In this document: in pieces, positions 1-64,000 of the stretch
How the letters are laid out: the number at the start of each line of letters is the position of its first letter
Numbering within the stretch: position 1 is the first letter of the stretch
Assembly (NCBI RefSeq): GCF_000377785.1
Contig: NZ_KB898731.1
Coordinates: 1 to 64,000, forward strand
DNA: 64,000 nt
Direction: 5' to 3'
Source of the DNA: Thioalkalivibrio sp. ALJ24
GTDB lineage: Bacteria; Pseudomonadota; Gammaproteobacteria; Ectothiorhodospirales; Ectothiorhodospiraceae
Translations under genes and position numbers: made by a program
Notes under the pieces: model-generated
Told to the model about the DNA's origin: nothing
Databases searched by the model: none
The model's input: the letters and a program-made list of their open reading frames with translations, nothing else

Positions 1-1
1 G

Positions 2-268
2 GAGGAGAACGCGATGTTCATTCAGTACATCCAGCCCGGCAAGCCGAACCAGAACGCCTTCATCGAGCGTTTCAACCGCACCTACCGCAACGAGGTCCTG
101 GATCTCTACCTGTTCAACGATCTCGAGGAGGTCCGCGAGATCACCCACTGGTGGGTGATCGACTACAACGAGGAGCGGGCGCATGACGCCCTCGGCGACC
201 TGCCGCCGGTCATCTACGCCCAGCTCCACTCAACCGCCGAGGACTCTAAAAATGAATGGTCCTCTTGA
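2..268 (+). CDS. IS3-family transposase OrfB, C-terminal fragment (cut by window edge)
   Basis: The frame is open from base 2 to a TGA at 266-268, so only the last ~88 residues of the protein are present. It ends the DDE integrase core of IS3-type transposases. The segment [19 protein letters not shown] is the usual stretch carrying the catalytic Glu, followed by the family's ending '[15 protein letters not shown]'. The two earlier catalytic Asp residues would lie upstream of the window. An element end should lie just past the stop, but I could not define its inverted repeat. Family assignment is secure. Whether the whole element is intact cannot be judged here. Confidence 0.85.
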
Positions 269-550
269 CGGGGAAGCTTACGGCAGAGTTGGCACGAGCT
301 GCTGGTGCGCCTGCGGGACCACCAGGGCCTGCATGAAGTGACCCCCTCGACGGCTGCACAGGTTATTGTGGGGCCAACAGGAGGGCATGATGAGCGAAGA
401 AGCACCGGTGACCACCAAAACCGGCGGTTACAGGACACCAAAACGGCCGTCCCGGCCCAATGTCCTTCCAACAACGCGTTCGCGGGCCACGGGGCCGGAT
501 GCAGAGCTATTAATCAGCGTTTTCCTATCGGCATATAGAAATTTTTGTTC
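269..550. other. Region without a supported gene between the IS remnant and the nrdB terminator
   Basis: Nothing here has convincing coding character. One short frame has a good Shine-Dalgarno (AGGAGGGC before ATGATG at 387) and runs to 554. Its product, starting MMSEEAPVTTKTGG, matches no family I recognise, and it runs into the terminator hairpin arm. The stretch may include the right end of the insertion element and its target flank. Confidence 0.4.
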
Positions 551-581
551 ATAAAAAAGGGCGCCGTCCTGCGGCGCCCTC
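551..581 (-). terminator. Rho-independent terminator of nrdAB
   Basis: A perfect 8-bp stem (GGGCGCCG at 559-566 with CGGCGCCC at 572-579, loop of 5) is followed on the minus strand by six U residues (A run at 553-558). It lies about 60 bases past the nrdB stop, in the right orientation to end nrdAB transcription. Confidence 0.85.
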
Positions 582-640
582 TTCTGTTGCTGCATGGCCA
601 TTTCCCTGGCTCGGCTTCGTTGGGTCTAGGCCTCGCCGGG

Positions 641-1879
641 TCAGTCCCAGCTCAGCGCGCCCCCGGTCTGGTATTCCGTTACCCGGGTCTCGAAGAAGTT
701 CTTCTCCTTCTTCAGGTCGAGCACTTCGCTCATCCAGGGGAACGGGTTCTCGGCGCCGGGGTACAGTTCGGCCAGGCCGATCTGGGCGCAGCGGCGGTTG
801 GCGATAAAGTGCAGGTATTCCTCGAACATGGGCGCGTTCATGCCGAGCACGCCGCGGGGCATGGTGTCGCGGGCGTACTGGGCTTCCAGTTCCACCGCCT
901 CGGCAATCATGTTGCGCATCTCGTTCTTGAAGTCTTCGGTCCACAGGTGCGGGTTCTCGACCTTGATCTGGTTGATCACGTCGATGCCGAAGTTCATGTG
1001 CATGGATTCGTCGCGCAGGATGTACTGGAACTGCTCGGCGACGCCGGTCATCTTGTTGCGCCGGCCCATGGAGAGGATCTGCACGAAGCCCACGTAGAAG
1101 AAGATGCCCTCGAAGATCACGTAGAAGGCGATCAGTTCGCGCAGCAGCTTCTGGTCCGCGTCGGGCGTGCCGGTGCGGAAGTTCGGGTCGGCCAGGTGCT
1201 TGGTGAACGGCAGGGCCCACTCCGCCTTGGTGGCCACCGAGGGGACCTCGCGGTACATGTTGAAGATCTCGCCTTCATCCAGGCCCAGGCTTTCCACGCA
1301 GTACTGGTAGGCGTGGGTGTGCAGGGCCTCCTCGAAGGCCTGGCGCAGCAGGTACTGGCGGCACTCGGGGTTGGTGATGTGACGGTACACGGCCAGCACG
1401 AGGTTGTTGGCCACCAGCGAGTCGGCGGTGGAGAAGAAGCCGAGGTTGCGCTTGACGATGGTGCGCTCGTCCTCGGTGAGCCCGTTCGGGTCCTTCCACA
1501 GGGCGATGTCCGCGTTCATGTTGATTTCCTGCGGCATCCAGTGGTTGGCGCAGCCGTCCAGGTACTTCTGCCACGCCCACTGGTACTTGAACGGCACCAG
1601 CTGGTTGAGGTCGGCGTTGCAGTTGATGATCTGCTTGTCATCCACGCGGATGCGGTCGGCACCCATCTCGATGTCTTCGAGGCCGGTGCCGGTCAGGGCT
1701 TCTTCATCGTAGTCGGGCGCGGGGCCGCCGGCGTTCTCCGGGTCGGGCGAGACGCTGGGGGCGGCGCCGGCGGTGGTCATCAGGTCTTCGTTTTCCTGAA
1801 AGCCCATGCCCGGACGGACCTTGGGTTCCTGCTGGTTTTCGCCCTTGATCGCGGCGATCGGATCGTCCCAGGACAGCAT
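641..1879 (-). CDS. nrdB: Class Ia ribonucleoside-diphosphate reductase, beta subunit
   Basis: NrdB houses the di-iron centre and tyrosyl radical that start ribonucleotide reduction by NrdA. The 412-residue protein has all expected ligands: Asp153, Glu184 and His187 ([11 protein letters not shown]), Glu257 (IFEGIFF), Glu291 and His294 ([10 protein letters not shown]). Tyr191 sits where the radical tyrosine belongs (E-x2-H-x3-Y). The ~80-residue N-terminal extension is as in Pseudomonas NrdB. An AAGGAG motif precedes the ATG. It lies 63 bp downstream of nrdA on the same strand and before a strong terminator, so the two are very likely one transcript. The presence of Tyr191 argues against a radical-tyrosine-less NrdB variant. 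Confidence 0.97.
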
Positions 1880-1942
1880 GTGCGTTCTCCTTGTCGATTC
1901 GGTGTTACGTGTTCGGTATTCGGTTGAGGTCGGAGGCCTGCC

Positions 1943-4843
1943 TTACTGGCAGGCCTCGCAGTCGGGGTCGAGTACGGAGCAGGCGGCCGGGACCTCGGAG
2001 CCCGCGGCGCTGTCACCGGGGCCGCCGCTCACGGCGTTGAGCTTGTTGGCGCGCGAGGAGTCGGCGACGGTGCTCTTCTCCACGTGGGTCGCGCCCATGG
2101 AGCGCAGGTAGTAGGTGGTCTTGAGACCGCGCACCCAGGCCAGCTTGTACAGGGCGTCCAGCTTGGGCCCGGAGGGCTCGGCCATGTACAGGTTGAGGCT
2201 CTGCGCCTGGTCGATCCACTTCTGCCGGCGCGAGGCGGCCTCGACCAGCCAGCGGGTGTCCAGCTCGAAGGCGGTGGCGTACAGCGCCTTGAGGTCCTCG
2301 GGCACGCGGTCCAGCGGCTGCACCGAGCCGTCGTAGTACTTGAGGTCGTTGACCATCACCTCGTCCCACAGGCCGCGGTCCTTCAGGTCGTGGACCAGGT
2401 AGGGGTTGATGACGGTGAACTCGCCCGACAGGTTCGATTTGACGAACAGGTTCTGGTATGTCGGCTCGATCGACTGGCTGACCCCGCAGATGTTGGAGAT
2501 GGTCGCGGTGGGCGCGATGGCCATGGTGTTGGAGTTGCGCATCCCCGTGGTCTTCACGCGCTCGCGCAGGCTCTCCCAGTCCATGCGCTGGGTGCGGTCC
2601 ATCTGCAGGTAGTCACCGCGCGACTCGGCCAGCTTGTCGATCGAGTCGATCGGCAGGATGCCCTGGCTCCACAGACTGCCGGGGAAGCTCTCATAGCGGC
2701 CGCGTTCCTCGGCCAGGTCGGTGGAGGCCTTGATGGAGTACCAGGAGATGGCCTCCATGGACGTGTCGGCGAACTCCACGGCTTCTTCCGAGGCGTACGG
2801 GATGCGCTGCTTGTACAGGGCGTCCTGGAAGCCCATCACGCCCAGGCCCACCGGGCGATGGCGCAGGTTGGAGCGCCGCGCCTGGGGCACGGAGTAGTAG
2901 TTGTAGTCGATCACGTTGTCGAGCATGCGCATGGCCGTGTTCACGGTCTTCTCGAGCTTGGCGTGATCGAACTCGCCGTTCTCGTCCACGTGCGCGGCCA
3001 GGTTGACCGAGCCCAGGTTGCACACCGCGATCTCATCGTCCGAGGTGTTGAGGGTGATCTCGGTGCACAGGTTGGAGCTGTGGACCACGCCGGCGTGCTG
3101 CTGCGGGCTGCGCAGGTTGCACGGGTCCTTGAAGGTCATCCACGGATGGCCGGTCTCGAACAGCATGCCGAGCATCTTGCGCCACAGATCGACCGCGTTG
3201 AGGGTCTTGTACACCTTGATCTCGCCGCGCGCGGCCTTCTCTTCGTACTCGCAGTAGCGCTTCTCGAACTCCTCGCCCACCAGGTCGTGCAGGTCGGGGG
3301 TCTCGTTGGGCGAGAACAGGGTCCACTGGCCCTCTTCGGCCACGCGCTTCATGAACAGGTCCGGGATCCAGTTGGCGCTGTTCATGTCGTGGGTGCGGCG
3401 GCGGTCGTCGCCGGTGTTCTTGCGCAGCTCGATGAACTCCTCGACATCGATGTGCCAGGTCTCGAGGTAGGCGCACACCGCGCCCTTGCGTTTGCCGCCC
3501 TGGTTCACGGCCACGGCGGTGTCGTTGGCCACCTTGAGGAACGGGACCACGCCCTGCGACTTGCCGTTGGTGCCCTTGATGTGGGCGCCCATGCCGCGCA
3601 CGCGGGTCCAGTCGTTGCCCAGACCGCCGGCAAACTTGGACAGCAGCGCGTTGTCGCGGATGGCGCTGTAGATGCCGTCGAGGTCGTCCGGGACGCTGGT
3701 CAGGTAGCAGCTGGAGAGCTGCGGGCGCAGGGTGCCGGAGTTGAACAGCGTCGGCGTGGAGCTCATGAAGTCGAACGAGCTCAACAGGTCGTAGAACTCG
3801 ATCGCACGCGCCTCGCGGTCGATCTCGTTGATCGCCAGGCCCATGGCCACGCGCATGAAGAACGCCTGCGGCAGCTCGAAGCGGGTGCCTTCCGAGTGGA
3901 TGAAGTAGCGGTCGTACAGGGTCTGCAGGCCCAGGTAGGTGAACTGCAGGTCGCGCTCGGGCTTGAGCGCGGCGCCCAGCTTGTCGAGGTCGTAGCGGGT
4001 CAGCTCGTCGTCCACCAGCTCCAGCTCGGCGGCACGGCGGATGTAGGCGCCGAAGTACTCGCCGTAACGCTCGGCCAGCTGGGCCTGGGTGGCCTCTTCC
4101 GGGCGACCGTGCACGAAGCTCAGGGCCTCGCGGCGCAGGTTGTCCATCAGCAGGCGCGCGGTGACCTGGGAGTAGTTGGGCTCCTGCTCGATCATCACGC
4201 GGGCGGCCATCACCAGCGCGGTGCCCACGTCCTTCTCGGCCACGCCGTCGAACAGGTTGCGGCGCGCTTCGGTCAGGATGCGCTCGCCGTCGACCAGCTC
4301 GATGCCGTCGCAGGCCTCGTCCACCACGGCCTTCAGGCGCACCTCGTCCAGCGGGGCGCGGGTGCCGTCTTCGCGGGTCACGTGGATGACCGCGGCCTCG
4401 GCGGCCTCGGCGGGGCCCTGCTCGGCGGCCTCGGCGGCGCGCTTCTGCGCCTGCTGCTCGCGGTAGAGCACGTAGGCGCGAGCCACCTTGTGATGGCCGC
4501 CGCGCATCAGCGCCAGCTCCACCTGGTCCTGGATGTCCTCGATGTGGACGGTGGTGCCCTGGGTGCCGGCGCGGCGGAACAGGTTGTCGCTCACCTGCGC
4601 GGAGAGCTCCTTGACGATGTCGTGGATCCGCCGGCTGGCCGCGGCGTTTCCGCCTTCCACCGCGAGGAAGGCCTTGGTGATGGCGACCTCGATCTTGGCC
4701 GGGTCGAAGCTGGTGACCTTGCCGTTACGGCGTATCACCTGGTGCTGGCCGGGGGTGGTGGCCATCACTTCCGCCGAGGGCTCGGACTGCGGCGGATGGA
4801 TCGTGTCCTGTGCGGATTCGGCAGTCTGGGTGTCGCTGTACAT
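1943..4843 (-). CDS. nrdA: Class Ia ribonucleoside-diphosphate reductase, alpha subunit
   Basis: NrdA is the catalytic subunit making dNDPs from NDPs. From the chosen start it is 966 residues. Two N-terminal ATP-cone regions (about 30-130 and 145-245) come first, as in Pseudomonas NrdA, so dATP-type activity control is expected. The catalytic barrel follows, with the first Cys (SSCYLTSV), the active-site NLCTE motif and its partner Cys in IAVCNLGSVNL. The radical-transfer Tyr pair is in TTYYLRSMG. The C-terminus carries the CEAC redox pair reduced by thioredoxin or glutaredoxin. I chose ATG 4843 (MYSDTQ) because Pseudomonas homologues begin there. An in-frame ATG at 4891 would add an Arg/Pro-rich 16-residue leader and lies very close to the predicted promoter. 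Confidence 0.95.
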   Translation of the reverse strand: MYSDTQTAESAQDTIHPPQSEPSAEVMATTPGQHQVIRRNGKVTSFDPAKIEVAITKAFLAVEGGNAAASRRIHDIVKELSAQVSDNLFRRAGTQGTTVHIEDIQDQVELALMRGGHHKVARAYVLYREQQAQKRAAEAAEQGPAEAAEAAVIHVTREDGTRAPLDEVRLKAVVDEACDGIELVDGERILTEARRNLFDGVAEKDVGTALVMAARVMIEQEPNYSQVTARLLMDNLRREALSFVHGRPEEATQAQLAERYGEYFGAYIRRAAELELVDDELTRYDLDKLGAALKPERDLQFTYLGLQTLYDRYFIHSEGTRFELPQAFFMRVAMGLAINEIDREARAIEFYDLLSSFDFMSSTPTLFNSGTLRPQLSSCYLTSVPDDLDGIYSAIRDNALLSKFAGGLGNDWTRVRGMGAHIKGTNGKSQGVVPFLKVANDTAVAVNQGGKRKGAVCAYLETWHIDVEEFIELRKNTGDDRRRTHDMNSANWIPDLFMKRVAEEGQWTLFSPNETPDLHDLVGEEFEKRYCEYEEKAARGEIKVYKTLNAVDLWRKMLGMLFETGHPWMTFKDPCNLRSPQQHAGVVHSSNLCTEITLNTSDDEIAVCNLGSVNLAAHVDENGEFDHAKLEKTVNTAMRMLDNVIDYNYYSVPQARRSNLRHRPVGLGVMGFQDALYKQRIPYASEEAVEFADTSMEAISWYSIKASTDLAEERGRYESFPGSLWSQGILPIDSIDKLAESRGDYLQMDRTQRMDWESLRERVKTTGMRNSNTMAIAPTATISNICGVSQSIEPTYQNLFVKSNLSGEFTVINPYLVHDLKDRGLWDEVMVNDLKYYDGSVQPLDRVPEDLKALYATAFELDTRWLVEAASRRQKWIDQAQSLNLYMAEPSGPKLDALYKLAWVRGLKTTYYLRSMGATHVEKSTVADSSRANKLNAVSGGPGDSAAGSEVPAACSVLDPDCEACQ

Positions 4844-4910
4844 GGGGGCAGGCCTCGCGCTCAACGGTCTTCTGGAAAAGTCTCGGGTCATCGCCCTGCG
4901 ATGACGTGGA

Positions 4911-4958
4911 CTACTATAGATCGGGGATGGAGATCATGCCAGACACTACATGTTGGGT
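4911..4958 (-). promoter_or_regulatory. nrdAB promoter with two NrdR-like boxes
   Basis: Two 16-bp sites resemble the NrdR consensus ACACWATATATWGTGT. The one at 4943-4958 (ACACTACATGTTGGGT) matches 13 of 16 positions and the one at 4911-4926 about 10 of 16. Their starts are 32 bp apart, the helical phasing typical of NrdR box pairs. On the minus strand the proximal box overlaps a -10 hexamer TATAGT (4913-4918), with a -35-like CTGGCA 18 bp upstream. Binding there would block transcription when dATP is high. The matches are from direct reading. The regulation is inferred. Confidence 0.6.
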
Positions 4959-4986
4959 GTGACGAAATAACAAGCGGGGAACAACC

Positions 4987-5049
4987 TGTGGACAAAACCG
5001 ACGATTCGGCGTCCTGCCGCGACTTCCGGCGGCCGCTGGTTTATCCACC
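4987..5049. promoter_or_regulatory. Two DnaA-box-like 9-mers between nrdA and trxB
   Basis: TGTGGACAA at 4987-4995 (reverse complement TTGTCCACA) and TTATCCACC at 5041-5049 each differ by one base from the DnaA box TTWTNCACA. In E. coli, DnaA boxes upstream of nrdAB tie dNTP supply to replication, so the position is suggestive. Both sites lie upstream of the NrdR-like boxes relative to nrdA. Neither is perfect. Confidence 0.35.
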
Positions 5050-5138
5050 GGGGTGCCCATGTAGTGACGCCCCGGGCCCGCGCCGGGGACAAAAGGGTTC
5101 ACGATTTTGCGCCGACGTCACGCATGCCGCCGCGGGTG

Positions 5139-5168
5139 TTGGACAAGCCTGCCACGCGCCCCAATAAT
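5139..5168 (+). promoter_or_regulatory. Probable sigma-70 promoter of trxB
   Basis: TTGGAC (5139-5144) and AATAAT (5163-5168) are separated by 18 bp, 34 bases before the trxB ATG. The -10 matches five of six consensus bases and the -35 four of six. Confidence 0.45.
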
Positions 5169-5202
5169 CCCGCCCATACAACCGAGTTCAAGGAGAGCGT
5201 GA

Positions 5203-6240
<1,038 letters not shown>

Positions 6241-6247
6241 GGCGCCG

Positions 6248-7495
6248 GTGAGTAACGAGGCGGCGTCCAGCGAAAACGATGCCCCGCCCGCCGGGGTGGA
6301 CGAGCGCATCGAGCTGCGCGACGGGCTGGGCGAGCTCGACCCCGCCGCGTGGGATGCCCTCACCGGCGGGCGCGAGCCGTTCCTGCGCCATGCCTTCCTC
6401 GAGGGGCTGGAGCGCCACGAGTGCCTGGGGCGGGCCTATGGCTGGTTCCCCCAGCACGTGCTGATCTTCCACGACGACGCGCTGGTGGCCGCCGCCCCCG
6501 CCTACGCCAAGACCAACAACTACGGCGAGTTCGTCTTCGACTTCGCCTGGGAAGGCGCCTGGCAGCGCCAGGGCCTGCAGTATTACCCCAAGCTGGTGGT
6601 CGCGGTGCCCTACACCCCGGCCACCGGTCCCCGCCTGCTGGTGCACCCCGAGGCCCCCGACGCGGACCGCCTGCGCCGTCAGCTGCTGCGCGCGCTGGTG
6701 ACCCGCGGGCGCGAACTGGAGGCCTCCGGGGTCCACGTGCTGTTCCCCGAATCCGCCGACCGCGAGGCGCTGGCGCCGCTGGGGCTGCCCGAACGCATGG
6801 GCTGCCAGTACCACTGGACCAACGCCGCGGACGGCGGCTACGCGGATTTCGATGCGTTTCTCGCTGCGCTGTCGTCGAAAAAGCGCAAGAACATCAAGCG
6901 CGAACGCCGGCGCGTGGCGGAAGCCGGGATCACCTTCCGCACCCTGACCGGGGCCACCGGCTCGCCGGAGGACTGGGCGCGCTTCCATCGCTTCTACGTC
7001 GACACCTTCGAGAAGCACATGGGCATCCCCACGCTCACGGAGGCGTTCTTCGTGGAGACGGCCGCCGCACTGGGCGATCAGGTGGTGCTGTTCGAGGCCC
7101 GCCGCCCGGAGAATGGCGATGGTGAGGATGGCGACGGCGAGACCATCGCCGCCGCGCTGTGCTACCGCAGCGACGACACCCTGTACGGGCGCTTCTGGGG
7201 CGCCACCGAGGAGCTGGACGCCCTGCACTTCGAGACCTGCTACTACCAGGGCATCGAGTTCTGCATCCGCGAGGGGCTCACGCGCTTCGAGCCCGGCGCC
7301 CAGGGCGAGCACAAGATCCCGCGCGGCTTCCTGCCCACGCCCACCTGGTCGGTCCACGCGGTCCTGACCCCGGGCTTCGACGGGCCGGTGCGCGATTTCT
7401 GCGCACGCGAGGCGGACATGATGCGCAGCCACTGCGAGCGCCTGCACGAGCATTCGCCCTATCGCCAGGGAGAATCCGGCAATGCCCGCGATTGA
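6248..7495 (+). CDS. FemAB/GNAT-like acyltransferase (DUF482, COG3146 family)
   Basis: The 415-residue protein belongs to the widespread proteobacterial family once called 'peptidogalycan biosynthesis protein', built on a double GNAT fold related to FemAB aminoacyl transferases. Recognisable family segments are the N-terminal PFLRHAFLEGLE, then YYPKLVVAVPYTPATGPRLL, the basic SSKKRKNIKRERR (about 209-221), and near the end FEPGAQGEHKIPRGFLPTPT. There is no signal peptide, so it should act in the cytoplasm. It starts at a GTG just 7 bases after trxB, with a GAGG overlapping the trxB stop. The acceptor substrate is unknown for this family. Confidence 0.85.
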   Translation: MSNEAASSENDAPPAGVDERIELRDGLGELDPAAWDALTGGREPFLRHAFLEGLERHECLGRAYGWFPQHVLIFHDDALVAAAPAYAKTNNYGEFVFDFAWEGAWQRQGLQYYPKLVVAVPYTPATGPRLLVHPEAPDADRLRRQLLRALVTRGRELEASGVHVLFPESADREALAPLGLPERMGCQYHWTNAADGGYADFDAFLAALSSKKRKNIKRERRRVAEAGITFRTLTGATGSPEDWARFHRFYVDTFEKHMGIPTLTEAFFVETAAALGDQVVLFEARRPENGDGEDGDGETIAAALCYRSDDTLYGRFWGATEELDALHFETCYYQGIEFCIREGLTRFEPGAQGEHKIPRGFLPTPTWSVHAVLTPGFDGPVRDFCAREADMMRSHCERLHEHSPYRQGESGNARD

Positions 7496-7522
7496 TCCCC
7501 CAATTCATCCCGCTGGTCCGGC

Positions 7523-8272
7523 ATGAGCCCGCGCAGCCCGATCACCCTCCCCTGGCTGGACCCGGATCATCCGGAGGCACCGTTCCCACCGCCCGAGACC
7601 GCGCTGGACGAGCCCAACGGCCTGCTCGCCGCCGGCGGCGATCTCTCCGTGCCGCGCCTGATCAACGCCTACCGCAGCGGGATCTTCCCCTGGTTCGAGG
7701 CCGGCCAGCCGATCCTGTGGTGGAGCCCCGACCCCCGGGCGGTGCTGGAACCACGCGCCTTCCGCATCCGCCGCTCGCTGCGCAAGACCCTGCGCAACGC
7801 CGGCTACGAGATCACGTTCGACCGCGCCTTCGAGCGCGTGATCGCCGCCTGCGCCGCGCCACGCGCCCGTTCCGCCGGGACCTGGATCACCCAGAGCATG
7901 CAGGAGGCCTACACCGCCCTGCACCGCTCGGGGCACGCGCATTCGGTGGAAGTGTGGGACGGGCCGCGGCTGATCGGCGGGCTGTACGGCGTGGCAGCGG
8001 GCCGGCTGTTCTGCGGCGAGTCGATGTTCAGCCACGAGCGTGACGCGTCCAAGGTCGCCCTGGCCTGGCTGGCGCGCCACATGGCCGCCTGGGAATGGCC
8101 GCTGATCGACACCCAGATGGCCACCGAGCACCTGCTGAGTCTGGGCACCGTGGAGCTGGCGCGCAGCGATTTCCTGCGCCTGATCGGCCCGCTGGTGAAC
8201 GATCCCGCCGTGCCGCCCCCCGGACAGTGGCAGCACGACCCGGCCCTGCACCCGCTGGACCCGCACTGGTAA
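7523..8272 (+). CDS. aat: Leucyl/phenylalanyl-tRNA--protein transferase
   Basis: Aat adds Leu or Phe from tRNA to proteins with N-terminal Arg or Lys, marking them for ClpS/ClpAP degradation. The 249 residues contain the family signatures GLLAAGGDLS (33-42), YRSGIFPWF (50-58), WWSPDPRAVL (66-75), WITQSMQEAY (121-130), GESMFS (165-170) and DTQMATEHL. The length is normal. It follows the FemAB-like gene by 27 bp on the same strand. The two families share the GNAT-related fold and are neighbours in many gammaproteobacteria. Confidence 0.97.
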   Translation: MSPRSPITLPWLDPDHPEAPFPPPETALDEPNGLLAAGGDLSVPRLINAYRSGIFPWFEAGQPILWWSPDPRAVLEPRAFRIRRSLRKTLRNAGYEITFDRAFERVIAACAAPRARSAGTWITQSMQEAYTALHRSGHAHSVEVWDGPRLIGGLYGVAAGRLFCGESMFSHERDASKVALAWLARHMAAWEWPLIDTQMATEHLLSLGTVELARSDFLRLIGPLVNDPAVPPPGQWQHDPALHPLDPHW

Positions 8273-8333
8273 CCGGGCACGGCCAACTGTCCTATACTGC
8301 CGGCGTTGCGTACATGACCGGGGGAGACCGGGG

Positions 8334-8978
8334 GTGAAGAAACGACTGGCACTGCGGGCCCTGACGCTACTGGCCCTGATCCTGACCACCAGCGGCTGCG
8401 CCATGCTGTCGCCGTCACCGCCCGAGGACCAGAGCAACATCTGCGAGATCTTCCGCGAAGAGCCCCGCTGGTACGACTACGCGCGCGACTCCGAACAGGA
8501 ATGGGGCACGCCCATCGCCACCCAGATGGCGATCATCCAGCAGGAATCCTCGTTCCGTTCCCACGTGCGCCCGCCGCGCGAGCGCCTGCTGGGGATCATC
8601 CCCTGGCGCCGGCCCTCCTCGGCCTACGGCTACGCCCAGGCCCAGGACCCGGTATGGGGCGAATACCGCGAGGACGCTGGCAGCCGCTTCGCCCGGCGGA
8701 CCCACATGAAACACGCGACCGACTTCATCGGCTGGTACAACGACCGCACGCGGCGCATGACCGGGGTGTCGCTGGACAACCCGGAGCACCTGTATCTGGC
8801 CTACCACGAGGGCCAGGGCGGCTATAACCGGGGCAGCTACCGCGGCAAGCCCGGCGTGCAGCAGGCCGCGCGCCAGGTTCGCGAGCGCGCCGGGCGCTAT
8901 GCCACCCAGCTGGAGGGCTGCGAATCGGAATTCCGCTGCCGCCGCTTCTGGCAGGTGGGCCCGCTCTGCCGGCAGTAG
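8334..8978 (+). CDS. SLT-domain lipoprotein (putative lytic transglycosylase, COG4764 type)
   Basis: A lipoprotein signal peptide ends in the lipobox TTSGC (Cys22), so the mature protein should be anchored to a membrane in the periplasm. The rest of the 214 residues resembles the family annotated as transglycosylase SLT domain proteins: IIQQESSF holds the likely catalytic Glu, then SAYGYAQAQDPVW, and YLAYHEGQGGYNRGSY near the end. This suggests cleavage of peptidoglycan. The start is a GTG preceded by a GGGGAG-rich stretch. An ATG at 8314 is out of frame. Cys residues near the C-terminus could form a disulfide. Confidence 0.85.
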   Translation: MKKRLALRALTLLALILTTSGCAMLSPSPPEDQSNICEIFREEPRWYDYARDSEQEWGTPIATQMAIIQQESSFRSHVRPPRERLLGIIPWRRPSSAYGYAQAQDPVWGEYREDAGSRFARRTHMKHATDFIGWYNDRTRRMTGVSLDNPEHLYLAYHEGQGGYNRGSYRGKPGVQQAARQVRERAGRYATQLEGCESEFRCRRFWQVGPLCRQ

Positions 8979-8996
8979 GCCGCGCCCCGCACACGG

Positions 8997-9018
8997 CGGG
9001 GCCGGGAACCCGGCCCCG
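8997..9018 (+). terminator. Strong hairpin after the SLT lipoprotein gene
   Basis: CGGGGCCGGG (8997-9006) and CCCGGCCCCG (9009-9018) form a perfect 10-bp stem with a two-base AA spacer, 18 bases after the stop. There is no U run, so it may work with Rho or only protect the transcript end. Confidence 0.45.
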
Positions 9019-9065
9019 TGCATTGCAGTCTGTCGCCCCACACCCCGTCCGCAAGGAACCCGAAG

Positions 9066-9566
9066 ATGAGCGCTGATCCGACCGCAGGCTTCCGCTTCAA
9101 CCACACCATGCTGCGCGTGAAGGACCCGGACGCGTCGCTGGATTTCTACCGGCGCGTATTCGGCATGCAGCTGGTGAAGACCCTGGACTTCCCGGAATTC
9201 GAGTTCACGCTGTATTTCCTCGCGCGTCAGGACGACGACGAACCCGCCCCGCCGCAGGACGAGGGCGAACGCACCCGCTGGATGTTCAGCCAGCGCGGCA
9301 TCCTCGAGCTGACCTACAACTACGGCACCGAGAAGGATCCCGACTTCCACTACCACGACGGCAACGCCGAACCCCAGGGCTTCGGCCACATCTGCTTCTC
9401 GGTACCCGACCTGGACGCCGCGGTGCGCTGGTTCGACCAGAACGACGTGGAGTTCGTGAAGCGCCCCGACGAGGGCGGGCTGAAGGACATCGCCTTCGTG
9501 AAGGACCTCGACGGCTACTGGATCGAGATCCTGGAGCCCGCGCGCCTGACCGGCCTGGGGCGCTGA
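9066..9566 (+). CDS. gloA: Lactoylglutathione lyase (glyoxalase I)
   Basis: Glyoxalase I isomerises the methylglyoxal-glutathione hemithioacetal to S-lactoylglutathione. The 166-residue protein has the four metal ligands in their usual contexts: His in FNHTMLRVKD, Glu in ILELTYNYGTE, His in GFGHICFSV and Glu in YWIEILEP. The insertion FLARQDDDEPAPPQDEGERT resembles eukaryotic and pseudomonad Zn-type enzymes more than the short E. coli Ni type. ATG 9066 is preferred over an in-frame ATG at 9018, because AAGGAA lies 7-12 bases upstream and the earlier start overlaps the terminator hairpin. Confidence 0.95.
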   Translation: MSADPTAGFRFNHTMLRVKDPDASLDFYRRVFGMQLVKTLDFPEFEFTLYFLARQDDDEPAPPQDEGERTRWMFSQRGILELTYNYGTEKDPDFHYHDGNAEPQGFGHICFSVPDLDAAVRWFDQNDVEFVKRPDEGGLKDIAFVKDLDGYWIEILEPARLTGLGR

Positions 9567-9599
9567 TTCCCCGCCACCCCGAAGCCCCCTGACAGCCCT

Positions 9600-9630
9600 C
9601 GCCGTCCCCCGGAATCCTGGGGGCGGCTTG
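9600..9630 (+). terminator. Imperfect hairpin after gloA
   Basis: GCCGTCCCCC and TGGGGGCGGC flank GGAATCC, giving a 10-bp stem with one mismatch, directly upstream of the LexA box of the next gene. No U run follows. Confidence 0.4.
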
Positions 9631-9642
9631 CTTCGCCCGTGA

Positions 9643-9662
9643 TACTGTACAAATATACAGTA
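9643..9662 (+). promoter_or_regulatory. LexA (SOS) box
   Basis: CTGTACAAATATACAG, flanked by TA on both sides, is a near-ideal gammaproteobacterial LexA operator (consensus CTGT-N8-ACAG with an AT-rich centre). It ends one base before the dnaE2 ATG. LexA bound here should block transcription start or early elongation, so dnaE2 should be DNA-damage inducible. Direct match, with regulation inferred from the well-known consensus. Confidence 0.9.
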
Positions 9663-9663
9663 C

Positions 9664-12600
9664 ATGGACGAACGCGCACCCGAAGGCGACACCGCCCCGG
9701 CCTTTGCCGAGCTGACGGCGCTGAGCAATTTCTCGTTCCTGCGCGGGGCCTCGCACCCGGAGGAACTGGTGGAGCGTGCGGCGGCGCTGGGCTATCGCGC
9801 GCTGGCGCTGACCGACATCGCCTCGCTGGCGGGCCTGGTGCGCGCGCACGAGGCGGCGCAGCGCACCGGCGTGCACCTGATCGCCGGCGCCCGCCTGCGG
9901 CTGGCCGACGGCCCCGAGCTGACCGTGCTGGTGCGCGAGCGCACGGGCTACGCCGCGCTGTGCCGGGTGATCAGCACCGCCCGCCGGGCCGCGGACAAGG
10001 GCGGGCATCACCTGACCCGGGCGGATCTGGAGGCGGTCCCGGAAGCCGAGCGCGCCGGCTGGCACGTGCTGCTGCATCTGTGGCCGGACTCCGACACGGC
10101 CGATCCCGACGACGCGGCGGCCTGGCTGCGGGCATGGGCCGCACCCGGTCAGGGGCATCTGGCGGTGGCGCTGCTGCGCACGCCCGGGGATCCGGCGCAG
10201 ATCGCCCGGGCACGGCAGCTCGCGCAGGCACACGACCTGCCGGTGACGGCCTGCAGCGACGTGCACATGCATGCGCGCGGGCGGCGCGCACTGCAGGACG
10301 TGCTGACCGCGCTGCGCCACCGCTGTACCGTGGCGCAGGCGGCCGACCGCCTGTTCCCCAACGGCGAACGCTGCCTGCGCCCGCGGGCGGACCTGGCCAC
10401 GCTGTATCCCGCTGCCTGGCTGCATCATGCGGTCGCCATCGCCGCCGACTGCCGCTTCTCCCTGGACGAACTCGAATACCACTACCCCACCGACCCGCTG
10501 CCGCCCGGGCGCACCGCCACCGAGTACCTGCGCGAGGAGAGCCTGCGCGGGGCCCGCAAGCGCTGGCCCGACGGCATCCCCGAGGCGGTGCAGGCACAGA
10601 TCGAGCGCGAGCTGGGCATCATCGCCGAGCTGGGCTACGAGCCCTACTTCCTCACCGTGTACGACATCGTGCGCTTCGCGCGCCGCCGCGGGATCCTGTG
10701 CCAGGGACGGGGTTCGGCGGCCAACTCGGCGGTGTGCTATGCGCTGGGCATCACCGCGGTGGACCCGTCTCGCTCGAGCATGCTGTTCGAGCGCTTCATC
10801 TCCGCCGAGCGCGGCGAGCCGCCGGATATCGACGTCGACTTCGAGCACGAGCGCCGCGAGGAGGTGATCCAGTACATCTACCGGCGCTACGGCCGCGACC
10901 GCGCGGCGCTGGCCTGCACCGTGATCCGCTACCGCCGCCGCAGCGCCCTGCGCGACGTGGGCCGGGCACTGGGGCTCTCGCGCGCACGGCTGGATGCCCT
11001 GACCGCCAATCTGGCCTGGTGGGACGAGGGCATCCCGGCCGAGCGCCTGCGCGAGGTCGGCCTGGAACCCGACGGCGCCCTGGCCCGTCAGTGGCAGGCC
11101 CTGACCGCCGAGCTGGTCGGCTTCCCGCGCCATCTGTCGCAGCACACCGGGGGCTTCGTGATCGCCGCCGGGCGGCTCGACGAGCTGGTGCCGATCGAGA
11201 ACGCGGCGATGCCCGAACGCAGCGTGATCCAGTGGGACAAGGACGACCTCGATGCCGCCGGCCTGCTGAAGATCGACGTGCTGTCGCTGGGGATGCTCTC
11301 CTGCGTGCGCCGCGCGCTGGAGCTGATGCACCGGCACCGCGGCCGCGACTGGGGCCTGGCCGACATCCCGGCCGAGGACCCGGCGGTCTACGCGATGCTG
11401 CAGAAGGCCGACAGCCTGGGGGTGTTCCAGATCGAGTCACGCGCGCAGATGAGCATGCTGCCGCGGCTGAAGCCGAAGAACTTCTACGACCTGGTGATCG
11501 AGATCGCCATCGTGCGTCCCGGCCCCATCCAGGGCGAGATGGTGCATCCCTATCTCAAGCGCCGGGCACACCCCGAGCGGGTGCGCTTCCCCAACGCGGA
11601 GATCGAGCGGGTGCTGGGGCGCACCCTGGGCGTGCCGATCTTCCAGGAACAGGTGATCGAGCTGGCGATGGTGGCGGCCGGGTTCTCCGCCGGCGAGGCC
11701 GACGGGCTGCGCCGTTCCATCGGTGCCTGGCGCCGCCGCGGGGATCTCGGGCGCTGGCGCGAGCGGCTGCTGGAGGGGATGCGCGAGCGCGGCTATTCCG
11801 CCGAATTCGCCGAGCGGCTGTATCGCCAGATCCTCGGCTTCGGCGAGTACGGCTTCCCCGAATCGCACTCCGCCAGCTTCGCGCTGATCACCTGGGTTTC
11901 GGCCTGGCTGAAGTGCTTCGAGCCGGCGATCTTCGCCTGTGCCCTGCTCAACAGCCAGCCGATGGGCTTCTACGGCCCGGCACAGATCGTGGCCGATGCC
12001 CGCCGTCACGGCGTGGAGGTGCGCCCGGTGGACGTGAACCAAAGCCAGCCGGAATGCAGCCTCGAGGCCGCCGGCGAGTCACCGGATACGCCGGATGCCC
12101 CGCTGGCCCTGCGTCTGGGCTTCAACCGCGTCCAGGGCCTGCGTCGGGAGGTCGCCGAACGCATCCACGCGGCCCGCGCCGAGGGCCCGTTCAGCGACGT
12201 GCCCGAGCTGGTCGCACGCGCCCGGCTGAGCCGGGCCGAGGCCGGCCGGCTGGCGCGCGCCGGGGCCCTGGAGGCGCTGGCCGGCAACCGCCACCAGGCC
12301 CGCTGGGCCGCCGATGCAGTGGAGGCGCCGCTGCCCTTGTTCGACGGACTGCCGCCGGCGCCTCCCGCAGAGGCGGCCGATCCGGCGGGCTCGGCGCCCA
12401 CGGCGGGCGACGCCGCCGAGGACCCCGCCACGCCCCTGCTGCCGGTACCCGACGCGGCCGACGACCTGATCCAGGACTACGCCACCACCGGGCTCACGCT
12501 GGGACCGCACCCGCTGGCCCTGCTGCGCCCGCAGCTCGAACGCCGGCGCCTGCCGGACTCCGCGACGCTTTCCGCGCGCCGACGCCCCGGCCCGGCGCGC

Positions 12601-12870
12601 TACGCGGGTCTGGTGATCACCCGCCAGCGCCCGGGCTCGGCCAACGGCACGGTGTTCCTGACCTTGGAGGACGAACACGGCACGCTGAACGTGATCGTCT
12701 GGCCCGACCGCGTGGAACGCTTCCGCGCCGAGGTCCTGCGCGGCCAGCTGCTGGAGATCGACGGCGAATGGCAGTGGGCCGACGGCGTCGGCCACCTGGT
12801 CGCCCGCCGCCTCACCGACCGCAGCACCTGGCTCGGCGACCTCGTCACCCGCTCCCGCGACTTCGGCTAG
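9664..12870 (+). CDS. dnaE2: Error-prone DNA polymerase III alpha-type subunit
   Basis: DnaE2 (ImuC) is a C-family polymerase used for mutagenic bypass of lesions in the SOS response. At 1068 residues it is shorter than replicative DnaE. Its N-terminal PHP region begins AELTALSNFSFLRGASHPEE, the DnaE2 form in which metal-binding His residues are degenerate. The palm has the catalytic PDIDVDF (Asp388, Asp390) and a third Asp in LLKIDVLSLGM (about 537). A helix-hairpin-helix/OB region follows, with the OB fold near 980-1050 (TLEDEHGTLNVIVWPD). The start ATG lies one base past the LexA box, so the transcript leader must be very short. No imuA or imuB is adjacent, unlike the usual cassette. Confidence 0.95.
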   Translation: MDERAPEGDTAPAFAELTALSNFSFLRGASHPEELVERAAALGYRALALTDIASLAGLVRAHEAAQRTGVHLIAGARLRLADGPELTVLVRERTGYAALCRVISTARRAADKGGHHLTRADLEAVPEAERAGWHVLLHLWPDSDTADPDDAAAWLRAWAAPGQGHLAVALLRTPGDPAQIARARQLAQAHDLPVTACSDVHMHARGRRALQDVLTALRHRCTVAQAADRLFPNGERCLRPRADLATLYPAAWLHHAVAIAADCRFSLDELEYHYPTDPLPPGRTATEYLREESLRGARKRWPDGIPEAVQAQIERELGIIAELGYEPYFLTVYDIVRFARRRGILCQGRGSAANSAVCYALGITAVDPSRSSMLFERFISAERGEPPDIDVDFEHERREEVIQYIYRRYGRDRAALACTVIRYRRRSALRDVGRALGLSRARLDALTANLAWWDEGIPAERLREVGLEPDGALARQWQALTAELVGFPRHLSQHTGGFVIAAGRLDELVPIENAAMPERSVIQWDKDDLDAAGLLKIDVLSLGMLSCVRRALELMHRHRGRDWGLADIPAEDPAVYAMLQKADSLGVFQIESRAQMSMLPRLKPKNFYDLVIEIAIVRPGPIQGEMVHPYLKRRAHPERVRFPNAEIERVLGRTLGVPIFQEQVIELAMVAAGFSAGEADGLRRSIGAWRRRGDLGRWRERLLEGMRERGYSAEFAERLYRQILGFGEYGFPESHSASFALITWVSAWLKCFEPAIFACALLNSQPMGFYGPAQIVADARRHGVEVRPVDVNQSQPECSLEAAGESPDTPDAPLALRLGFNRVQGLRREVAERIHAARAEGPFSDVPELVARARLSRAEAGRLARAGALEALAGNRHQARWAADAVEAPLPLFDGLPPAPPAEAADPAGSAPTAGDAAEDPATPLLPVPDAADDLIQDYATTGLTLGPHPLALLRPQLERRRLPDSATLSARRRPGPARYAGLVITRQRPGSANGTVFLTLEDEHGTLNVIVWPDRVERFRAEVLRGQLLEIDGEWQWADGVGHLVARRLTDRSTWLGDLVTRSRDFG

Positions 12871-13286
12871 CGCGGGGGGTTTTCCAGGGCGACGAACACC
12901 GCGTCGACGAACTCTTCGAGGTCCGGCAGGTGGTGCTCCAGGATTTCCCGGACCCGGACGGGGTCCACGTTCTGGTAACCATGGACCAGAATATTGCGGA
13001 ACCCCGCCATCGCCGCCAGAGTTTCGGCCAGTTTGGCGGAGACCATCCCTTCGCCCTGTAACCGCAGAAACAGATCGCGGTTGCTTTCGGGCTCCCCGAG
13101 CCTGCGCGCCGAAACCCAGTGGGACGCCACATCCAGGGCCGCCTGGATCGCCAGCTGCAGGGTATGCTCCACGAACCGCCGTTCGCGCACGTCGGTGTCC
13201 AGGCGCGTCGGGTCCGCCAGCTCCTCCAGCTCGCGTACACACGTGCGGATGAACGCCAGCTTCTTCTCGACCAGCGCCCGATCCAT
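12867..13286 (-). CDS. hepT: HepT-like ribonuclease toxin (HEPN domain, DUF86)
   Basis: The 139-residue protein is an all-helical HEPN domain of the DUF86 type. It carries the RX4HXY motif (Arg97, His102, Tyr104 in RNILVHGY), the RNase active site of HepT toxins. In the characterised Shewanella system the Tyr is AMPylated by MntA, which neutralises the toxin. Its ATG overlaps the mntA stop by one base (TGATG), so the two are translationally coupled. The gene end at 12867 touches the dnaE2 stop region from the opposite strand. The longer open frame extending upstream to 14042 is antisense artefact in mntA and acpS. Confidence 0.88.
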   Translation of the reverse strand: MDRALVEKKLAFIRTCVRELEELADPTRLDTDVRERRFVEHTLQLAIQAALDVASHWVSARRLGEPESNRDLFLRLQGEGMVSAKLAETLAAMAGFRNILVHGYQNVDPVRVREILEHHLPDLEEFVDAVFVALENPPR

Positions 13287-13681
13287 CAGGCCCGTGCTCC
13301 GCGGCGGTATTCCTGCAGATAGGGGAGGACGTCGAAATAGGCGTTGCGCGCCGCCACCTCGAACACGGCGCGGCGATCCGGGTCGCGGTCCAGCAGCAGA
13401 TGGCCGTCGCGCAGGATCCGGTGCACGAGATCCGGCGGAGCGGAATGCAGGTCGACAAGATCGACCCGGCGGCCCGCCGTGTCCGACAGATCCATTTCCA
13501 GGCGCGCCAGTGGATCGAGCAGCGAGCGGGACATCGGCTCCGGCGTGAGGACCGCGAGGTCGATGTCGCTCTCGGGACCGGCCTCCCCCCGCGCATGGCT
13601 GCCAAACAGATAGGCCGCCATCACCGCGTCCTGCTCCGCAAGCCGGGCGCGCAGGAGTGTCGCCAGCGGACTGTCGCTCAT
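13286..13681 (-). CDS. mntA: MntA-like nucleotidyltransferase antitoxin
   Basis: A minimal nucleotidyltransferase with the diagnostic GSX10DXD motif (Gly27-Ser28, Asp39, Asp41) and a third acidic pair in VDLVDL (Asp74, Asp77). In HEPN/MNT modules this enzyme transfers AMP from ATP to the toxin's Tyr. The protein is 131 residues from ATG 13681. ATG 13693 and GTG 13714 are alternatives in frame, but 13693 has its GAGG only one base away. It follows acpS by 59 bp on the same strand and is coupled to hepT. It may share the housekeeping transcript or have its own promoter in the gap. Confidence 0.85.
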   Translation of the reverse strand: MSDSPLATLLRARLAEQDAVMAAYLFGSHARGEAGPESDIDLAVLTPEPMSRSLLDPLARLEMDLSDTAGRRVDLVDLHSAPPDLVHRILRDGHLLLDRDPDRRAVFEVAARNAYFDVLPYLQEYRRGARA

Positions 13682-13740
13682 CTCGGGAATCATGCCTCGA
13701 GTATCCGGCTCCACGCAGGAGCGTGCAACGCCGAACAGGC

Positions 13741-14118
13741 TCAGGCGCGTTCGATGATGACGAAGGCCTGGGCGTAGTCGCGTTCGTCGGAGATGCTGAG
13801 GTGGACGGGGCCGGCGCCGACGCGTTCGGCGGTGGCGCGGGCGCGGCCTTCCAGCACGAATTCCGGGCGACCGCGGGCATCGTGGGTGACGCCGGCGTCA
13901 ACCAGCGCCATGCCGGCGCCGACGCCGCAGCCCAGCGCCTTGGACAGGGCCTCCTTGGCAGCGAAGCGACGCGCGAGGAAGCCCGCCGGATCCTGTGGGG
14001 GGAGATCGGCGCGTTCCACCGGATGCAGGATACGTTCGGCAAAACGTTCGCCGTGGCGCGTCCACAGCGCCTGCATGCGCGCCACCTGCACCAGGTCGGT
14101 GCCGATCCCGAGGATCAC
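13741..14118 (-). CDS. acpS: Holo-[acyl-carrier-protein] synthase
   Basis: AcpS moves the 4'-phosphopantetheine arm from CoA to a Ser of acyl carrier protein, activating it for fatty acid synthesis. The 125 residues show the two magnesium-binding signatures: GIGTDLV with Asp8 and RRFAAKEALSKALG with Glu56. The start is a GTG (VILGIGTDL), 19 bases after the pdxJ stop. The pdxJ-acpS order is as in E. coli and Pseudomonas. Confidence 0.96.
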   Translation of the reverse strand: MILGIGTDLVQVARMQALWTRHGERFAERILHPVERADLPPQDPAGFLARRFAAKEALSKALGCGVGAGMALVDAGVTHDARGRPEFVLEGRARATAERVGAGPVHLSISDERDYAQAFVIIERA

Positions 14119-14137
14119 GCCGAGGCCCTCGCCCGGG

Positions 14138-14914
14138 TCACACCGGGTACTGGCCGACCGGCGCGCCCTCGCGCGCGGCGTCCATCAGGCCGCGCATGTG
14201 GCTGACCGCCTCCGGCAGCCCGGTGAACAGCGCGCGGGCGACGATCGAGTGGCCGATGTTGAGTTCGTTGAACACCGGGTTGGCGGCGATCGCGCGCACG
14301 TTGTCGTAGTCCAGGCCGTGGCCGGCGTTGATCACCAGCCCCATCTGCCGCCCGGCCTCGGCGGCCTCGTTGACCTGCGTCAGCAGCCGCTGGCGTTCGC
14401 CGGCGTCGGTGGCGTTGGCATAGGCCCCGGTGTGCAGTTCCACCACCGGCGCGCCGATGGCGACCGCGGCCTCCAGCTGACGCACGTCGGGCTCGACGAA
14501 CAGCGACACCGCGATGCCCGCCTCGCGCAGCGGGCCGACGAAGGCGGTCAGTCGTTCGCGCTGGCCGACGGCATCCAGTCCGCCCTCGGTGGTCAGCTCC
14601 TCGCGGCGCTCGGGGACCAGGCAGCAGTATTCCGGCCGCAGGTCCAGGGCGATCGCCTGCATCCCGTCGGTGGCGGCCATCTCCAGGTTCATGGGCACGG
14701 TCAGGCGCGGCTTGATGCCGAACACGTCGTCGTCCTGGATGTGGCGGCGATCCTCGCGCAGATGCAGGGTGATGGAGTCGGCCCCGCTGGCCTCGGCCAG
14801 ACGCACCGCCTGCATCAGGTCCGGGTACGGCGTGTGCCGCGCCTGGCGGATGGTGGCGATGTGGTCGAGGTTGACCCCCAGCTTGAGCGCGGGAGCGGAT
14901 GCGGCGTCGGTCAT
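14138..14914 (-). CDS. pdxJ: Pyridoxine 5'-phosphate synthase
   Basis: PdxJ condenses 1-deoxyxylulose 5-phosphate with 3-amino-2-oxopropyl phosphate to make pyridoxine 5'-phosphate in de novo vitamin B6 synthesis. The 258-residue TIM barrel begins with LGVNLDHIATIRQAR and continues with ADSITLHLREDRRHI, PMNLEMAAT and VINAGHGLDYDN, all family signatures with the active-site His and Glu residues. It lies 16 bp downstream of recO on the same strand. Confidence 0.97.
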   Translation of the reverse strand: MTDAASAPALKLGVNLDHIATIRQARHTPYPDLMQAVRLAEASGADSITLHLREDRRHIQDDDVFGIKPRLTVPMNLEMAATDGMQAIALDLRPEYCCLVPERREELTTEGGLDAVGQRERLTAFVGPLREAGIAVSLFVEPDVRQLEAAVAIGAPVVELHTGAYANATDAGERQRLLTQVNEAAEAGRQMGLVINAGHGLDYDNVRAIAANPVFNELNIGHSIVARALFTGLPEAVSHMRGLMDAAREGAPVGQYPV

Positions 14915-14930
14915 GGTATCGGTTTCCTGT

Positions 14931-15590
14931 TCAGAGCAGACCGCGGGTTTGCAGCGGCCGGCCGTCGAGATGGGCGTCGATCAGCGCGCGCATGAAGTCG
15001 CGGCTGGCCCGGGCGAGATTATCCGGGACGTCCCGGCCGCTGGCCAGTGCCTGCAGTGCGGCGCCGGGCACGGCGCCGGCGGTGCGGGCAGGCACGTCGT
15101 GCAGGCCATGTTCCGGTTCGTAGCGATACCAGGCTTCCGGCTCGAGATCATCCGGGTCGATGAACGCCAGACCGGAATCCAGCCCCCCCAGCAGCTGCCA
15201 CTCGGCCCGACGCAGGATGCGGTCCGCGGGCCGCTCGCCGGCAAGCTCGGTGTAGGCCCGGGTCAGGGTCTGCAGGGTGCCCTCCAGCGGGGCGTCGCGC
15301 GGGAACAGCCGCAGCACCAGTTCGTTCAGATACAGGCCGCAGACCAGCCGGCGCCCGGTCAGCGGGTACACCCGGCGTTCCTCGGACACATTCAGGCTGG
15401 GCAGTTCGCCGCGCCCGCGCCAGGCCAGATCCAGCAGTACGAAGGGGCGCACGCTGCCGGCGCGCCCGCGCGCCACCGCGGCAACGCGGCCCGCCCGTTC
15501 GGTGACCAGCTCCACCACCCGGCTGTTCTCGCGCAGCGGGCGCGCATGCAGGACCACGCCCGGGGTGACCTCGCTGGCGGCGCTGCTCAT
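14931..15590 (-). CDS. recO: DNA repair protein RecO
   Basis: RecO loads RecA on SSB-coated gaps together with RecR (gene at 30096-30686). The 219 residues start with the OB-fold region (PGVVLHARPLRENSRVVELVTE), followed by ARGRAGSVRPFVLLDLAW, and then the helical C-terminal domain with YLNELVLRLFPRDAPLEGTL. The protein is slightly short for the family, and the zinc-binding Cys cluster seen in some RecO proteins is absent, as is common in gammaproteobacteria. It sits between era and pdxJ, the classic context. Confidence 0.95.
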   Translation of the reverse strand: MSSAASEVTPGVVLHARPLRENSRVVELVTERAGRVAAVARGRAGSVRPFVLLDLAWRGRGELPSLNVSEERRVYPLTGRRLVCGLYLNELVLRLFPRDAPLEGTLQTLTRAYTELAGERPADRILRRAEWQLLGGLDSGLAFIDPDDLEPEAWYRYEPEHGLHDVPARTAGAVPGAALQALASGRDVPDNLARASRDFMRALIDAHLDGRPLQTRGLL

Positions 15591-15606
15591 GTACGGATTC
15601 CGGTGG

Positions 15607-16527
15607 CTACCGCGGTTCCTCGATCCCGAGCTCGCGCAGCGCCCGCGGGCTGCGCGACCAGTCCGCCTCGACCCGCACGGTGAGGTTGAGCATCACCTTG
15701 CGCTCCAGCAGCGATTCGAGCTGATGGCGCGAGGCCTGACCGATCTGCTTGAGCCGGCGCCCGCCCTTGCCGATGACGATGCCCTTCTGGCTGTCGCGCT
15801 CGACCAGGATCACCGCGTCGATATGCGCGGTGCGCGGGGTGTCTTCCCAGTTCTCGACGCGCACGGCGACCGAATAGGGCACCTCCTCGCCCAGCTGCTC
15901 CAGCATCGCCTCGCGGATCATCTCCTCGGCGCGAAAACGCTCCGGGCGGTCGGACAGCTGGTCCGGGTCGTACAGGAACGGCCCCGCGGGCAGGTGGTTG
16001 CGGATCTCCTCGATCAGCCCCGCCAGGTTGGTCCCGCGCCGCGCGCCGATGGGCACCACCCCGGCATAGGGAAACGCGGCCATGCGCTCTTCGATGAACG
16101 GCAGCAGCTCTTCCTTGTTCTTCTGCCGGTCGACCTTGTTGATCACCAGCAGCGCCGGCCGCCCGGACTGACGTACCGCCTCCTCGATGCGTTGATCGCC
16201 CTCGCCGAAGCGGCCCGCTTCGGTCAGGAAACAGACCAGATCGGCATCCGACAGGGCCTGGCTGGCGGTGCGGTTGAGCACCTGGTTCACCAGTTTGGTG
16301 CGTTCCTGATCGATACCGGGAGTGTCCATCAGCACGATCTGGTCGTCACCCTCGGTGACGATGCCGAGGATGCGGTTGCGCGTGGTGTGCGGCCGGCGGG
16401 TGGTGGCCGCCAGCTTCTCGCCCACCAGGCGGTTCATCAGGGTGGTCTTGCCGACGTTCGGACGGCCGATCAGGGCGACCAGCCCGCAACGCGTGCCGTC
16501 GCCTGCCTCGTTCTCGGATGCGTTCAT
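15607..16527 (-). CDS. era: GTPase Era
   Basis: Era is a small GTPase that binds the 3' end of 16S rRNA and helps 30S subunit maturation. The 306 residues show the P-loop GRPNVGKT (21-28), the DTPGI G3 motif, the NKVD G4 motif and the C-terminal KH domain with IVIGKGGRRLKQIG. Its ATG overlaps the rnc stop by four bases (ATGA), indicating translational coupling to the RNase III that cuts the same rRNA precursor. Confidence 0.98.
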   Translation of the reverse strand: MNASENEAGDGTRCGLVALIGRPNVGKTTLMNRLVGEKLAATTRRPHTTRNRILGIVTEGDDQIVLMDTPGIDQERTKLVNQVLNRTASQALSDADLVCFLTEAGRFGEGDQRIEEAVRQSGRPALLVINKVDRQKNKEELLPFIEERMAAFPYAGVVPIGARRGTNLAGLIEEIRNHLPAGPFLYDPDQLSDRPERFRAEEMIREAMLEQLGEEVPYSVAVRVENWEDTPRTAHIDAVILVERDSQKGIVIGKGGRRLKQIGQASRHQLESLLERKVMLNLTVRVEADWSRSPRALRELGIEEPR

Positions 16528-17204
16528 TGTTCCTGGGTCTGCTGGAGCCGGTGGAGGGCCGCCTCGGCCGCGGCCTGCTCGGCCCGCCGGCGGCTGGAGC
16601 CGCGCCCGCGCTGCCCCCAGCCCTGGGTGGGCAGGTGCACGGCCACGGTGAAATGGCGCTGGTGATCGGGGCCGGAGACCTCCAGTACCTCGTAGACCGG
16701 GAGCTCCGCGTTGCGGCCCTGCAGCTTTTCCTGCAGGCGGGTCTTGGGGTCCTTGAGGCTCTCGGCGGTCGGGAGGTTGTCCAGACGCTCGGCGTACAGG
16801 GCCAGGGTGAAGTCGCGCGCGGCGTCGAAGCCCGCCTCGCGATAGGTGGCCCCGATCAGGGCCTCCACCGCATCGGCGAGGATGGAGTCGCGTCGCTGGC
16901 CACCGCTCTTGCGCTCCCCCTGCCCGAGGTTGAGCGTGCCTTCCAGCCCCGTCTCGCGCGCCAGCGCGGCCAGCGATTCGCGATTGACCAGCGCGGCCCG
17001 CAGCCGCGTGAGGTCGCCCTCGGGGGAATCGGGCAGGCGCTCGTACAGGGCGTCGGCGATCACCAGGCCGAGCACCGCGTCACCAAGAAACTCCAGACGC
17101 TCGTTGTTGCGCCCGCCGGCACTGCGGTGGGTGAGCGCCTGGCGAATGCCCTCGCCCTCGCGCACCGCCTCGGGCAGCAGCTGTCGAAAATCGCGATCCC
17201 CCAT
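16524..17204 (-). CDS. rnc: Ribonuclease III
   Basis: RNase III cuts double-stranded RNA, including the stems of the rRNA precursor. The 226 residues have the signature NERLEFLGDAVLGLV (34-48, catalytic Glu38 and Asp42), the second acidic site in SILADAVEALIGA, and a C-terminal double-stranded RNA-binding domain ending RGSSRRRAEQAAAEAALHRL. Neighbours are lepB and DUF4845 upstream and era downstream, as in most gammaproteobacteria. Confidence 0.98.
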   Translation of the reverse strand: MGDRDFRQLLPEAVREGEGIRQALTHRSAGGRNNERLEFLGDAVLGLVIADALYERLPDSPEGDLTRLRAALVNRESLAALARETGLEGTLNLGQGERKSGGQRRDSILADAVEALIGATYREAGFDAARDFTLALYAERLDNLPTAESLKDPKTRLQEKLQGRNAELPVYEVLEVSGPDHQRHFTVAVHLPTQGWGQRGRGSSRRRAEQAAAEAALHRLQQTQEQ

Positions 17205-17223
17205 CGGTTCCGCCGGCTTCGCT

Positions 17224-17598
17224 TCAGTCCTGCAGGGTCGCCGAGTACGAGAACTGGGCGACGATGTCGATGTTGCCGAGGAAACCGCGCCGCACCTCGT
17301 AGTCGATATTCATCTCGGGGCCATCGTCACCATCGCGCACGGAGAAGTGTTCCTCACCGATTTCGTCGGGCACGGTGTTCAGCCGGAAGCGCCGGCTGAC
17401 ATCGCCCCAGAGTTCGTCCTCGCTCTTGTCGGCCGACCCCGGCTGCTCTGCCACGTCCTGGAGGATCGAGCGGACCGTCAGATACTGGGTGTACTGCGTG
17501 CCCATCTGGATCAGGAAGGTGAGCACGAGCAGGGCCAGGAAGATCATCGCCATGATCGTGGTGGCCCCGGCACCCCGCATTTTCGTCTTGGATTGCAT
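17224..17598 (-). CDS. DUF4845 family membrane protein
   Basis: A 124-residue protein with one transmembrane helix near the N-terminus (about 16-35, GATTIMAMIFLALLVLTFLIQ) and a soluble domain facing the periplasm. The family sits almost always between lepB and rnc in gammaproteobacteria but has no assigned function. Its pseudopilin-like start (short basic leader then one helix) has been noted for the family. ATG 17598 (MQSKTKMRGAG) has GGGGA upstream and is preferred over ATG 17619. It is 24 bp downstream of lepB. Confidence 0.85.
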   Translation of the reverse strand: MQSKTKMRGAGATTIMAMIFLALLVLTFLIQMGTQYTQYLTVRSILQDVAEQPGSADKSEDELWGDVSRRFRLNTVPDEIGEEHFSVRDGDDGPEMNIDYEVRRGFLGNIDIVAQFSYSATLQD

Positions 17599-17622
17599 CG
17601 TTATCCCCGTCCCTGTCATGTA

Positions 17623-18393
17623 TCAGCGTATGGTCTGCCCGATCCGGGAAAAGTCCATATGGTTGCCATTGTAATCCCAATGGAGCCAGATGAAGAGTGC
17701 GCGCCCGACCAGCAGATCCTCGGACACGAACCCCCAGGAACGGCTGTCGTTGGAGTTGTCGCGATTGTCCCCGACCATGAAGTAGTGCCCTTCCGGCACC
17801 ACCACCCGGCCATCCGCGGCCGGGCGATCCTCGCGCATCAGGGTCTTGTAGGTGCGATCGTTCATGCTCTCCTCGAACAGCGTGGCGCCGGACATAACGG
17901 CACCGGAGCCCTCGCCCTCGAAGGTCCCGACCTCCTCGGCCGGCTGCGGCTCCCCGTTCACGTACAGGACGCGGTCGCGGAACTCGATCTCGTCACCGGG
18001 CACGCCCACCACCCGCTTGATGTAGTCCTCGACCGGGTTGCGCGGATACTTGAACACCGCCACCTCGCCGCGCTCCGGGGCGCCGGTGTCGAGGATCTTG
18101 GTACGGGTCACCGGCAGGCGCACCGCATAGGAGAACTTGTTCACCATGATGAAATCGCCCACCAACAGGGTCGGCATCATGGAACCCGAGGGGATACGGA
18201 ACGGCTCGGCGACGAACGAACGCAACACCAGCACGATCAGCAGGATCGGGAAGAACGAGCGCGAGTAGTCGACATACCAGGGCATCTTCGCCTGACGCTC
18301 GGGGCTCAGGCGCCGGCGCAGCACCGCCCAGACCAACCAGATCAGGCCGGTCACCGCGGTCGCCACGACCAGGATCAGTTCCAGATTTGCCAT
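17623..18393 (-). CDS. lepB: Signal peptidase I
   Basis: LepB cleaves signal peptides from secreted proteins at the outer face of the inner membrane. The 256 residues include two N-terminal membrane segments (about 3-25 and 46-63), the catalytic Ser71 in PSGSMMPTL, the general-base Lys126 in DYIKRVVGVPGD and the conserved GDNRDNSNDSR (208-218). It lies 52 bp downstream of lepA on the same strand, the conserved order. Confidence 0.97.
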   Translation of the reverse strand: MANLELILVVATAVTGLIWLVWAVLRRRLSPERQAKMPWYVDYSRSFFPILLIVLVLRSFVAEPFRIPSGSMMPTLLVGDFIMVNKFSYAVRLPVTRTKILDTGAPERGEVAVFKYPRNPVEDYIKRVVGVPGDEIEFRDRVLYVNGEPQPAEEVGTFEGEGSGAVMSGATLFEESMNDRTYKTLMREDRPAADGRVVVPEGHYFMVGDNRDNSNDSRSWGFVSEDLLVGRALFIWLHWDYNGNHMDFSRIGQTIR

Positions 18394-18445
18394 GCCTTTT
18401 CCCTGTCCCGCCGGCGGCGCGCGTGTCCGCCCCGGGTGATGGTTG

Positions 18446-20248
18446 TCACTTCTCGTCCACGGAGAGTACCGCGAGGAAGGCTTCCTGCGGAACGTCCACC
18501 TTCCCGATGGACTTCATCCGCTTCTTGCCTTCCTTCTGTTTCTCCAGCAGCTTGCGCTTGCGGCTCACGTCCCCGCCGTAGCACTTGGCGAGCACGTTCT
18601 TGCGCATCGCCTTGACCGTGGAACGCGCGATGATCTTTGAGCCGATCGCCGCCTGGATGGCCACCTCGTACATCTGCCGCGGGATGATCTTCGCCATGCG
18701 CTCGATGATCTCGCGCCCGCGGGACTCGGCGTGGTCGCGGTGCACGATGGCCGACAACGCATCCACGCGGTCGCCATTGATCAGGATGTCGACCCGCACC
18801 AGCGGGGCCGCCTGGAACCGCAGCGGGTGATAATCGAACGAGGCGTAGCCCCGGGTCGCCGACTTCAGCCGGTCGAAGAAATCCAGCATCACCTCGGACA
18901 TCGGCAGCTCGTAGGACAGCTGCACCTGGCGCCCGTGATAGGCCATGCGGGTCTGCACCCCGCGCTTCTCCACGCACAGGGTGATGACCGCGCCGACGTA
19001 TTCCTGCGGCACCAGGATATTGGCCTCGATCACCGGCTCGCGGATCTCCGCGATCTCGTTGTTCGGCGGCAGCTCCGAGGGGTTGTGCACGGACACCACG
19101 CTGCCGTCGTTCTTTTCCACCTCGTAGACCACGGTGGGCGCGGTGTTGATCAGGTCGAGGCCGTACTCGCGTTCCAGACGCTCCTGCACAATCTCCATGT
19201 GCAGCATGCCGAGGAAGCCGCAGCGGAACCCGAAGCCCAGGGCCTGCGAGGTCTCGGGCTCGAACGACAGCGCGGCATCGTTCAGGCGCAGCTTGTCCAG
19301 CGCGTCGCGCAGGTCGTTGAAGTCGTCCGCCGATACCGGGAACAGGCCGGCGAACACCCGCGGCTGGATCTCCTGGAAACCGGGGATCGGCTCGTCCGCC
19401 GGGTTGTTGAAGTCGGTGACGGTATCCCCGACCTTGGCCCCGGAGATGTCCTTGATGGTCGCGATCATGTAACCCACGTCGCCGACTTCCAGGCTGTCAC
19501 GGTCCAGCGGCTTGGGCGTGAACACCCCCACGCGGTTGACCTCGTGGGCGCGCTCCACCGCCATCGCCTTGATCTTCTGCCCGGCGTACATGCGCCCGGC
19601 CTTGACCCGCACCAGCGCGACTACCCCAAGGTAGTTGTCGTACCAGGAGTCGATGATCAGCGCCTTCAGCGGAGCCTCGGAGTCGCCCTGCGGCGGCGGG
19701 ATGCGCCGCACCAGCTCCTCCAGCAGTTCGCTGATGCCCTCGCCCGTCTTGGCCGACACCCGCAGGGCGTCGGTGGCCTCGATCCCGATCACGTCCTCGA
19801 TCTCGTCGGCCACGCGGTCGGGTTCGGCCGCCGGCAGGTCGATCTTGTTCAGGACCGGCACAACCTCCAGGCCCTGGTCGATCGCGGTGTAGCAGTTGGC
19901 CACACTCTGCGCCTCCACGCCCTGCGAGGCGTCGACCACCAGCAGCGCGCCCTCGCAGGCATACAGCGAGCGCGAGACCTCGTAGGAGAAGTCCACGTGG
20001 CCGGGGGTGTCGATGAAGTTGAGCTGGTAGCGCTGCCCGTCGTTGGCGTCGTAGAACAACGAGACGCTCTGCGCCTTGATGGTGATCCCGCGCTCGCGCT
20101 CGAGATCCATGGAGTCCAGCACCTGCTCCGACATCTCGCGTTCGGTCAGCCCGCGGCAGCCCTGGATCAGGCGGTCCGCCAGAGTCGACTTGCCGTGGTC
20201 GATGTGGGCGATGATGGAAAAATTGCGGGTCAGACGGGTATCACTCAT
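18446..20248 (-). CDS. lepA: Elongation factor 4 (back-translocase LepA)
   Basis: A translational GTPase related to EF-G that acts on stalled or misassembled ribosomes. The 600 residues show the P-loop [15 protein letters not shown]3 [12 protein letters not shown] and G4 NKIDLP, and the LepA-specific C-terminal domain ending [18 protein letters not shown]. The length is standard. Its ATG overlaps the stop of the upstream glutaredoxin-like gene by four bases. Confidence 0.98.
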
Positions 20249-20484
20249 GCGGGCCCCAGCAGGTCCAGCAGTGCCTCTCGGTCAAGAAAGTGGCAGCAGA
20301 GAATGTCGCCGTCGACCGCGAGCACCGGCACCTTGGTGTTGAAGCGTTCCCGCAGGTCCGGATCCTCATCGATGTCGACGACGTCGAGCGCGAAAGTATA
20401 ACGGCTTTGCAAAGCAAAAAGCTCTGCAAGCATTTGCTCGCAGAGCCCGCAACCTTCCCTATGGTACATCGTGAGCTGCGTCAT
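20245..20484 (-). CDS. Glutaredoxin-family thiol protein
   Basis: A 79-residue thioredoxin-fold protein with a CGLC motif (Cys12, Cys15) near the N-terminus and the cis-Pro segment [10 protein letters not shown] (51-60), the glutaredoxin-like group often found between degP/mucD and lepA. It probably acts as a small cytoplasmic dithiol protein, though its substrate is not known. It follows degP by 57 bp and overlaps lepA by four bases. Confidence 0.88.
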
Positions 20485-20541
20485 GCGCGATGGCCCGCCC
20501 CCGGACCCCGAAGATCGGAGCCCGGGCCGGTTCCCGTCCGC

Positions 20542-21966
20542 TCAGTCCTGCGGGATGCGCAGGGCGATGAAGGTGGGGTTGCCGCCGCGCTGGATCAGCA
20601 CCGGCACGGTGCTGCCCGGCTGCGCCGCGTCGATCAGCGACGCGACGTCCTCGATGGAATCCACCGACTCGCGCGCGAACTGCACGATCACGTCGCCCGG
20701 CCGCACGCCGGCGCTGCGCGCGGGGTTGTCCTCGACCTCCAGGACCACCACGCCGTTGCTCACGCCCAGCTCCTCGCGGGTTTCCTCGTCCAGCGGCTCC
20801 AGCCGCATGCCCAGCAGGCTCTGCGGCTCGGGGCGGGCCTCCTCGCGCTCCGGCTGCGGCTGGGCACGTTCTTCGGCCACGTCATCCGGGAGCTTCTCGA
20901 TGGTCACCTCGAGGGTCTTGTCCTCGGAACCGCGGCGGATATCCACCTCGACCTCGCTGCCCACCGGGGTCCGGCCGACGATCGGCGGCAGGGCGCTGGA
21001 ATCCGGGATCTCGATCCCGTTGAAACGCAGGATCACGTCACCGGCCTCGAATCCGGCGGCCTCGGCCGGGCTGCCGGACTGCACGCGGGCCACCAGGGCG
21101 CCGGAGGGCTTGTCCATGTCGAACGACTCGGCCAGGTCGCGGGTGACCTCCTGGATCAGCACGCCCAGCCAGCCGCGGGTAACCTCGCCGTGATCGCGCA
21201 GCTGGGTCACCACGTCGCCCACGACCTCGATGGGCACCGCGAACGACACGCCCATGAATCCGCCGGTACGGCTGTAGATCTGCGCGTTGATTCCGACAAC
21301 CTCGCCATCCAGGTTCAGCAGCGGGCCGCCGGAATTGCCCGGGTTGATGGCCACGTCGGTCTGGATGAACGGCACGTAGTTTTCCGTGGGCAGGCTGCGG
21401 CCCTTGGCGCTGACGATGCCGGCAGTCACGGAATGATCGAAACCGAACGGCGAGCCGATCGCCAGCACCCATTCGCCGACCTGGAGATCCTCGGAGGCGC
21501 CCAGCGACAGCGTCGGCAGGTCCTCGGCGTCGATCTTCAGCAGGGCCACGTCGCTCTGCGGATCGGTACCGACGATCTCGGCGTTGAACACCCGCCGGTC
21601 GGACAGGTGGACCACGATCTCGGAGGCGCCTTCCACCACGTGGTTGGCGGTCACGATGTAGCCGTCATCGCTGTAGATGAAGCCCGAGCCCAGCGAATCC
21701 CGCTCACGCTGCTGCGGACCGCCTTCCCGCGAACCCGGGGGCTCGCCGAAGAAGCGCTCGAACAGATCCTCGAACGGCGTACCCTCGAACTGGCGCATGC
21801 CGCCGTGCTCCGGCACCTCGTCGGTGCGCGTGGCGGAGATGTTCACCACCGCGGGGCTGTGTTCCTCCGCCAGCGGCACGAAATCGGGCAGATGCCGCGC
21901 TGAAGCGGGCAGGGAAAAGGCAAGAAAGACCAGGGCGACCAGCGCCCACTGCATCGGTTTCAGCAT
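20542..21966 (-). CDS. degP: DegP/MucD-type periplasmic serine protease
   Basis: A Do-family protease/chaperone that removes misfolded envelope proteins. From ATG 21966 it is 474 residues with a signal peptide (cleavage after ASA, about 23), the catalytic triad His109 (TANHVVEG), Asp139 (QSDVALLKI) and Ser212 (NPGNSGGPLL), and two PDZ domains (about 270-365 and 385-470). A GAGAGGGG lies 7 bases before this start. An adjacent ATG at 21969 is possible, while the open frame further upstream is not coding. It is the last clear member of the rpoE envelope-stress cluster, matching mucD of Pseudomonas. Confidence 0.96.
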   Translation of the reverse strand: MLKPMQWALVALVFLAFSLPASARHLPDFVPLAEEHSPAVVNISATRTDEVPEHGGMRQFEGTPFEDLFERFFGEPPGSREGGPQQRERDSLGSGFIYSDDGYIVTANHVVEGASEIVVHLSDRRVFNAEIVGTDPQSDVALLKIDAEDLPTLSLGASEDLQVGEWVLAIGSPFGFDHSVTAGIVSAKGRSLPTENYVPFIQTDVAINPGNSGGPLLNLDGEVVGINAQIYSRTGGFMGVSFAVPIEVVGDVVTQLRDHGEVTRGWLGVLIQEVTRDLAESFDMDKPSGALVARVQSGSPAEAAGFEAGDVILRFNGIEIPDSSALPPIVGRTPVGSEVEVDIRRGSEDKTLEVTIEKLPDDVAEERAQPQPEREEARPEPQSLLGMRLEPLDEETREELGVSNGVVVLEVEDNPARSAGVRPGDVIVQFARESVDSIEDVASLIDAAQPGSTVPVLIQRGGNPTFIALRIPQD

Positions 21967-22060
21967 CATGGAACCCCTCTCAAGGGAATCTTCAACGGAC
22001 ATGCATCTGGACGTCGCGGGCGGGCGCAAGTTCCATGCGCACCGCCTGCAGCGGGGGCGG

Positions 22061-22540
22061 TCAGCCGGCGTCGGCCACCGGGGGGCGGACCACGCCGCGG
22101 GCCGGATGGCGCGCCAGCACGATCGGGCGGAACGCGGCATCCTGCCGCCGCATCCAGTGGCGAACGCCGAGCAGCGACAGCGCCAGGCCGGCGATCCCGA
22201 CCAGCAGCAGGACGCCCTCGCCGGCCGCGGGAAACAGCACCATGGCCAGCGCCGGCACGCCGATCAGCCCGGCCAGCGGCAGCAGGTACATCATCAGGGC
22301 GCCCGAGACCAGGGCCCCGTCCCGGATACCGAGGGTCACCGTATCGCCGGCCTGCAGGTCACCGCCGTGCCCGACCTGCAGCTCGATCGGCTTGCGTCCC
22401 AGGACGTCCGACAGCACGCCGCTGCCACAGCCGCTGCGCGCGGAACAGCTGCCGCAGGTGGAGCGGCGCTGGACACGCACGCGGGCGGTATAACCATCGA
22501 CCGCCACCACTTCACCCTGTTCCTCGATCCATTCGCTCAT
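22061..22540 (-). CDS. rseC: SoxR-reducing/RseC family inner-membrane protein
   Basis: RseC proteins are small two-helix membrane proteins encoded with rpoE. In E. coli they modestly affect sigma-E activity and are linked to SoxR reduction. The 159 residues contain the Cys cluster CGSCSARSGCGSG (about 29-41), then two hydrophobic helices (about 78-97 and 103-122). The C-terminal tail is longer than in E. coli RseC. It lies between rseB and degP. Confidence 0.93.
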   Translation of the reverse strand: MSEWIEEQGEVVAVDGYTARVRVQRRSTCGSCSARSGCGSGVLSDVLGRKPIELQVGHGGDLQAGDTVTLGIRDGALVSGALMMYLLPLAGLIGVPALAMVLFPAAGEGVLLLVGIAGLALSLLGVRHWMRRQDAAFRPIVLARHPARGVVRPPVADAG

Positions 22541-22570
22541 GGCTTCTTCCCGTCCCGTGCCGACCCGGGG

Positions 22571-23536
22571 TCAGCGGACCTCCGGCGGCGTCACTGAAGT
22601 GGCGAGGTGGCGGACGGTGTCCGCGGGCACGTCGCCCACCGCGGTGATCTGGTAGTCGCCTTCCACCCGTGCGACCGCATGCGTGGCTCCGGCGCGCGTC
22701 GCGCCTTCCAGGCGGCGATCCTCGGAGACCGGTTCGACATAGACCGAGACCGAGGCAAGACCGTCGCTGACCACGAAATAGCGCCCGGGCCGTTCCGGAT
22801 CGTCGCTGCTGCGTTCGCGTGCCACCACCAGGCTGAACCCCGAAGGCATCTGACTGAACCCCCAGTCCCCGCCTTCGGGATCCGGGTCGAGATGGCCCGG
22901 CTCGGCGCGCACTTCGATCCATTCGGCATCCTCGCTGACCGGCTCGAGGTCGGATTCGGCAATCGACCCGGTCACGTCGAGCTCGGTGAAGACCAGCCGT
23001 TCAAGGAGCTTGCCCGCGCCGGAATAGAGCTCGCTGAGCAGGGGCAGACCGGTATCTTCGTGCAGACAGTAGCGATGGCTGTAGCGCAGGAGGTCGGACG
23101 CGCGGGCCAGCAGCATCCGGCATTCCATTCCGGCCACGCGATTGCGGCCCTGATCCTTGAGGGCGTAGCTGTCGTGATCGGCCAGCAGATGCACCGGCGA
23201 GCTGGCCGGCCAGTTCGGCGCGCCGCCGCCGTCGCCCGAACCGGCGGTGCCGGCACGCGCGCTGAGGCGGTCCACCGAGCGCACCACCTCGCGTTCCTTG
23301 CCGCTCAGGGTGCGCAGACGCTCGCGATAGCCGCCGTCCTCGGTGGCATGCACCACGCTCACCGTGTCCAGGCGATCCTCGCGCTGCAGGACGAAGGTTC
23401 CGCGGTAGCTCTCGGCATGGACACTGGCCGACATGCGCTCCAGCCAGTCACCGGGCGTGAGTTCGTCGGCCGATGATGGCAGTGGGAGCAGGGCGACCGA
23501 GGCCGCCAGCACCCAGGGCAGACCGCCTCGCATCAT
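22571..23536 (-). CDS. rseB: Sigma-E factor regulatory protein RseB/MucB
   Basis: RseB binds the periplasmic part of the anti-sigma factor RseA, protects it from DegS cleavage and senses misplaced lipids or lipopolysaccharide. The 321 residues begin with a signal peptide (to about residue 23, PSSADELTP), followed by the MucB/RseB N-terminal domain (YRGTFVLQREDRLDTVSVVH) and a smaller C-terminal domain from about 215. It starts 3 bases after the rseA stop. Confidence 0.95.
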   Translation of the reverse strand: MMRGGLPWVLAASVALLPLPSSADELTPGDWLERMSASVHAESYRGTFVLQREDRLDTVSVVHATEDGGYRERLRTLSGKEREVVRSVDRLSARAGTAGSGDGGGAPNWPASSPVHLLADHDSYALKDQGRNRVAGMECRMLLARASDLLRYSHRYCLHEDTGLPLLSELYSGAGKLLERLVFTELDVTGSIAESDLEPVSEDAEWIEVRAEPGHLDPDPEGGDWGFSQMPSGFSLVVARERSSDDPERPGRYFVVSDGLASVSVYVEPVSEDRRLEGATRAGATHAVARVEGDYQITAVGDVPADTVRHLATSVTPPEVR

Positions 23537-23539
23537 GGA

Positions 23540-24145
23540 TTACTCGTCACCCACGGTATAGCGGACCCGTCCAAAGGCGGAGGAGCCCGGCCCGGTCAGA
23601 TCGGCATGATTCTCGACATAACGGACGAAGCGCGGGTCCAGCTCGTCGGGAGCGTCGCCGCTGTCGGCGATGCCGGCGGCACTGCCGGAGGCCTCTTCGG
23701 CGGCGTCGTCCGAACGTGCGGTCTGCGTCTCGGCAGCCGGCACCTCGCCCTCGGCCATGCCCGGGCCGGCCTCGCCTCCCGGCTGGCCGCCGCCCATCAT
23801 CTGCATGCCCACCAGGGTCACCACGGCCACGGCAGCCGCGACCCCGGTCCCGGCAACCGGGCGGAACCAGCGCGAGCGGGCCACCGCCGCGGCCGGTTCT
23901 TCGCGTGCCACCTGCAGCGGCTCTTCCTCGGCCAACTGTTCGCGTACCCCTTCCAGCAGGTCCGGCGGCGCGGTCATGCGCATCCCGCCGCGCAGCGAGT
24001 CACCGATCAGGTGATAGCGTTCCCATTGCTTGCGATCTTCCTCCGACTGCAGCAGCTCGTCCACCAGGCGACGGGTTTCGAAGGCTTCGGTCTCGTCGTC
24101 CACCAGGGCCGAGAGACGTTCCGTCTTGCTGACTTGTTCGCTCAT
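23540..24145 (-). CDS. rseA: Anti-sigma-E factor RseA
   Basis: RseA is an inner-membrane protein that holds RpoE inactive until it is cleaved under envelope stress. The 201-residue reading from ATG 24145 shows the cytoplasmic anti-sigma domain (ERLSALVDDETEAFETRRLVDEL, with DRKQWERYHLIGDSLRG), one membrane helix near 97-115 (TGVAAAVAVVTLVGMQMM) and an acidic periplasmic tail for RseB binding. The open frame continues upstream to 24520 inside rpoE, but that part is not coding. It starts 14 bases after rpoE. Confidence 0.95.
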   Translation of the reverse strand: MSEQVSKTERLSALVDDETEAFETRRLVDELLQSEEDRKQWERYHLIGDSLRGGMRMTAPPDLLEGVREQLAEEEPLQVAREEPAAAVARSRWFRPVAGTGVAAAVAVVTLVGMQMMGGGQPGGEAGPGMAEGEVPAAETQTARSDDAAEEASGSAAGIADSGDAPDELDPRFVRYVENHADLTGPGSSAFGRVRYTVGDE

Positions 24146-24159
24146 ACGATCATGCTCAT

Positions 24160-24738
24160 TCAGTCGTTCAACAGTGGTCGCAAGGTCTCGTCGATGGCCT
24201 CGCGCGCCCGGAAGATGCGGGACCGGACCGTACCGATCGGGCATCCCATGGTCTGCGCGATCTCCTCGTAGCTCAGGCCCTCGATCTCGCGCAGGGTGAT
24301 CGCGGTCCGCAGATCGTCCGGCAGCTCCTCGATGGTGCGCTGGACGGCTCCTTCTATCTCCTGCGACAACGCCTCCCCCTCCGGGGTTGCATTGTCCTTG
24401 AGAGCGGAATCGCCCCCCATTTGTTCGGCGTCCTGGGCATCGACCTCGGACTCGGGCCGGCGCCGCCCCTGGGAGACGAGATGATTCTTGGCGGTATTGA
24501 TCGCGATCCGATAGAGCCACGTGTAGAACGCGCTTTCGCCACGAAAGTTCGCGAGACCGCGATAGGCCTTGATGAACGCTTCCTGGGCAATGTCCAGGGC
24601 CGTGGCATGGTCGTGCACATAGCGGCCGACAAGATTCACGATCTTGTGCTGGTACTTCAGGACCAGGATGTCGAAGGCCTCTTTCTCGCCATTCTGGACA
24701 CGCCGGACCAGGGCCTCATCGGAAGCCTTCTCGCTCAT
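24160..24738 (-). CDS. rpoE: RNA polymerase sigma-E factor (AlgU/RpoE)
   Basis: An ECF sigma factor controlling the envelope-stress regulon. The 192 residues match RpoE/AlgU closely: region 2 with FDILVLKYQHKIVNLVGRYV and DIAQEAFIKAYRGL, and region 4 with LPDDLRTAITLREIEGLSYEEIA and CPIGTVRSRIFRAREAI. It heads the rpoE-rseA-rseB-rseC-degP cluster, and read-through may reach the lepA-acpS genes. A sigma-E-like promoter lies about 45 bases upstream, suggesting autoregulation. Confidence 0.98.
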   Translation of the reverse strand: MSEKASDEALVRRVQNGEKEAFDILVLKYQHKIVNLVGRYVHDHATALDIAQEAFIKAYRGLANFRGESAFYTWLYRIAINTAKNHLVSQGRRRPESEVDAQDAEQMGGDSALKDNATPEGEALSQEIEGAVQRTIEELPDDLRTAITLREIEGLSYEEIAQTMGCPIGTVRSRIFRAREAIDETLRPLLND

Positions 24739-24783
24739 CCGGGGACTCCCGCTCGGCGACTCGTCTCCAGTATTCTAGGGTTC

Positions 24784-24810
24784 ATGGACCGCCTGATATG
24801 CATGAAGTTC
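24784..24810 (-). promoter_or_regulatory. Sigma-E-type autoregulatory promoter of rpoE
   Basis: On the minus strand GAACTT (24805-24810) is followed after 16 bp by TCCAT (24784-24788), close to the sigma-E/AlgU consensus GAACTT-N16-TCnnA. It sits 46 bases upstream of the rpoE ATG, as in autoregulated rpoE operons. A sigma-70-like -10 (TAGAAT, 24772-24777) lies just downstream. Confidence 0.6.
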
Positions 24811-24882
24811 GAAATCCGCGCGACGGGGCCGCTGCCCGTGCTTCCGGCCATTGCGCATCAAGCACGAAACGTTACCTGACGC

Positions 24883-26532
24883 ATGGGTACGGCACAACAA
24901 CCCCGCCAGGCCGACATCCTGGTGATCGGCAGCGGCGCGGCGGGACTGAGCGCGGCCCTGCATCTGGCCCCGCGCCTGCGGGTCATCGTACTCAGCAAGG
25001 GGCCGGTGGACGAGGGGGCGACGCGCTACGCGCAGGGCGGCATCTCCGCGGTGCTGGACCGCGAAGACTCCTTCGATGCCCACATCGACGACACCATCGA
25101 TGCCGGCGCCGGGCTGTGCGACGCCGACGCGGTGCGCCGCAGCGTGGCCGCCGGTCCCGGGGCGATCCAGTGGCTGCTCAACCTGGGGGTGCCGTTCACC
25201 CGCGAGGCCTTCGAGGGCCGCAGCCGCCTGCACCTGACCCGCGAGGGCGGCCACAGCGCGCGGCGCGTGGCGCATGCGGCCGATGCCACCGGCCGCGCAA
25301 TCGAAGATGCGCTGGTGCGCAGCACCGGCGACACCGCCAGCATCGACGTGCTCGAACGCCACGTGGCGGTGGACCTGATCACCTCGCGGGTGGACGGCGT
25401 GCGCCGGGTCATCGGGGCCTACGTGCAGGACACCGCGACCCGCGAGGTGCAGACGGTGATGGCGCCCACGGTGATCATGGCCACCGGCGGCGCCAGCCGC
25501 GTCTATCTCTACAGCTCCAACCCCGACGGCGCCACCGGTGACGGCATCGCGATGGCCTGGCGCGCCGGCTGCCGGGTCGCGAACATGGAGTTCATGCAGT
25601 TCCACCCCACCTGTCTCTATCACCCGCAGGCCAAGTCATTCCTGATCTCCGAGGCGGTGCGCGGCGAGGGAGGCCTGCTGAAGCTGCCGGACGGCGAGCG
25701 CTTCATGCCGCGTTTCGACGAACGCGCCGAGCTGGCCCCGCGCGACATCGTGGCGCGCGCGGTGGACCACGAGATGAAGCGCCTGGGCATCGACCATGTC
25801 TGCCTCGACATCAGTCACAAGCCGGCGGACTTCATCCGCAGCCATTTCCCCACCATCCACGAGCGCTGTCTGGAATACGGCTTCGACATGACCCGCGAGC
25901 CGCTGCCGGTGGTGCCCGCCGCGCACTACACCTGCGGCGGGGTGATGGTGAACGCCTTCGGCCAGACCGACCTGCCGGGGCTGTACGCCGCCGGCGAGGT
26001 GTCCTGCACCGGGCTGCACGGGGCCAACCGCATGGCCAGCAACTCGCTGCTGGAATGCCTGGTCTATGCCCGCGCGGCGGCCGAACATATCCTGTCGCAG
26101 ACCGACCGGCTCACCCCCGAGGCACTGCCGGTGCCGGCCGCCTGGGACGAGTCCCGGGTGACCGAGTCGGAGGAAGAGGTGGTGGTGGCGCACGACTGGG
26201 ACGAGCTGCGCCGCCTGATGTGGGACTACGTCGGGATCGTGCGTACCCGCAGCCGGCTGCAGCGCGCCCAGCGCCGGATCCGCATCCTGCAGGAGGAGAT
26301 CCACGAGTATTACAGCCATTACCGCATCTCGCCCGACCTGATCGAGCTGCGCAACCTCGGCACCGTGGCCGAGATCATCGTGCAGAGCGCGCTGACGCGA
26401 CGCGAGAGCCGCGGCCTGCATTACCTGCTGGACCACCCCGAACGCGATCCGGAGCTGGACGGCATCCCGACCGTGCTGGTGCCGCCCTCGCCCGCCGGTC
26501 AGCTGGCGGGACGGGCCGCCGGCGGCAACTGA
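24883..26532 (+). CDS. nadB: L-aspartate oxidase
   Basis: NadB is an FAD enzyme oxidising L-aspartate to iminoaspartate, the first step of de novo NAD synthesis. The 549 residues begin with the FAD-binding [15 protein letters not shown]. They continue with [15 protein letters not shown] (flavin/substrate loop), HTREGGHS-like [25 protein letters not shown], the catalytic SEAVRGEGG, and [24 protein letters not shown]. The C-terminal helical domain is complete. The last 34 bases overlap the convergent orn gene. nadC of the same pathway is at 43401. Confidence 0.97.
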
Positions 26533-27068
26533 ATGAACTGCTCGCGATAGTGACGCAGCTCGTCGATGGAATCGCGGATGTCCTGCAGGGCCTGGTGCGA
26601 GGCATTCTTCGACAGCCCCTGCAGCACGTCCGGCGCCCAGCGCCGCGCCAGCTCCTTGAGCGTCGACACGTCCAGGTTGCGGTAATGGAACCACGCCTCC
26701 AGCTCCGGCATGCAGCGGGCGAGGAAACGGCGGTCCTGACAGATGGAATTGCCGCACATCGGCGACTGCCCCTTCGGCACCCAGCTCGACAGGAACTCCA
26801 CGGTCTCGCGCTCGGCCGCCGCCTCGTCGCGGTCGCTGTGGCGCACCCGCTCCAGCAGGCCGGACTCGCCATGGGTGCGCTGGTTCCAGGCATCCAGGCC
26901 GTCCAGTACGTCCGGCGACTGAAACACCGCGATCACCGGACCCTCGGCGAGGATCTCCAGGTGCTTGTCGGTCACGATGGTCGCGACCTCGATGATCCGG
27001 TCGGTCCGGGGATCGAGGCCGGTCATTTCGAGATCGATCCAGATCAGGTTTTCCGCGTTCGCCGTCAT
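26499..27068 (-). CDS. orn: Oligoribonuclease
   Basis: Orn degrades two- to five-base RNAs, including pGpG from cyclic-di-GMP breakdown. The 189-residue DEDDh exonuclease has Asp12 and Glu14 in [11 protein letters not shown], and its third and fourth acids with the His in [21 protein letters not shown] 27068 is chosen because the family begins with (N)[11 protein letters not shown]. The frame upstream of it is antisense artefact. It is convergent with and overlaps the end of nadB. Confidence 0.97.
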
Positions 27069-27202
27069 CGTCTCTCCTCTGCCACGCCCGGTGGTACCGC
27101 ATGATGGCGCGTGGCAGTCTATCATCATGGGCACGGGCCCCGGGGAACCCGTTGCCATCAAGGTTCCCGAATGCCCCGGCAACCCATTCAAAGGAGTTTC
27201 CC

Positions 27203-27508
27203 ATGCGACAGATCACCACCGCCCTGGCCACGCTGACCCTGGCCGGAGGCATGGCCACCACCGCCCATGCCGACGAGATCAGCATGGGTCAGGACCTGCA
27301 CGACAACAACTGCGTCAGCTGCCACGCCGACATGCACGGTGGCGACGGCTCCGGGATCTACACCCGCGAAGACCGCCTGGTGGGCGATCTCGACGAACTG
27401 GTGGAGATGGTCCGTCGCTGCGACGCCAACGTCGGAACTGCATGGTTCGACGACGAGGTGGAGGCCGTGGTGGCCTTCCTCAACGATGAATACTACGGCT
27501 TCGACTGA
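27203..27508 (+). CDS. Small periplasmic c-type cytochrome
   Basis: A 101-residue protein with a signal peptide (cleavage after AHA, about 23) and one heme-attachment motif CVSCH (Cys37, Cys40, His41). The heme lies at the N-terminal end of the mature domain, as in class I monoheme cytochromes. Met69 in LVEMVRRC is a possible axial ligand. It ends [13 protein letters not shown], like the C-terminal helix of cytochrome cL/c5-type proteins. AAGGAG lies 8 bases before the ATG. It is followed 9 bases later by phhB on the same strand. Its redox partner is not evident. Confidence 0.9.
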
Positions 27509-27517
27509 CGAGCACCC

Positions 27518-27853
27518 ATGAGCGATCTGAAGACCCGTCACTGCCAGGCCTGTGAAGGCTTTACCGAACCGATGCCGCCCGAGGACGCGACCCGCACCCT
27601 CGGCCAGCTGCACGAATCCTGGGAACTCGGGGGCGATACGAAGGACATCCGGCGCGAATTCCGCTTCCGCAACTTCCACGAGACCATGGCCTTCGTGAAC
27701 GCCGTGGCGTGGATCGCCCATGTCGAGGATCACCACCCGGACATGGAAGTCGGCTTCAACCGTTGCCGGGTCCAGTTTTCCACCCATGCGGTGGGCGGTC
27801 TGACCGAGAACGATTTCATCTGCGCCGCGCGCGTGGATGCCCTGCTCGACTGA
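27518..27853 (+). CDS. phhB: 4a-hydroxytetrahydrobiopterin dehydratase (pterin-4a-carbinolamine dehydratase)
   Basis: The 111-residue protein carries the family motif around HVEDHHPDMEVGFNRCRVQF (about 68-87, with the catalytic His-His-Pro) and the end motif THAVGGLTENDF. The enzyme regenerates tetrahydrobiopterin after phenylalanine hydroxylase turns over, yet many bacteria keep it without that hydroxylase, where its role is linked to molybdopterin or is unknown. No phenylalanine hydroxylase is in this window. Coupled closely to the cytochrome gene upstream and rsgA downstream. Confidence 0.93.
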   Translation: MSDLKTRHCQACEGFTEPMPPEDATRTLGQLHESWELGGDTKDIRREFRFRNFHETMAFVNAVAWIAHVEDHHPDMEVGFNRCRVQFSTHAVGGLTENDFICAARVDALLD

Positions 27854-27872
27854 TCCCGATGTCCGTCTCCGC

Positions 27873-28805
27873 ATGAACGGGCCCGCCCGGAAGCCGGGTG
27901 CTGCGGAACCCTTGTCCGCAGCGCCCCTGCCGGACCGCGCGCGGGTCGCCGCGCGTCTGAACCAGCGCGCCGACCTCCTCGACGACCACGGTCATCTCCA
28001 TCGCGTCCAGTTGCAGCGCCGCACCGGAGATCTGGTCTGCGGCGACCGGGTGGAGACCGACGGCCGGCGCATTCTGCGCCGCGAGCCGCGCCGCAACGCC
28101 CTGGTTCGGCGCGACGGCTTCGGCCGGCGCAAGACCATCGCCGCCGGGGTGGACCGGGTATGGATCGTGGTCGCCGCCCGGCCGGCCCCGTCCCGCTTCC
28201 TGATCGACCGCTTTCTGGTCGCGATCCACAACCTGCCGGCCGAACCCCGGCTGCTGTTCAACAAATGCGAGCTCGATCCCGAGGGCCCGCACCGGCTCGA
28301 CCGGCAATACGGCCACCTGGGCCTGCAGGCCCTGCCGGTCAGCGTGCACGAGGGGATCGGACTGGATGCGCTGGCGGAGGCCGCCGCGGGGGGCAGCAAC
28401 ATCCTGGTCGGCCAGTCCGGCACCGGCAAGTCGTCACTGATCGATGCGCTGCTGCGCCGCGACGGCCATGCACCGGAGCGGGCGCTGGAGACTGCGAGCC
28501 TGGGACACAGCGGCGAGGGCCGCCATACCACGACCGCGGCCCGTTGGTACCCGCTGTCCGGAGGCGGCGCATGGATCGATTCGCCGGGGGTAAGAGATTT
28601 CACGCCGGAGCTGGACGACCCCGAAAACCTGATCCGGGGTTTCCCCGACATCGCCCGCTACGCCGATGCCTGCCGCTTTCGCGACTGCCATCATGCGGCG
28701 GAACCGGGCTGCGCGGTGCGCGAAGCGGTGGCTGCGGGAGAGCTCCCGCAGGAACGGCTGCTGGCCTGGGAAGAACTCGGGCGCGAGATCGAGTCCGCCC
28801 GCTGA
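27873..28805 (+). CDS. rsgA: Small ribosomal subunit biogenesis GTPase RsgA
   Basis: A circularly permuted GTPase that checks late assembly of the 30S subunit. From ATG 27873 the 310 residues hold an N-terminal OB fold (about 20-80), the permuted GTPase motifs with G4-like NKCELD first, then GQSGTGKSSL, TTTAARWYPL and DSPGVRDF, and a C-terminal zinc-binding cluster CRFRDCHHAAEPGC. The upstream in-frame ATG at 27837 overlaps the end of phhB and is less likely. In E. coli rsgA lies beside orn, and here they are about 1 kb apart. Confidence 0.93.
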   Translation: MNGPARKPGAAEPLSAAPLPDRARVAARLNQRADLLDDHGHLHRVQLQRRTGDLVCGDRVETDGRRILRREPRRNALVRRDGFGRRKTIAAGVDRVWIVVAARPAPSRFLIDRFLVAIHNLPAEPRLLFNKCELDPEGPHRLDRQYGHLGLQALPVSVHEGIGLDALAEAAAGGSNILVGQSGTGKSSLIDALLRRDGHAPERALETASLGHSGEGRHTTTAARWYPLSGGGAWIDSPGVRDFTPELDDPENLIRGFPDIARYADACRFRDCHHAAEPGCAVREAVAAGELPQERLLAWEELGREIESAR

Positions 28806-28844
28806 CGCGCGGCCGCCGCGACCCGGCGCCCGGGCCACGGGCGA

Positions 28845-29612
28845 TCAGAACGTCAGGCCCATCTCCACGCCAAAGACCGACGAGGATCCGGAACCACCGG
28901 ACTCGGGGCGCATGCCCTCGAACTCCAGACGGTCTTCCATCCAGCCGTCGGTGGAATCCAGCGAGTAGTCATCGTAGAACAGGCTCATCGACAGCTCGCT
29001 GTCGTTACCCAGGCGCAGGCTGCCGTCCAGGCTCAGGTAACTGGCCCCGCGGGTACGATCGCGCGGCTGCGGACTGACACCGGCCGCGTCATCCCGCGAC
29101 GTTCCCGCCAGCGGCTGGCGCATGCCGACGCGCAGCTGGCTGTCGAAGCCGCCGGACTCGAAGGTCGGCCCGAAGCTGAAGTCGGTGAAATAGGACGTGG
29201 AGGCGGCGTCCTCACGCATGCGCCCCGGCTCGTGGCGTGACTCCATGCCGAAACCGAGATCCACGCCGTAGCCCAGACCACCGGAACCGAGCCGGTGACG
29301 GAACCCGCCGGCCGCCTCGAACCGATCGCCCAGACCGGTCACGTCATCGGCCGGCCGCGATACCGCGTCGGCGTCAAGGGTCAAACTGTAGCGCGGATCC
29401 CGTGTGCTGCCGGACAGATCATCGACTCCGTCCAGCCGGGTTACGTCACCCGGCGAAGCGGACGGGCCGCCACCCAGCTCGAGGGTCTGGGTCAGGGAGT
29501 AGCGCGTGGTCTCGTCCCCTGCCGCGGCCGTCACGGGCAAGCCACAGACGGCCAGCACCAGCGCCGGAACCAGCCGCCGACTAACCCGCGCGCACGCGCC
29601 CCCGGAAGCCAT
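28845..29612 (-). CDS. Putative outer-membrane beta-barrel protein of unknown family
   Basis: The 255-residue reading from ATG 29612 begins with a signal peptide (basic start, hydrophobic LVPALVLAVCGLPVTAAAG, cleavage near residue 31). The mature part alternates polar and hydrophobic residues with Gly and aromatics, for example YSLTLDADAV, GGLGYGVDLGFGMES and SELSMSLFYDDYSL. It ends in VEMGLTF, the C-terminal Phe signature used by the Bam machinery. Low Lys and high Asp content suit a salt-tolerant host. I do not recognise the family. It lies alone between rsgA and hinT. Confidence 0.65.
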   Translation of the reverse strand: MASGGACARVSRRLVPALVLAVCGLPVTAAAGDETTRYSLTQTLELGGGPSASPGDVTRLDGVDDLSGSTRDPRYSLTLDADAVSRPADDVTGLGDRFEAAGGFRHRLGSGGLGYGVDLGFGMESRHEPGRMREDAASTSYFTDFSFGPTFESGGFDSQLRVGMRQPLAGTSRDDAAGVSPQPRDRTRGASYLSLDGSLRLGNDSELSMSLFYDDYSLDSTDGWMEDRLEFEGMRPESGGSGSSSVFGVEMGLTF

Positions 29613-29715
29613 CCCGCCTCCCTGTGCCTGCGTCGCCCATTGCTGGTGTCCGCGATGTTTCACGCCCGTTCTCCCGTGGCCGTCGAGCCTGATGGCGGGC
29701 CCGATGGCGGGCCCG

Positions 29716-30060
29716 TTAGCCCGGAGGCCAGGCGAGGGCCCGACCTCCAAGCAGGTGCATATGTATATGGTAGACCGTTTGACCGCCCTGCTGGTTGCAG
29801 TTCATCACGGTTCGATATCCCGCCTCGGCGAAACCGCGCTCGGCCGCGATCTCCGCCGCCACCCGCGCCATGTTCCCCACCGTTTCCGCATCTTCGGCGG
29901 TCAGATCGTTCAGGGTCGCGATATGCCGCCGCGGGATGATCAGCACATGGTGCGGTGCCTGCGGATGCAGATCCTCGAAGGCGATCACGTCGTCGGTCTC
30001 GCGGACGATCGTGGCCGGGATCTCGCCGGCCACGATCTTGCAGAAGATACAGTCTTCCAT
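29716..30060 (-). CDS. hinT: HIT-family purine nucleoside phosphoramidase
   Basis: A 114-residue histidine-triad protein beginning DCIFCKIVAGEIPA and carrying the active-site HIHMH (98-102). Such HinT enzymes hydrolyse AMP-lysine and related phosphoramidates. It lies 35 bp downstream of recR on the same strand. Confidence 0.95.
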   Translation of the reverse strand: MEDCIFCKIVAGEIPATIVRETDDVIAFEDLHPQAPHHVLIIPRRHIATLNDLTAEDAETVGNMARVAAEIAAERGFAEAGYRTVMNCNQQGGQTVYHIHMHLLGGRALAWPPG

Positions 30061-30095
30061 GGAGCCTCCACCGCGCCCGGGCGGCGCGATTTATA

Positions 30096-30686
30096 TCAGT
30101 AATCGCGGCGCCCTGACAAGGCGTGAGCCAGGGTTCCCGCGTCGGTGTATTCCAGTTCGCCCCCGCTGGGGATGCCCTGGGCGATGCGCGTGGCGCGGAT
30201 CCCCAGCCGTCCGGCCATCTCGGCGAGGTAATGGGCGGTCACCTCCCCCTCCACCGAGGTGTTGGTCGCGAGGATCAGCTCGCCGGTGCCCTGCTCGCGC
30301 AGGCGCTCCTCCAGCCGGTCGAGCCCCAGCTCTTCCGGGCCGATCCCGTCCAGCGGCGACAGCCGGCCCAGCAATACGTGAAAGCGGCCGTTGAAGTCGG
30401 TCGCCGCCTCGATCGCCATCACGTCGCCGGGACTCTCGACCACGCACAGCACCTGATCGTCGCGATCGGGGTCCAGGCAGCGCTCGCAGGTCTCGGCCGA
30501 GGTCAACGTGCGGCAGACCGAACAGTGGCCGATGTTCTCGACCGCGGCATCCACCGCCCGCGCCAGGCGCCGCGCGCCCTCGCGGTCGCGTTCCAGCAGG
30601 TGCAACGCCATGCGTCGCGCCGACTTGCCGCCCACCCCGGGCAGACAACGCAGCGCCTGCACCAGATCGTCGAGTTCGGTATCCAC
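30096..30686 (-). CDS. recR: Recombination protein RecR
   Basis: RecR works with RecO (gene at 14931) and RecF in gap repair. The 196 residues contain the helix-hairpin-helix LPGVGGKSARRMALHLL, the four-Cys zinc finger CSVCRTLTSAETCERC (about 57-72) and the Toprim domain from LCVVESPGDVMAIE. The start is a GTG, 11 bases after ybaB, completing the conserved dnaX-ybaB-recR operon. Confidence 0.97.
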   Translation of the reverse strand: MDTELDDLVQALRCLPGVGGKSARRMALHLLERDREGARRLARAVDAAVENIGHCSVCRTLTSAETCERCLDPDRDDQVLCVVESPGDVMAIEAATDFNGRFHVLLGRLSPLDGIGPEELGLDRLEERLREQGTGELILATNTSVEGEVTAHYLAEMAGRLGIRATRIAQGIPSGGELEYTDAGTLAHALSGRRDY

Positions 30687-30697
30687 CGCGGTGCGGC

Positions 30698-31024
30698 TCA
30701 GAACGGCAGCTTCATGCCCGCCGGCAGGCCCATGCCGCTGGTCAGCTCGCTCATGCGTTCCTGGCTGGTGGACTCGACCTTGTGCACGGCGTCGTTGATG
30801 GCCGCGGCCACCAGATCCTCGATCATGTCGGGATCATCCTGGAAAAGGCTCGGGTCGATGCGCACCTTGCGCGCCTCGTGCTTGCCGGTCAGGGTCACGC
30901 TGACCAGCCCGCCACCGGCCTGGCCCTCGACCTCCATCTCGGCCAGTTCGGCCTGCACGCGCTGCATCTCCTCCTGCATCTTCTGGGCCTGCTTCATCAT
31001 GTTGCCCATGCCGCCTTTCATCAT
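30698..31024 (-). CDS. ybaB: YbaB/EbfC family nucleoid-associated protein
   Basis: A 108-residue DNA-binding protein that dimerises through an N-terminal helix ([20 protein letters not shown]) and continues with a beta-sheet core typical of the family ([22 protein letters not shown]). Its ATG overlaps the dnaX stop by four bases, so the two are coupled. Confidence 0.97.
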
Positions 31025-32889
31025 TTTCGGTTCTCCTGGCCCGCTGCTCCGGGCTCCTGATTGGGTGTCGAATCATCATCGCGCAGGCGCACCGGGCCGA
31101 GTTCGGCCCCGAATCGTTCGTTCAGCGCCTGCACCACCGGATCCTGCCGCATGGCGGATTCGGCCTCAGCCTGACGCGCCTCGGCATCCGCCGCAAGACG
31201 TGCCGCCGGGGTGTCGCCACCGGCTTCCGTCCGATCCACGATCTCCAGGCGCACGCCGCGTCCGAGGTGTTCCTCCAGCGCGCGGGACAGCCGTTCCCGG
31301 GCCCGGTCGGTACACATCATGCGGTAATCCGCCGGCACCGCGATGGTCAGCCGTTCGGCATCCAGCGCGCGGAACTCGGCCTGCAGCGCCAGCTCGCGCG
31401 CGGTACCGGCAGGCAGGCTCGCGGCAAAGGCGTGCCAGTCGAATTCGCCCTCGGACACCGGACCGGCTTTCGCCTCCCGCCGCGGTTGCGCGGCAGGCGC
31501 CGGATCGGGGGCCGGGCGGGCCGCGTCCGCCGCATCGGGTCCGCCGGGCTTCTCCGGGGGCACGGAGTTCGAGCCCGGACGCGGCTCGCGTACCGCGCCG
31601 GTCTCTCCGGCATCCGCCCCGTGCGTGGAAGGCGGACTCGCCCGATCCGGCTCCGGGGCATCGGCAACGGGCGCGGCACGGGACGCGGGCGCGGCCTGCG
31701 CCGCCGGGCCCCGGCTCGCGATATTCGCGGCGTTCGCGGGTCGCCCGGCCGCCCCGTCCCCGGCGGTTCCGGTAGATGCAGTACCCGACACGGGTTCCGG
31801 CGCCCCGTCCGGACGGAAGGCCAGCAGCCGCAGCAGGGTCATCTCCACGCCCATGCGCGGCTCCGGTGCATACGGCAGGTCCCGCACCCCGTGCACCAGG
31901 ATCTGGTAAGCCAGCTGGATCGTTTCCGGGTCCTCGCGACCGGCGGCCTCGCGCGCCCAGTCGAGCCCGGCCTCGCCGTGATCGGCTATCTCGCCGGCCA
32001 CCTGCAATACCGCAACGCGATGGAGCAGCGCGGCCAGCTCGTCCAGCAGGCGCGACCAGTCCGGCCCCAGGGTGTCCAGTTCGGCCAGTCCGTGGACCAG
32101 CGCCGCGCCGTCCCCGGCGAACACCGCATCCAGCAGACCGGTCAGCCGGGTGCGCGGCAGCAGCCCGAGCATGTCGCAGGTGGCCGCCTCGCTCAGACCG
32201 TCGCCGCCGAACGCGATCGCCTGGTCGGTCAGGCTGAGGGCATCGCGCATCGAACCCTCTGCGGCCTCGGCCAGACGCAACAGCGCGCCCGGCTCGGCCT
32301 GCACGTTTTCGGCCTCCAGCACGCCGGTCAGGTATTCGGCGATCAGCGGCGCCGGCATCGGCTTGAGGTTGAACTGGAGACAGCGCGACAGCACCGTAAC
32401 CGGCAGCTTCTGCGGGTCGGTGGTGGCCAGCAGGAACTTCACATGTTCCGGCGGCTCTTCCAGGGTCTTCAGCAGGGCGTTGAAGCTCTTTTCCGACAGC
32501 ATGTGCACCTCGTCGATGAGGTACACCTTGAAGCGGCCGGTGGTGGGGGCGTAGGACACGTTGTCCAGCAGCTCGCGGGTATCGTCCACCCGGGTGCGCG
32601 ACGCGGCGTCCACCTCGATCAGATCCAGGTGCCGCCCCTCGGCGATCTCCACGCAGGAGCGGCATTCCCCGCAGGGTTCGGCGGTGATGCCGGTCTCGCA
32701 GTTGAAGCAGCGCGCGAGGATGCGCGCGACGGTGGTCTTGCCCACCCCGCGGGTGCCGGCGAACAGATAGGCATGATGCAGGCGCTCGCCGGACAGCGCG
32801 TTGGTCAGCGCGCGTACCACGTGCGGCTGACCGACGAGATCCTCGAAACGTGCGGGCCGCCACTTGCGGGCCAGAACCTGGTGACTCAT
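31021..32889 (-). CDS. dnaX: DNA polymerase III subunit tau/gamma
   Basis: DnaX forms the clamp-loader ATPase. From ATG 32889 it is 622 residues: [21 protein letters not shown], the Walker [14 protein letters not shown] (about 46-58), the zinc-binding Cys set [19 protein letters not shown], and the DEVHMLS Walker B. An Ala/Pro-rich linker follows (about 380-500) and then the tau-specific C-terminal domain. I did not identify the A-run slippery site that makes gamma in E. coli. A short form could arise otherwise. The SRP RNA gene lies just upstream, a common arrangement. Confidence 0.96.
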
Positions 32890-32950
32890 GCCTCTCCCAT
32901 GTACGGAGCAGTCGCCGCGGCCCCACCGGAAAGCAAAACGGGAAGGGAGG

Positions 32951-33047
<97 letters not shown>

Positions 33048-33252
33048 GATACGGACCACCATAACGCTGTGAGCCGCACGAACCATCGACGCGCGACCGA
33101 ACCCGAAAGGATCGGGGTTTCGGGCACGCGCGTCAACCACGCCCCGGAACCGGTCTTGTGCCACGCGCCGGCGGCGCACACCACCGCGGAGCCTCGCCAC
33201 GCCGCGTCCGCAGCGGTAGAATCGGGCGACTCAGCAGCGTCCCGGGACGCCC
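33048..33252. other. Intergenic region between the SRP RNA gene and the diguanylate cyclase gene
   Basis: Divergent promoter space of about 200 bases. No gene is supported here. It should contain the promoter for the SRP RNA on the minus strand and for the PAS-GGDEF gene on the plus strand, but I could not pick convincing hexamers. Confidence 0.4.
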
Positions 33253-34512
33253 ATGTCCGCAACCTTCGCGCAGTTCTTCCACGCCCTTCCCGATGCCGTG
33301 TACATCATCGACCCGGCGACCTCCCGTATCGTCGACGGCAACGAGAAGGCCCACGCCAGTCTCGGGCTGTCCCGCGAACAGCTGCTGGCGCAGTCGGTGA
33401 TGTCCCTGCAGACCGGGGTGCAGGGCATGCCGGCATGGAGCGAGATCGCCGAGGTGATTCGCAGCCAGGCGCCCTATCGTTTCATCGGGGAGCACCGCCA
33501 TGCGGACGGGTCGGCGGTCCCGGTTGAGATTCTGACCTCGGTGCAATACATCGACGGACAGGAGTATTTCGTTTCGGTCGCACGGGAGATCCGCGAACGC
33601 GGCTGTTCAGCGGACGAGGACGCCGGACGCGAACGCTGGCAGGTCCTGCACGACATCGCCGAGGGGGTCTGGGACTGGTACCCACAGGAGGGCCGACTGG
33701 TGTTCAGCCCCAACCTGAAATCCCTGCTGGGCTACGGACCGGACGAGATGCGCGAGGTACTAGACACCTGGAAGGACAACGTGCACCCGGACGACCGGCC
33801 GCTGGTCCTGACCAAGCTGGAGGACCATCTGGCCGGGCGCCGCCATATGTTTCAGGCCGAATACCGGCTGCGCAACCGCAACGGTCATTATGTGTGGGTG
33901 TCGGATCGCGGCCGCATCGTCCTGCGCGATGAGGGCGGCGAACCACTGCGGGTCTGCGGGATGATTCACGACGTGACCGATGCCAAGGCTCAGGAACTTT
34001 TCCTGCAGCAGAAGGCCGACCATTGCCCCCTGACCGGCCTGCTCAACCGCCGGCGCGGCCAGGAACGCTTCGACGAGGCGTTGCGCGGCTGCAAGCGCGA
34101 AGGGCGCCCGCTGACCGCGCTGGTGGCGGACCTCGATCACTTCAAGACGATCAATGACCGCTTCGGCCATCAGGCGGGGGATCTGGTGCTGGAACGCTTC
34201 GGCGACTGCATCCGGGACGTGCTGCCGCGCAATGCGATCACCATGCGCTGGGGTGGCGAGGAATTCGTGGTGGTCCTGCCGGACTGCGACCGTATGGGCG
34301 GGGAGACGCGAGCGGAGCGCCTGCGCGCCGCGGTAGCACGGGCCCACTGGCCGGCACCTCTGGAGGGATACCGGATCACCACCAGCATTGGTGTGGCGTC
34401 CTTCCCCGAGGATGCGGACAGCTCCGCACAGCTGACCTCCATCGCCGACCAGGCCCTGTACCGCGCCAAGCGGGCCGGCCGCAACCGCGTAACTCTGGCG
34501 CTGCCGGCCTGA
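33253..34512 (+). CDS. PAS-PAS-GGDEF diguanylate cyclase
   Basis: A 419-residue cytoplasmic sensor enzyme making cyclic-di-GMP. It has two PAS domains (about 5-115, FFHALPDAVYIIDPATSRIV; and 125-250, with the PAC-like YRLRNRNGHYVWVSDRGRIV), then a GGDEF domain from about 258 (DPLTGLLNRR-like CPLTGLLNRRRGQERF) with DLDHFKTINDRFGH and an intact GGEEF active site. The RxxD inhibitory site expected five residues before GGEEF reads RNAI, so product feedback inhibition is probably lost. No membrane segment. No cognate phosphodiesterase is adjacent. Orn (26499) could degrade the pGpG product of the pathway. Confidence 0.92.
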   Translation: MSATFAQFFHALPDAVYIIDPATSRIVDGNEKAHASLGLSREQLLAQSVMSLQTGVQGMPAWSEIAEVIRSQAPYRFIGEHRHADGSAVPVEILTSVQYIDGQEYFVSVAREIRERGCSADEDAGRERWQVLHDIAEGVWDWYPQEGRLVFSPNLKSLLGYGPDEMREVLDTWKDNVHPDDRPLVLTKLEDHLAGRRHMFQAEYRLRNRNGHYVWVSDRGRIVLRDEGGEPLRVCGMIHDVTDAKAQELFLQQKADHCPLTGLLNRRRGQERFDEALRGCKREGRPLTALVADLDHFKTINDRFGHQAGDLVLERFGDCIRDVLPRNAITMRWGGEEFVVVLPDCDRMGGETRAERLRAAVARAHWPAPLEGYRITTSIGVASFPEDADSSAQLTSIADQALYRAKRAGRNRVTLALPA

Positions 34513-34534
34513 ACGCGTAGCGACCCGAAGACCG

Positions 34535-34598
34535 ATAGATTAAAGCTAACCATATATTAGAAAACAAAGACTGGATTTATCTATCGCCCGCCCATAGT
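34535..34598 (+). promoter_or_regulatory. OxyR-like site and promoter upstream of the Prx-Grx gene
   Basis: ATAGATTAAAGCTAA (34535-34549) matches the OxyR half-site ATAGntnnnanCTAT at nine of ten fixed positions. After a 7-bp gap a weaker second half begins at 34557 (TTAG). This is the spacing of a four-contact OxyR operator. A -10-like CATAGT (34593-34598) lies downstream, so the site would overlap the -35 region, as at OxyR-activated promoters. The region is also the most AT-rich in the neighbourhood. Confidence 0.4.
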
Positions 34599-34681
34599 CT
34601 GGCAAGCGTCGCCGGTGATCACACCGGCCGGACATTTCCATCACCGTACGAATACACGGATCAGAACAGGAGAGAGAACCC

Positions 34682-35431
34682 ATGGAACTCGAGAATCGCG
34701 AAGGTCAGCGCGTCCCGGAAGTCACCTTCCGCTGCCGCAAGGACAACGACTGGAACGACGTCCGCAGCGCGGACATCTTCAATGGCCGCAACGTGGTGGT
34801 GTTCGCCCTGCCGGGCGCCTTCACCCCGACCTGCTCCTCGGCCCATGTGCCGCGCTACAACGAGCTGGCGCCGGTGCTGAAGAAGCACGGCATCGACGAG
34901 GTCGTGTGCATCTCGGTCAATGACGGCTTCGTGATGGAAGCCTGGCAGGCCGATCAGGAGGCCGACCGCATCACCTTCCTGGCGGACGGCAACGGCGAGT
35001 TCACCGAACAGATGGGCATGCTGGTGGACAAGAGCGACCTGGGCTTCGGCGAGCGCTCCTGGCGCTACTCGATGCTGGTGCGCGACGGCGTGATCGTGAA
35101 GCAGTTCATCGAGCCGGATGAGCCGGGCGACCCCTTTGTGGTCTCCGACGCCGACACCATGCTGTCGTACGTGGCGCCGGATGCGGCCTGCCCCGAGGAC
35201 GTGGTGGTGTTCACCAAGCCGGGCTGCCCCTACTGCGCGAGCGCCAAGCAGATGCTGGAGGACGCCGACCTGGATTACGAGGAGATCGTGCTGGGCCGAG
35301 ACGCCAGCCTGCGCAGCCTGCGCGCCGCCACCGGTGCGATGACCGTGCCCCAGGTGTTCGTCGGCGGCCACCGCATCGGCGGCTCCGAAGAACTGGAGCA
35401 GTGGATCCACCGCGAGCGTCAGGCGGCGTGA
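34682..35431 (+). CDS. Peroxiredoxin-glutaredoxin fusion (Prx5-type hybrid)
   Basis: A 249-residue fusion. The N-terminal Prx5-type peroxiredoxin (about 1-160) has the peroxidatic Cys51 in [12 protein letters not shown]. The C-terminal glutaredoxin (about 172-249) has CPYC (Cys182, Cys185) and [14 protein letters not shown] for glutathione binding. Hybrids of this kind in Haemophilus and Chromatium reduce peroxides with glutathione through their own Grx domain. The downstream glutathione reductase gene provides the reductant. AGGAGAGAGAA precedes the ATG. An OxyR-like site is upstream. Confidence 0.95.
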
Positions 35432-35439
35432 TCCGGGAT

Positions 35440-35526
35440 CCGGGGCGGGCATAGCCCGCCCCGGCCACCACGGGTGGCCATCCGTGTCCGCAGGGCGCCC
35501 CCCGCGGACCTGCGGACACGGATGGC
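35440..35526. repeat. Three consecutive perfect hairpins between prx-grx and gor
   Basis: Hairpin 1 pairs 35440-35450 with 35454-35464 (11 bp, loop ATA). Hairpin 2 pairs 35463-35469 with 35473-35479 (7 bp, loop ACG). Hairpin 3 pairs GCCATCCGTGTCCGCAGG (35477-35494) with its exact complement at 35509-35526 (18 bp, 14-base loop). Neighbouring hairpins share only 2-3 bases. No U run follows. They may attenuate read-through into gor, stabilise the prx-grx mRNA, or form a palindromic repeat element. Confidence 0.75.
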
Positions 35527-35600
35527 GAACCCCGGCGTCCGCTTGCGAGTGCTCGCCGGGCCAGACTTCAAATCCGACTTGCAAAGAACAGGAAAAGAAC

Positions 35601-36995
35601 ATGGAACACTACGACATCATCGTGATCGGCGGCGGCAGCGGCGGCCTGGCGGTAGCCGAACGCGCCGCGCCCCATGGCGCCCGCGTCGCCGTGTTCGACC
35701 CGAAGCCGCTGGGCGGGACCTGCGTGAACGAGGGCTGCGTGCCGAAAAAGCTCACCTGGTACGCCGCGGAACACATGAGCCAGGCCCGCCAGGCCGGCGA
35801 ATTTGCCGTGGACGTGGACATCCGGGGCATTCGCTATGGCGAGCTGGCCGAGCGCCGGCAAAAGCTGCTCGGCAACCTGAACGACTTCTGGGCCGGGCAC
35901 CTGGAAAAGCTGGGCGTGACCCACATCGCCGAGCGCGCCCGACTGAACGGAAGAGATCGGGTGATCAGTGAAAGCGGCACCGAATACCGGGCCGACCGCA
36001 TCGTGCTGGCCATGGGCGGCGCGCCGGTGGTGCCGCCGCTGGAGGGCGCCGAACTGGGCGCGACCTCGGACGACTTCTTCCAGTGGACCGAACTGCCGGA
36101 GTCCATCGCGGTGATCGGGGCCGGCTACATCGGCCTGGAGATGGCCGGGATGCTGCGCTCCATGGGCGTCAGGACCGACGTGGTCGCGATGGAGGATCGC
36201 GTGCTGGAGATGTTCGACCCCGCCATCAGCCAGGCCCTGGACCAGCACATGGAGCACCAGGGCATCAACCGCCATCTCGGGGTGAAGGTGGCCGGGCTGG
36301 GCGGCGAGCCGGGCGCGGTCACCGTGAAGCTGGAAGGCGGCGAAGAACTCGGCCCCTACGAGCAGGTGCTGTGGGCCGTTGGCCGCAAGCCGGCCACCGC
36401 GGACATGGGGCTGGAAGAGGCCGGTGTGGAGATTGGTCCCGGCGGCACCATCCCGGTGGATGAATGGCAGGCGACCGGCGTCGAGGGGATCTACGCGCTG
36501 GGCGACATCATCGGCAAGGCACCGCTGACCCCGGTGGCGATCGCCGCCGGGCGCCGTCTGGCCGAGCACTGGTACGCCCCCGAAAACGACCCGGTGCCGG
36601 TGGACTACGAACAGATCCCCACGGTGACCTTCACCCACCCGACCGCCGGCATGGTCGGTCTGACCGAACCGCAGGCGATGGAACGCCACGGCGACTCGGT
36701 GCGGGTCTACGAGACCAGCTTCGGTGGCCTCGACCGGGCCTTTGCGGAAGGCGAAGTGCCGCCGGTGGTGATGAAGCTGGTGTGCGCCGGCGACGACGAA
36801 AAGGTGGTCGGCATCCACATGATCGGCCCCCATGTGGACGAGATGCTGCAGGGCTTTGCGGTCGCGGTGCACATGGGTGCGACCAAGCGCGACCTCGACC
36901 TGACCATCCCGCTGCATCCGACCAGCGCCGAGGAGCTGGTGACCCTCAAGCAGGGCCGCCCCGGCCGTGCGGAGGGGCTCGCCGAAGCCGCCTGA
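35601..36995 (+). CDS. gor: Glutathione-disulfide reductase
   Basis: Gor reduces oxidised glutathione with NADPH. The 464 residues show FAD binding (IIVIGGGSGGLAVAERAA), the redox disulfide GGTCVNEGCVPKK (Cys41, Cys46), NADPH binding (IAVIGAGYIGLEMAGML), YALGDIIGKAPLTPVAIAAGR, and the C-terminal dimer-interface His in LTIPLHPTSAEE. This is the plain class of the family with no mercuric or lipoamide features. ATG 35601 has AGGAAAAG upstream, and an earlier in-frame ATG at 35484 would run through the hairpin array. It supports the upstream Prx-Grx. Confidence 0.95.
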   Translation: MEHYDIIVIGGGSGGLAVAERAAPHGARVAVFDPKPLGGTCVNEGCVPKKLTWYAAEHMSQARQAGEFAVDVDIRGIRYGELAERRQKLLGNLNDFWAGHLEKLGVTHIAERARLNGRDRVISESGTEYRADRIVLAMGGAPVVPPLEGAELGATSDDFFQWTELPESIAVIGAGYIGLEMAGMLRSMGVRTDVVAMEDRVLEMFDPAISQALDQHMEHQGINRHLGVKVAGLGGEPGAVTVKLEGGEELGPYEQVLWAVGRKPATADMGLEEAGVEIGPGGTIPVDEWQATGVEGIYALGDIIGKAPLTPVAIAAGRRLAEHWYAPENDPVPVDYEQIPTVTFTHPTAGMVGLTEPQAMERHGDSVRVYETSFGGLDRAFAEGEVPPVVMKLVCAGDDEKVVGIHMIGPHVDEMLQGFAVAVHMGATKRDLDLTIPLHPTSAEELVTLKQGRPGRAEGLAEAA

Positions 36996-37080
36996 ATCGC
37001 CGCGCGGCCCCGCGCGAGCCCCCAGACGGTGCGGCTGTGGCATACTCCACGCCACAGCCACGCCGCTCGGAGTGCGTCTC

Positions 37081-37932
37081 TTGGCTACCCGCACGGACGT
37101 CGAACAATTCCTCGAGAAGCTGCGCAGCGACCTGGACCGCCAGCTGATGGACATCCCCACCCTGCCGGATGTGTCCGTACAGGCGCTGTTCATCGTCCAC
37201 GACGACAACAGCACGATCGCGGATCTGGTCAACCTGATCTCACGTGACACCGCACTGGCCTCGCGCCTGGTGCGCCAGGCCAACAGCCCTGCCTACCGCG
37301 GACTGCACCGCTGCTCCACCATCCATGCCGCGGTCACCCGTCTGGGCATGGAGCGGGTACGCCAGGTCGTGGTGACCCATTCTATGAAGGATGTCTTCCA
37401 GACCGGCAACGAGGCGATCCGCGAGCGCATGGAGCAGCTATGGGACCACAGCCTCGAGGTCGCGATCCTCTGCTACCTTCTGGCGCGCCGGCAGCGCCAC
37501 CTGGATCCCGACGTCGCGCTGCTCGCCGGTCTGGTCCACGACATCGGCGCGGTACCCATCCTGCGCCGCGCGGAAAAGATCCCGGTCATCTACGAAGACC
37601 CGCGCGCGGTCCAGGCGGCGATCGATGCGGCCCACGTGGCAATGGGCCGGGCGATGCTCAAGAGCTGGAACTTTGACCCGGAGATCGTGCGCGCGGTGGG
37701 CGAACACGAGAAGGTCCGCCAGGACCCCGGCGACCATGAGCCGGTCTCCTACACCGACATCCTGCAGGCCGCGAACATTGAATCCTACGGCGGCACCGGC
37801 CATCGCCTGGCCGCGATCGACCGCAGGGAGGTCCCGGCCTTTCGCCGTCTCACCGGCGACCCCGAGCGGCTGACCCTGGACTGGGACACCGACGAGGCCG
37901 GCCTGAAGCACGTGAATCAGATCTTCGAGTAG
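37081..37932 (+). CDS. HDOD-domain signalling protein
   Basis: A 283-residue protein that is almost entirely one HDOD domain: IPTLPDVSVQALFIVHDDNSTIADLVNLISRDTAL, then VRQANSPAYRG, VTRLGMERVRQVV and LLAGLVHDIGAVPIL, where an HD-like pair remains. HDOD proteins are regulatory scaffolds in chemotaxis, motility and stress signalling and usually lack phosphodiesterase activity. The start is taken as TTG 37081, with GGAG 8 bases upstream. GTG 37072 is in frame too. It is convergent with guaA. Confidence 0.88.
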   Translation: MATRTDVEQFLEKLRSDLDRQLMDIPTLPDVSVQALFIVHDDNSTIADLVNLISRDTALASRLVRQANSPAYRGLHRCSTIHAAVTRLGMERVRQVVVTHSMKDVFQTGNEAIRERMEQLWDHSLEVAILCYLLARRQRHLDPDVALLAGLVHDIGAVPILRRAEKIPVIYEDPRAVQAAIDAAHVAMGRAMLKSWNFDPEIVRAVGEHEKVRQDPGDHEPVSYTDILQAANIESYGGTGHRLAAIDRREVPAFRRLTGDPERLTLDWDTDEAGLKHVNQIFE

Positions 37933-37962
37933 GCCCGCTTCGCGCGCACGGCGCGTTGCGTA

Positions 37963-39540
37963 TCACTCCCACTCGATGGTGGCGGGGGGCTTGCCGGAGA
38001 TGTCGTAGGTGACGCGCGAAATGCCGGGGATCTCGTTGATGATGCGGCGCGAGACGTGGTCGAGGAACTCGTACGGCAGGTGCGCCCAGCGCGCGGTCAT
38101 GAAGTCGATGGTCTCCACGGCGCGCAGCGCGACCACATAGTCGTAGCGCCGGCCGTCGCCCATCACCCCCACCGACTTCACCGGCAGGAACACCGCGAAC
38201 GCCTGCGAGGTCCGGTCATAAAGATCGGCCTTGCGCAGTTCTTCGATGAAGATCGCATCCGCCCGGCGCAGCAGATCGGCGTATTCCTTCTTCACCTCGC
38301 CGAGGATGCGCACGCCCAGGCCCGGCCCGGGGAACGGGTGACGGTAGACCATTTCGGTGGGCAGACCCAGTTCCACGCCGATCTTGCGCACCTCGTCCTT
38401 GAACAGTTCGCGCAGCGGCTCGACCAGGCCGAGTTTCATGTTCTCCGGCAGGCCGCCCACGTTGTGGTGCGACTTGATCACATGGGCCTTGCCGGTCTTG
38501 GAGTCGGCCGACTCGATCACGTCGGGGTAGATCGTGCCCTGGGCCAGCCACTGCACGTTTTGCAGCTTGCCGGCCTCCTCGTCGAACACGTCGATGAACA
38601 GCCCGCCGATGATCTTGCGCTTGGCCTCCGGATCCTCGACCCCGGCCAGCGCGCGCATGAAGCGGTCCTCGGCATCGACGCGGATCACATTCACGCCCAT
38701 GTGGCGGGCGAAGGTCGCCATCACCTGGTCGCCCTCGCCCTCGCGCAGCAGTCCGGTGTCCACGAACACGCAGGTCAGCTGGTCGCCAATCGCCTTGTGC
38801 AGCAGCGCGCCCACCACCGAGGAGTCCACCCCGCCGGAAAGGCCCAGCACCACGTGGTCGTCGCCGACCTGCTCGCGCACCCGCGCGGCCATGTCCTCGA
38901 TGATGTTGTCCGCGGTCCACAGCGCCTCGCAGCCGCAGATCTCGTAGATGAAGCGTTCGAGGATCCGCTGCCCCTGGGTGGTGTGAGTGACCTCGGGGTG
39001 AAACTGCACGCCGTAGAAGCCGCGGTCCGGATCGGCCATGCCGGCGATCGGCGCGGAGTCGGTGGAGGCCATCAGGCGAAAGCCCTCCGGCAGCTCGGTC
39101 ACGTGGTCGCCGTGCGACATCCAGACGTCCAGCAGACCCCAGCCCTCGGGCGTGGTGTGATCCTCGATGTCCCGCAGCAGCGGGGTGTGGCCGCGCGCGC
39201 GCACCTGGGCATAGCCGAACTCGCGGCGTTCGGACGGCTCGACCCGGCCGCCCAGCTGTGCGGCCATGGTCTGCATGCCGTAGCAGATGCCCAGCACCGG
39301 CGCGCCCAGCTCGAACACCACGTCCTCGGCACGCGGTGGTGCCTCGACGTTCACCGACTCCGGCCCGCCGGACAGGATGATGCCGGTGGGGTTGAACGCG
39401 CGGATGTCCTCCGCCGGCATGTCCCAGGCATGCACCTCGGAATAGACTCCGGCCTCGCGCACCCGGCGGGCGATCAGCTGGGTGTACTGGGAACCGAAGT
39501 CCAGTACCAGAATACGGTGAGCGTGCAGATCCTGGGTCAT
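37963..39540 (-). CDS. guaA: GMP synthase (glutamine-hydrolysing)
   Basis: GuaA converts XMP to GMP, with ammonia from glutamine. The 525 residues begin with a class I glutamine amidotransferase (catalytic Cys86 in [10 protein letters not shown], His/Glu in QFHPEVTHT), followed by the ATP pyrophosphatase ([15 protein letters not shown]) and the dimerisation domain ending [26 protein letters not shown] 39540 is the family start, and the frame upstream is antisense artefact. guaB lies 65 bp upstream. Confidence 0.98.
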
Positions 39541-39605
39541 GAGATCATCCGCTGCCCCGGCCGGGCGGCCGGGGTCTGTGTCGGGGATCCGGCCGGCGGG
39601 CCGGA

Positions 39606-41979
<2,374 letters not shown>

Positions 41980-41983
<4 letters not shown>

Positions 41984-43404
41984 ATGATTCCGCCGCGGTC
42001 CTGACCGTGGCCCAGCTGAACCAGTGCGCGGACGGACTGCTGCGCGACGGCCTGGGCTCGGTGCGGGTCGAGGGCGAGGTGTCCAACCTGCGCCGCTACC
42101 CGTCGGGCCACCAGTACTTCTCGCTGAAGGACGAGAACGCCAGCGTCAACTGCGTGCTGTTTCGCGGCAACGCCCGACGCGCGGCGCCCTTCGCGGACGG
42201 CGACGCGGTGCAGGTGGGCGGGCGCGCGGGCATCTACCCTGCCCGCGGCCAGTTCCAGATCGTGGTCGAGCGGCTCGAACCCGCCGGCGAGGGCCGGCTG
42301 CTGGCCGCCTTCCAGCGGCTGAAGAAGCAGCTTGAGGCCGAGGGCCTGTTCGACCCCGCGCGCAAGCAGTCGCTGCCGGCCCGGACCCATCGCCTGGGCG
42401 TGATCACCTCGGCCCAGGGCGATGTCCGCCACGACATCGAACGCACGCTGGCGCGCCGGTTTCCGCTGCTGCTCCCGATCACGCTGTATCCCGTTGCGGT
42501 CCAGGGCGCCGCGGCGGCCGAGCAGATCGTCGCCGCCCTGCAGCGTGCGGGCGAGGAACGCGCGGTGGACGTGCTCCTGCTGGCCCGCGGCGGCGGTTCT
42601 CTGGAAGACCTGCAGGCCTTCAACGAGGAGGATGTGGCGCGCGCGATCGCCGCCTGTCCGATCCCCGTGGTGACCGGCGTGGGCCACGAAAGCGACGTGA
42701 CCATCGCCGATTTCGTCGCCGACCTGCGCGCATCCACCCCCACCGCGGCGGCCGAGGCGGTCAGCCCCGACGGCCCTGCCCTGCGCCAGCAGCTCAACGA
42801 GCTGCGCGCACGCCTGGAGCAGCGCCTGGCGCGCCGCATCCACGAGGATCGCGCGCGCCTGGAAGGTCTCGCCGGCCGCCTGCAGCGGCGCCATCCGCGG
42901 CAGATCCTGGAACGCAACCTCCAGCGCCTCGACGAGCAGCGCGAACGCCTGCAACGCGCCGGGCGGCTGCGTCTGGAACGCGCGGAACAGCGCCTGCAGC
43001 GCGCCCGCCTGCGCCTCGCCGGGGCCTCTCCCGGGGCGCGGCTGAACCACGCCCGCCTGCGCCTGGAACACCTGCGCCAGCGGCTGCAGCAGGTACGCCC
43101 CGACCGCGATCTGGCGACCCGGCGCGAACGCCTGCACCGCCTGGATCAGCGCCTGCGCAGCGCGACGCAGCGCCAGCTGGATGCACGCCGGCGCCAGTTC
43201 GAGGCGAGCCGGCGCCAGCTGCACGCGCTGGATCCCACCGCGGTACTGCGCCGCGGCTACGCCATCCTGTCCACCGAGGACGGCGGACTGCTGCGGGATG
43301 CCGCCGACGTGACCCGCGGAGACGCGGTTTCCGCCCGCCTGGCAAGTGGCCACGTCGACCTGACAGTGGTCCGCAGCCACCCCACAACGGAAGCCCCGGA
43401 ATGA
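41980..43404 (+). CDS. xseA: Exodeoxyribonuclease VII large subunit
   Basis: XseA is the catalytic subunit that trims single-stranded DNA to oligonucleotides. The 474 residues begin with an OB fold (VRVEGEVSNLRRYPSGHQYFSLKDENA), followed by the catalytic domain with THRLGVITSAQGDVRHDI, LLARGGGSLEDLQAFNEE, GVGHESDVTIADFVADLRASTPTAAAE. A very Arg/Gln/Leu-rich coiled-coil region follows (about 270-440). The small subunit gene xseB is not in this window. It overlaps both neighbours by four bases. Confidence 0.97.
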
Positions 43405-44300
43405 GCCCGCACCCCGAAAAGCCCCGCGACCCGTTCGTCCGCGGGCCCGCCGAACCCGACCCCGCCAAGCTGGAGCACGAGGTAAGCGCCGCGCTGGAGG
43501 AGGACCTCGGACCCGGCGGGCTGGCCGCCGACGTGACCGCGGCGCTGGTCCCGGCCGGGCGGCATGCGCGCGCCTCGCTGTGGCTGCGCGAGGACGCCGT
43601 CATCTGCGGCCAGCCCTGGGCGGAACGCGTGTTTGCCCGCCTGGACCCCGACCTGCGCATCGAATGGGCCGTCGCCGAGGGCGAGACCTGCGCGGCCGAT
43701 ACGCGGATCGCCCGCATCGAGGGGCCGGCCCGCGCGCTGCTGGCCGGCGAGCGCGCCGCCCTCAACCTGCTGCAGACCCTGTCCGGCACCGCCACCGAGA
43801 CCGCGCGCTGGGTGGCGCGCCTGCAGGACCACCATGCACGCATCCTCGATACCCGCAAGACCCTGCCCGGCCTGCGCCACGCGCAGAAGTACGCGGTGCG
43901 CATCGGCGGCGGCCACAACCACCGCCTGGGCCTGTGGGACGCGGTGCTGATCAAGGAAAACCACATCGCCGCCTGCGGCTCCATCGCCGCCGCGGTGCAG
44001 CAGGCGCGCACGCTGGGCGCCGGGCGCTGGGTGGAGGTGGAGACCGAAAATCTGGAGGAGGTCGACCGGGCGCTGGCCGCCGGGGCCGACGTGATCATGC
44101 TGGACGAGCTGGAATCCGCAGATCGCGCCGAGGCAGTGCGGCGCATCCGCGGGCGTGCGATCTCCGAGGCCTCCGGCGGGGTGTCTGCCGCAACCCTGCT
44201 GGAAGTCGCCGACTCGGGGGTGGACTACATCTCGGTGGGGGCGCTGACCAAGCACCTGCGGGCGGTGGACCTGTCGCTGCGTCTCGACAGCGACGCCTGA
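43401..44300 (+). CDS. nadC: Nicotinate-nucleotide pyrophosphorylase (carboxylating)
   Basis: NadC makes nicotinate mononucleotide from quinolinate and PRPP. The 299 residues contain LNLLQTLSGTATETARWV, ILDTRKTLPGLRHAQKYAVRIGGG with the substrate-binding Arg/Lys, NHRLGLWDAVLIKENHI, VEVETENLEE and ISEASGGVS. The pathway partner nadB is at 24883. It is coupled to xseA by a four-base overlap. Confidence 0.97.
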   Translation: MSPHPEKPRDPFVRGPAEPDPAKLEHEVSAALEEDLGPGGLAADVTAALVPAGRHARASLWLREDAVICGQPWAERVFARLDPDLRIEWAVAEGETCAADTRIARIEGPARALLAGERAALNLLQTLSGTATETARWVARLQDHHARILDTRKTLPGLRHAQKYAVRIGGGHNHRLGLWDAVLIKENHIAACGSIAAAVQQARTLGAGRWVEVETENLEEVDRALAAGADVIMLDELESADRAEAVRRIRGRAISEASGGVSAATLLEVADSGVDYISVGALTKHLRAVDLSLRLDSDA

Positions 44301-44304
44301 CGCC

Positions 44305-45036
44305 CTACCACCACTTCTCGTATTTGAGCTGCGCCTCGGGGATGCCCCACTCGCCAAGGAGCGTGGCCATGTCCTCGATGAACTCGCGCGAGCCGCAGAA
44401 ATAGAACAGCGCGTCGCGCGGCAGCTCCAGCGACTCCAGCAACGAATGCGAGATCCGCCCGGTATGCCCCAGCCAGTCCTCCGCCTCGCGGGTTACGGTC
44501 AGGGTCACGTCGATGTTGTCGGCCTGCGCCAGGCGCTCCAGCTCCTCGGGGAAGAGCACCTCGTCCTGACGCGCCACGCTGTAGACCAGGTGCGCATTCA
44601 CCTCGGGCGCCGACTGGTGCACATAGCGCAGGATGCTGAACAGCGGGGTCACCCCGATGCCAGCCCCCAGCAGCACCACGTTGTCGGCCATGCCACGCTC
44701 GAAGAAGAAATCCCCCTGCCCCGGCGTGATGTAGACGGTGTCGCCCTCGCGCGCCGCGGTGTGCAGATGGTGGGTGGCCGCATGGTGATCGGCGTACTTG
44801 ATGGCCAGCTCCAGGCGGCCGTCATCGCGCGGCGCGGAGACCACCGAATAGCCGCCGACGAAGGGCTTGGCATCGCCCTGCGGGATCACCAGGTCCAGCC
44901 ACTGGCCGGCCCGCGACACGAAGCGCTGCGGGTCCGCCGCCAGCGTGAAGCTGCGGATCAGCGGGGTCACCTGCTCGATGCGCTCGATGCGCGCGGGCAT
45001 GAAGTGATCGGGCAACGAATCCAGGCCGTGTTCCAT
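44305..45036 (-). CDS. FAD/NAD(P)H-binding oxidoreductase (ferredoxin reductase-like, OXNAD1 type)
   Basis: A 243-residue ferredoxin-NADP reductase fold protein. The N-terminal FAD domain (about 15-105) has FVGGYSVVSAP where FNR proteins have RxYSxxS, so the usual Arg is replaced. The NAD(P) domain has VVLLGAGIGVTPLFSILRYV and FYFCGSREFIEDM, and the aromatic C-terminus KYEKWW can stack on the flavin. There is no iron-sulfur or heme domain, so its electron partner is separate and unknown. Convergent with nadC (4-base gap). Confidence 0.85.
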   Translation of the reverse strand: MEHGLDSLPDHFMPARIERIEQVTPLIRSFTLAADPQRFVSRAGQWLDLVIPQGDAKPFVGGYSVVSAPRDDGRLELAIKYADHHAATHHLHTAAREGDTVYITPGQGDFFFERGMADNVVLLGAGIGVTPLFSILRYVHQSAPEVNAHLVYSVARQDEVLFPEELERLAQADNIDVTLTVTREAEDWLGHTGRISHSLLESLELPRDALFYFCGSREFIEDMATLLGEWGIPEAQLKYEKWW

Positions 45037-45072
45037 GCGGGTTCCTTTATCTCGGGACGGATGCCCGGCTTT

Positions 45073-45912
45073 TCAGGGATTATTCGGGGGGGTTGATTCG
45101 GGATCGCCGCGCAGCTGGCGACGGGCCTGCTGATACAGGGTCTCCTGCTGGGCGAAATCGAGCGCGGACAACGACTGCCCCCGGCCTTCGGCCAGGGCCT
45201 CCATGCGCCGGTAGCGGGCCTCGAACTTGCGGGTACTGCCGCGCAGCGCGCCCTCCGGATCCACGCCCAGATGGCGCGCCCAGTTGGACACCGCGAACAG
45301 CACGTCGCCGACCTCTTCGGCCACCGCGTCCGGATCGGCACCGGCGGCGACCGCTTCGTTCACCTCGGCCATCTCCTCGTGGATCTTGTCGACCACCGGG
45401 CCGGCATCGTCCCAGTCGAAGCCGTCACGCGCGGCCCGCCGCTGGGTCTTGACCGCGCGGGCCAGCGACGGCAGAGCCAGCGGGATGTCGTCCATTGCGC
45501 TGGCATGGCCCCGCTGCTCGCGGGAGGCGGCCTTGTCGGCCTCCCAGGCCGCCTCGCGTTCGGCATCGTCACCGAAGGCGTGGCCGGCAAACACGTGCGG
45601 ATGGCGCCGCACCAGCTTGTCGGCGATCCCGCGGGCGACGTCATCCAGATCGAAGCGCCCGGCTTCCTCGGCGATGCGCGCCTGGAAGACCACCTGAAAC
45701 AGCAGGTCCCCGAGTTCTTCCCGCAGCTCGGCGGTGGCGGCCGCGTCGCCGGCATCCCGCGCCACGGCGTCGGCCAGCTCATAGGCCTCTTCGAGGGTGT
45801 GCGGGACAATGCTCGCGGCGGTCTGTGCGCGGTCCCAGGCGCAGCCGTGCTCGGGGTCGCGCAGCTGCGCCATGATCGCACGCAGCCGGGCCATCGGATC
45901 GGATTCGCTCAT
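45073..45912 (-). CDS. mazG: Nucleoside triphosphate pyrophosphohydrolase
   Basis: MazG hydrolyses NTPs and dNTPs to monophosphates and cleans the nucleotide pool. The 279 residues contain two MazG domains. The first has CAWDRAQTAASIVPHTLEEAYELADAV with the ExxE metal motif and ELREELGDLLFQVVFQA. The second, degenerate in most homologues, retains DKIHEEMAEVNEAV and EEVGDVLFAVSNWARHLG. The length is standard. It precedes the flavin reductase gene on the minus strand, and its promoter should lie in 45913-45997. Confidence 0.96.
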   Translation of the reverse strand: MSESDPMARLRAIMAQLRDPEHGCAWDRAQTAASIVPHTLEEAYELADAVARDAGDAAATAELREELGDLLFQVVFQARIAEEAGRFDLDDVARGIADKLVRRHPHVFAGHAFGDDAEREAAWEADKAASREQRGHASAMDDIPLALPSLARAVKTQRRAARDGFDWDDAGPVVDKIHEEMAEVNEAVAAGADPDAVAEEVGDVLFAVSNWARHLGVDPEGALRGSTRKFEARYRRMEALAEGRGQSLSALDFAQQETLYQQARRQLRGDPESTPPNNP

Positions 45913-45997
45913 GCCAAGGCAGTGTACGGGTGGCCTGCCCCCGGCGCCAACGACTCCGTACGAGCGACCGGGAGAATCGTCGCGAACATCCCTGCGC

Positions 45998-47308
45998 TCA
46001 GGCCGGGTTCAGGCGCGGATGGGTCTCCTCGCCCCACCACCAGACCAGGGCCCCGGACAGGAACATCGCGATCACCACGAACCAGAAGCCCCATTCCACC
46101 GAGCCGCCCAGGTGCGCGACGATGCCCAGCCCCAGCGCCCCGATGCCGTAGCCCAGATCGCGCCAGAAGCGGTAGGTGCCGATCGCCGATCCGCGCCAGT
46201 TGGGATGCGCGATGTCCGCGACCGCCGCGCTCAGGTTGGGATACAGAAGGGCCATGCCGAAGCCGGTGACCACCGCGGCGAACGACCACCAGATGACCCC
46301 GGAACCGAGCAGGGTCAGCCCCACCCCGGCGCCGCAGATCCACATGCCCCAGACGATGGGCTTCATGCGGCCGATGTGGTCGGACAGACGGCCGGTGAAG
46401 AACTGCGAGCCACCCCAGACGAAGCCATAGATGCCGACGATCCAGCCGATCGCGGCCAGACCGAGGCCCTGCTGGTACAGGAACACCGGATAGAAGACCC
46501 ACACCAGCGCGTCCACGAACTTCTCCACCAGCCCGGCCTGACTGAACGCCGCCATGCGCCGGTCGCGCCAGGACATCAGGGTAAACACCTGCCAGGTCGT
46601 GGGCGCATCGGGGATGTTCTGCGGATAGCGCGCCACCGGGCCGTCGTTGCGACCGGCCGCATGGCGGGCCCCCTCGGCCTTCGCCCAGTCAATGGTCTCG
46701 CGCACCAGCAGGAAGGTCATCGCGATCGCCAGCGCGATCACCACCAGGCCAAAGACCAGCAGGCCGACGCGCGGACCGAGGGCGGACGCCATGTACCCGG
46801 TCACGATGCCGGCCACGGCCACGCCGACGTAGCCGGAGAACTCGTTCATGCCCATGGTGAAGCCGCGCTCGTCGGCCCGGGTGATGTCCATCTTGGCGGT
46901 CTGCGTCATCGACCAGGCCAGACCCTGGTTCACGCCCAGCAGCACCGTGGCCGCGACGATCCAGCCCCAGGTCGGGGCGTACAGGATCATGAACGGGATC
47001 GGGATGGCGGACAGCCAGCCCAGCAGCAGGACATTCTTGCGCCCCATGCGCTCGGACAGCCGGCCGGCGACGAAATTGAGCGCGCCCTTCACGATACCGA
47101 AGGCCACCACGAAGGCCGTCAGCAGCATGAACGAGCCCTCGGCCACGCCGAACTCGTCCTCGGCCAGCGCCGGGATGACCGTGCGCATCATGCCGATGGT
47201 CAGGCCGACGAAGAACACCTGGATCAGCTGCTGGCTGAACTGCCCGAGGTTCTCGCGGATCCCGTGCGTGATGTGATCGTAGGCCTCGGCGGCCCTGTGC
47301 TTGTCCAT
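45998..47308 (-). CDS. Major facilitator superfamily transporter
   Basis: A 436-residue protein with about 12 predicted membrane helices, for example FMLLTAFVVAFGIVKGALNF, MILYAPTWGWIVAATVLLGV and LLVFGLVVIALAIAMTFLLV. The cytoplasmic loop motif GRLSERMGRKNVLL follows helix 2, and a matching TGRLSDHIGRMKPIVW appears in the second half, both typical of MFS. The substrate cannot be read from sequence. It is 52 bp downstream of the ArsR-rhodanese gene on the same strand, a pairing seen in other proteobacteria, and may export or import a thiol, sulfur or metalloid compound. Confidence 0.9.
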   Translation of the reverse strand: MDKHRAAEAYDHITHGIRENLGQFSQQLIQVFFVGLTIGMMRTVIPALAEDEFGVAEGSFMLLTAFVVAFGIVKGALNFVAGRLSERMGRKNVLLLGWLSAIPIPFMILYAPTWGWIVAATVLLGVNQGLAWSMTQTAKMDITRADERGFTMGMNEFSGYVGVAVAGIVTGYMASALGPRVGLLVFGLVVIALAIAMTFLLVRETIDWAKAEGARHAAGRNDGPVARYPQNIPDAPTTWQVFTLMSWRDRRMAAFSQAGLVEKFVDALVWVFYPVFLYQQGLGLAAIGWIVGIYGFVWGGSQFFTGRLSDHIGRMKPIVWGMWICGAGVGLTLLGSGVIWWSFAAVVTGFGMALLYPNLSAAVADIAHPNWRGSAIGTYRFWRDLGYGIGALGLGIVAHLGGSVEWGFWFVVIAMFLSGALVWWWGEETHPRLNPA

Positions 47309-47360
47309 GTTCCGGTTTCCTCTGGGAATGCGTTGTCTCGCGGCCGGAGCGCCGGCCGCG

Positions 47361-48029
47361 TCAGTCCTGCTCGTCGGCCAGCGGCAGGCCGGCGTGGCGC
47401 CATTCGGCCACGCCCTCCTCCACGCGTTGCGCGGCGATCCCGTGCTTGCGTAGAAGGGCGACGGCCTCCTTCGCCATCAGGCAGTAGGGGCCGCGGCAGT
47501 AAGCGACCACCGGGCGGTCGGCCGGCAGTTCCTGCAGGCGCTGATTCAGCTCTTGCAGCGGGATGGAACGCGCGCAGGGGAGATGCCCGGCGGCGTACTC
47601 GACCCCGGGGCGCACGTCCAGCACCACCACTTCGCCGCGCCGGGCCTGTTCCAGCAGTTCCGGACCGGCGACCGGGGCCAGCTCGTCGGCACGCTCGGTC
47701 AGCTCGCGGGTGGCCGCCTGCAGCTCCAGAAGGCGCTCCTCCGCGAGCGTGCGCAGCATGACCCAGAAGTCCGCGACGTGGCGGTCGGCGAGCCGATAGT
47801 GGACATGACGCCCGTCGCGACGGGCCTCCACCAGGCGGGCCTCGCGCAGGGCCTTGAGGTGGGCACTGACCAGTTTGACGCTGACGTCGGTGTCCGCTGC
47901 CAGCTGCTCGACGGTCTTCTCCCCCTGCACCAGCACCTCGATCAGCTCCAGGCGCTTGGGGCTGGCCGCGGCGCGCGTGATCCGCGCCACCTGCTCGTAC
48001 AGCACGTCCTTCAGATCGCGCTCGTTCAT
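47361..48029 (-). CDS. ArsR-family regulator fused to a rhodanese domain
   Basis: A 222-residue two-domain protein. An ArsR-type winged helix (about 12-90, SPKRLELIEVLVQGEKTVEQLA, VKLVSAHLKALREARLVEAR) has no Cys metal site. The C-terminal rhodanese domain (about 118-218, VVVLDVRPGVEYAAGHLPCARS) has an active-site loop VAYCRGPYCLMA with Cys178 and Cys183. The second Cys could form a disulfide or polysulfide bridge, giving a persulfide- or redox-sensing repressor. This is inference. The gene heads a likely operon with the MFS gene and is divergent from the small gene at 48247. Confidence 0.9.
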   Translation of the reverse strand: MNERDLKDVLYEQVARITRAAASPKRLELIEVLVQGEKTVEQLAADTDVSVKLVSAHLKALREARLVEARRDGRHVHYRLADRHVADFWVMLRTLAEERLLELQAATRELTERADELAPVAGPELLEQARRGEVVVLDVRPGVEYAAGHLPCARSIPLQELNQRLQELPADRPVVAYCRGPYCLMAKEAVALLRKHGIAAQRVEEGVAEWRHAGLPLADEQD

Positions 48030-48043
48030 CCGGGTGCGACTCT

Positions 48044-48065
48044 CATTCTAATATTCGTTGGAATG
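48044..48065. promoter_or_regulatory. Candidate operator of the ArsR-rhodanese gene
   Basis: CATTC (48044-48048) and GAATG (48061-48065) form an inverted repeat around 12 bases, with an inner ATTC (48053-48056)/GAAT pair. It lies 15 bases upstream of the regulator's ATG and overlaps a minus-strand -10-like TAGAAT. BigR/SqrR-type persulfide-sensing ArsR proteins bind ATTC-N8-GAAT-like sites, so the half-sites fit but the spacing differs. Confidence 0.45.
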
Positions 48066-48170
48066 AAAGATACTGAGACCGGGACGGCGACACAACCCCG
48101 GTTTCTACAGGCCCTTCGGCTTTTGTGCCTTTGTTGCGCGTCCGCTATTTCTGAGTAGATTGGTCAACAA

Positions 48171-48202
48171 TTCATTCAGCACATGCTGATTCGCTGAATG
48201 AA
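48171..48202. promoter_or_regulatory. 10-bp inverted repeat upstream of the gene at 48247
   Basis: TTCATTCAGC (48171-48180) and GCTGAATGAA (48193-48202) are exact complements around 12 bases. Both arms contain the CATTC/GAATG half-sites seen at the ArsR-rhodanese promoter. It may be a second operator for that regulator or a leader hairpin. It lies 45 bases before the ATG. Confidence 0.5.
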
Positions 48203-48246
48203 GCGACAATGCCCGAGGGCATCTTCCGCAAACTAAGGAGGTCGTT

Positions 48247-48696
48247 ATGAGCAATCTGATCCAGAACTTTCCGCCGGATGGTGTGGTGACCCTCAACCGG
48301 GTCATTCTGAAACCGGAATACACCATCGACGACCTGCAGGAACGCGTGGCCGTGCTGTGCGAGAACGTGAAGACCTATCACTCGGACACGGGCTTCGTCG
48401 GCGGCTTCGTGGCCATGAACTCGGGTGAAGTCTCCAACGAGGGTTCCACCATCGGCCAGGCCGTGGAGAGCCCGTTGAAGGACAAGGAAGCGCTGATCAT
48501 CACCTTCTGGCGCTCGATGGAAGAGCATGAGGCCTCCCATCGCAGCGAGACCTTCCAGCCACTTTTCCAGAACGTGCTGGAGCTGTGCGAAAACGGCAAC
48601 GAGGAAATCGCCTACGAGATGCTGTGGTCCGGCGCGGCCTACGATCCGGAAGAGGCGAAGGCTGCGCGCGAGGCCAAGGAGATGCACGCCGCTTGA
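48247..48696 (+). CDS. Unknown 149-residue protein with ABM-like segment
   Basis: A soluble 149-residue protein with an excellent AAGGAGG ahead of the ATG and its own terminator, so it is probably well expressed. The centre, KEALIITFWRSMEEHEASHRS (80-100), resembles the dimeric alpha-beta barrel of antibiotic-biosynthesis monooxygenase (ABM) proteins. Cys38 and Cys114 are the only cysteines. The acidic, Ala-rich tail is helical. No function can be assigned. It is divergent from the ArsR-rhodanese gene and shares operator-like half-sites with it, suggesting common control by the same signal. Confidence 0.8.
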   Translation: MSNLIQNFPPDGVVTLNRVILKPEYTIDDLQERVAVLCENVKTYHSDTGFVGGFVAMNSGEVSNEGSTIGQAVESPLKDKEALIITFWRSMEEHEASHRSETFQPLFQNVLELCENGNEEIAYEMLWSGAAYDPEEAKAAREAKEMHAA

Positions 48697-48743
48697 TCGT
48701 GGGCGTCTCTCCGGACACCCCTTCGTACGTGAAGCGTGGAATT

Positions 48744-48771
48744 GCCGGGGCCTGCGGGCCCCGGCTTTTTT
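48744..48771 (+). terminator. Rho-independent terminator after the gene at 48247
   Basis: GCCGGGGCC (48744-48752) pairs with GGCCCCGGC (48757-48765) around a four-base loop, followed by six T (48766-48771). 48 bases past the stop. It is the most canonical terminator on the plus strand of the window. Confidence 0.92.
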
Positions 48772-48843
48772 GTGTAAGCGAAATTAATTCGCAAACCGCG
48801 CCGGCCGCAACCGGCACCCCGAGCGAGGGGCTCCGGAGAGGGG

Positions 48844-49248
48844 TCAGTCGCGGTCGTGCTTGCGCTCTTCGGTGGGGGTGGAGGGTTTTACCTCCTCCGA
48901 GGCGAGGGTGTGGGTCTCGGGATCGTAGCGATCCTTGAGTTCGTCCTTGAGGGTCCCTTCCCACAGCGGGATGCCGACGAAATAACCAGCGCGGCCAATC
49001 AGGTGCGCGGCCACCGGGGCGGTCAGGATGATGAACACCACGATCGCCAGCGCGCGGGCGGTAACCGCACCGTCATCGAAGAACACCGCGGCCGCCACCA
49101 CCATGGTGCCACCACCCAGCGCACCGGCCTTGGTGGTCGCATGCATGCGGGTCAGCAGGTCGGGCATGCGCAGGGCGCCCAGCGCCGCCAGCAGCATCAG
49201 CAGCGAGCCCGTCAGCAGGAGTAAGGCGGTGATCCATTCAATCATCAC
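48844..49248 (-). CDS. mrpG: Mrp-type Na+/H+ antiporter subunit G
   Basis: A 134-residue protein with three membrane helices (MIEWITALLLLTGSLLMLLAALG and two more) and the family motif RMPDLLTRMHATTKAGALGGG, then a charged cytoplasmic tail. MrpG is required for the hetero-oligomeric Mrp complex that exchanges cytoplasmic Na+ for external H+. It starts at a GTG (a neighbouring ATG at 49245 is also possible) and overlaps mrpF by 11 bases. The last gene of the operon. Confidence 0.95.
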   Translation of the reverse strand: MMIEWITALLLLTGSLLMLLAALGALRMPDLLTRMHATTKAGALGGGTMVVAAAVFFDDGAVTARALAIVVFIILTAPVAAHLIGRAGYFVGIPLWEGTLKDELKDRYDPETHTLASEEVKPSTPTEERKHDRD

Positions 49249-49519
49249 TGCGGTACCCTCCCTTTTCCAGGTACCGCGCGAAGCCCACCGCCGCGAGGAA
49301 CGCGGTCAGCGCCAGCACCACGGCCACGTCGAGGAAGTTGGCCATGCCGGTTGCCACCGCATGCGTGGCAATGAACCCCACGGTCAGCGAAGCGATCAGC
49401 TCCAGCGCCACCACCCGGTCGGGCAGGCTGGGACCCTTGATCAGACGTATGAAGATGATCACCAGCGCCAGGCTGAGGATCACGAAGGTCGCGGTCACGG
49501 CCCAGTCGAGAATCGCCAT
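49238..49519 (-). CDS. mrpF: Mrp-type Na+/H+ antiporter subunit F
   Basis: A 93-residue protein with three membrane helices and the family signature IKGPSLPDRVVALELI (conserved Asp in the second part). MrpF is needed for antiport and has been linked to cholate efflux in Bacillus. Its ATG overlaps the mrpE stop by one base. Confidence 0.95.
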   Translation of the reverse strand: MAILDWAVTATFVILSLALVIIFIRLIKGPSLPDRVVALELIASLTVGFIATHAVATGMANFLDVAVVLALTAFLAAVGFARYLEKGGYRSDD

Positions 49520-49992
49520 CAGTCGATCAGCTCCATCACGCGGCTTTCCAGATCCTGCAGTTCGCGCCGCAGCTTGTCTTCGTCCTGCAGATACATCGCA
49601 TGGATATACAGCACCTTGCGATCGGTGGAAACGTCCAGGCTGAGGGTGCCCGGGGTCACCGAGATCAGGTTCGCCAGCACGGTGATCTGCGCGTCGGTAT
49701 GGGCGCGCAGCGGGAACGCGATCACCCCGGGCTTCATCAGGTGCGTGGGCGTCAGCACGTCCCAGGCAACCACCAGGTTGGCCTTGATCAGATCATAGAT
49801 GAAGAACGCGATGAAGGAGATCACCTTCGGCACCTTCCAGAAGAAGCTGCTGTGATCCGCCTTGCGGTTGAACGCAATCCACAGGGCCATGTAACTGAAC
49901 ACGAGGCCGGATAGCAGGCTGGTCGCGGTGAAACTGCCGGTCAGCATCATCCAGGCCAGCGCCAGCAGGAGGTTGAGTGCGAGCAGGTTCAT
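49519..49992 (-). CDS. mrpE: Mrp-type Na+/H+ antiporter subunit E
   Basis: A 157-residue MrpE/MnhE protein with membrane segments near the N-terminus (LNLLLALAWMMLTGSF, SGLVFSYMALWIAF) and around FIAFFIYDLIKANLVVAWDVL, then the family end VTPGTLSLDVSTDRKVLYIHAM. It overlaps mrpD by four bases. Confidence 0.95.
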   Translation of the reverse strand: MNLLALNLLLALAWMMLTGSFTATSLLSGLVFSYMALWIAFNRKADHSSFFWKVPKVISFIAFFIYDLIKANLVVAWDVLTPTHLMKPGVIAFPLRAHTDAQITVLANLISVTPGTLSLDVSTDRKVLYIHAMYLQDEDKLRRELQDLESRVMELID

Positions 49993-51503
49993 CGCGCGTC
50001 GTCCCCCAGAATCGCCTCGACATAGGCGTCCACGTCCAGCATCTGCTCACCGGCCGCCAGCGACAGCTGCAGGAACGGTTCGGCCGCCACACCCATCAGT
50101 ACCGCCAGCGCGGCCAGCACCGCCACCGGCGCATACAGCAGCCACATCCCTCGCCGATCCGGCCAGCTTGGTCCGACGGCCGGGGCCTGTTCGCCACGCG
50201 GATCGGCCTTCCAGAATGCCTCGGCCCAGATCTTCACCATGGAGTAGAAGGTGAGCAGGCCGGTGATCAGCGCGACGGCCACGATCCAGTAGGCCTCGAC
50301 CTCCAGCCCCGCGCGTACCAGCATCAGCTTGACCAGGAACCCGGACAGCGGCGGCAATCCGGCCAGCGACAGCGCAGCGATGAGGAACAGCACCGACAGC
50401 CCCGGATGGGTGCGGTACAACCCGCCGAGATCCTTCAGCTCGTGCGTGCCACGGGCGAAGTACGAGATCCCGCTGATCAGGAACAGGTTGGTCTTGACGA
50501 TGCTGTGATGAAGGATGAACAGCAGCGAGCCGGCGAGCGCCAGCGGGGTATGCAGGGCCAGCCCCATGAGCATGTAGCCGATCTGGCTGACGCTGTGGAA
50601 GGCCAGGATGCGGCGGAACTCGAACTGCGCGGCCGCGCCCAGCACGCCCACCAGCATGGTGAAGCCGGAACCCCACAGCAGGATGTTCTGGGTGACTTCC
50701 GGGGCCTCGGTGAACATCAGGGTGAAGAAGCGGATCAGCGCGTACACCCCGACCTTGGTCAGCAGCGCGGCGAAGATCGCCGAGATCGCCACCGGCGGCG
50801 TGTGGTAGGAGGCCGGCAGCCAGAAGAACAGCGGGAAGGCCGCCGCCTTGATCGCGAAGGCCACCATGAACAGCACGCCCACCACGGTCACCAGTCCGGT
50901 GTTTTCGGCCTCGCCCATGTAGGCCGCCAGCTCCGCCATGTTCAGGGTACCGAACAGGCCATAGGTCAGCCCCACCGCGGCCAGCAGGATCAGCGAAGAC
51001 ACCAGGTTGAGGGTGACGTACTTGATCGCCCCCTCCATCTGCGCGCGCTCGCCGCCGAGGATCAGCAGCGCGAACGAGGCGACCAGCAGGACCTCGATCC
51101 ACACGTACAGGTTGAAGATGTCCCCGGTGAGGAAGGCCCCGGCCACGCCGGCGAGCAGCAGCTGCAGCAGCGGGTGGTAGCCGAAGCGCTCGTGATCCGG
51201 GGTCATCGACACCAGCGAGTACACGGCCACGATCAGCCCCATCACGCCGGTCAGCAGGACCATGGTGGCGCTCAGCAGGTCGGCCGCCAGCACGATGCCG
51301 AACGGCGCCTGCCAGCTCCCCATGTGCATGGCCAGCACGCCGTCGTTCCAGACCGAAACCAGCAGCCAGATCCCGGCGGCGGTCAGCGAGAGGCCGCCCA
51401 CCACGCCGACCACGCGCTGCACCCCGCGCCACTGCCAGAAGGCCAGCGCGAGGCTCCCGAAAAACAGGGGGATGATGACCGGAAGGGCGACCTCGATCCT
51501 CAC
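49989..51503 (-). CDS. mrpD: Mrp-type Na+/H+ antiporter subunit D
   Basis: A 504-residue polytopic protein (about 14 helices) related to the NuoM/NuoN proton-pumping subunits of complex I. Visible are [15 protein letters not shown], the conserved Lys-containing [22 protein letters not shown], and [14 protein letters not shown]. It forms, with MrpA, the ion-translocating part of the antiporter. It starts at a GTG overlapping the mrpC stop. Confidence 0.96.
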
Positions 51504-51853
51504 GTGTCCGTATCCTTCATTTCGTCCAGGTCATCCGCGCCCACCACCTCGTAGGCGCGATGGATCAGCACCACCGCAAAGGCGAGCACGCCGAAGCTGA
51601 TGACGATCGCGGTGAGGATCAGGGCCTGCGGCAGCGGGTCGGCCACCGCACCCTCGGGCGTGAGCATGCCCTCGGGGATCAGGGGGGGCGCGCCACGGGT
51701 CAGGCCCGAGGTGGCGAAGATCAGCAGGTTGGCGGCATTGGACAGCAGGATCAGGCCGATCACCAGCTTGACCAGGCTGCGCCGCAGCATCAGGTAGGTG
51801 GCCGTGGCGAACAGCACGCCCACCAGGATCGCGAGCAGGGGTTCCGCAGTCAT
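51500..51853 (-). CDS. mrpC: Mrp-type Na+/H+ antiporter subunit C
   Basis: A 117-residue three-helix protein related to NuoK ([40 protein letters not shown], here given as family region 6-46). The conserved [11 protein letters not shown] helix is present. ATG 51853 (MTAEPL) is chosen. The frame upstream is antisense artefact within mrpB. Overlaps both neighbours by four bases. Confidence 0.95.
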
Positions 51854-52275
51854 TCTTCCGCCTCCGCCAGGGCCAGGACGATGGTCAGCACGGTGCCGAT
51901 CACCACGAGGTACACGCCGATGTCGAACACCAGCGGGGTGGAGAGCTTGAGCTCGCCGAACAGTGGGACCTCCACGTCCCACCACAGCGAGGTCAGAAAG
52001 GCACGCCCCTGCAGCAGCGCGGGCACCCCGGACAGAGTCGCCAGCAGCAGACCGATGCCCAGCATGTTGCGCGGGTCGATGCGCAGGATGGCGCGCGCCT
52101 TGTAGACATCGAAGGCGAACATGTACAGCGCGAAGGCCATCGCCGCCACCAGACCGGCGATGAATCCGCCGCCCGGCTCGTCATGGCCGCGCAGCAGCAG
52201 GAACACCGAGAACAGCAGCAGCAGTGGCAGCAGCAGCCGCGTCCCCGTCTGCAGGATGAGCGAGCCGGCCATCAT
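51850..52275 (-). CDS. mrpB: Mrp-type Na+/H+ antiporter subunit B
   Basis: A 141-residue MnhB-domain protein with four membrane helices and the signature [21 protein letters not shown] (28-48). In some Mrp systems this domain is fused to MrpA, and here it is separate. It overlaps mrpA and mrpC by four bases each. Confidence 0.95.
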
Positions 52276-54575
52276 GACTTGCGGTCCTCCGCGCGGAACT
52301 TGATCATCGCGTACACGCCTACCGCGGCCAGCGCGAGCACGAACAGCTCGCCAAGGGTATCCAGGGCGCGGAAGTCGACCAGGATCACGTTGACGATGTT
52401 GCGCCCGTAGGCCGACGGCTCGGACTCGGCAATGTGGTATTCGGAGATCGCCGGGAAGTACTGCACGCCCAGGGTGGCCATCAGCACCGCGGTCATCGTC
52501 ACGCCCACCGCCAGCGAGGCGATCACGTCACGCACCCGCGTGAGCGGATTGGAGAATTTCAGGAAGCCCGGCAGGCGGAACAGCACCAGAACCAGCAGGA
52601 TCACGGTCAGGGTCTCGACCAGGACCTGGGTGATCCCCAGATCCGGCGCGCTGAAGAACACGTAGATCAGCGCCACGCCGAAGCCCACGATGCCCAGCGA
52701 GGCCACCGCGGCCAACCGCGAATTCGTGGTGGCCACGAACATCGCCGCCAGCGCCACCAGGGCGACGATCACCCACTCGTGGATCAGGATGTCGTCGAAG
52801 CGTACCGAGACCTCGAAACCGCCCAGGGCCGCGAAGGTCCCGACCACCAGGGCGACGGTGGTGAGCATGGTCACCATGACGTAGGTGCGCAGATGGCCGT
52901 TCTGCAGGACGCGGGTCTGGAAATCCGAGAACCAGACCAGTCCGTCCATGAAACGCTCGTAGCCGCGCTCCGGCGCGATGCGCATGGCCGGCGCCATGCC
53001 CCGTCCTATGCCGGCACGCACCGAATCCCAGAAGCGATAGATCACCAGACCCGCGGCCAGGCTCAGCAGCGACATGCCCAGCGGCAGATTGATGCCGTGC
53101 CACAGCTTGAGCTCCATGCCGGGATCGGCCCCGTGGATGGACATCGCGGTGGCTGCCACCAGCGGCTGCGCCAGGGCCGGGAACAGACCGAGGACCAGAC
53201 CCAGCACCGACAACACCGCCGGGCCAGCCAGCATCGCACCGGGCGATTCATGCGGCGTGCGCTTGAATTCCCGACGCGCACCGAAGAACGGCCGCAGGCC
53301 CACGATCGCGGCCACCGCCACCACCAGGATCGCCGAGCCCAGCGCCAGCAGCGGCAGGACCACGGCCAGCGCGTCCGGCGCACCCAGGGCCGCCTCCAGC
53401 ATCAGTTCCTTGCCGACGAAGCCGAACAGCGGCGGCAGCCCGGCCAGCGACAGCGCGGCGATCACCGAGAACGCCGCGGTCAGCGGCATCGCGTGGCGCA
53501 GCCCGCCCATGTTCGGAACTTCCTTCTCGCCGGTGCCGTGGTCGATGGACCCGGCGAGCATGAACAGCGCACCCTTGTACAGCGAATGCGCCAACAGGAA
53601 CGCGGCCCCGGCCATCGCGGCATACGGTGTGCCGATGCCGATCAGCATGGTCAGCGTGCCCAGCGCCATCACCGTGGAATAGGCCAGCAGCTTCTTGATC
53701 TCGGTGCTCTGGATGGCCATCCAGGCCCCGGTGAACATGGTCACCGCCCCGAACAGGCCCAGCGTCCAGGTCCACAGCTCGGTGCCTCCCAGTTCCGGGT
53801 TCAGGCGCGCCATCAGATAGACCCCCGCCTTCACCATGGTGGCCGAGTGCAGGTAGGCCGAGACCGGCGTGGGCGCGGCCATCGCGTTGGGCAGCCAGAA
53901 ATGGAACGGGAACTGGGCCGACTTGGTGAAGGTGCCCAGCAGGATCAGGATCACCAGCGGCAGATACAGCGCATGCTCGTGCAGAGAGTCCTCGCCGGCC
54001 AGGATCTCCGAGAGTTCCCAGGAACCGGCCGCCATCGCCAGCAACACCAGTCCGGCGAGCAGGGCCAGACCGCCGCCCACCGTTACGATCAGGCCCTGCA
54101 GCGCGGCCTTGCGCGCCTTGAGATCCTCATGGTTGTAGCCGATCAGCAGGTAGGAGGTGATGCTGGTCAGCTCCCAGAAGATGAACATCAGGATGATGTT
54201 GTCGGCCAGCACCAGCCCCAGCATGGAGCCCATGAACGACAGGATCAGCACGTAGAAGCGCCCGAGGTCGCGGTGCGCCTCGAGGTAGCGCCCGGCGTAG
54301 CTGACCACGAACACGCCGATGCCCGCGATCAGCAGCGCGAACATCAGCGACAGGCCGTCGATCAGGAACGAGAACTGGACATCCAGCCCGGGCATCCACT
54401 GCCAGGCCAGGCGCACGCTCTCGCCCCCCACGACGGCGGGCAGGAAACTCGCGAAATAGACGAACAGGGCCGCCGGCAGCAGGGCCAGTACCCAGCCGCT
54501 GTGGCGCCCGGTGGCCCGATGCACCACGGGCGCCAGCGCCGCCACCACGAAGATTGAAAGAATCGCGAACAGCAT
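52272..54575 (-). CDS. mrpA: Mrp-type Na+/H+ antiporter subunit A
   Basis: A 767-residue membrane protein, first gene of the mrpABCDEFG operon. The main part resembles NuoL ([69 protein letters not shown]). The C-terminal ~200 residues carry the MbhD-like [21 protein letters not shown] and an MbhE-like end. Na+/H+ exchange by this complex maintains pH and sodium balance in saline or alkaline habitats. The promoter should lie in 54576-54691. Confidence 0.97.
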
Positions 54576-54691
54576 CCAGATGGACGTCCTGACAGGGGTC
54601 GGGAAGACGCCCGGCGGGCGCCCGTCACAGAATGGCGAAGGCTACCGGGTCAGCCGGGGGCGCGCAACAGCACACCCCCGGTAGCGGGTAC

Positions 54692-55357
54692 TCAGTTCAG
54701 CCAGTCGCTGCGCCGACGACGGCTCGGCAGCCGCGTCAGAATGACCCCGAGGATCGCGCTGCCCACTGCCACCGCAGCCCCGGTCATGAACCAGCGGCGG
54801 TCGCTGTCGGCGCGCATCACGTCGACCTGTCGGCGATATTCCTCGGCCGTCTCGCGGGTCTCCAGGAGTTCCTCTTCCAGCTGCTCGTTGCGGCGCTGGA
54901 TCTCCGCCGGACGCTCGGCAATGTCGCGCAGCTCCTCGAGTTCCTCCTGCATGCCGTTGATCCGGTCGGCCTTCTCGTCGCGTTCCTGGCGCAGCGCGTT
55001 ACGCTCGTCCAGCAGCTCGGCGATGCGGCCCTCCTGATCGTCGGCCCCGGAACGGATCTCGGCCAGTTCCTCTTCCACCTCGGCCAGGCGCTCGCGCGCA
55101 TGCGGCTCGTCCTGCAGATATCGGCTGAGGATCCAGGCTTCGTTGCCGCTGGGGAGCCGGATCCGGCTGTAACCGCTGTCTTCCTCCAGCACCTCGACCC
55201 GGTCACCGGAGTCCAGCGAACTGATGATCCGGCCGCCCTCGGGGCTGGACCAGACCCCCGTCTCGAGGGTGTCGGAAACGTAACGGGTCTCCGCCGCGGC
55301 CGAACCTCCGGCGAGCAAAAGCCCCGCCAGCGTCACTGTCATCAGCCCCTTTCGCAT
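54692..55357 (-). CDS. SH3-domain coiled-coil membrane protein (TIGR04211/YgiM type)
   Basis: A 221-residue protein with a signal peptide (RKGLMTVTLAGLLLAGGSAAAE), a bacterial SH3 domain (about 24-90, ETRYVSDTLETGVWSSPEGG to EAWILSRYLQDEP), a long coiled coil (about 92-180, rich in Glu, Arg and Leu) and one C-terminal membrane helix (about 190-207) followed by a basic tail. This is the architecture of E. coli YgiM and its relatives, whose role is unclear but thought to be in the envelope. ATG 55357 fits the signal peptide best. Confidence 0.88.
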   Translation of the reverse strand: MRKGLMTVTLAGLLLAGGSAAAETRYVSDTLETGVWSSPEGGRIISSLDSGDRVEVLEEDSGYSRIRLPSGNEAWILSRYLQDEPHARERLAEVEEELAEIRSGADDQEGRIAELLDERNALRQERDEKADRINGMQEELEELRDIAERPAEIQRRNEQLEEELLETRETAEEYRRQVDVMRADSDRRWFMTGAAVAVGSAILGVILTRLPSRRRRSDWLN

Positions 55358-55457
55358 TCGCACCCCGCGTACCTCGGTCAATGTTTCGGATCGGACCGCC
55401 ATTCTAGGCGAACGTCCGGTCAGGCACACATACCTCTGGCGGATGAGGTGAAACGCG

Positions 55458-56846
55458 TCACGCACCAGGAACACCCCCTGACCGGCGCGCCGCCAGGGCG
55501 CGACGGATCCACCCGGGCAGAAAGATCACCACCTCGAAGGCGGCCGGCAGCAGGCGACGCAGCTGGCATGCCCCCACGGCCAGCAGGTACAGCAAGCCGG
55601 CGAGCAGGCCCAGCAGGGTGCTCAGGAGACCGCCGAGTAGCACACGGGTCGCCTGCAGCAGCCCCACGACCCACACCGGCACCAGCGCCAGAACAAGCGG
55701 GATCAACAGTCCCAGGGCCGCGCCGACCAGCTGTTCCGCATGACGGATACCCGGCGGCAGTGCCCGCTCCTCGCCCTCCAGCAACAGCGTCACCAGCTCG
55801 TGCTGATACACCAGCCAGTCGAGATGGAATCCGGCCAGTGCGGACACTGCCGCCACCAACGCGAGCACCCCGATGGAAACCGCCGCCAGGGCCCGCGGTG
55901 CCCAGCCGCCACCCTCCATCAGGGCCCGCGGCAGCGTGCGGGTGACGCCGCGAGTCTCGGCCAGGATCCAGCCGGCCAGCGTCGCCATTCCCAGCAACAG
56001 GAACAGCATCCACTCGGCCCCCGGCGCGGTGAGGCCCGAGCCCTCCGCTGGATCCGGGAACATGCCGGCCAGGGCGGGGCCGAACACATGCTGATGCACC
56101 ACCACGGCCAGCGCCGCCAGCGCCAGCCCGGCCGCCCCCATCAGCCATTGCGTCGCGGCCTGGGCATGCGCCGGCAGGGCCCGGCCCAACCGCTGCCCAT
56201 CCTCCCCGCGGCGATTGAGCGAACGGTCCAGGCGTTCGCCCTGGCGTTCAAGCCGGCCCAGCTCGTCCTGCACCTGTTCCAGCCGCGCGACCATCTCGCG
56301 CAGCGGACTGTCGACCCGGCGCCGCGCCGACAGCAGGGCGCTGGCCGAGCGACGCTGCTCCTCCAGCCCCGAGCGGGCAATGCGCAGCACCGTGTCTTCC
56401 ATGTCGTGCGCCAGGCGCCGTGCCTCCGGGGTCTCGCCGGCCGGGGTCTGCGCCAGCGCCTCCAGGCGCGAGACCCAGACCGGCTCCTCGGTCAACCGGC
56501 GTTCGTCGCGCTGGTAGGCCTCCTCCATCAGCCGCAGGGTGTCGTGTGCCTGCTGGCGCAGGGCCGGCAGCTGTGCGAGGTCATGCCCCACCATCTCGGC
56601 GTACCGGCGTTCCAGCGCGGTTACCGCACTGTGGATGCGTTCAGCCTCCAGCCGCTCCACGTGTTGCCCGTGCCAGCCCTGCACGGCATCGCGCAGGTGC
56701 AGGACCTGGCGGCGCAGGGCACAGGTCCCGCGCGCCAGCGCCGCCGCCACCGCGACCAGAAAACGCCGCAGCGGTTGCCGGGCCAGATCGAGCAGTCCGA
56801 TGGCGATCGCGATCGCCAGGATCCACAACAGAACGGTGGCCGCCAC
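55458..56846 (-). CDS. Unknown multi-helix membrane protein with coiled-coil segment
   Basis: A 462-residue protein with one N-terminal membrane helix (VAATVLLWILAIAIAIGLLDLA), then a long helical soluble region with coiled-coil character (about 70-240, heptads such as REMVARLEQVQDELGRLERQGERLDRSL). Six or so membrane helices follow (about 250-440) and a basic C-terminus. It resembles large-conductance-channel-like or stretch-sensing envelope proteins only in shape. I do not recognise the family. The GTG at 56846 has AGGGGGAG upstream. An ATG at 56936 would precede it with a polar leader unlike a membrane protein start. It lies 100 bp upstream of the SH3 gene on the same strand. Confidence 0.65.
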   Translation of the reverse strand: MAATVLLWILAIAIAIGLLDLARQPLRRFLVAVAAALARGTCALRRQVLHLRDAVQGWHGQHVERLEAERIHSAVTALERRYAEMVGHDLAQLPALRQQAHDTLRLMEEAYQRDERRLTEEPVWVSRLEALAQTPAGETPEARRLAHDMEDTVLRIARSGLEEQRRSASALLSARRRVDSPLREMVARLEQVQDELGRLERQGERLDRSLNRRGEDGQRLGRALPAHAQAATQWLMGAAGLALAALAVVVHQHVFGPALAGMFPDPAEGSGLTAPGAEWMLFLLLGMATLAGWILAETRGVTRTLPRALMEGGGWAPRALAAVSIGVLALVAAVSALAGFHLDWLVYQHELVTLLLEGEERALPPGIRHAEQLVGAALGLLIPLVLALVPVWVVGLLQATRVLLGGLLSTLLGLLAGLLYLLAVGACQLRRLLPAAFEVVIFLPGWIRRALAARRSGGVPGA

Positions 56847-57042
56847 TTCTCCCCCTTTCGGACCGCGCCACACACCGGCGGCAGGCCGGGGCGAAGACGC
56901 GGACTCGCGGTCTGGATGTCGGACCCGATTATGCACGACCCGCAGCCGCCTCGCCGTGCCATCCCCATGACCGGGATTCTGACCGGCCTCAAGTTCCGGA
57001 CGGGCACGCCGATACCCCGATTAAATCTTCGGAGGATCCGCG

Positions 57043-57357
57043 ATGCTTGATCTCGAACTCCTGTCCGGTCCGTCGGTGTCCACTCACGACGAACCGCAGT
57101 GGCTGGACACCGGCTTCACCGCGGGCTGGATTCCGGCCTTTCGTCACCGTGGCAACGGCGAGGTGCATGCCAGCCACCTGGAAGACGGCCGCCTCGCCAG
57201 TGCCCATATCCTGGACACCCTTCCGGATGCCTGGGTGGCCGAACGCGACGACCGGGGACGGCCCGATTCGCTGATCCCGCAGGTTCAGGCCGGTTACCTG
57301 CGCGGGGATCGTTTCTTCACCCTGGCGGAGCTGCTGCGCTACCCGGCCGACGCCTGA
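57043..57357 (+). CDS. Unknown 104-residue protein
   Basis: A small acidic soluble protein with CGGAGG 7-12 bases before the ATG and a strong hairpin after the stop, so it is likely a real independent gene. No Cys, membrane or signal segments. Only aromatic and His/Asp-rich pieces such as DTGFTAGWIPAFRHRG and DRFFTLAELLRYPADA stand out. No family recognised. It is upstream of fabA but separated from it by the hairpin. Confidence 0.65.
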   Translation: MLDLELLSGPSVSTHDEPQWLDTGFTAGWIPAFRHRGNGEVHASHLEDGRLASAHILDTLPDAWVAERDDRGRPDSLIPQVQAGYLRGDRFFTLAELLRYPADA

Positions 57358-57366
57358 CCCGCCCTT

Positions 57367-57390
57367 CCCGCCGCCGGCCCCGGCGGCGGG
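57367..57390 (+). terminator. Strong hairpin after the 104-residue gene
   Basis: CCCGCCGCCGG (57367-57377) pairs with CCGGCGGCGGG (57380-57390), an 11-bp stem, followed by AATTGCTTTT, a weak U tract. Probable intrinsic terminator. Confidence 0.7.
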
Positions 57391-57450
57391 AATTGCTTTT
57401 GCCCGCCGGTTTCGGTCCAATACCGGGCTTTTCCCCCGAGCATCCTCCCC

Positions 57451-57963
57451 ATGCAGAAGAATCAGTACGATCGCGACGAACTCCTGGCCTGCGGCTACGG
57501 CAACATGTTCGGCCCGGGCAACGCCCAGCTGCCGGTCCCCAACATGTTGATGATGGACCGGGTCACGGAGATCAACAGCGATGGCGGCCAGTACGGCAAG
57601 GGCGAGATGCTCGCCGAACTGGACATCCACCCGGACCAGTGGTTCTTCGCCTGCCACTTCCCCGGCGACCCGGTGATGCCCGGCTGCCTGGGACTGGACG
57701 CGATGTGGCAGCTGGTCGGCTTCTATCTCGCCTGGTTGGGCAACCCCGGCCGCGGGCGCGCGCTGGGCGTGGGCGAGGTGAAGTTCACCGGCCAGGTGCT
57801 GCCGACCGCCGAACGGGTCACCTACCACGTGGAAATGAAACGGGTGATCTCGCGCAAGCTGGTGCTGGGCATCGGTGACGGCACAGTGCAGGTGGACGGT
57901 CGTACGATCTACGAAGCCACCGACCTGCGCGTCGGCCTGTTCACCTCCACCGAAAACTTCTGA
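57451..57963 (+). CDS. fabA: 3-hydroxydecanoyl-ACP dehydratase/isomerase
   Basis: FabA dehydrates 3-hydroxydecanoyl-ACP and isomerises the product to the cis-3 form, the entry to unsaturated fatty acids. The 170 residues hold the hot-dog fold signature [24 protein letters not shown], with catalytic His69 and Asp83. In E. coli-type bacteria FabB is needed to elongate the cis product, but fabB is not adjacent here. Its last 55 bases overlap the end of the convergent methyltransferase gene. Confidence 0.97.
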
Positions 57964-58781
57964 GGCAGCCCCAGCACGTCCCGGTGCCCGACCCGCAGGC
58001 GGCCCTCGCCCCGATCAATATGGGCGCGGCGCCGCTCGCCCCATTCCCGGAACGCCGCCGCCCGGCCAGGCTCGATCGCGGACGCCGCGGCCACCCAGCC
58101 ATCCATCAGGGCACTTGCCAGGCCCGCCCGTGACGCGTCGAGATCCCAGACCGCATCGGCCATCTCGACGGCGTAGCCATGGTCTTCCAGGCGTCGCGCC
58201 AGATATTCGCCGGCCCGCGGGCCCAGGGCCGGGCCGAACCCCTTGTCGGTGAGCTGGTGGCGATTGACCGCCGCGCGCAGCGCCGCATCCCCGTGGTCCG
58301 CGGGACTTGCCTCGATCCGGCCGTCGTAACTGAGCGCGAACAGCACCGCGGCCCCGCGCTCTGCACAGGCCGCCACCAGCCGGTCCAGCCAGTCCGCCGA
58401 GACCAGGTCCAGCAGCGCGGAGCCGGTCACCACCAGCGGCTCGCCCGGCGGCGGGTCCGGCAACGGCGGCGGCCCTGCGGCGAAGTCTTCCACCCGGCGT
58501 TCGCGCACGTATTCGCCACCCGCGCCCCGGCAGGCCGCCTCCAGCAGTTCCGCGTCGTGGTCCACCAGGGTCCAGTGCTGAGGTTCCGGCAGCCGCGGCG
58601 CCAGCCAGCGCAGGCCGGAACCCCGGCCGGCACCCAGATCGAACACGCGCAGGGGCGTCTGTGGCGTCGCCCGCACCTGCCGCGCCCAGGCGTCCAGGGC
58701 ATCGGCCAGGGCGGTCGAACGCGCCGCATGGTCCGCGGGCTCGCGCAGGCTCAGCCAGCCGGCATCGAAGTGCTCGCTCAC
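57909..58781 (-). CDS. Class I SAM-dependent methyltransferase
   Basis: A 290-residue protein with the SAM-binding motif [17 protein letters not shown] (47-62) and motif II-like [14 protein letters not shown] (about 70-83). Its acceptor is unknown. It begins at a GTG overlapping the glycosyltransferase stop (GTGA), the fourth gene of a coupled operon with an MDR dehydrogenase, a PTPS-like protein and a glycosyltransferase. This suggests methylation of a glycosylated or lipid-linked product, as inference. Its 3' end runs 55 bases into the convergent fabA. Confidence 0.85.
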
Positions 58782-59839
58782 GGCGCCAGTTCGCGCAGCG
58801 CGCGCTCCATCGCCTCCACCGACGCCGGCCAGTCGGACATGCGCCGCGCGGCCTCGCGGCCGGCCATGCCGGCGGCCCGCCGCGCCTGCGGGTCGTCCAG
58901 GAAACGCGCCAGTGCCTCGCGCAGGGCCCGGATGTCACCCGGCGGAACCCGCTCCCCGGCGGCGGCCGGAACGGTGTACGGGATCGCCCCGCCGGTGGTC
59001 GTGACCACCGGCAGGCCGCGCGCCATGGCCTCGGTGAACACCATGCCGAAGCCCTCGTATTCGCTGGGCAGCACGAACAGCGAAGCGGCGTCGTACAGCA
59101 CCGCCAGATGCGCCTCCGAGCAGGCCCCGGTGATGCTGACCCGGTCCTGCAGACTGCCCTCTTCGACCTGGCGGTGCAGGCCCTGCACGAACGTCGGGTC
59201 ACGGTCCGCCGGCCCCGCGAGCACCAGATGCCAGGGCCGGTCGGTGAGCCCCGCCAGCGCCGCGAGCAGATGCTGCTGGCCCTTGCGCGGGATCAATGCC
59301 CCCACCGCGAGCAGCCCGGGCGGCGCACCCGGGGCCGGCCCGGATGCCACGGCATGCCGCTCCACCCCCGGCGGGACCACCCGCAGGCGCGCGGACTCGA
59401 CACCCCACCCGGCGAGCACCTCGGAGGTGAACGCACTGGTGGTGACGATGCCCTCGGCGGCCGCCAGTCCGGCGTGTTCCAACGCCAGCAGTTCGCGGCG
59501 GCGCCGGGCATCCAGACCGGTCTCCTCGCCGAGCGGGTGATGGACCAGCGCGATCAGGCGCAGGCGCCGGGCATGGCGCTGCAGGACCTCCGGGAAGGCC
59601 CCGCCGGCCAGACCGTCCACCAGCACTCGCTGACCGTCCGGCGCGGCTGCGAGCGCCGCTTCCAGCGCATGCTCCGCATCCCCCGAGGGCCCGGGGAAGT
59701 CCCCTTCCAGTTCATCCACCGCCAGCGACCAGCCCCGCGCGCGCAGGCCGGCGACCATCTGCGCGTCATAGCGGTACCCGCCCGTAGGCTGATCCAGCGA
59801 CCCCGGCACCAGCAGGCGCAGGTCCGCGGCCTGATTCAA
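58778..59839 (-). CDS. Glycosyltransferase family 4-type protein
   Basis: A 353-residue GT-B glycosyltransferase. The second half carries the GT4 nucleotide-sugar signature [20 protein letters not shown] with its ExxGxxxxE-like pattern, then [14 protein letters not shown] and GERVPPGD. The first half has the GxL/D-binding glycine region near [18 protein letters not shown], expected for an acceptor domain. The start is a TTG overlapping the PTPS-like stop (TTGA), with GAGG 7 bases upstream. Donor and acceptor are unknown. Confidence 0.88.
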
Positions 59840-60234
59840 GGAGCGGCCTCATAGGAGGCCCAGGCGACGTGGGATTCGTGCAGGGTCACGCAGACCGCGT
59901 CCAGACCCCGCGCAGAGTCACCCAGGCGGCCGTCATGGATGGCATCGCTGATGCGTGCATGGATGGCGCGCGCGAGGAACTCCGTAGTGGTGTTGTGTCC
60001 CTCGAACTCCGGCCGGTCGTCCAGATTCTGGTAGTTCAGCTCGCCGAGGATCCCGCGCAGCACCTCCCCGGCACGGCCGATGTCGACCACCAGACCGTCG
60101 GCATCCAGCTCGCGCCGCCGGAAGGTCGCGTCCACCACGTAGGTGGCGCCGTGCAGGTTCTGTGCGGGGCCAAAAACCTCTCCGGCAAAACTGTGGGCGA
60201 TCATGAAATGATCACGGACATTGAGGCTGTACAT
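59836..60234 (-). CDS. Divergent 6-pyruvoyl-tetrahydropterin synthase-like protein (T-fold)
   Basis: A 132-residue T-fold protein of the PTPS/QueD superfamily: [57 protein letters not shown] and [13 protein letters not shown]. Compared with QueD, His14 and His28 remain but the third zinc ligand is Ala30 (HGA instead of HGH), the catalytic Cys before the motif is missing, and the Asp-His pair (LDHxxLN) reads LNYQNLDD. Glu119 is retained. Activity on the usual dihydroneopterin triphosphate is therefore doubtful. It is 29 bases after the dehydrogenase gene and coupled to the glycosyltransferase. Confidence 0.85.
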
Positions 60235-60263
60235 GCTCGGCTTTCTCCATTCGCAGTGATGGA

Positions 60264-61268
60264 TCAGACCCACACCGGGTCGGGATCCGGGTAGCGGATG
60301 CGATGACAGAGGGTGGTCGCGGCGGCCGGCCCGGCCACCCGCGGCATCACCCGGGGCAGATCCTCGAAGGCGTCCTCGCCACTGATCAGCACGTCCAGCA
60401 CGGGATCGGCCAGCAGCTCCAGGGCCAGCGCCAGGCGCCGGCGATGGTCCCAGCGCGCGGCCCGCGACGGCGGGATACGGCCAACCTGGCTGCTGCGCAG
60501 CTCCAGGCGCCGCGAATGGAAGCCCTCGCCCAGCGGCAGGCTCACGGCGCCGTCGCCGTACCAGCTGCCCTCCACCACCCGCGCCTCGGTGCCCGCCAGC
60601 TCCAGCGCCTGCACCAGGCCATCGCCATGGCCGCTGCAGTGGATCACCACGTCGCACGAAGCCGGCCCCGGCCGCTCGCGCGCGGCGGCCGGGGCATGCA
60701 GCGCGAGGCCCAGGGCCCGGGCCGGTTCGGCGCGCGCGGGTTCGGGGTCGATCAGTGCTACCCGCGTGCCCGGGATCGCGCGGACCAGCCACGCGCACAG
60801 CAACCCGACCACGCCCGCGCCGATCACCGCGACCCGGTCACCGGGGCCCACCCCGGCATCCCACACGGTGTTCACCGCCGTTTCCATGTTGGCCGCCAGC
60901 ACCGCACGGGTGTCGGGCACCGCGTCGGGGATCGGCACCAGCATGGACTCGGGGGCGTTGTAGCGATCCTGATGCGGATGCAGACAGAAGACCCGTTCCC
61001 CGGCGCGCGTTCCGCCTTCCACCACCCCCACGCTGATGTAGCCGTATTTCACCGGCGCCGGGAACTCCCCTTCCTGCAGCGGGGCCCGCATCGCGGCGTA
61101 CTGGTCCGGCGGTACCCGACCGCGGAACACCAGCGATTCGGTCCCGCGCGAGATCGCGCCATAACGCGCCCGTACGCGGCATTCGCCGGGGCCCGGCGGC
61201 GCCAGCCGGGTGGCGCGGATCTCGCCTTCTCCGGGGGCCGTGATCCAGAAGGCACGGGCCTGATTCAT
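60264..61268 (-). CDS. Zinc-type alcohol dehydrogenase-like protein (MDR superfamily)
   Basis: A 334-residue medium-chain dehydrogenase/reductase fold protein with an N-terminal GroES-like domain ([17 protein letters not shown]) and a Rossmann domain ([17 protein letters not shown], 147-163). The catalytic zinc ligands of alcohol dehydrogenases (Cys in the GroES domain, GHE motif) are absent. The GISxGTE-like segment is also seen in BchC-type bacteriochlorophyllide dehydrogenases. It probably oxidises or reduces a hydroxyl or keto group in a non-zinc manner. First gene of the coupled operon on the minus strand. Upstream space (61269-61381) is shared with the divergent gene. Confidence 0.85.
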
Positions 61269-61381
61269 GCGGGTTCTCGCAACGTTCGGGACACGGGTTC
61301 ATGCTCGCGGGTTATCCAAGGCCCGCAGTGTAGCCGAGTCGCCACCGTCCACCGCAATCCCGACCCCGGAGGCCGCCACGG

Positions 61382-62155
61382 ATGCCCCTTTCCGCCGTTC
61401 TGCGTCGCCCGCTGCACCCCGCCGACCTGATCCTCGGCGGGGTGCTGGCGCTGGCTGTCGCCGGCGGCATCGTGCTGCTGACCCCGGCGGGTCCGGTCCT
61501 TCCGCTGGCCACACTGGCGCTGTGGGGACTGCTGGTGGCGCTGGTGGCCGGCAGTGCCGGCCGCAGGGGAGGACTGCAGTCCATCCCCGGACCGGGCAAC
61601 CGGGTCACCCTGCTGCGCGCGGCCCTGACCGCCCCGGTCGGCAGCGCGGCCCTGCTCGCACCGGTCCCCGGCGCGCTCGCCCACGAAAGCCTGGCGCTGT
61701 GGGTCACCGGTCTCGCCCTGCTGGTGCTGCTGCTGGACGGACTGGACGGGGCGGTGGCGCGGCGCAGCGGGACCACCTCGGCCTTCGGCGCGCGCTTCGA
61801 CATGGAACTGGATGCGGCCCTGATCCTCGCGCTGTCGGTGCTCGCCTGGCAGCCGGGGCCGGCCGGCCCCTGGGTGCTGCTGATCGGGGCGATGCGCTAT
61901 CTGTTCGTGCTGGCCGGCAGGCGGCTGCCCTGGCTGCGCGCGGAACTGCCGCCCAGTCGGCGCCGTCAGGCGGTCTGCGTGCTGCAGACCCCGGCGCTGC
62001 TGATCGCCCTGGCCCCGCCGGTGCCCACGGGGCCGGCCATCGCTGCGCCGACACTCGCCCTGGCCGCGCTGACGGTTTCCTTCGCCGTGGATATCGTCTA
62101 TCTGTATCGGGGAAGACCCGCGTCGGATTCACCCCTCCCGGAGGACACGTCATGA
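61382..62155 (+). CDS. CDP-alcohol phosphatidyltransferase family protein
   Basis: A 257-residue membrane protein with about eight hydrophobic segments and the CDP-alcohol phosphotransferase motif at positions 122-144: Asp122-Gly123, Ala126-Arg127, Gly136, Asp140 and Asp144 in perfect register (DG-x2-AR-x8-G-x3-D-x3-D). It should transfer a phospho-alcohol headgroup from a CDP-activated donor. Donor and acceptor are not evident. GGAGG lies 9 bases before the ATG. It is divergent from the dehydrogenase-PTPS-glycosyltransferase-methyltransferase operon and overlaps the YceI gene by four bases. Confidence 0.9.
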   Translation: MPLSAVLRRPLHPADLILGGVLALAVAGGIVLLTPAGPVLPLATLALWGLLVALVAGSAGRRGGLQSIPGPGNRVTLLRAALTAPVGSAALLAPVPGALAHESLALWVTGLALLVLLLDGLDGAVARRSGTTSAFGARFDMELDAALILALSVLAWQPGPAGPWVLLIGAMRYLFVLAGRRLPWLRAELPPSRRRQAVCVLQTPALLIALAPPVPTGPAIAAPTLALAALTVSFAVDIVYLYRGRPASDSPLPEDTS

Positions 62156-62763
62156 AGAACCGATTCCGCACCCTGGCCACCACCGCCCTTATGGGACTTG
62201 CATGGATGCTGCCAGCCGGCGCCGCGGCCATGGACGAATGGGAGATCGACACCGAGCACTTCGCGGTCGGGTTTATGGTCGATCACGCCGGATACGCGCG
62301 AGTGCTGGGGATGTTTCTCGAGGCCGAAGGCGCCTTCATGTTCGACCCGGATACCGGCGAGCTGGGGGAGGGCCATTTCGTGGTGCAGACCGACAGCGTG
62401 TTCACCAACCACGAGGAACGCGACGACCATCTGCGTAACGAGGACTTCCTCGACGTGGAAAACTACCCCGAGATGCGTTTTACCGCGACGGACTACGAGC
62501 CCACCGGCGAGGACAGCGGGCAACTGACCGGTGATCTCGAACTGCTGGGCGAAACCCGGCCAATCACTCTGGACGTGACCATCAACAAGGTCGGACGCTA
62601 CCCGTTCCCGCTGGGCGGCGTCTTCTCGCGTCCTTACGTACTGGGCGCCTCGATGCGCGGGGAATTCCAGCGCAGTGACTTCGGCATGGACTACGGGCTG
62701 ATCCGCGACATCGTGGGGGACACGGTGGAACTGATCATCGAATTCGAGGCGCAGCGTCAGTAG
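62152..62763 (+). CDS. YceI-family periplasmic lipid-binding protein
   Basis: A 203-residue protein with a signal peptide (RTLATTALMGLAWMLPAGAAA, cleavage near residue 25) and the YceI lipocalin-like barrel: WEIDTEHFAVGFMVDHAGYARVLGMF, the end of strand two FVVQTDSVFTNHEERDDHLRNEDFLDVENYPEMRFT, and DLELLGETRPITLDV. YceI proteins bind polyisoprenoid or fatty acyl chains in the periplasm. ATG 62152 has GGAGG 7 bases upstream, and the coupling to the phosphatidyltransferase suggests a shared lipid-related role. Confidence 0.93.
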   Translation: MKNRFRTLATTALMGLAWMLPAGAAAMDEWEIDTEHFAVGFMVDHAGYARVLGMFLEAEGAFMFDPDTGELGEGHFVVQTDSVFTNHEERDDHLRNEDFLDVENYPEMRFTATDYEPTGEDSGQLTGDLELLGETRPITLDVTINKVGRYPFPLGGVFSRPYVLGASMRGEFQRSDFGMDYGLIRDIVGDTVELIIEFEAQRQ

Positions 62764-62804
62764 CCGCGCCGGGAAGCCGGGGACCGGGGCCCCCGGCCCT
62801 GCCT

Positions 62805-63041
62805 TCAGGCCGTGGTGTTGACCAGCGTCCCGACGTTGTCGGGCAGCGCCTCGGCCGCACCGGCCGCCGCCTCCACGCTGGCACCGGCCCCCGCGTTCAC
62901 GTCGGCCACGCCCTCGATCAGCTGCGTCACCGCAGACCCTTCGGCTTCCATGGCACGGTTCATCACCGCGATGTCCTTCTGCTGCATCAGGCTGGCCTGC
63001 TGCATCTGCACGGATTGAGAAACCGCTGCGTTGACATCCAT
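62805..63041 (-). CDS. YjfB-like small protein
   Basis: A 78-residue protein beginning MDVNAAVSQSVQMQQASLMQQ, the pattern of the YjfB family (putative motility-associated proteins, function unknown). The rest is Ala/Gly/Val-rich and helical, without Cys. AAGGAGG precedes ATG 63041, which is preferred to ATG 63062. Convergent with the YceI gene, with a GC-rich spacer of about 40 bases between them. Confidence 0.85.
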   Translation of the reverse strand: MDVNAAVSQSVQMQQASLMQQKDIAVMNRAMEAEGSAVTQLIEGVADVNAGAGASVEAAAGAAEALPDNVGTLVNTTA

Positions 63042-63115
63042 GGGTACCTCCTTGACGTTCACAGACGCTTCCGAATGTATGAACCGTCTGCGCCGGGGCT
63101 AACGGCAGGCTGCAG

Positions 63116-63736
63116 TCAGGCTTTAGGGTCCGAGGGAAGATTTTTTCGCACCACCGACGGGCGGGCGGTAAAACGCCGCATCACGCCCCGTGCCACCCGG
63201 TCATGCGGGTCGATGGCAAACCCCGCGGCCTCCACCGCCGCCTCGGTGTCGCGATTCGGATGGCAGCCGCCCGCGATGCAGGTCCAGGCCGGCTGCACCC
63301 GATCCTGCAGGCGCGCCAGGGTCGGACGCGTGTGCCGCACGTGTTCCAGCATGCGCAGCTCGCCCCCGGTATCCAGCACCCGCCGAACCTCGCCCAGCGC
63401 CCGCGGCGGGTCCTGCACCGAACAGAACACCAGCCCTGAAACCACCACGTCGAATCGCCCGTCGTCGAAGGGCAGGGCCTCCGCCCGGGCGATCACCAGC
63501 GGCACCTCGGGGGCACGCCAGCGTGCCCGGCGCGCGGCCGCCGGGTCGGGCTCGATGGCCACCACCTGCGCCGGAGATAAATACAGGGGAAGGTTACGAC
63601 CCGTGCCGCAACCCACCTCCAGGATCCGGCCATGCACGCCGTCCAGCAGGCGCTCCCGCCAGCGGCGCAGACCGAGCAGCTCGGCCACCCGCATGAAGCC
63701 ATCATAAAGCCAGGGAATCTGTTCCAGTCCGCGCAT
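63116..63736 (-). CDS. Class I SAM-dependent methyltransferase (UbiE-like fold)
   Basis: A 206-residue methyltransferase with motif I ILEVGCGTGRNLPLY (38-52), motif II region VVAIEPDPAAARRA, motif III EALPFDDGRFDVVVSGLVFCSV and LGEVRRVLDTGGELRMLEHVRH. The central part resembles the Methyltransf_11/UbiE group, and the short aromatic/basic C-terminus RVARGVMRRFTARPSV may form a substrate cap. The acceptor is unknown. ATG 63736 with AGG upstream is chosen over the upstream in-frame ATG at 63874. Confidence 0.88.
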   Translation of the reverse strand: MRGLEQIPWLYDGFMRVAELLGLRRWRERLLDGVHGRILEVGCGTGRNLPLYLSPAQVVAIEPDPAAARRARWRAPEVPLVIARAEALPFDDGRFDVVVSGLVFCSVQDPPRALGEVRRVLDTGGELRMLEHVRHTRPTLARLQDRVQPAWTCIAGGCHPNRDTEAAVEAAGFAIDPHDRVARGVMRRFTARPSVVRKNLPSDPKA

Positions 63737-63886
63737 GTCACCTGCCTTGATCCGGATCCTCCGGTTCCGACCCCGGCGACCGGGAAGAAGTGCCCGACTG
63801 CCCCTTTTCGTGAACTGTATCGCACGCACCGGACGCAAATCGGAACTTCTCAGGCTGCGGTTCGTCCGACGCAATGAAGGGTGAGG

Positions 63887-63973
63887 GAAGCCCCGCCGCC
63901 GATCCGGCGGGGGGCTTCAGCCCCCGGGCCACGACGTGGCCACTGCATGGTGTGGACCCGGTCTACGACCGGG
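63887..63973. repeat. Run of GC-rich hairpins near the window end
   Basis: A long imperfect stem (63887-63918) contains a tighter one: GGGGGC (63910-63915) with GCCCCC (63920-63925), loop TTCA. Then GGCCAC/GTGGCC (63927-63941, loop GAC) and CCCGGTC/GACCGGG (63957-63973, loop TAC). They lie upstream of the methyltransferase gene on its side, or downstream of whatever lies beyond the window. Function unknown. Confidence 0.5.
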
Positions 63974-64000
63974 GCATCGAGACAACCGACTCCCTCCGTC

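Follow-up and report, generated by a model that had tools for sequence, protein, structure and literature searches.

Gene organization in the window

The window, i.e. the whole stretch of 64,000 nucleotides of Thioalkalivibrio sp. ALJ24 that was analyzed, contains four coupled genes on the minus strand: an MDR-family oxidoreductase (MDR; 60264..61268) as the first operon gene, a T-fold protein homologous to PTPS (59836..60234), a GT4 glycosyltransferase with a TTG start (GT; 58778..59839), and a class I SAM-dependent methyltransferase (MT; 57909..58781) as the last. The GT gene overlaps with those of PTPS and MT by 4 bases each, and a 29-base gap follows MDR. A CDP-alcohol phosphatidyltransferase (CDP-AP; 61382..62155) and a YceI-like protein (62152..62763) diverge from this operon on the plus strand, across a shared space of 113 bases (61269..61381). 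This arrangement, as described in the original prediction, was confirmed. No sigma-70-like promoter or terminator patterns were found between 57400 and 63200, and no common promoter motif of MDR and CDP-AP was seen; the alignment of six sequences had approximate ends and shows little. Rfam riboswitches at gathering thresholds were absent near these genes in the window and in eight further loci (L088, L089, L090, L094, L106, L109, L120, and L121); a cobalamin riboswitch in L109 was 6.7 kb away from the transferase gene described below. The G+C content of the cassette (0.70-0.72) was inside the range of the window (0.63-0.72), and recent acquisition of foreign DNA was rejected.

Conservation of the gene set

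Loci were fetched by PTPS similarity, and every count out of 80 refers to the best 80 of 492 relatives; gene composition, order, fusions, and co-distribution were computed. The order MDR-PTPS-GT was kept in 80/80 loci from several bacterial phyla, with MT immediately behind GT in 75/80. CDP-AP was found in 71/80 and was divergent and at most 600 bases away in 64 of these 71; among 45 loci with full flanks, only L022 and L041 had no CDP-AP match (43/45). The YceI-like protein occurred in 22/80 (21/80 in a seeded count at 1e-10), and hence, of the divergent pair that had been proposed as members, CDP-AP belongs to the core, and YceI is an optional neighbor. Records with the set bore the labels Pseudomonadota, Actinomycetota, Gemmatimonadota, and Acidobacteria, and one was a 1.1-Mb genome; haloarchaeal plasmids carried diverged forms. 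GT and MT were fused in L024. Since PTPS-IV (see below) stood alone in 3 of the 14 plasmid regions opened, and L118 had MDR-PTPS-MT-RibD without GT, glycosylation may be dispensable.

Six extra genes recurred in many loci: GTP cyclohydrolase II (GCHII), a reductase-only RibD_C, creatininase, a flippase-like protein, an FkbM methyltransferase, and a membrane "sulfatase". Homologues of five of them were located elsewhere in the genome of the window, with GCHII, the RibD_C reductase, and creatininase on another contig. The coupling originally described was real and conserved, but the set is approximately twice as large, adding GCHII, the RibD_C reductase, and creatininase; independent scattering was not observed, although the window genome splits the set over several places. 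In the class sample, CDP-AP was present in 7/7 genomes with PTPS-IV, more steadily than GCHII or creatininase. Chance adjacency was rejected by locus counts, order conservation, and this co-distribution among class genomes. Mirror-tree correlations gave minor support (21 pairs; r of 0.45-0.90; 0/200 permutations as high per pair; no species-tree control), and the distances of RibD_C fitted the others worst (r of 0.45-0.69). Conservation alignments left out proteins of <60% or >2-fold the reference length or with long runs of X, and used 86 (MDR), 83 (GT), 80 (MT), 75 (CDP-AP), 62 (RibD_C), 40 (GCHII), 40 (creatininase), and 33 (transferase) sequences.

Assignment of the PTPS homologue

The window PTPS matched PF01242 (PTPS T-fold; 89.3 bits; cut-off, 22.4), and its score for QueD (TIGR03367) was below the cut-off: 41.5 and 89.25 bits, respectively. 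The only PDB match at 1e-3 was 3D7J (SCO6650; 2e-53), for which a pterin-like binding site is reported, while zinc and PTPS activity are reportedly lacking. Among 88 aligned sequences, the catalytic Cys and third zinc His were each replaced by Ala in 87, and Asp and His of the Asp-His pair were retained in 2 and 0, respectively, while two zinc His and the pterin-anchoring Glu were retained in 88/88. The group did not carry the full PTPS-I catalytic set (CxxxHGH, Asp-His pair, and zinc triad). The protein belongs to a known subfamily, in which the PTPS/QueD catalytic residues have been lost, and the name "pterin synthase" is therefore misleading. FGPAQ at residues 21-25 (F in 87, G in 88, P in 87, A in 87, and Q in 85 of 88) is the signature of PTPS-IV, a subfamily of COG0720 (PMC5445326). 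In the same paper, cluster-node 62 comprises 561 sequences with GCHII (PF00925, named there GTP cyclohydrolase I/FolE2) and RibD_C (PF01872) as neighbors, and an unpublished remark in PMC5041015 ties PTPS-IV to coenzyme F420. The consulted portions of the two papers mention none of CDP-AP, GT4, MT, MDR, flippase, and transferase as PTPS-IV partners, and propose no product beyond the F420 remark.

Other enzymes of the set

The highest NCBIfam score of MDR was for BchC, under the cut-off. By eye, the positions of the usual Cys/His zinc ligands of the classical MDR motif seemed to be Ser/Tyr (SRGTE and KYGY), conserved in at least 95% of 86 sequences. GT gave weak matches to MshA- and PimB-type structures, and a model of MT (alignment of 36 rows: window MT and 35 of 79 references) found generic class I methyltransferase neighbors only. 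CDP-AP contained hydrophobic segments and the complete motif D(x)2DG(x)2AR(x)8G(x)3D(x)3D, that of CDP-alcohol phosphatidyltransferases, which was conserved in the 75 aligned sequences. Its matches to AIP synthase, PssA, PIP synthase, and PgsA were weak, and the sequence does not single out a substrate.

In the window genome, the RibD_C protein of the extra set consists of this domain only, with no deaminase domain, and full RibD is a separate gene. Because the GCHII domain of its own RibBA has no zinc-cysteine motif, the satellite GCHII is probably used for riboflavin as well, and the idea of a private second GCHII was dropped. Creatininase scored under the cut-offs of ArfB (NF033501; 19.8 and 180 bits) and mycofactocin MftE (TIGR03964; 118.5 and 172 bits); at 1e-20 in the class sample, it was not found in 3/7 PTPS-IV genomes and was present in three genomes without PTPS-IV. 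No cassette-type flippase was found in the window genome: none of the cassette seeds matched its sole PF03706 protein (C5:70977), which was not counted. PF03706 was unspecific (7/7 PTPS-IV genomes and 7/12 others searched), and weak matches to the flippase that lay antisense to RibD_C were discarded.

The membrane "sulfatase" modelled as an LtaS/EptA-class phospholipid-headgroup transferase fold, with an N-terminal transmembrane region and an extracytoplasmic domain of the AP superfamily, and it is referred to as a putative LtaS/EptA-class headgroup transferase. In the model alignment (22 rows, from 32 transferase references), E265, S312, D492, and H493, which may correspond to the catalytic residues of LtaS (Glu, Ser/Thr, and Asp-His), were invariant. 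The models were 11-16% identical to known headgroup transferases; since true sulfatases scored just 2.6 Z units below LtaP, the protein may hydrolyze instead of transfer. The two members tested had no NCBIfam match at 1e-3. The window-genome transferase was missed by PF00884 and found with the alignment profile of the set, and the Pfam result alone would have been misleading. Among 229 class genomes, the transferase was found in 5/7 with PTPS-IV versus 0/222 others, so that all five bearing genomes were PTPS-IV positive; it was not found in the other 2/7. In Rhodobacterales plasmids, all six regions opened (of 18 records) had CDP-AP and the transferase beside an ABC importer, with no synthesis genes in these plasmid regions, and CDP-AP and the transferase overlapped by 4 bases in 5/6. 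OpgG/OpgH were near some loci, OpgH being a neighbor in 14/80 (best 80 of 492).

Proposed pathway

The set seems to be part of a widespread, uncharacterized bacterial (and archaeal) pathway from GTP through a sugar-bearing methylated ring to a membrane lipid. Conservation of the gene set and GTP entry are well supported. All substrates, the sequence of the reactions, and the lipid product are inferred, and the chance of the lipid product is a little under even; the same tentative standing applies to the two-module explanation as a whole.

The window genes would be the visible half of two modules. In the first, which would make the headgroup, GCHII may open GTP to 2,5-diamino-6-(5-phosphoribosylamino)pyrimidin-4-one, and the stand-alone RibD_C, having no riboflavin deaminase domain, would convert ribose to a ribityl-5-phosphate chain and leave the 2-amino-4-oxo edge of the ring untouched. 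Creatininase, MDR, and PTPS-IV would tailor the ring compound, PTPS-IV having lost the PTPS catalytic residues and kept the Glu predicted to grip the 2-amino-4-oxo edge; MT and FkbM may methylate it. In the second (loading) module, GT4 would add a sugar, CDP-AP would couple the alcohol or alditol phosphate to CDP-diacylglycerol, the flippase-like protein may turn the lipid outward, and the transferase would pass the phospho-headgroup to an acceptor outside the cytoplasm, for which osmoregulated periplasmic glucans are candidates in some lineages. The most specific version is possible, if rather doubtful: a new class of membrane lipid with a GTP-derived ribityl-diaminopyrimidine or pterin-like headgroup, methylated, usually glycosylated, flipped, and passed by the LtaS-like transferase to an extracytoplasmic glycan, while some Rhodobacterales import the ring via the ABC transporter and keep the loading module only. 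The "unusual phospholipid headgroup" of the original prediction was strengthened by the recurring flippase-like protein and LtaS-class transferase, and that reading is overall partly supported.

Alternatively, the GTP-derived, methylated, and often glycosylated ring may be soluble and exported as a pigment, signal, metallophore, or cofactor, with CDP-AP, flippase, and the LtaS-like protein serving export at the envelope or acting on a carrier lipid later cleaved. This appears somewhat unlikely: CDP-AP is steadier than GCHII and creatininase in both the class genomes and full-flank loci, six Rhodobacterales regions carry CDP-AP and the transferase as a self-contained unit, and the sole recurrent cluster recognized by eye as a transporter was a generic ABC ATPase (14/80 loci of the best 80 of 492, both strands). 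It is also unlikely that the modified polar lipid stays a lipid, with the LtaS-like protein as a phosphodiesterase or headgroup recycler and no glycan decorated; the two PTPS-IV genomes with no transferase match and the small number of loci with OpgH neighbors are consistent with this, but the restriction of the transferase to PTPS-IV genomes (5/5) and its overlap with CDP-AP argue against it.

A role of PTPS-IV and its neighbors in a flavin-like redox cofactor, such as coenzyme F420, agrees with the remark in PMC5041015 and with the haloarchaeal members L096 and L119. GCHII, creatininase, and RibD_C also resemble the archaeal ArfA/B/C start of riboflavin and F420 synthesis. Such a role is improbable: the window genome (100% complete as listed) gave no match for CofD (PF01933), whereas the same search was positive in 10/14 control genomes. 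F420 was rejected for this genome on the basis of CofD; CDP-AP, flippase, and the transferase are also not known to have a role in F420. An ordinary QueD, folate, or biopterin enzyme among unrelated housekeeping genes, as the annotation in the plasmid records opened (6-carboxytetrahydropterin synthase with a queuosine GO term) would have it, is scarcely credible and was rejected, because a QueD carrying CxxxHGH is encoded separately in the genome, the score is below the QueD cut-off, the catalytic Cys and third zinc His are gone, and MDR-PTPS-GT is invariant in the best 80 of 492 loci.

Regarding the preferred two-module reading, PTPS-IV and part of its neighborhood are already in print; the whole pathway was not found in the literature searched. 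In this open-access search, no paper on the whole gene set was recognized, and no described pathway from GTP to a lipid headgroup was found. Approximately ten recurrent genes, in bacteria and in diverged forms on haloarchaeal plasmids, have no known product, and for PTPS-IV, with its structure solved and no reaction assigned, the neighbors suggest a precursor (GTP) and destination (phospholipid), a testable setting. If the lipid reading is true, nucleotide chemistry would supply the decoration of the cell envelope, and this connection was not found in that literature.

Comparison with known systems

The systems of LtaS, GacH, and OpgB (phosphoglycerol) and EptA (phosphoethanolamine) likewise use a membrane AP-superfamily protein of the same (modelled) fold, and the resemblance extends to the CDP-AP that adjoins the transferase in Rhodobacterales and to OpgG/OpgH close to some loci; however, the headgroup here would be derived from GTP, not glycerol or ethanolamine, and the low identity of the models sets them apart. 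The archaeal riboflavin/F420 start (ArfA, ArfB, and ArfC) and bacterial riboflavin synthesis (RibA/RibD) share GTP ring opening, a creatininase-family hydrolase, and RibD_C-type reduction of ribose to ribityl, but GCHII replaces ArfA here, creatininase is far under the ArfB cut-off, and, unlike bacterial RibD, RibD_C has no deaminase domain. Phosphatidylinositol mannosides start with the CDP-AP PIP synthase and a PimA-type GT4; this succession and the weak AIP/PIP synthase and MshA/PimB-type matches are similar, whereas ring-synthesis genes recur beside CDP-AP here. In the toxoflavin cluster, GCHII and RibD-like enzymes have been recruited outside riboflavin together with a methyltransferase, as in the present set, which differs in its CDP-AP, flippase, GT4, and putative headgroup transferase, none of which is known from the toxoflavin cluster.

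Gene arrangement and conservation of the cassette

The operon in the window lies on the minus strand: the gene for an MDR oxidoreductase (60264-61268) comes first and is followed, after a 29-base gap, by the PTPS gene (59836-60234), a GT4 glycosyltransferase gene (GT; 58778-59839) that overlaps both of its neighbors by 4 bases, and finally a methyltransferase gene (MT; 57909-58781). On the plus strand, the gene for a CDP-alcohol phosphatidyltransferase (CDP-AP; 61382-62155) diverges from MDR across 113 bases and precedes YceI (62152-62763). The positions, overlaps, and spacings in the original prediction were all exact, although its range stopped short of the end of YceI. Its statement that each protein family is recognizable was supported by Pfam and NCBIfam matches, but MDR matched weakly by Pfam and the window MT had no Pfam match; 32 of 36 scanned relatives of this MT matched Methyltransf_25, and its predicted structure (pLDDT 94.2) has a class I methyltransferase fold.

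Adjoining YceI, on the minus strand, is a gene for a YjfB-like small putative motility protein (62805-63062; PF14070 below the cut-off). A second class I methyltransferase (63116-63736, minus strand; several models matched, all below cut-offs) was close to the cassette in the Thioalkalivibrio loci L006, L007, and L008 as well. At gathering thresholds, Rfam matched the window only once, with a bacterial small SRP RNA (32955-33051, minus strand; 66 bits).

A PTPS scan of genome contigs gave at least 594 pattern matches, at least 492 of them encoding relatives; the best 80 were used as loci and, being drawn by PTPS similarity, say nothing about how common the gene set is. The closest among the matches listed were labelled Thioalkalivibrio, and other labels in the best 80 were Halomonas, Variovorax, Methyloversatilis, Micromonospora, Amycolatopsis, Actinomadura, Gemmatimonadota, and Acidobacteria. 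Co-occurrence of the coupled genes in other genomes was borne out by these best 80 of at least 492 relatives: the order MDR-PTPS-GT was found in all 80, and MT followed GT in 75 (in the other five, the contig ended within 1.2 kb of PTPS). CDP-AP was present in 71 loci, divergent from MDR at a distance of no more than 600 bases in 64 of them; seven of the nine misses had a left flank of at most 4.3 kb, and in two (L022 and L041) CDP-AP was not found in a full flank. The gene set is almost certainly a real, conserved pathway.

Recurrent neighbors and their location in the genome of strain ALJ24

To find recurrent neighbors, all ORFs in the 80 loci were clustered and a seeded count was run at 1e-10; the neighbors were identified by Pfam and NCBIfam. 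The count gave RibD_C in 57 of the 80 loci, a flippase-like protein in 56, GTP cyclohydrolase II (GCHII) in 47, creatininase in 41, a "sulfatase" (by model, an LtaS/EptA-class membrane protein; hereafter, the transferase) in 31, FkbM methyltransferase in 23, YceI in 21, OpgH in 14, and cytochrome b in 8. When only the 45 loci flanked by 9 kb or more in both directions were counted, the numbers were 43 (CDP-AP), 37 (RibD_C), 36 (flippase), 31 (GCHII), 29 (creatininase), 21 (transferase), and 17 (FkbM). Open-frame fusions, with both Pfam domains present, joined GCHII to RibD_C (L106), creatininase to RibD_C (L012 and L024, both metagenome-assembled contigs), and GT to MT (L024), and tie GTP ring opening, reduction, and creatininase to one route.

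In the genome of the window (2.81 Mb, 20 contigs), the recurrent neighbors are stored away from the cassette. At C1:332-334 kb, RibD_C (L088:8011-8814, minus strand) diverges from GCHII (L088:8920-10062, plus strand); C1:362-364 kb holds creatininase and FkbM (L089), and the transferase gene (C8:98233-99801) is 34 kb past the window on the same contig; a cobalamin riboswitch (L109:1288-1538, minus strand) lies 6.7 kb from the latter. The riboflavin genes form a separate group, including a full RibD. Housekeeping RibBA (L090:6631-7845; C1, approximately 219.6-220.8 kb) has a strong DHBP synthase match and a GCHII domain in which the zinc-cysteine motif is missing. Among the genome's two GCHII matches, the motif occurs only in the satellite at C1:333 kb, and so, judging from sequence, the satellite enzyme probably feeds riboflavin in addition. 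A cassette-type flippase was not found in this genome; the Pfam flippase family was present in all seven PTPS-IV genomes, but also in 7 of 12 others searched, and is therefore too common to discriminate.

Co-distribution among genomes of the class

An even sample of 229 genomes of the class contained 7 with PTPS-IV, 10 with this MDR, 8 with this CDP-AP, 7 with creatininase, and 5 with the transferase. MDR and CDP-AP were present in all seven PTPS-IV genomes, and all five transferase carriers were PTPS-IV positive, with the gene on a contig other than that of the cassette in three, on the MDR/CDP-AP contig in G068, and on the contig of the window in its own genome. Creatininase was less strict (four of the seven PTPS-IV genomes and three others). 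Fisher tests gave 4e-9 (transferase), 2e-11 (MDR), 1e-12 (CDP-AP), and 1e-5 (creatininase), with genomes taken as independent and two positives from the same genus. The three genomes with MDR and no PTPS match on the first search had diverged sets on inspection: CDP-AP, RibD_C, MDR, PTPS, GT, and FkbM (L105); a GCHII-RibD_C fusion, MDR, PTPS, and GT on one strand (L106); and MDR, RibD_C, and GCHII (L107, whose 7.9-kb contig showed no PTPS). The PTPS-IV-positive genome G142 (1.1 Mb, 99% complete) holds eight cassette genes in a row (L098, C1:296000-312000; 28% G+C there): YceI, CDP-AP, MDR, PTPS, GT, MT, flippase, and RibD_C.

Proposed separation of two modules on plasmids

PTPS matches and transferase relatives each occurred on 28 plasmid records, nine of which were shared. 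Seven transferase regions were opened, from one Streptomyces record and 6 of 18 Rhodobacterales records (L120, L121, and L123-L126). In the Streptomyces region (L122) the transferase was alone, with the cassette on the same plasmid (L115). In all six Rhodobacterales regions, CDP-AP was immediately ahead of the transferase, with the binding protein, ATPase, and permease of an ABC importer nearby, downstream in five and, in L125, on the opposite side past cytochrome b and MdoH; further genes were GT4 (five regions), flippase (four), cytochrome b (five), MdoH (two), and YceI (one). In L120 and L121, CDP-AP and GT4 were 39-54% identical to those of the window (aligned parts), and PTPS, MDR, RibD_C, GCHII, and creatininase were undetected at 1e-3 within the 13 kb fetched; the same synthesis genes were absent by annotation from the other four. 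The importer binding protein of L120 and L121 is NMT1/THI5-like, a type that includes importers of pyrimidines and riboflavin. The permeases matched SaoP, SsuC, and nitrate/taurine permeases below cut-offs, and several ligand types are thus possible. The simplest reading of the plasmid regions opened is that import can replace synthesis in Rhodobacterales, in which case the synthesis half would supply a small molecule, to be loaded on lipid by the other half.

MDR adjoined PTPS in 11 of the 14 PTPS regions opened from the 28 plasmid records. The other three (L091:9001-9399, L113:8001-8399, and L116:8001-8426, all on large linear Streptomyces plasmids) contained a lone PTPS-IV with cupin and MBL-fold genes nearby in varying order, suggesting that PTPS-IV is reused differently elsewhere. 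A Rhodobacteraceae plasmid (L118:5834-13605) carried ribokinase, MDR, PTPS, MT, RibD_C, and an mtnA-annotated gene without GT, and glycosylation may therefore be optional.

The PTPS-IV protein

Residues of 88 PTPS-IV sequences (80 loci, 7 plasmid regions, and the window) were compared with QueD of the same genome as the window, whose aligned residues we take to be the catalytic Cys, an Asp-His pair, the zinc His, and a Glu gripping the 2-amino-4-oxo edge. The catalytic Cys and the third zinc His were altered in all 88 (each to Ala in 87), Asp and His of the pair were retained in two and none, respectively, and two zinc His and the Glu were retained in all 88. Diverged PTPS in L096 (by alignment), L105, and L106 (both by eye) had H-x-H at the zinc site instead of HGA, and may be nearer the ancestral form of PTPS-IV. 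The sole PDB match of the window PTPS was 3D7J (SCO6650), for which zinc and PTPS activity are reportedly absent and the binding site pterin-like. In PMC5445326, the group is described as PTPS-IV, with FGPAQ and the neighbors GCHII and RibD_C, and PMC5041015 mentions, as an unpublished statement, involvement of PTPS-IV in F420. CofD was not found in the genome of the window.

Proposed chemistry

The GCHII product is 2,5-diamino-6-(5-phosphoribosylamino)pyrimidin-4-one, the ribose of which is reduced to ribityl by RibD_C enzymes. The pathway very probably starts with GTP and RibD_C reduction. The satellite RibD_C lacks a deaminase domain; the 2-amino group would thus be expected to stay in place, and this edge would be what the Glu kept in PTPS-IV recognizes. 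The ribityl 5-phosphate would resemble, by analogy, the alditol phosphates accepted by PgsA- and PIP-synthase-type CDP-APs. No nucleotidyltransferase was recognized by eye among the recurrent clusters, which would favor CDP-diacylglycerol over a CDP-alcohol as the donor. We infer, tentatively, that the product is a lipid headgroup.

Comparison with known systems

Earlier work covered the PTPS-IV subfamily, including one structure, and some of its gene neighborhood. A search of mainly open-access literature yielded no description of the full gene set, of its CDP-AP/transferase half, or of the variant with an importer. If the product is soluble, the gene set is less novel than a new kind of pathway. 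To our knowledge, no characterized pathway joins these activities, and the pathway would thus be new in kind.
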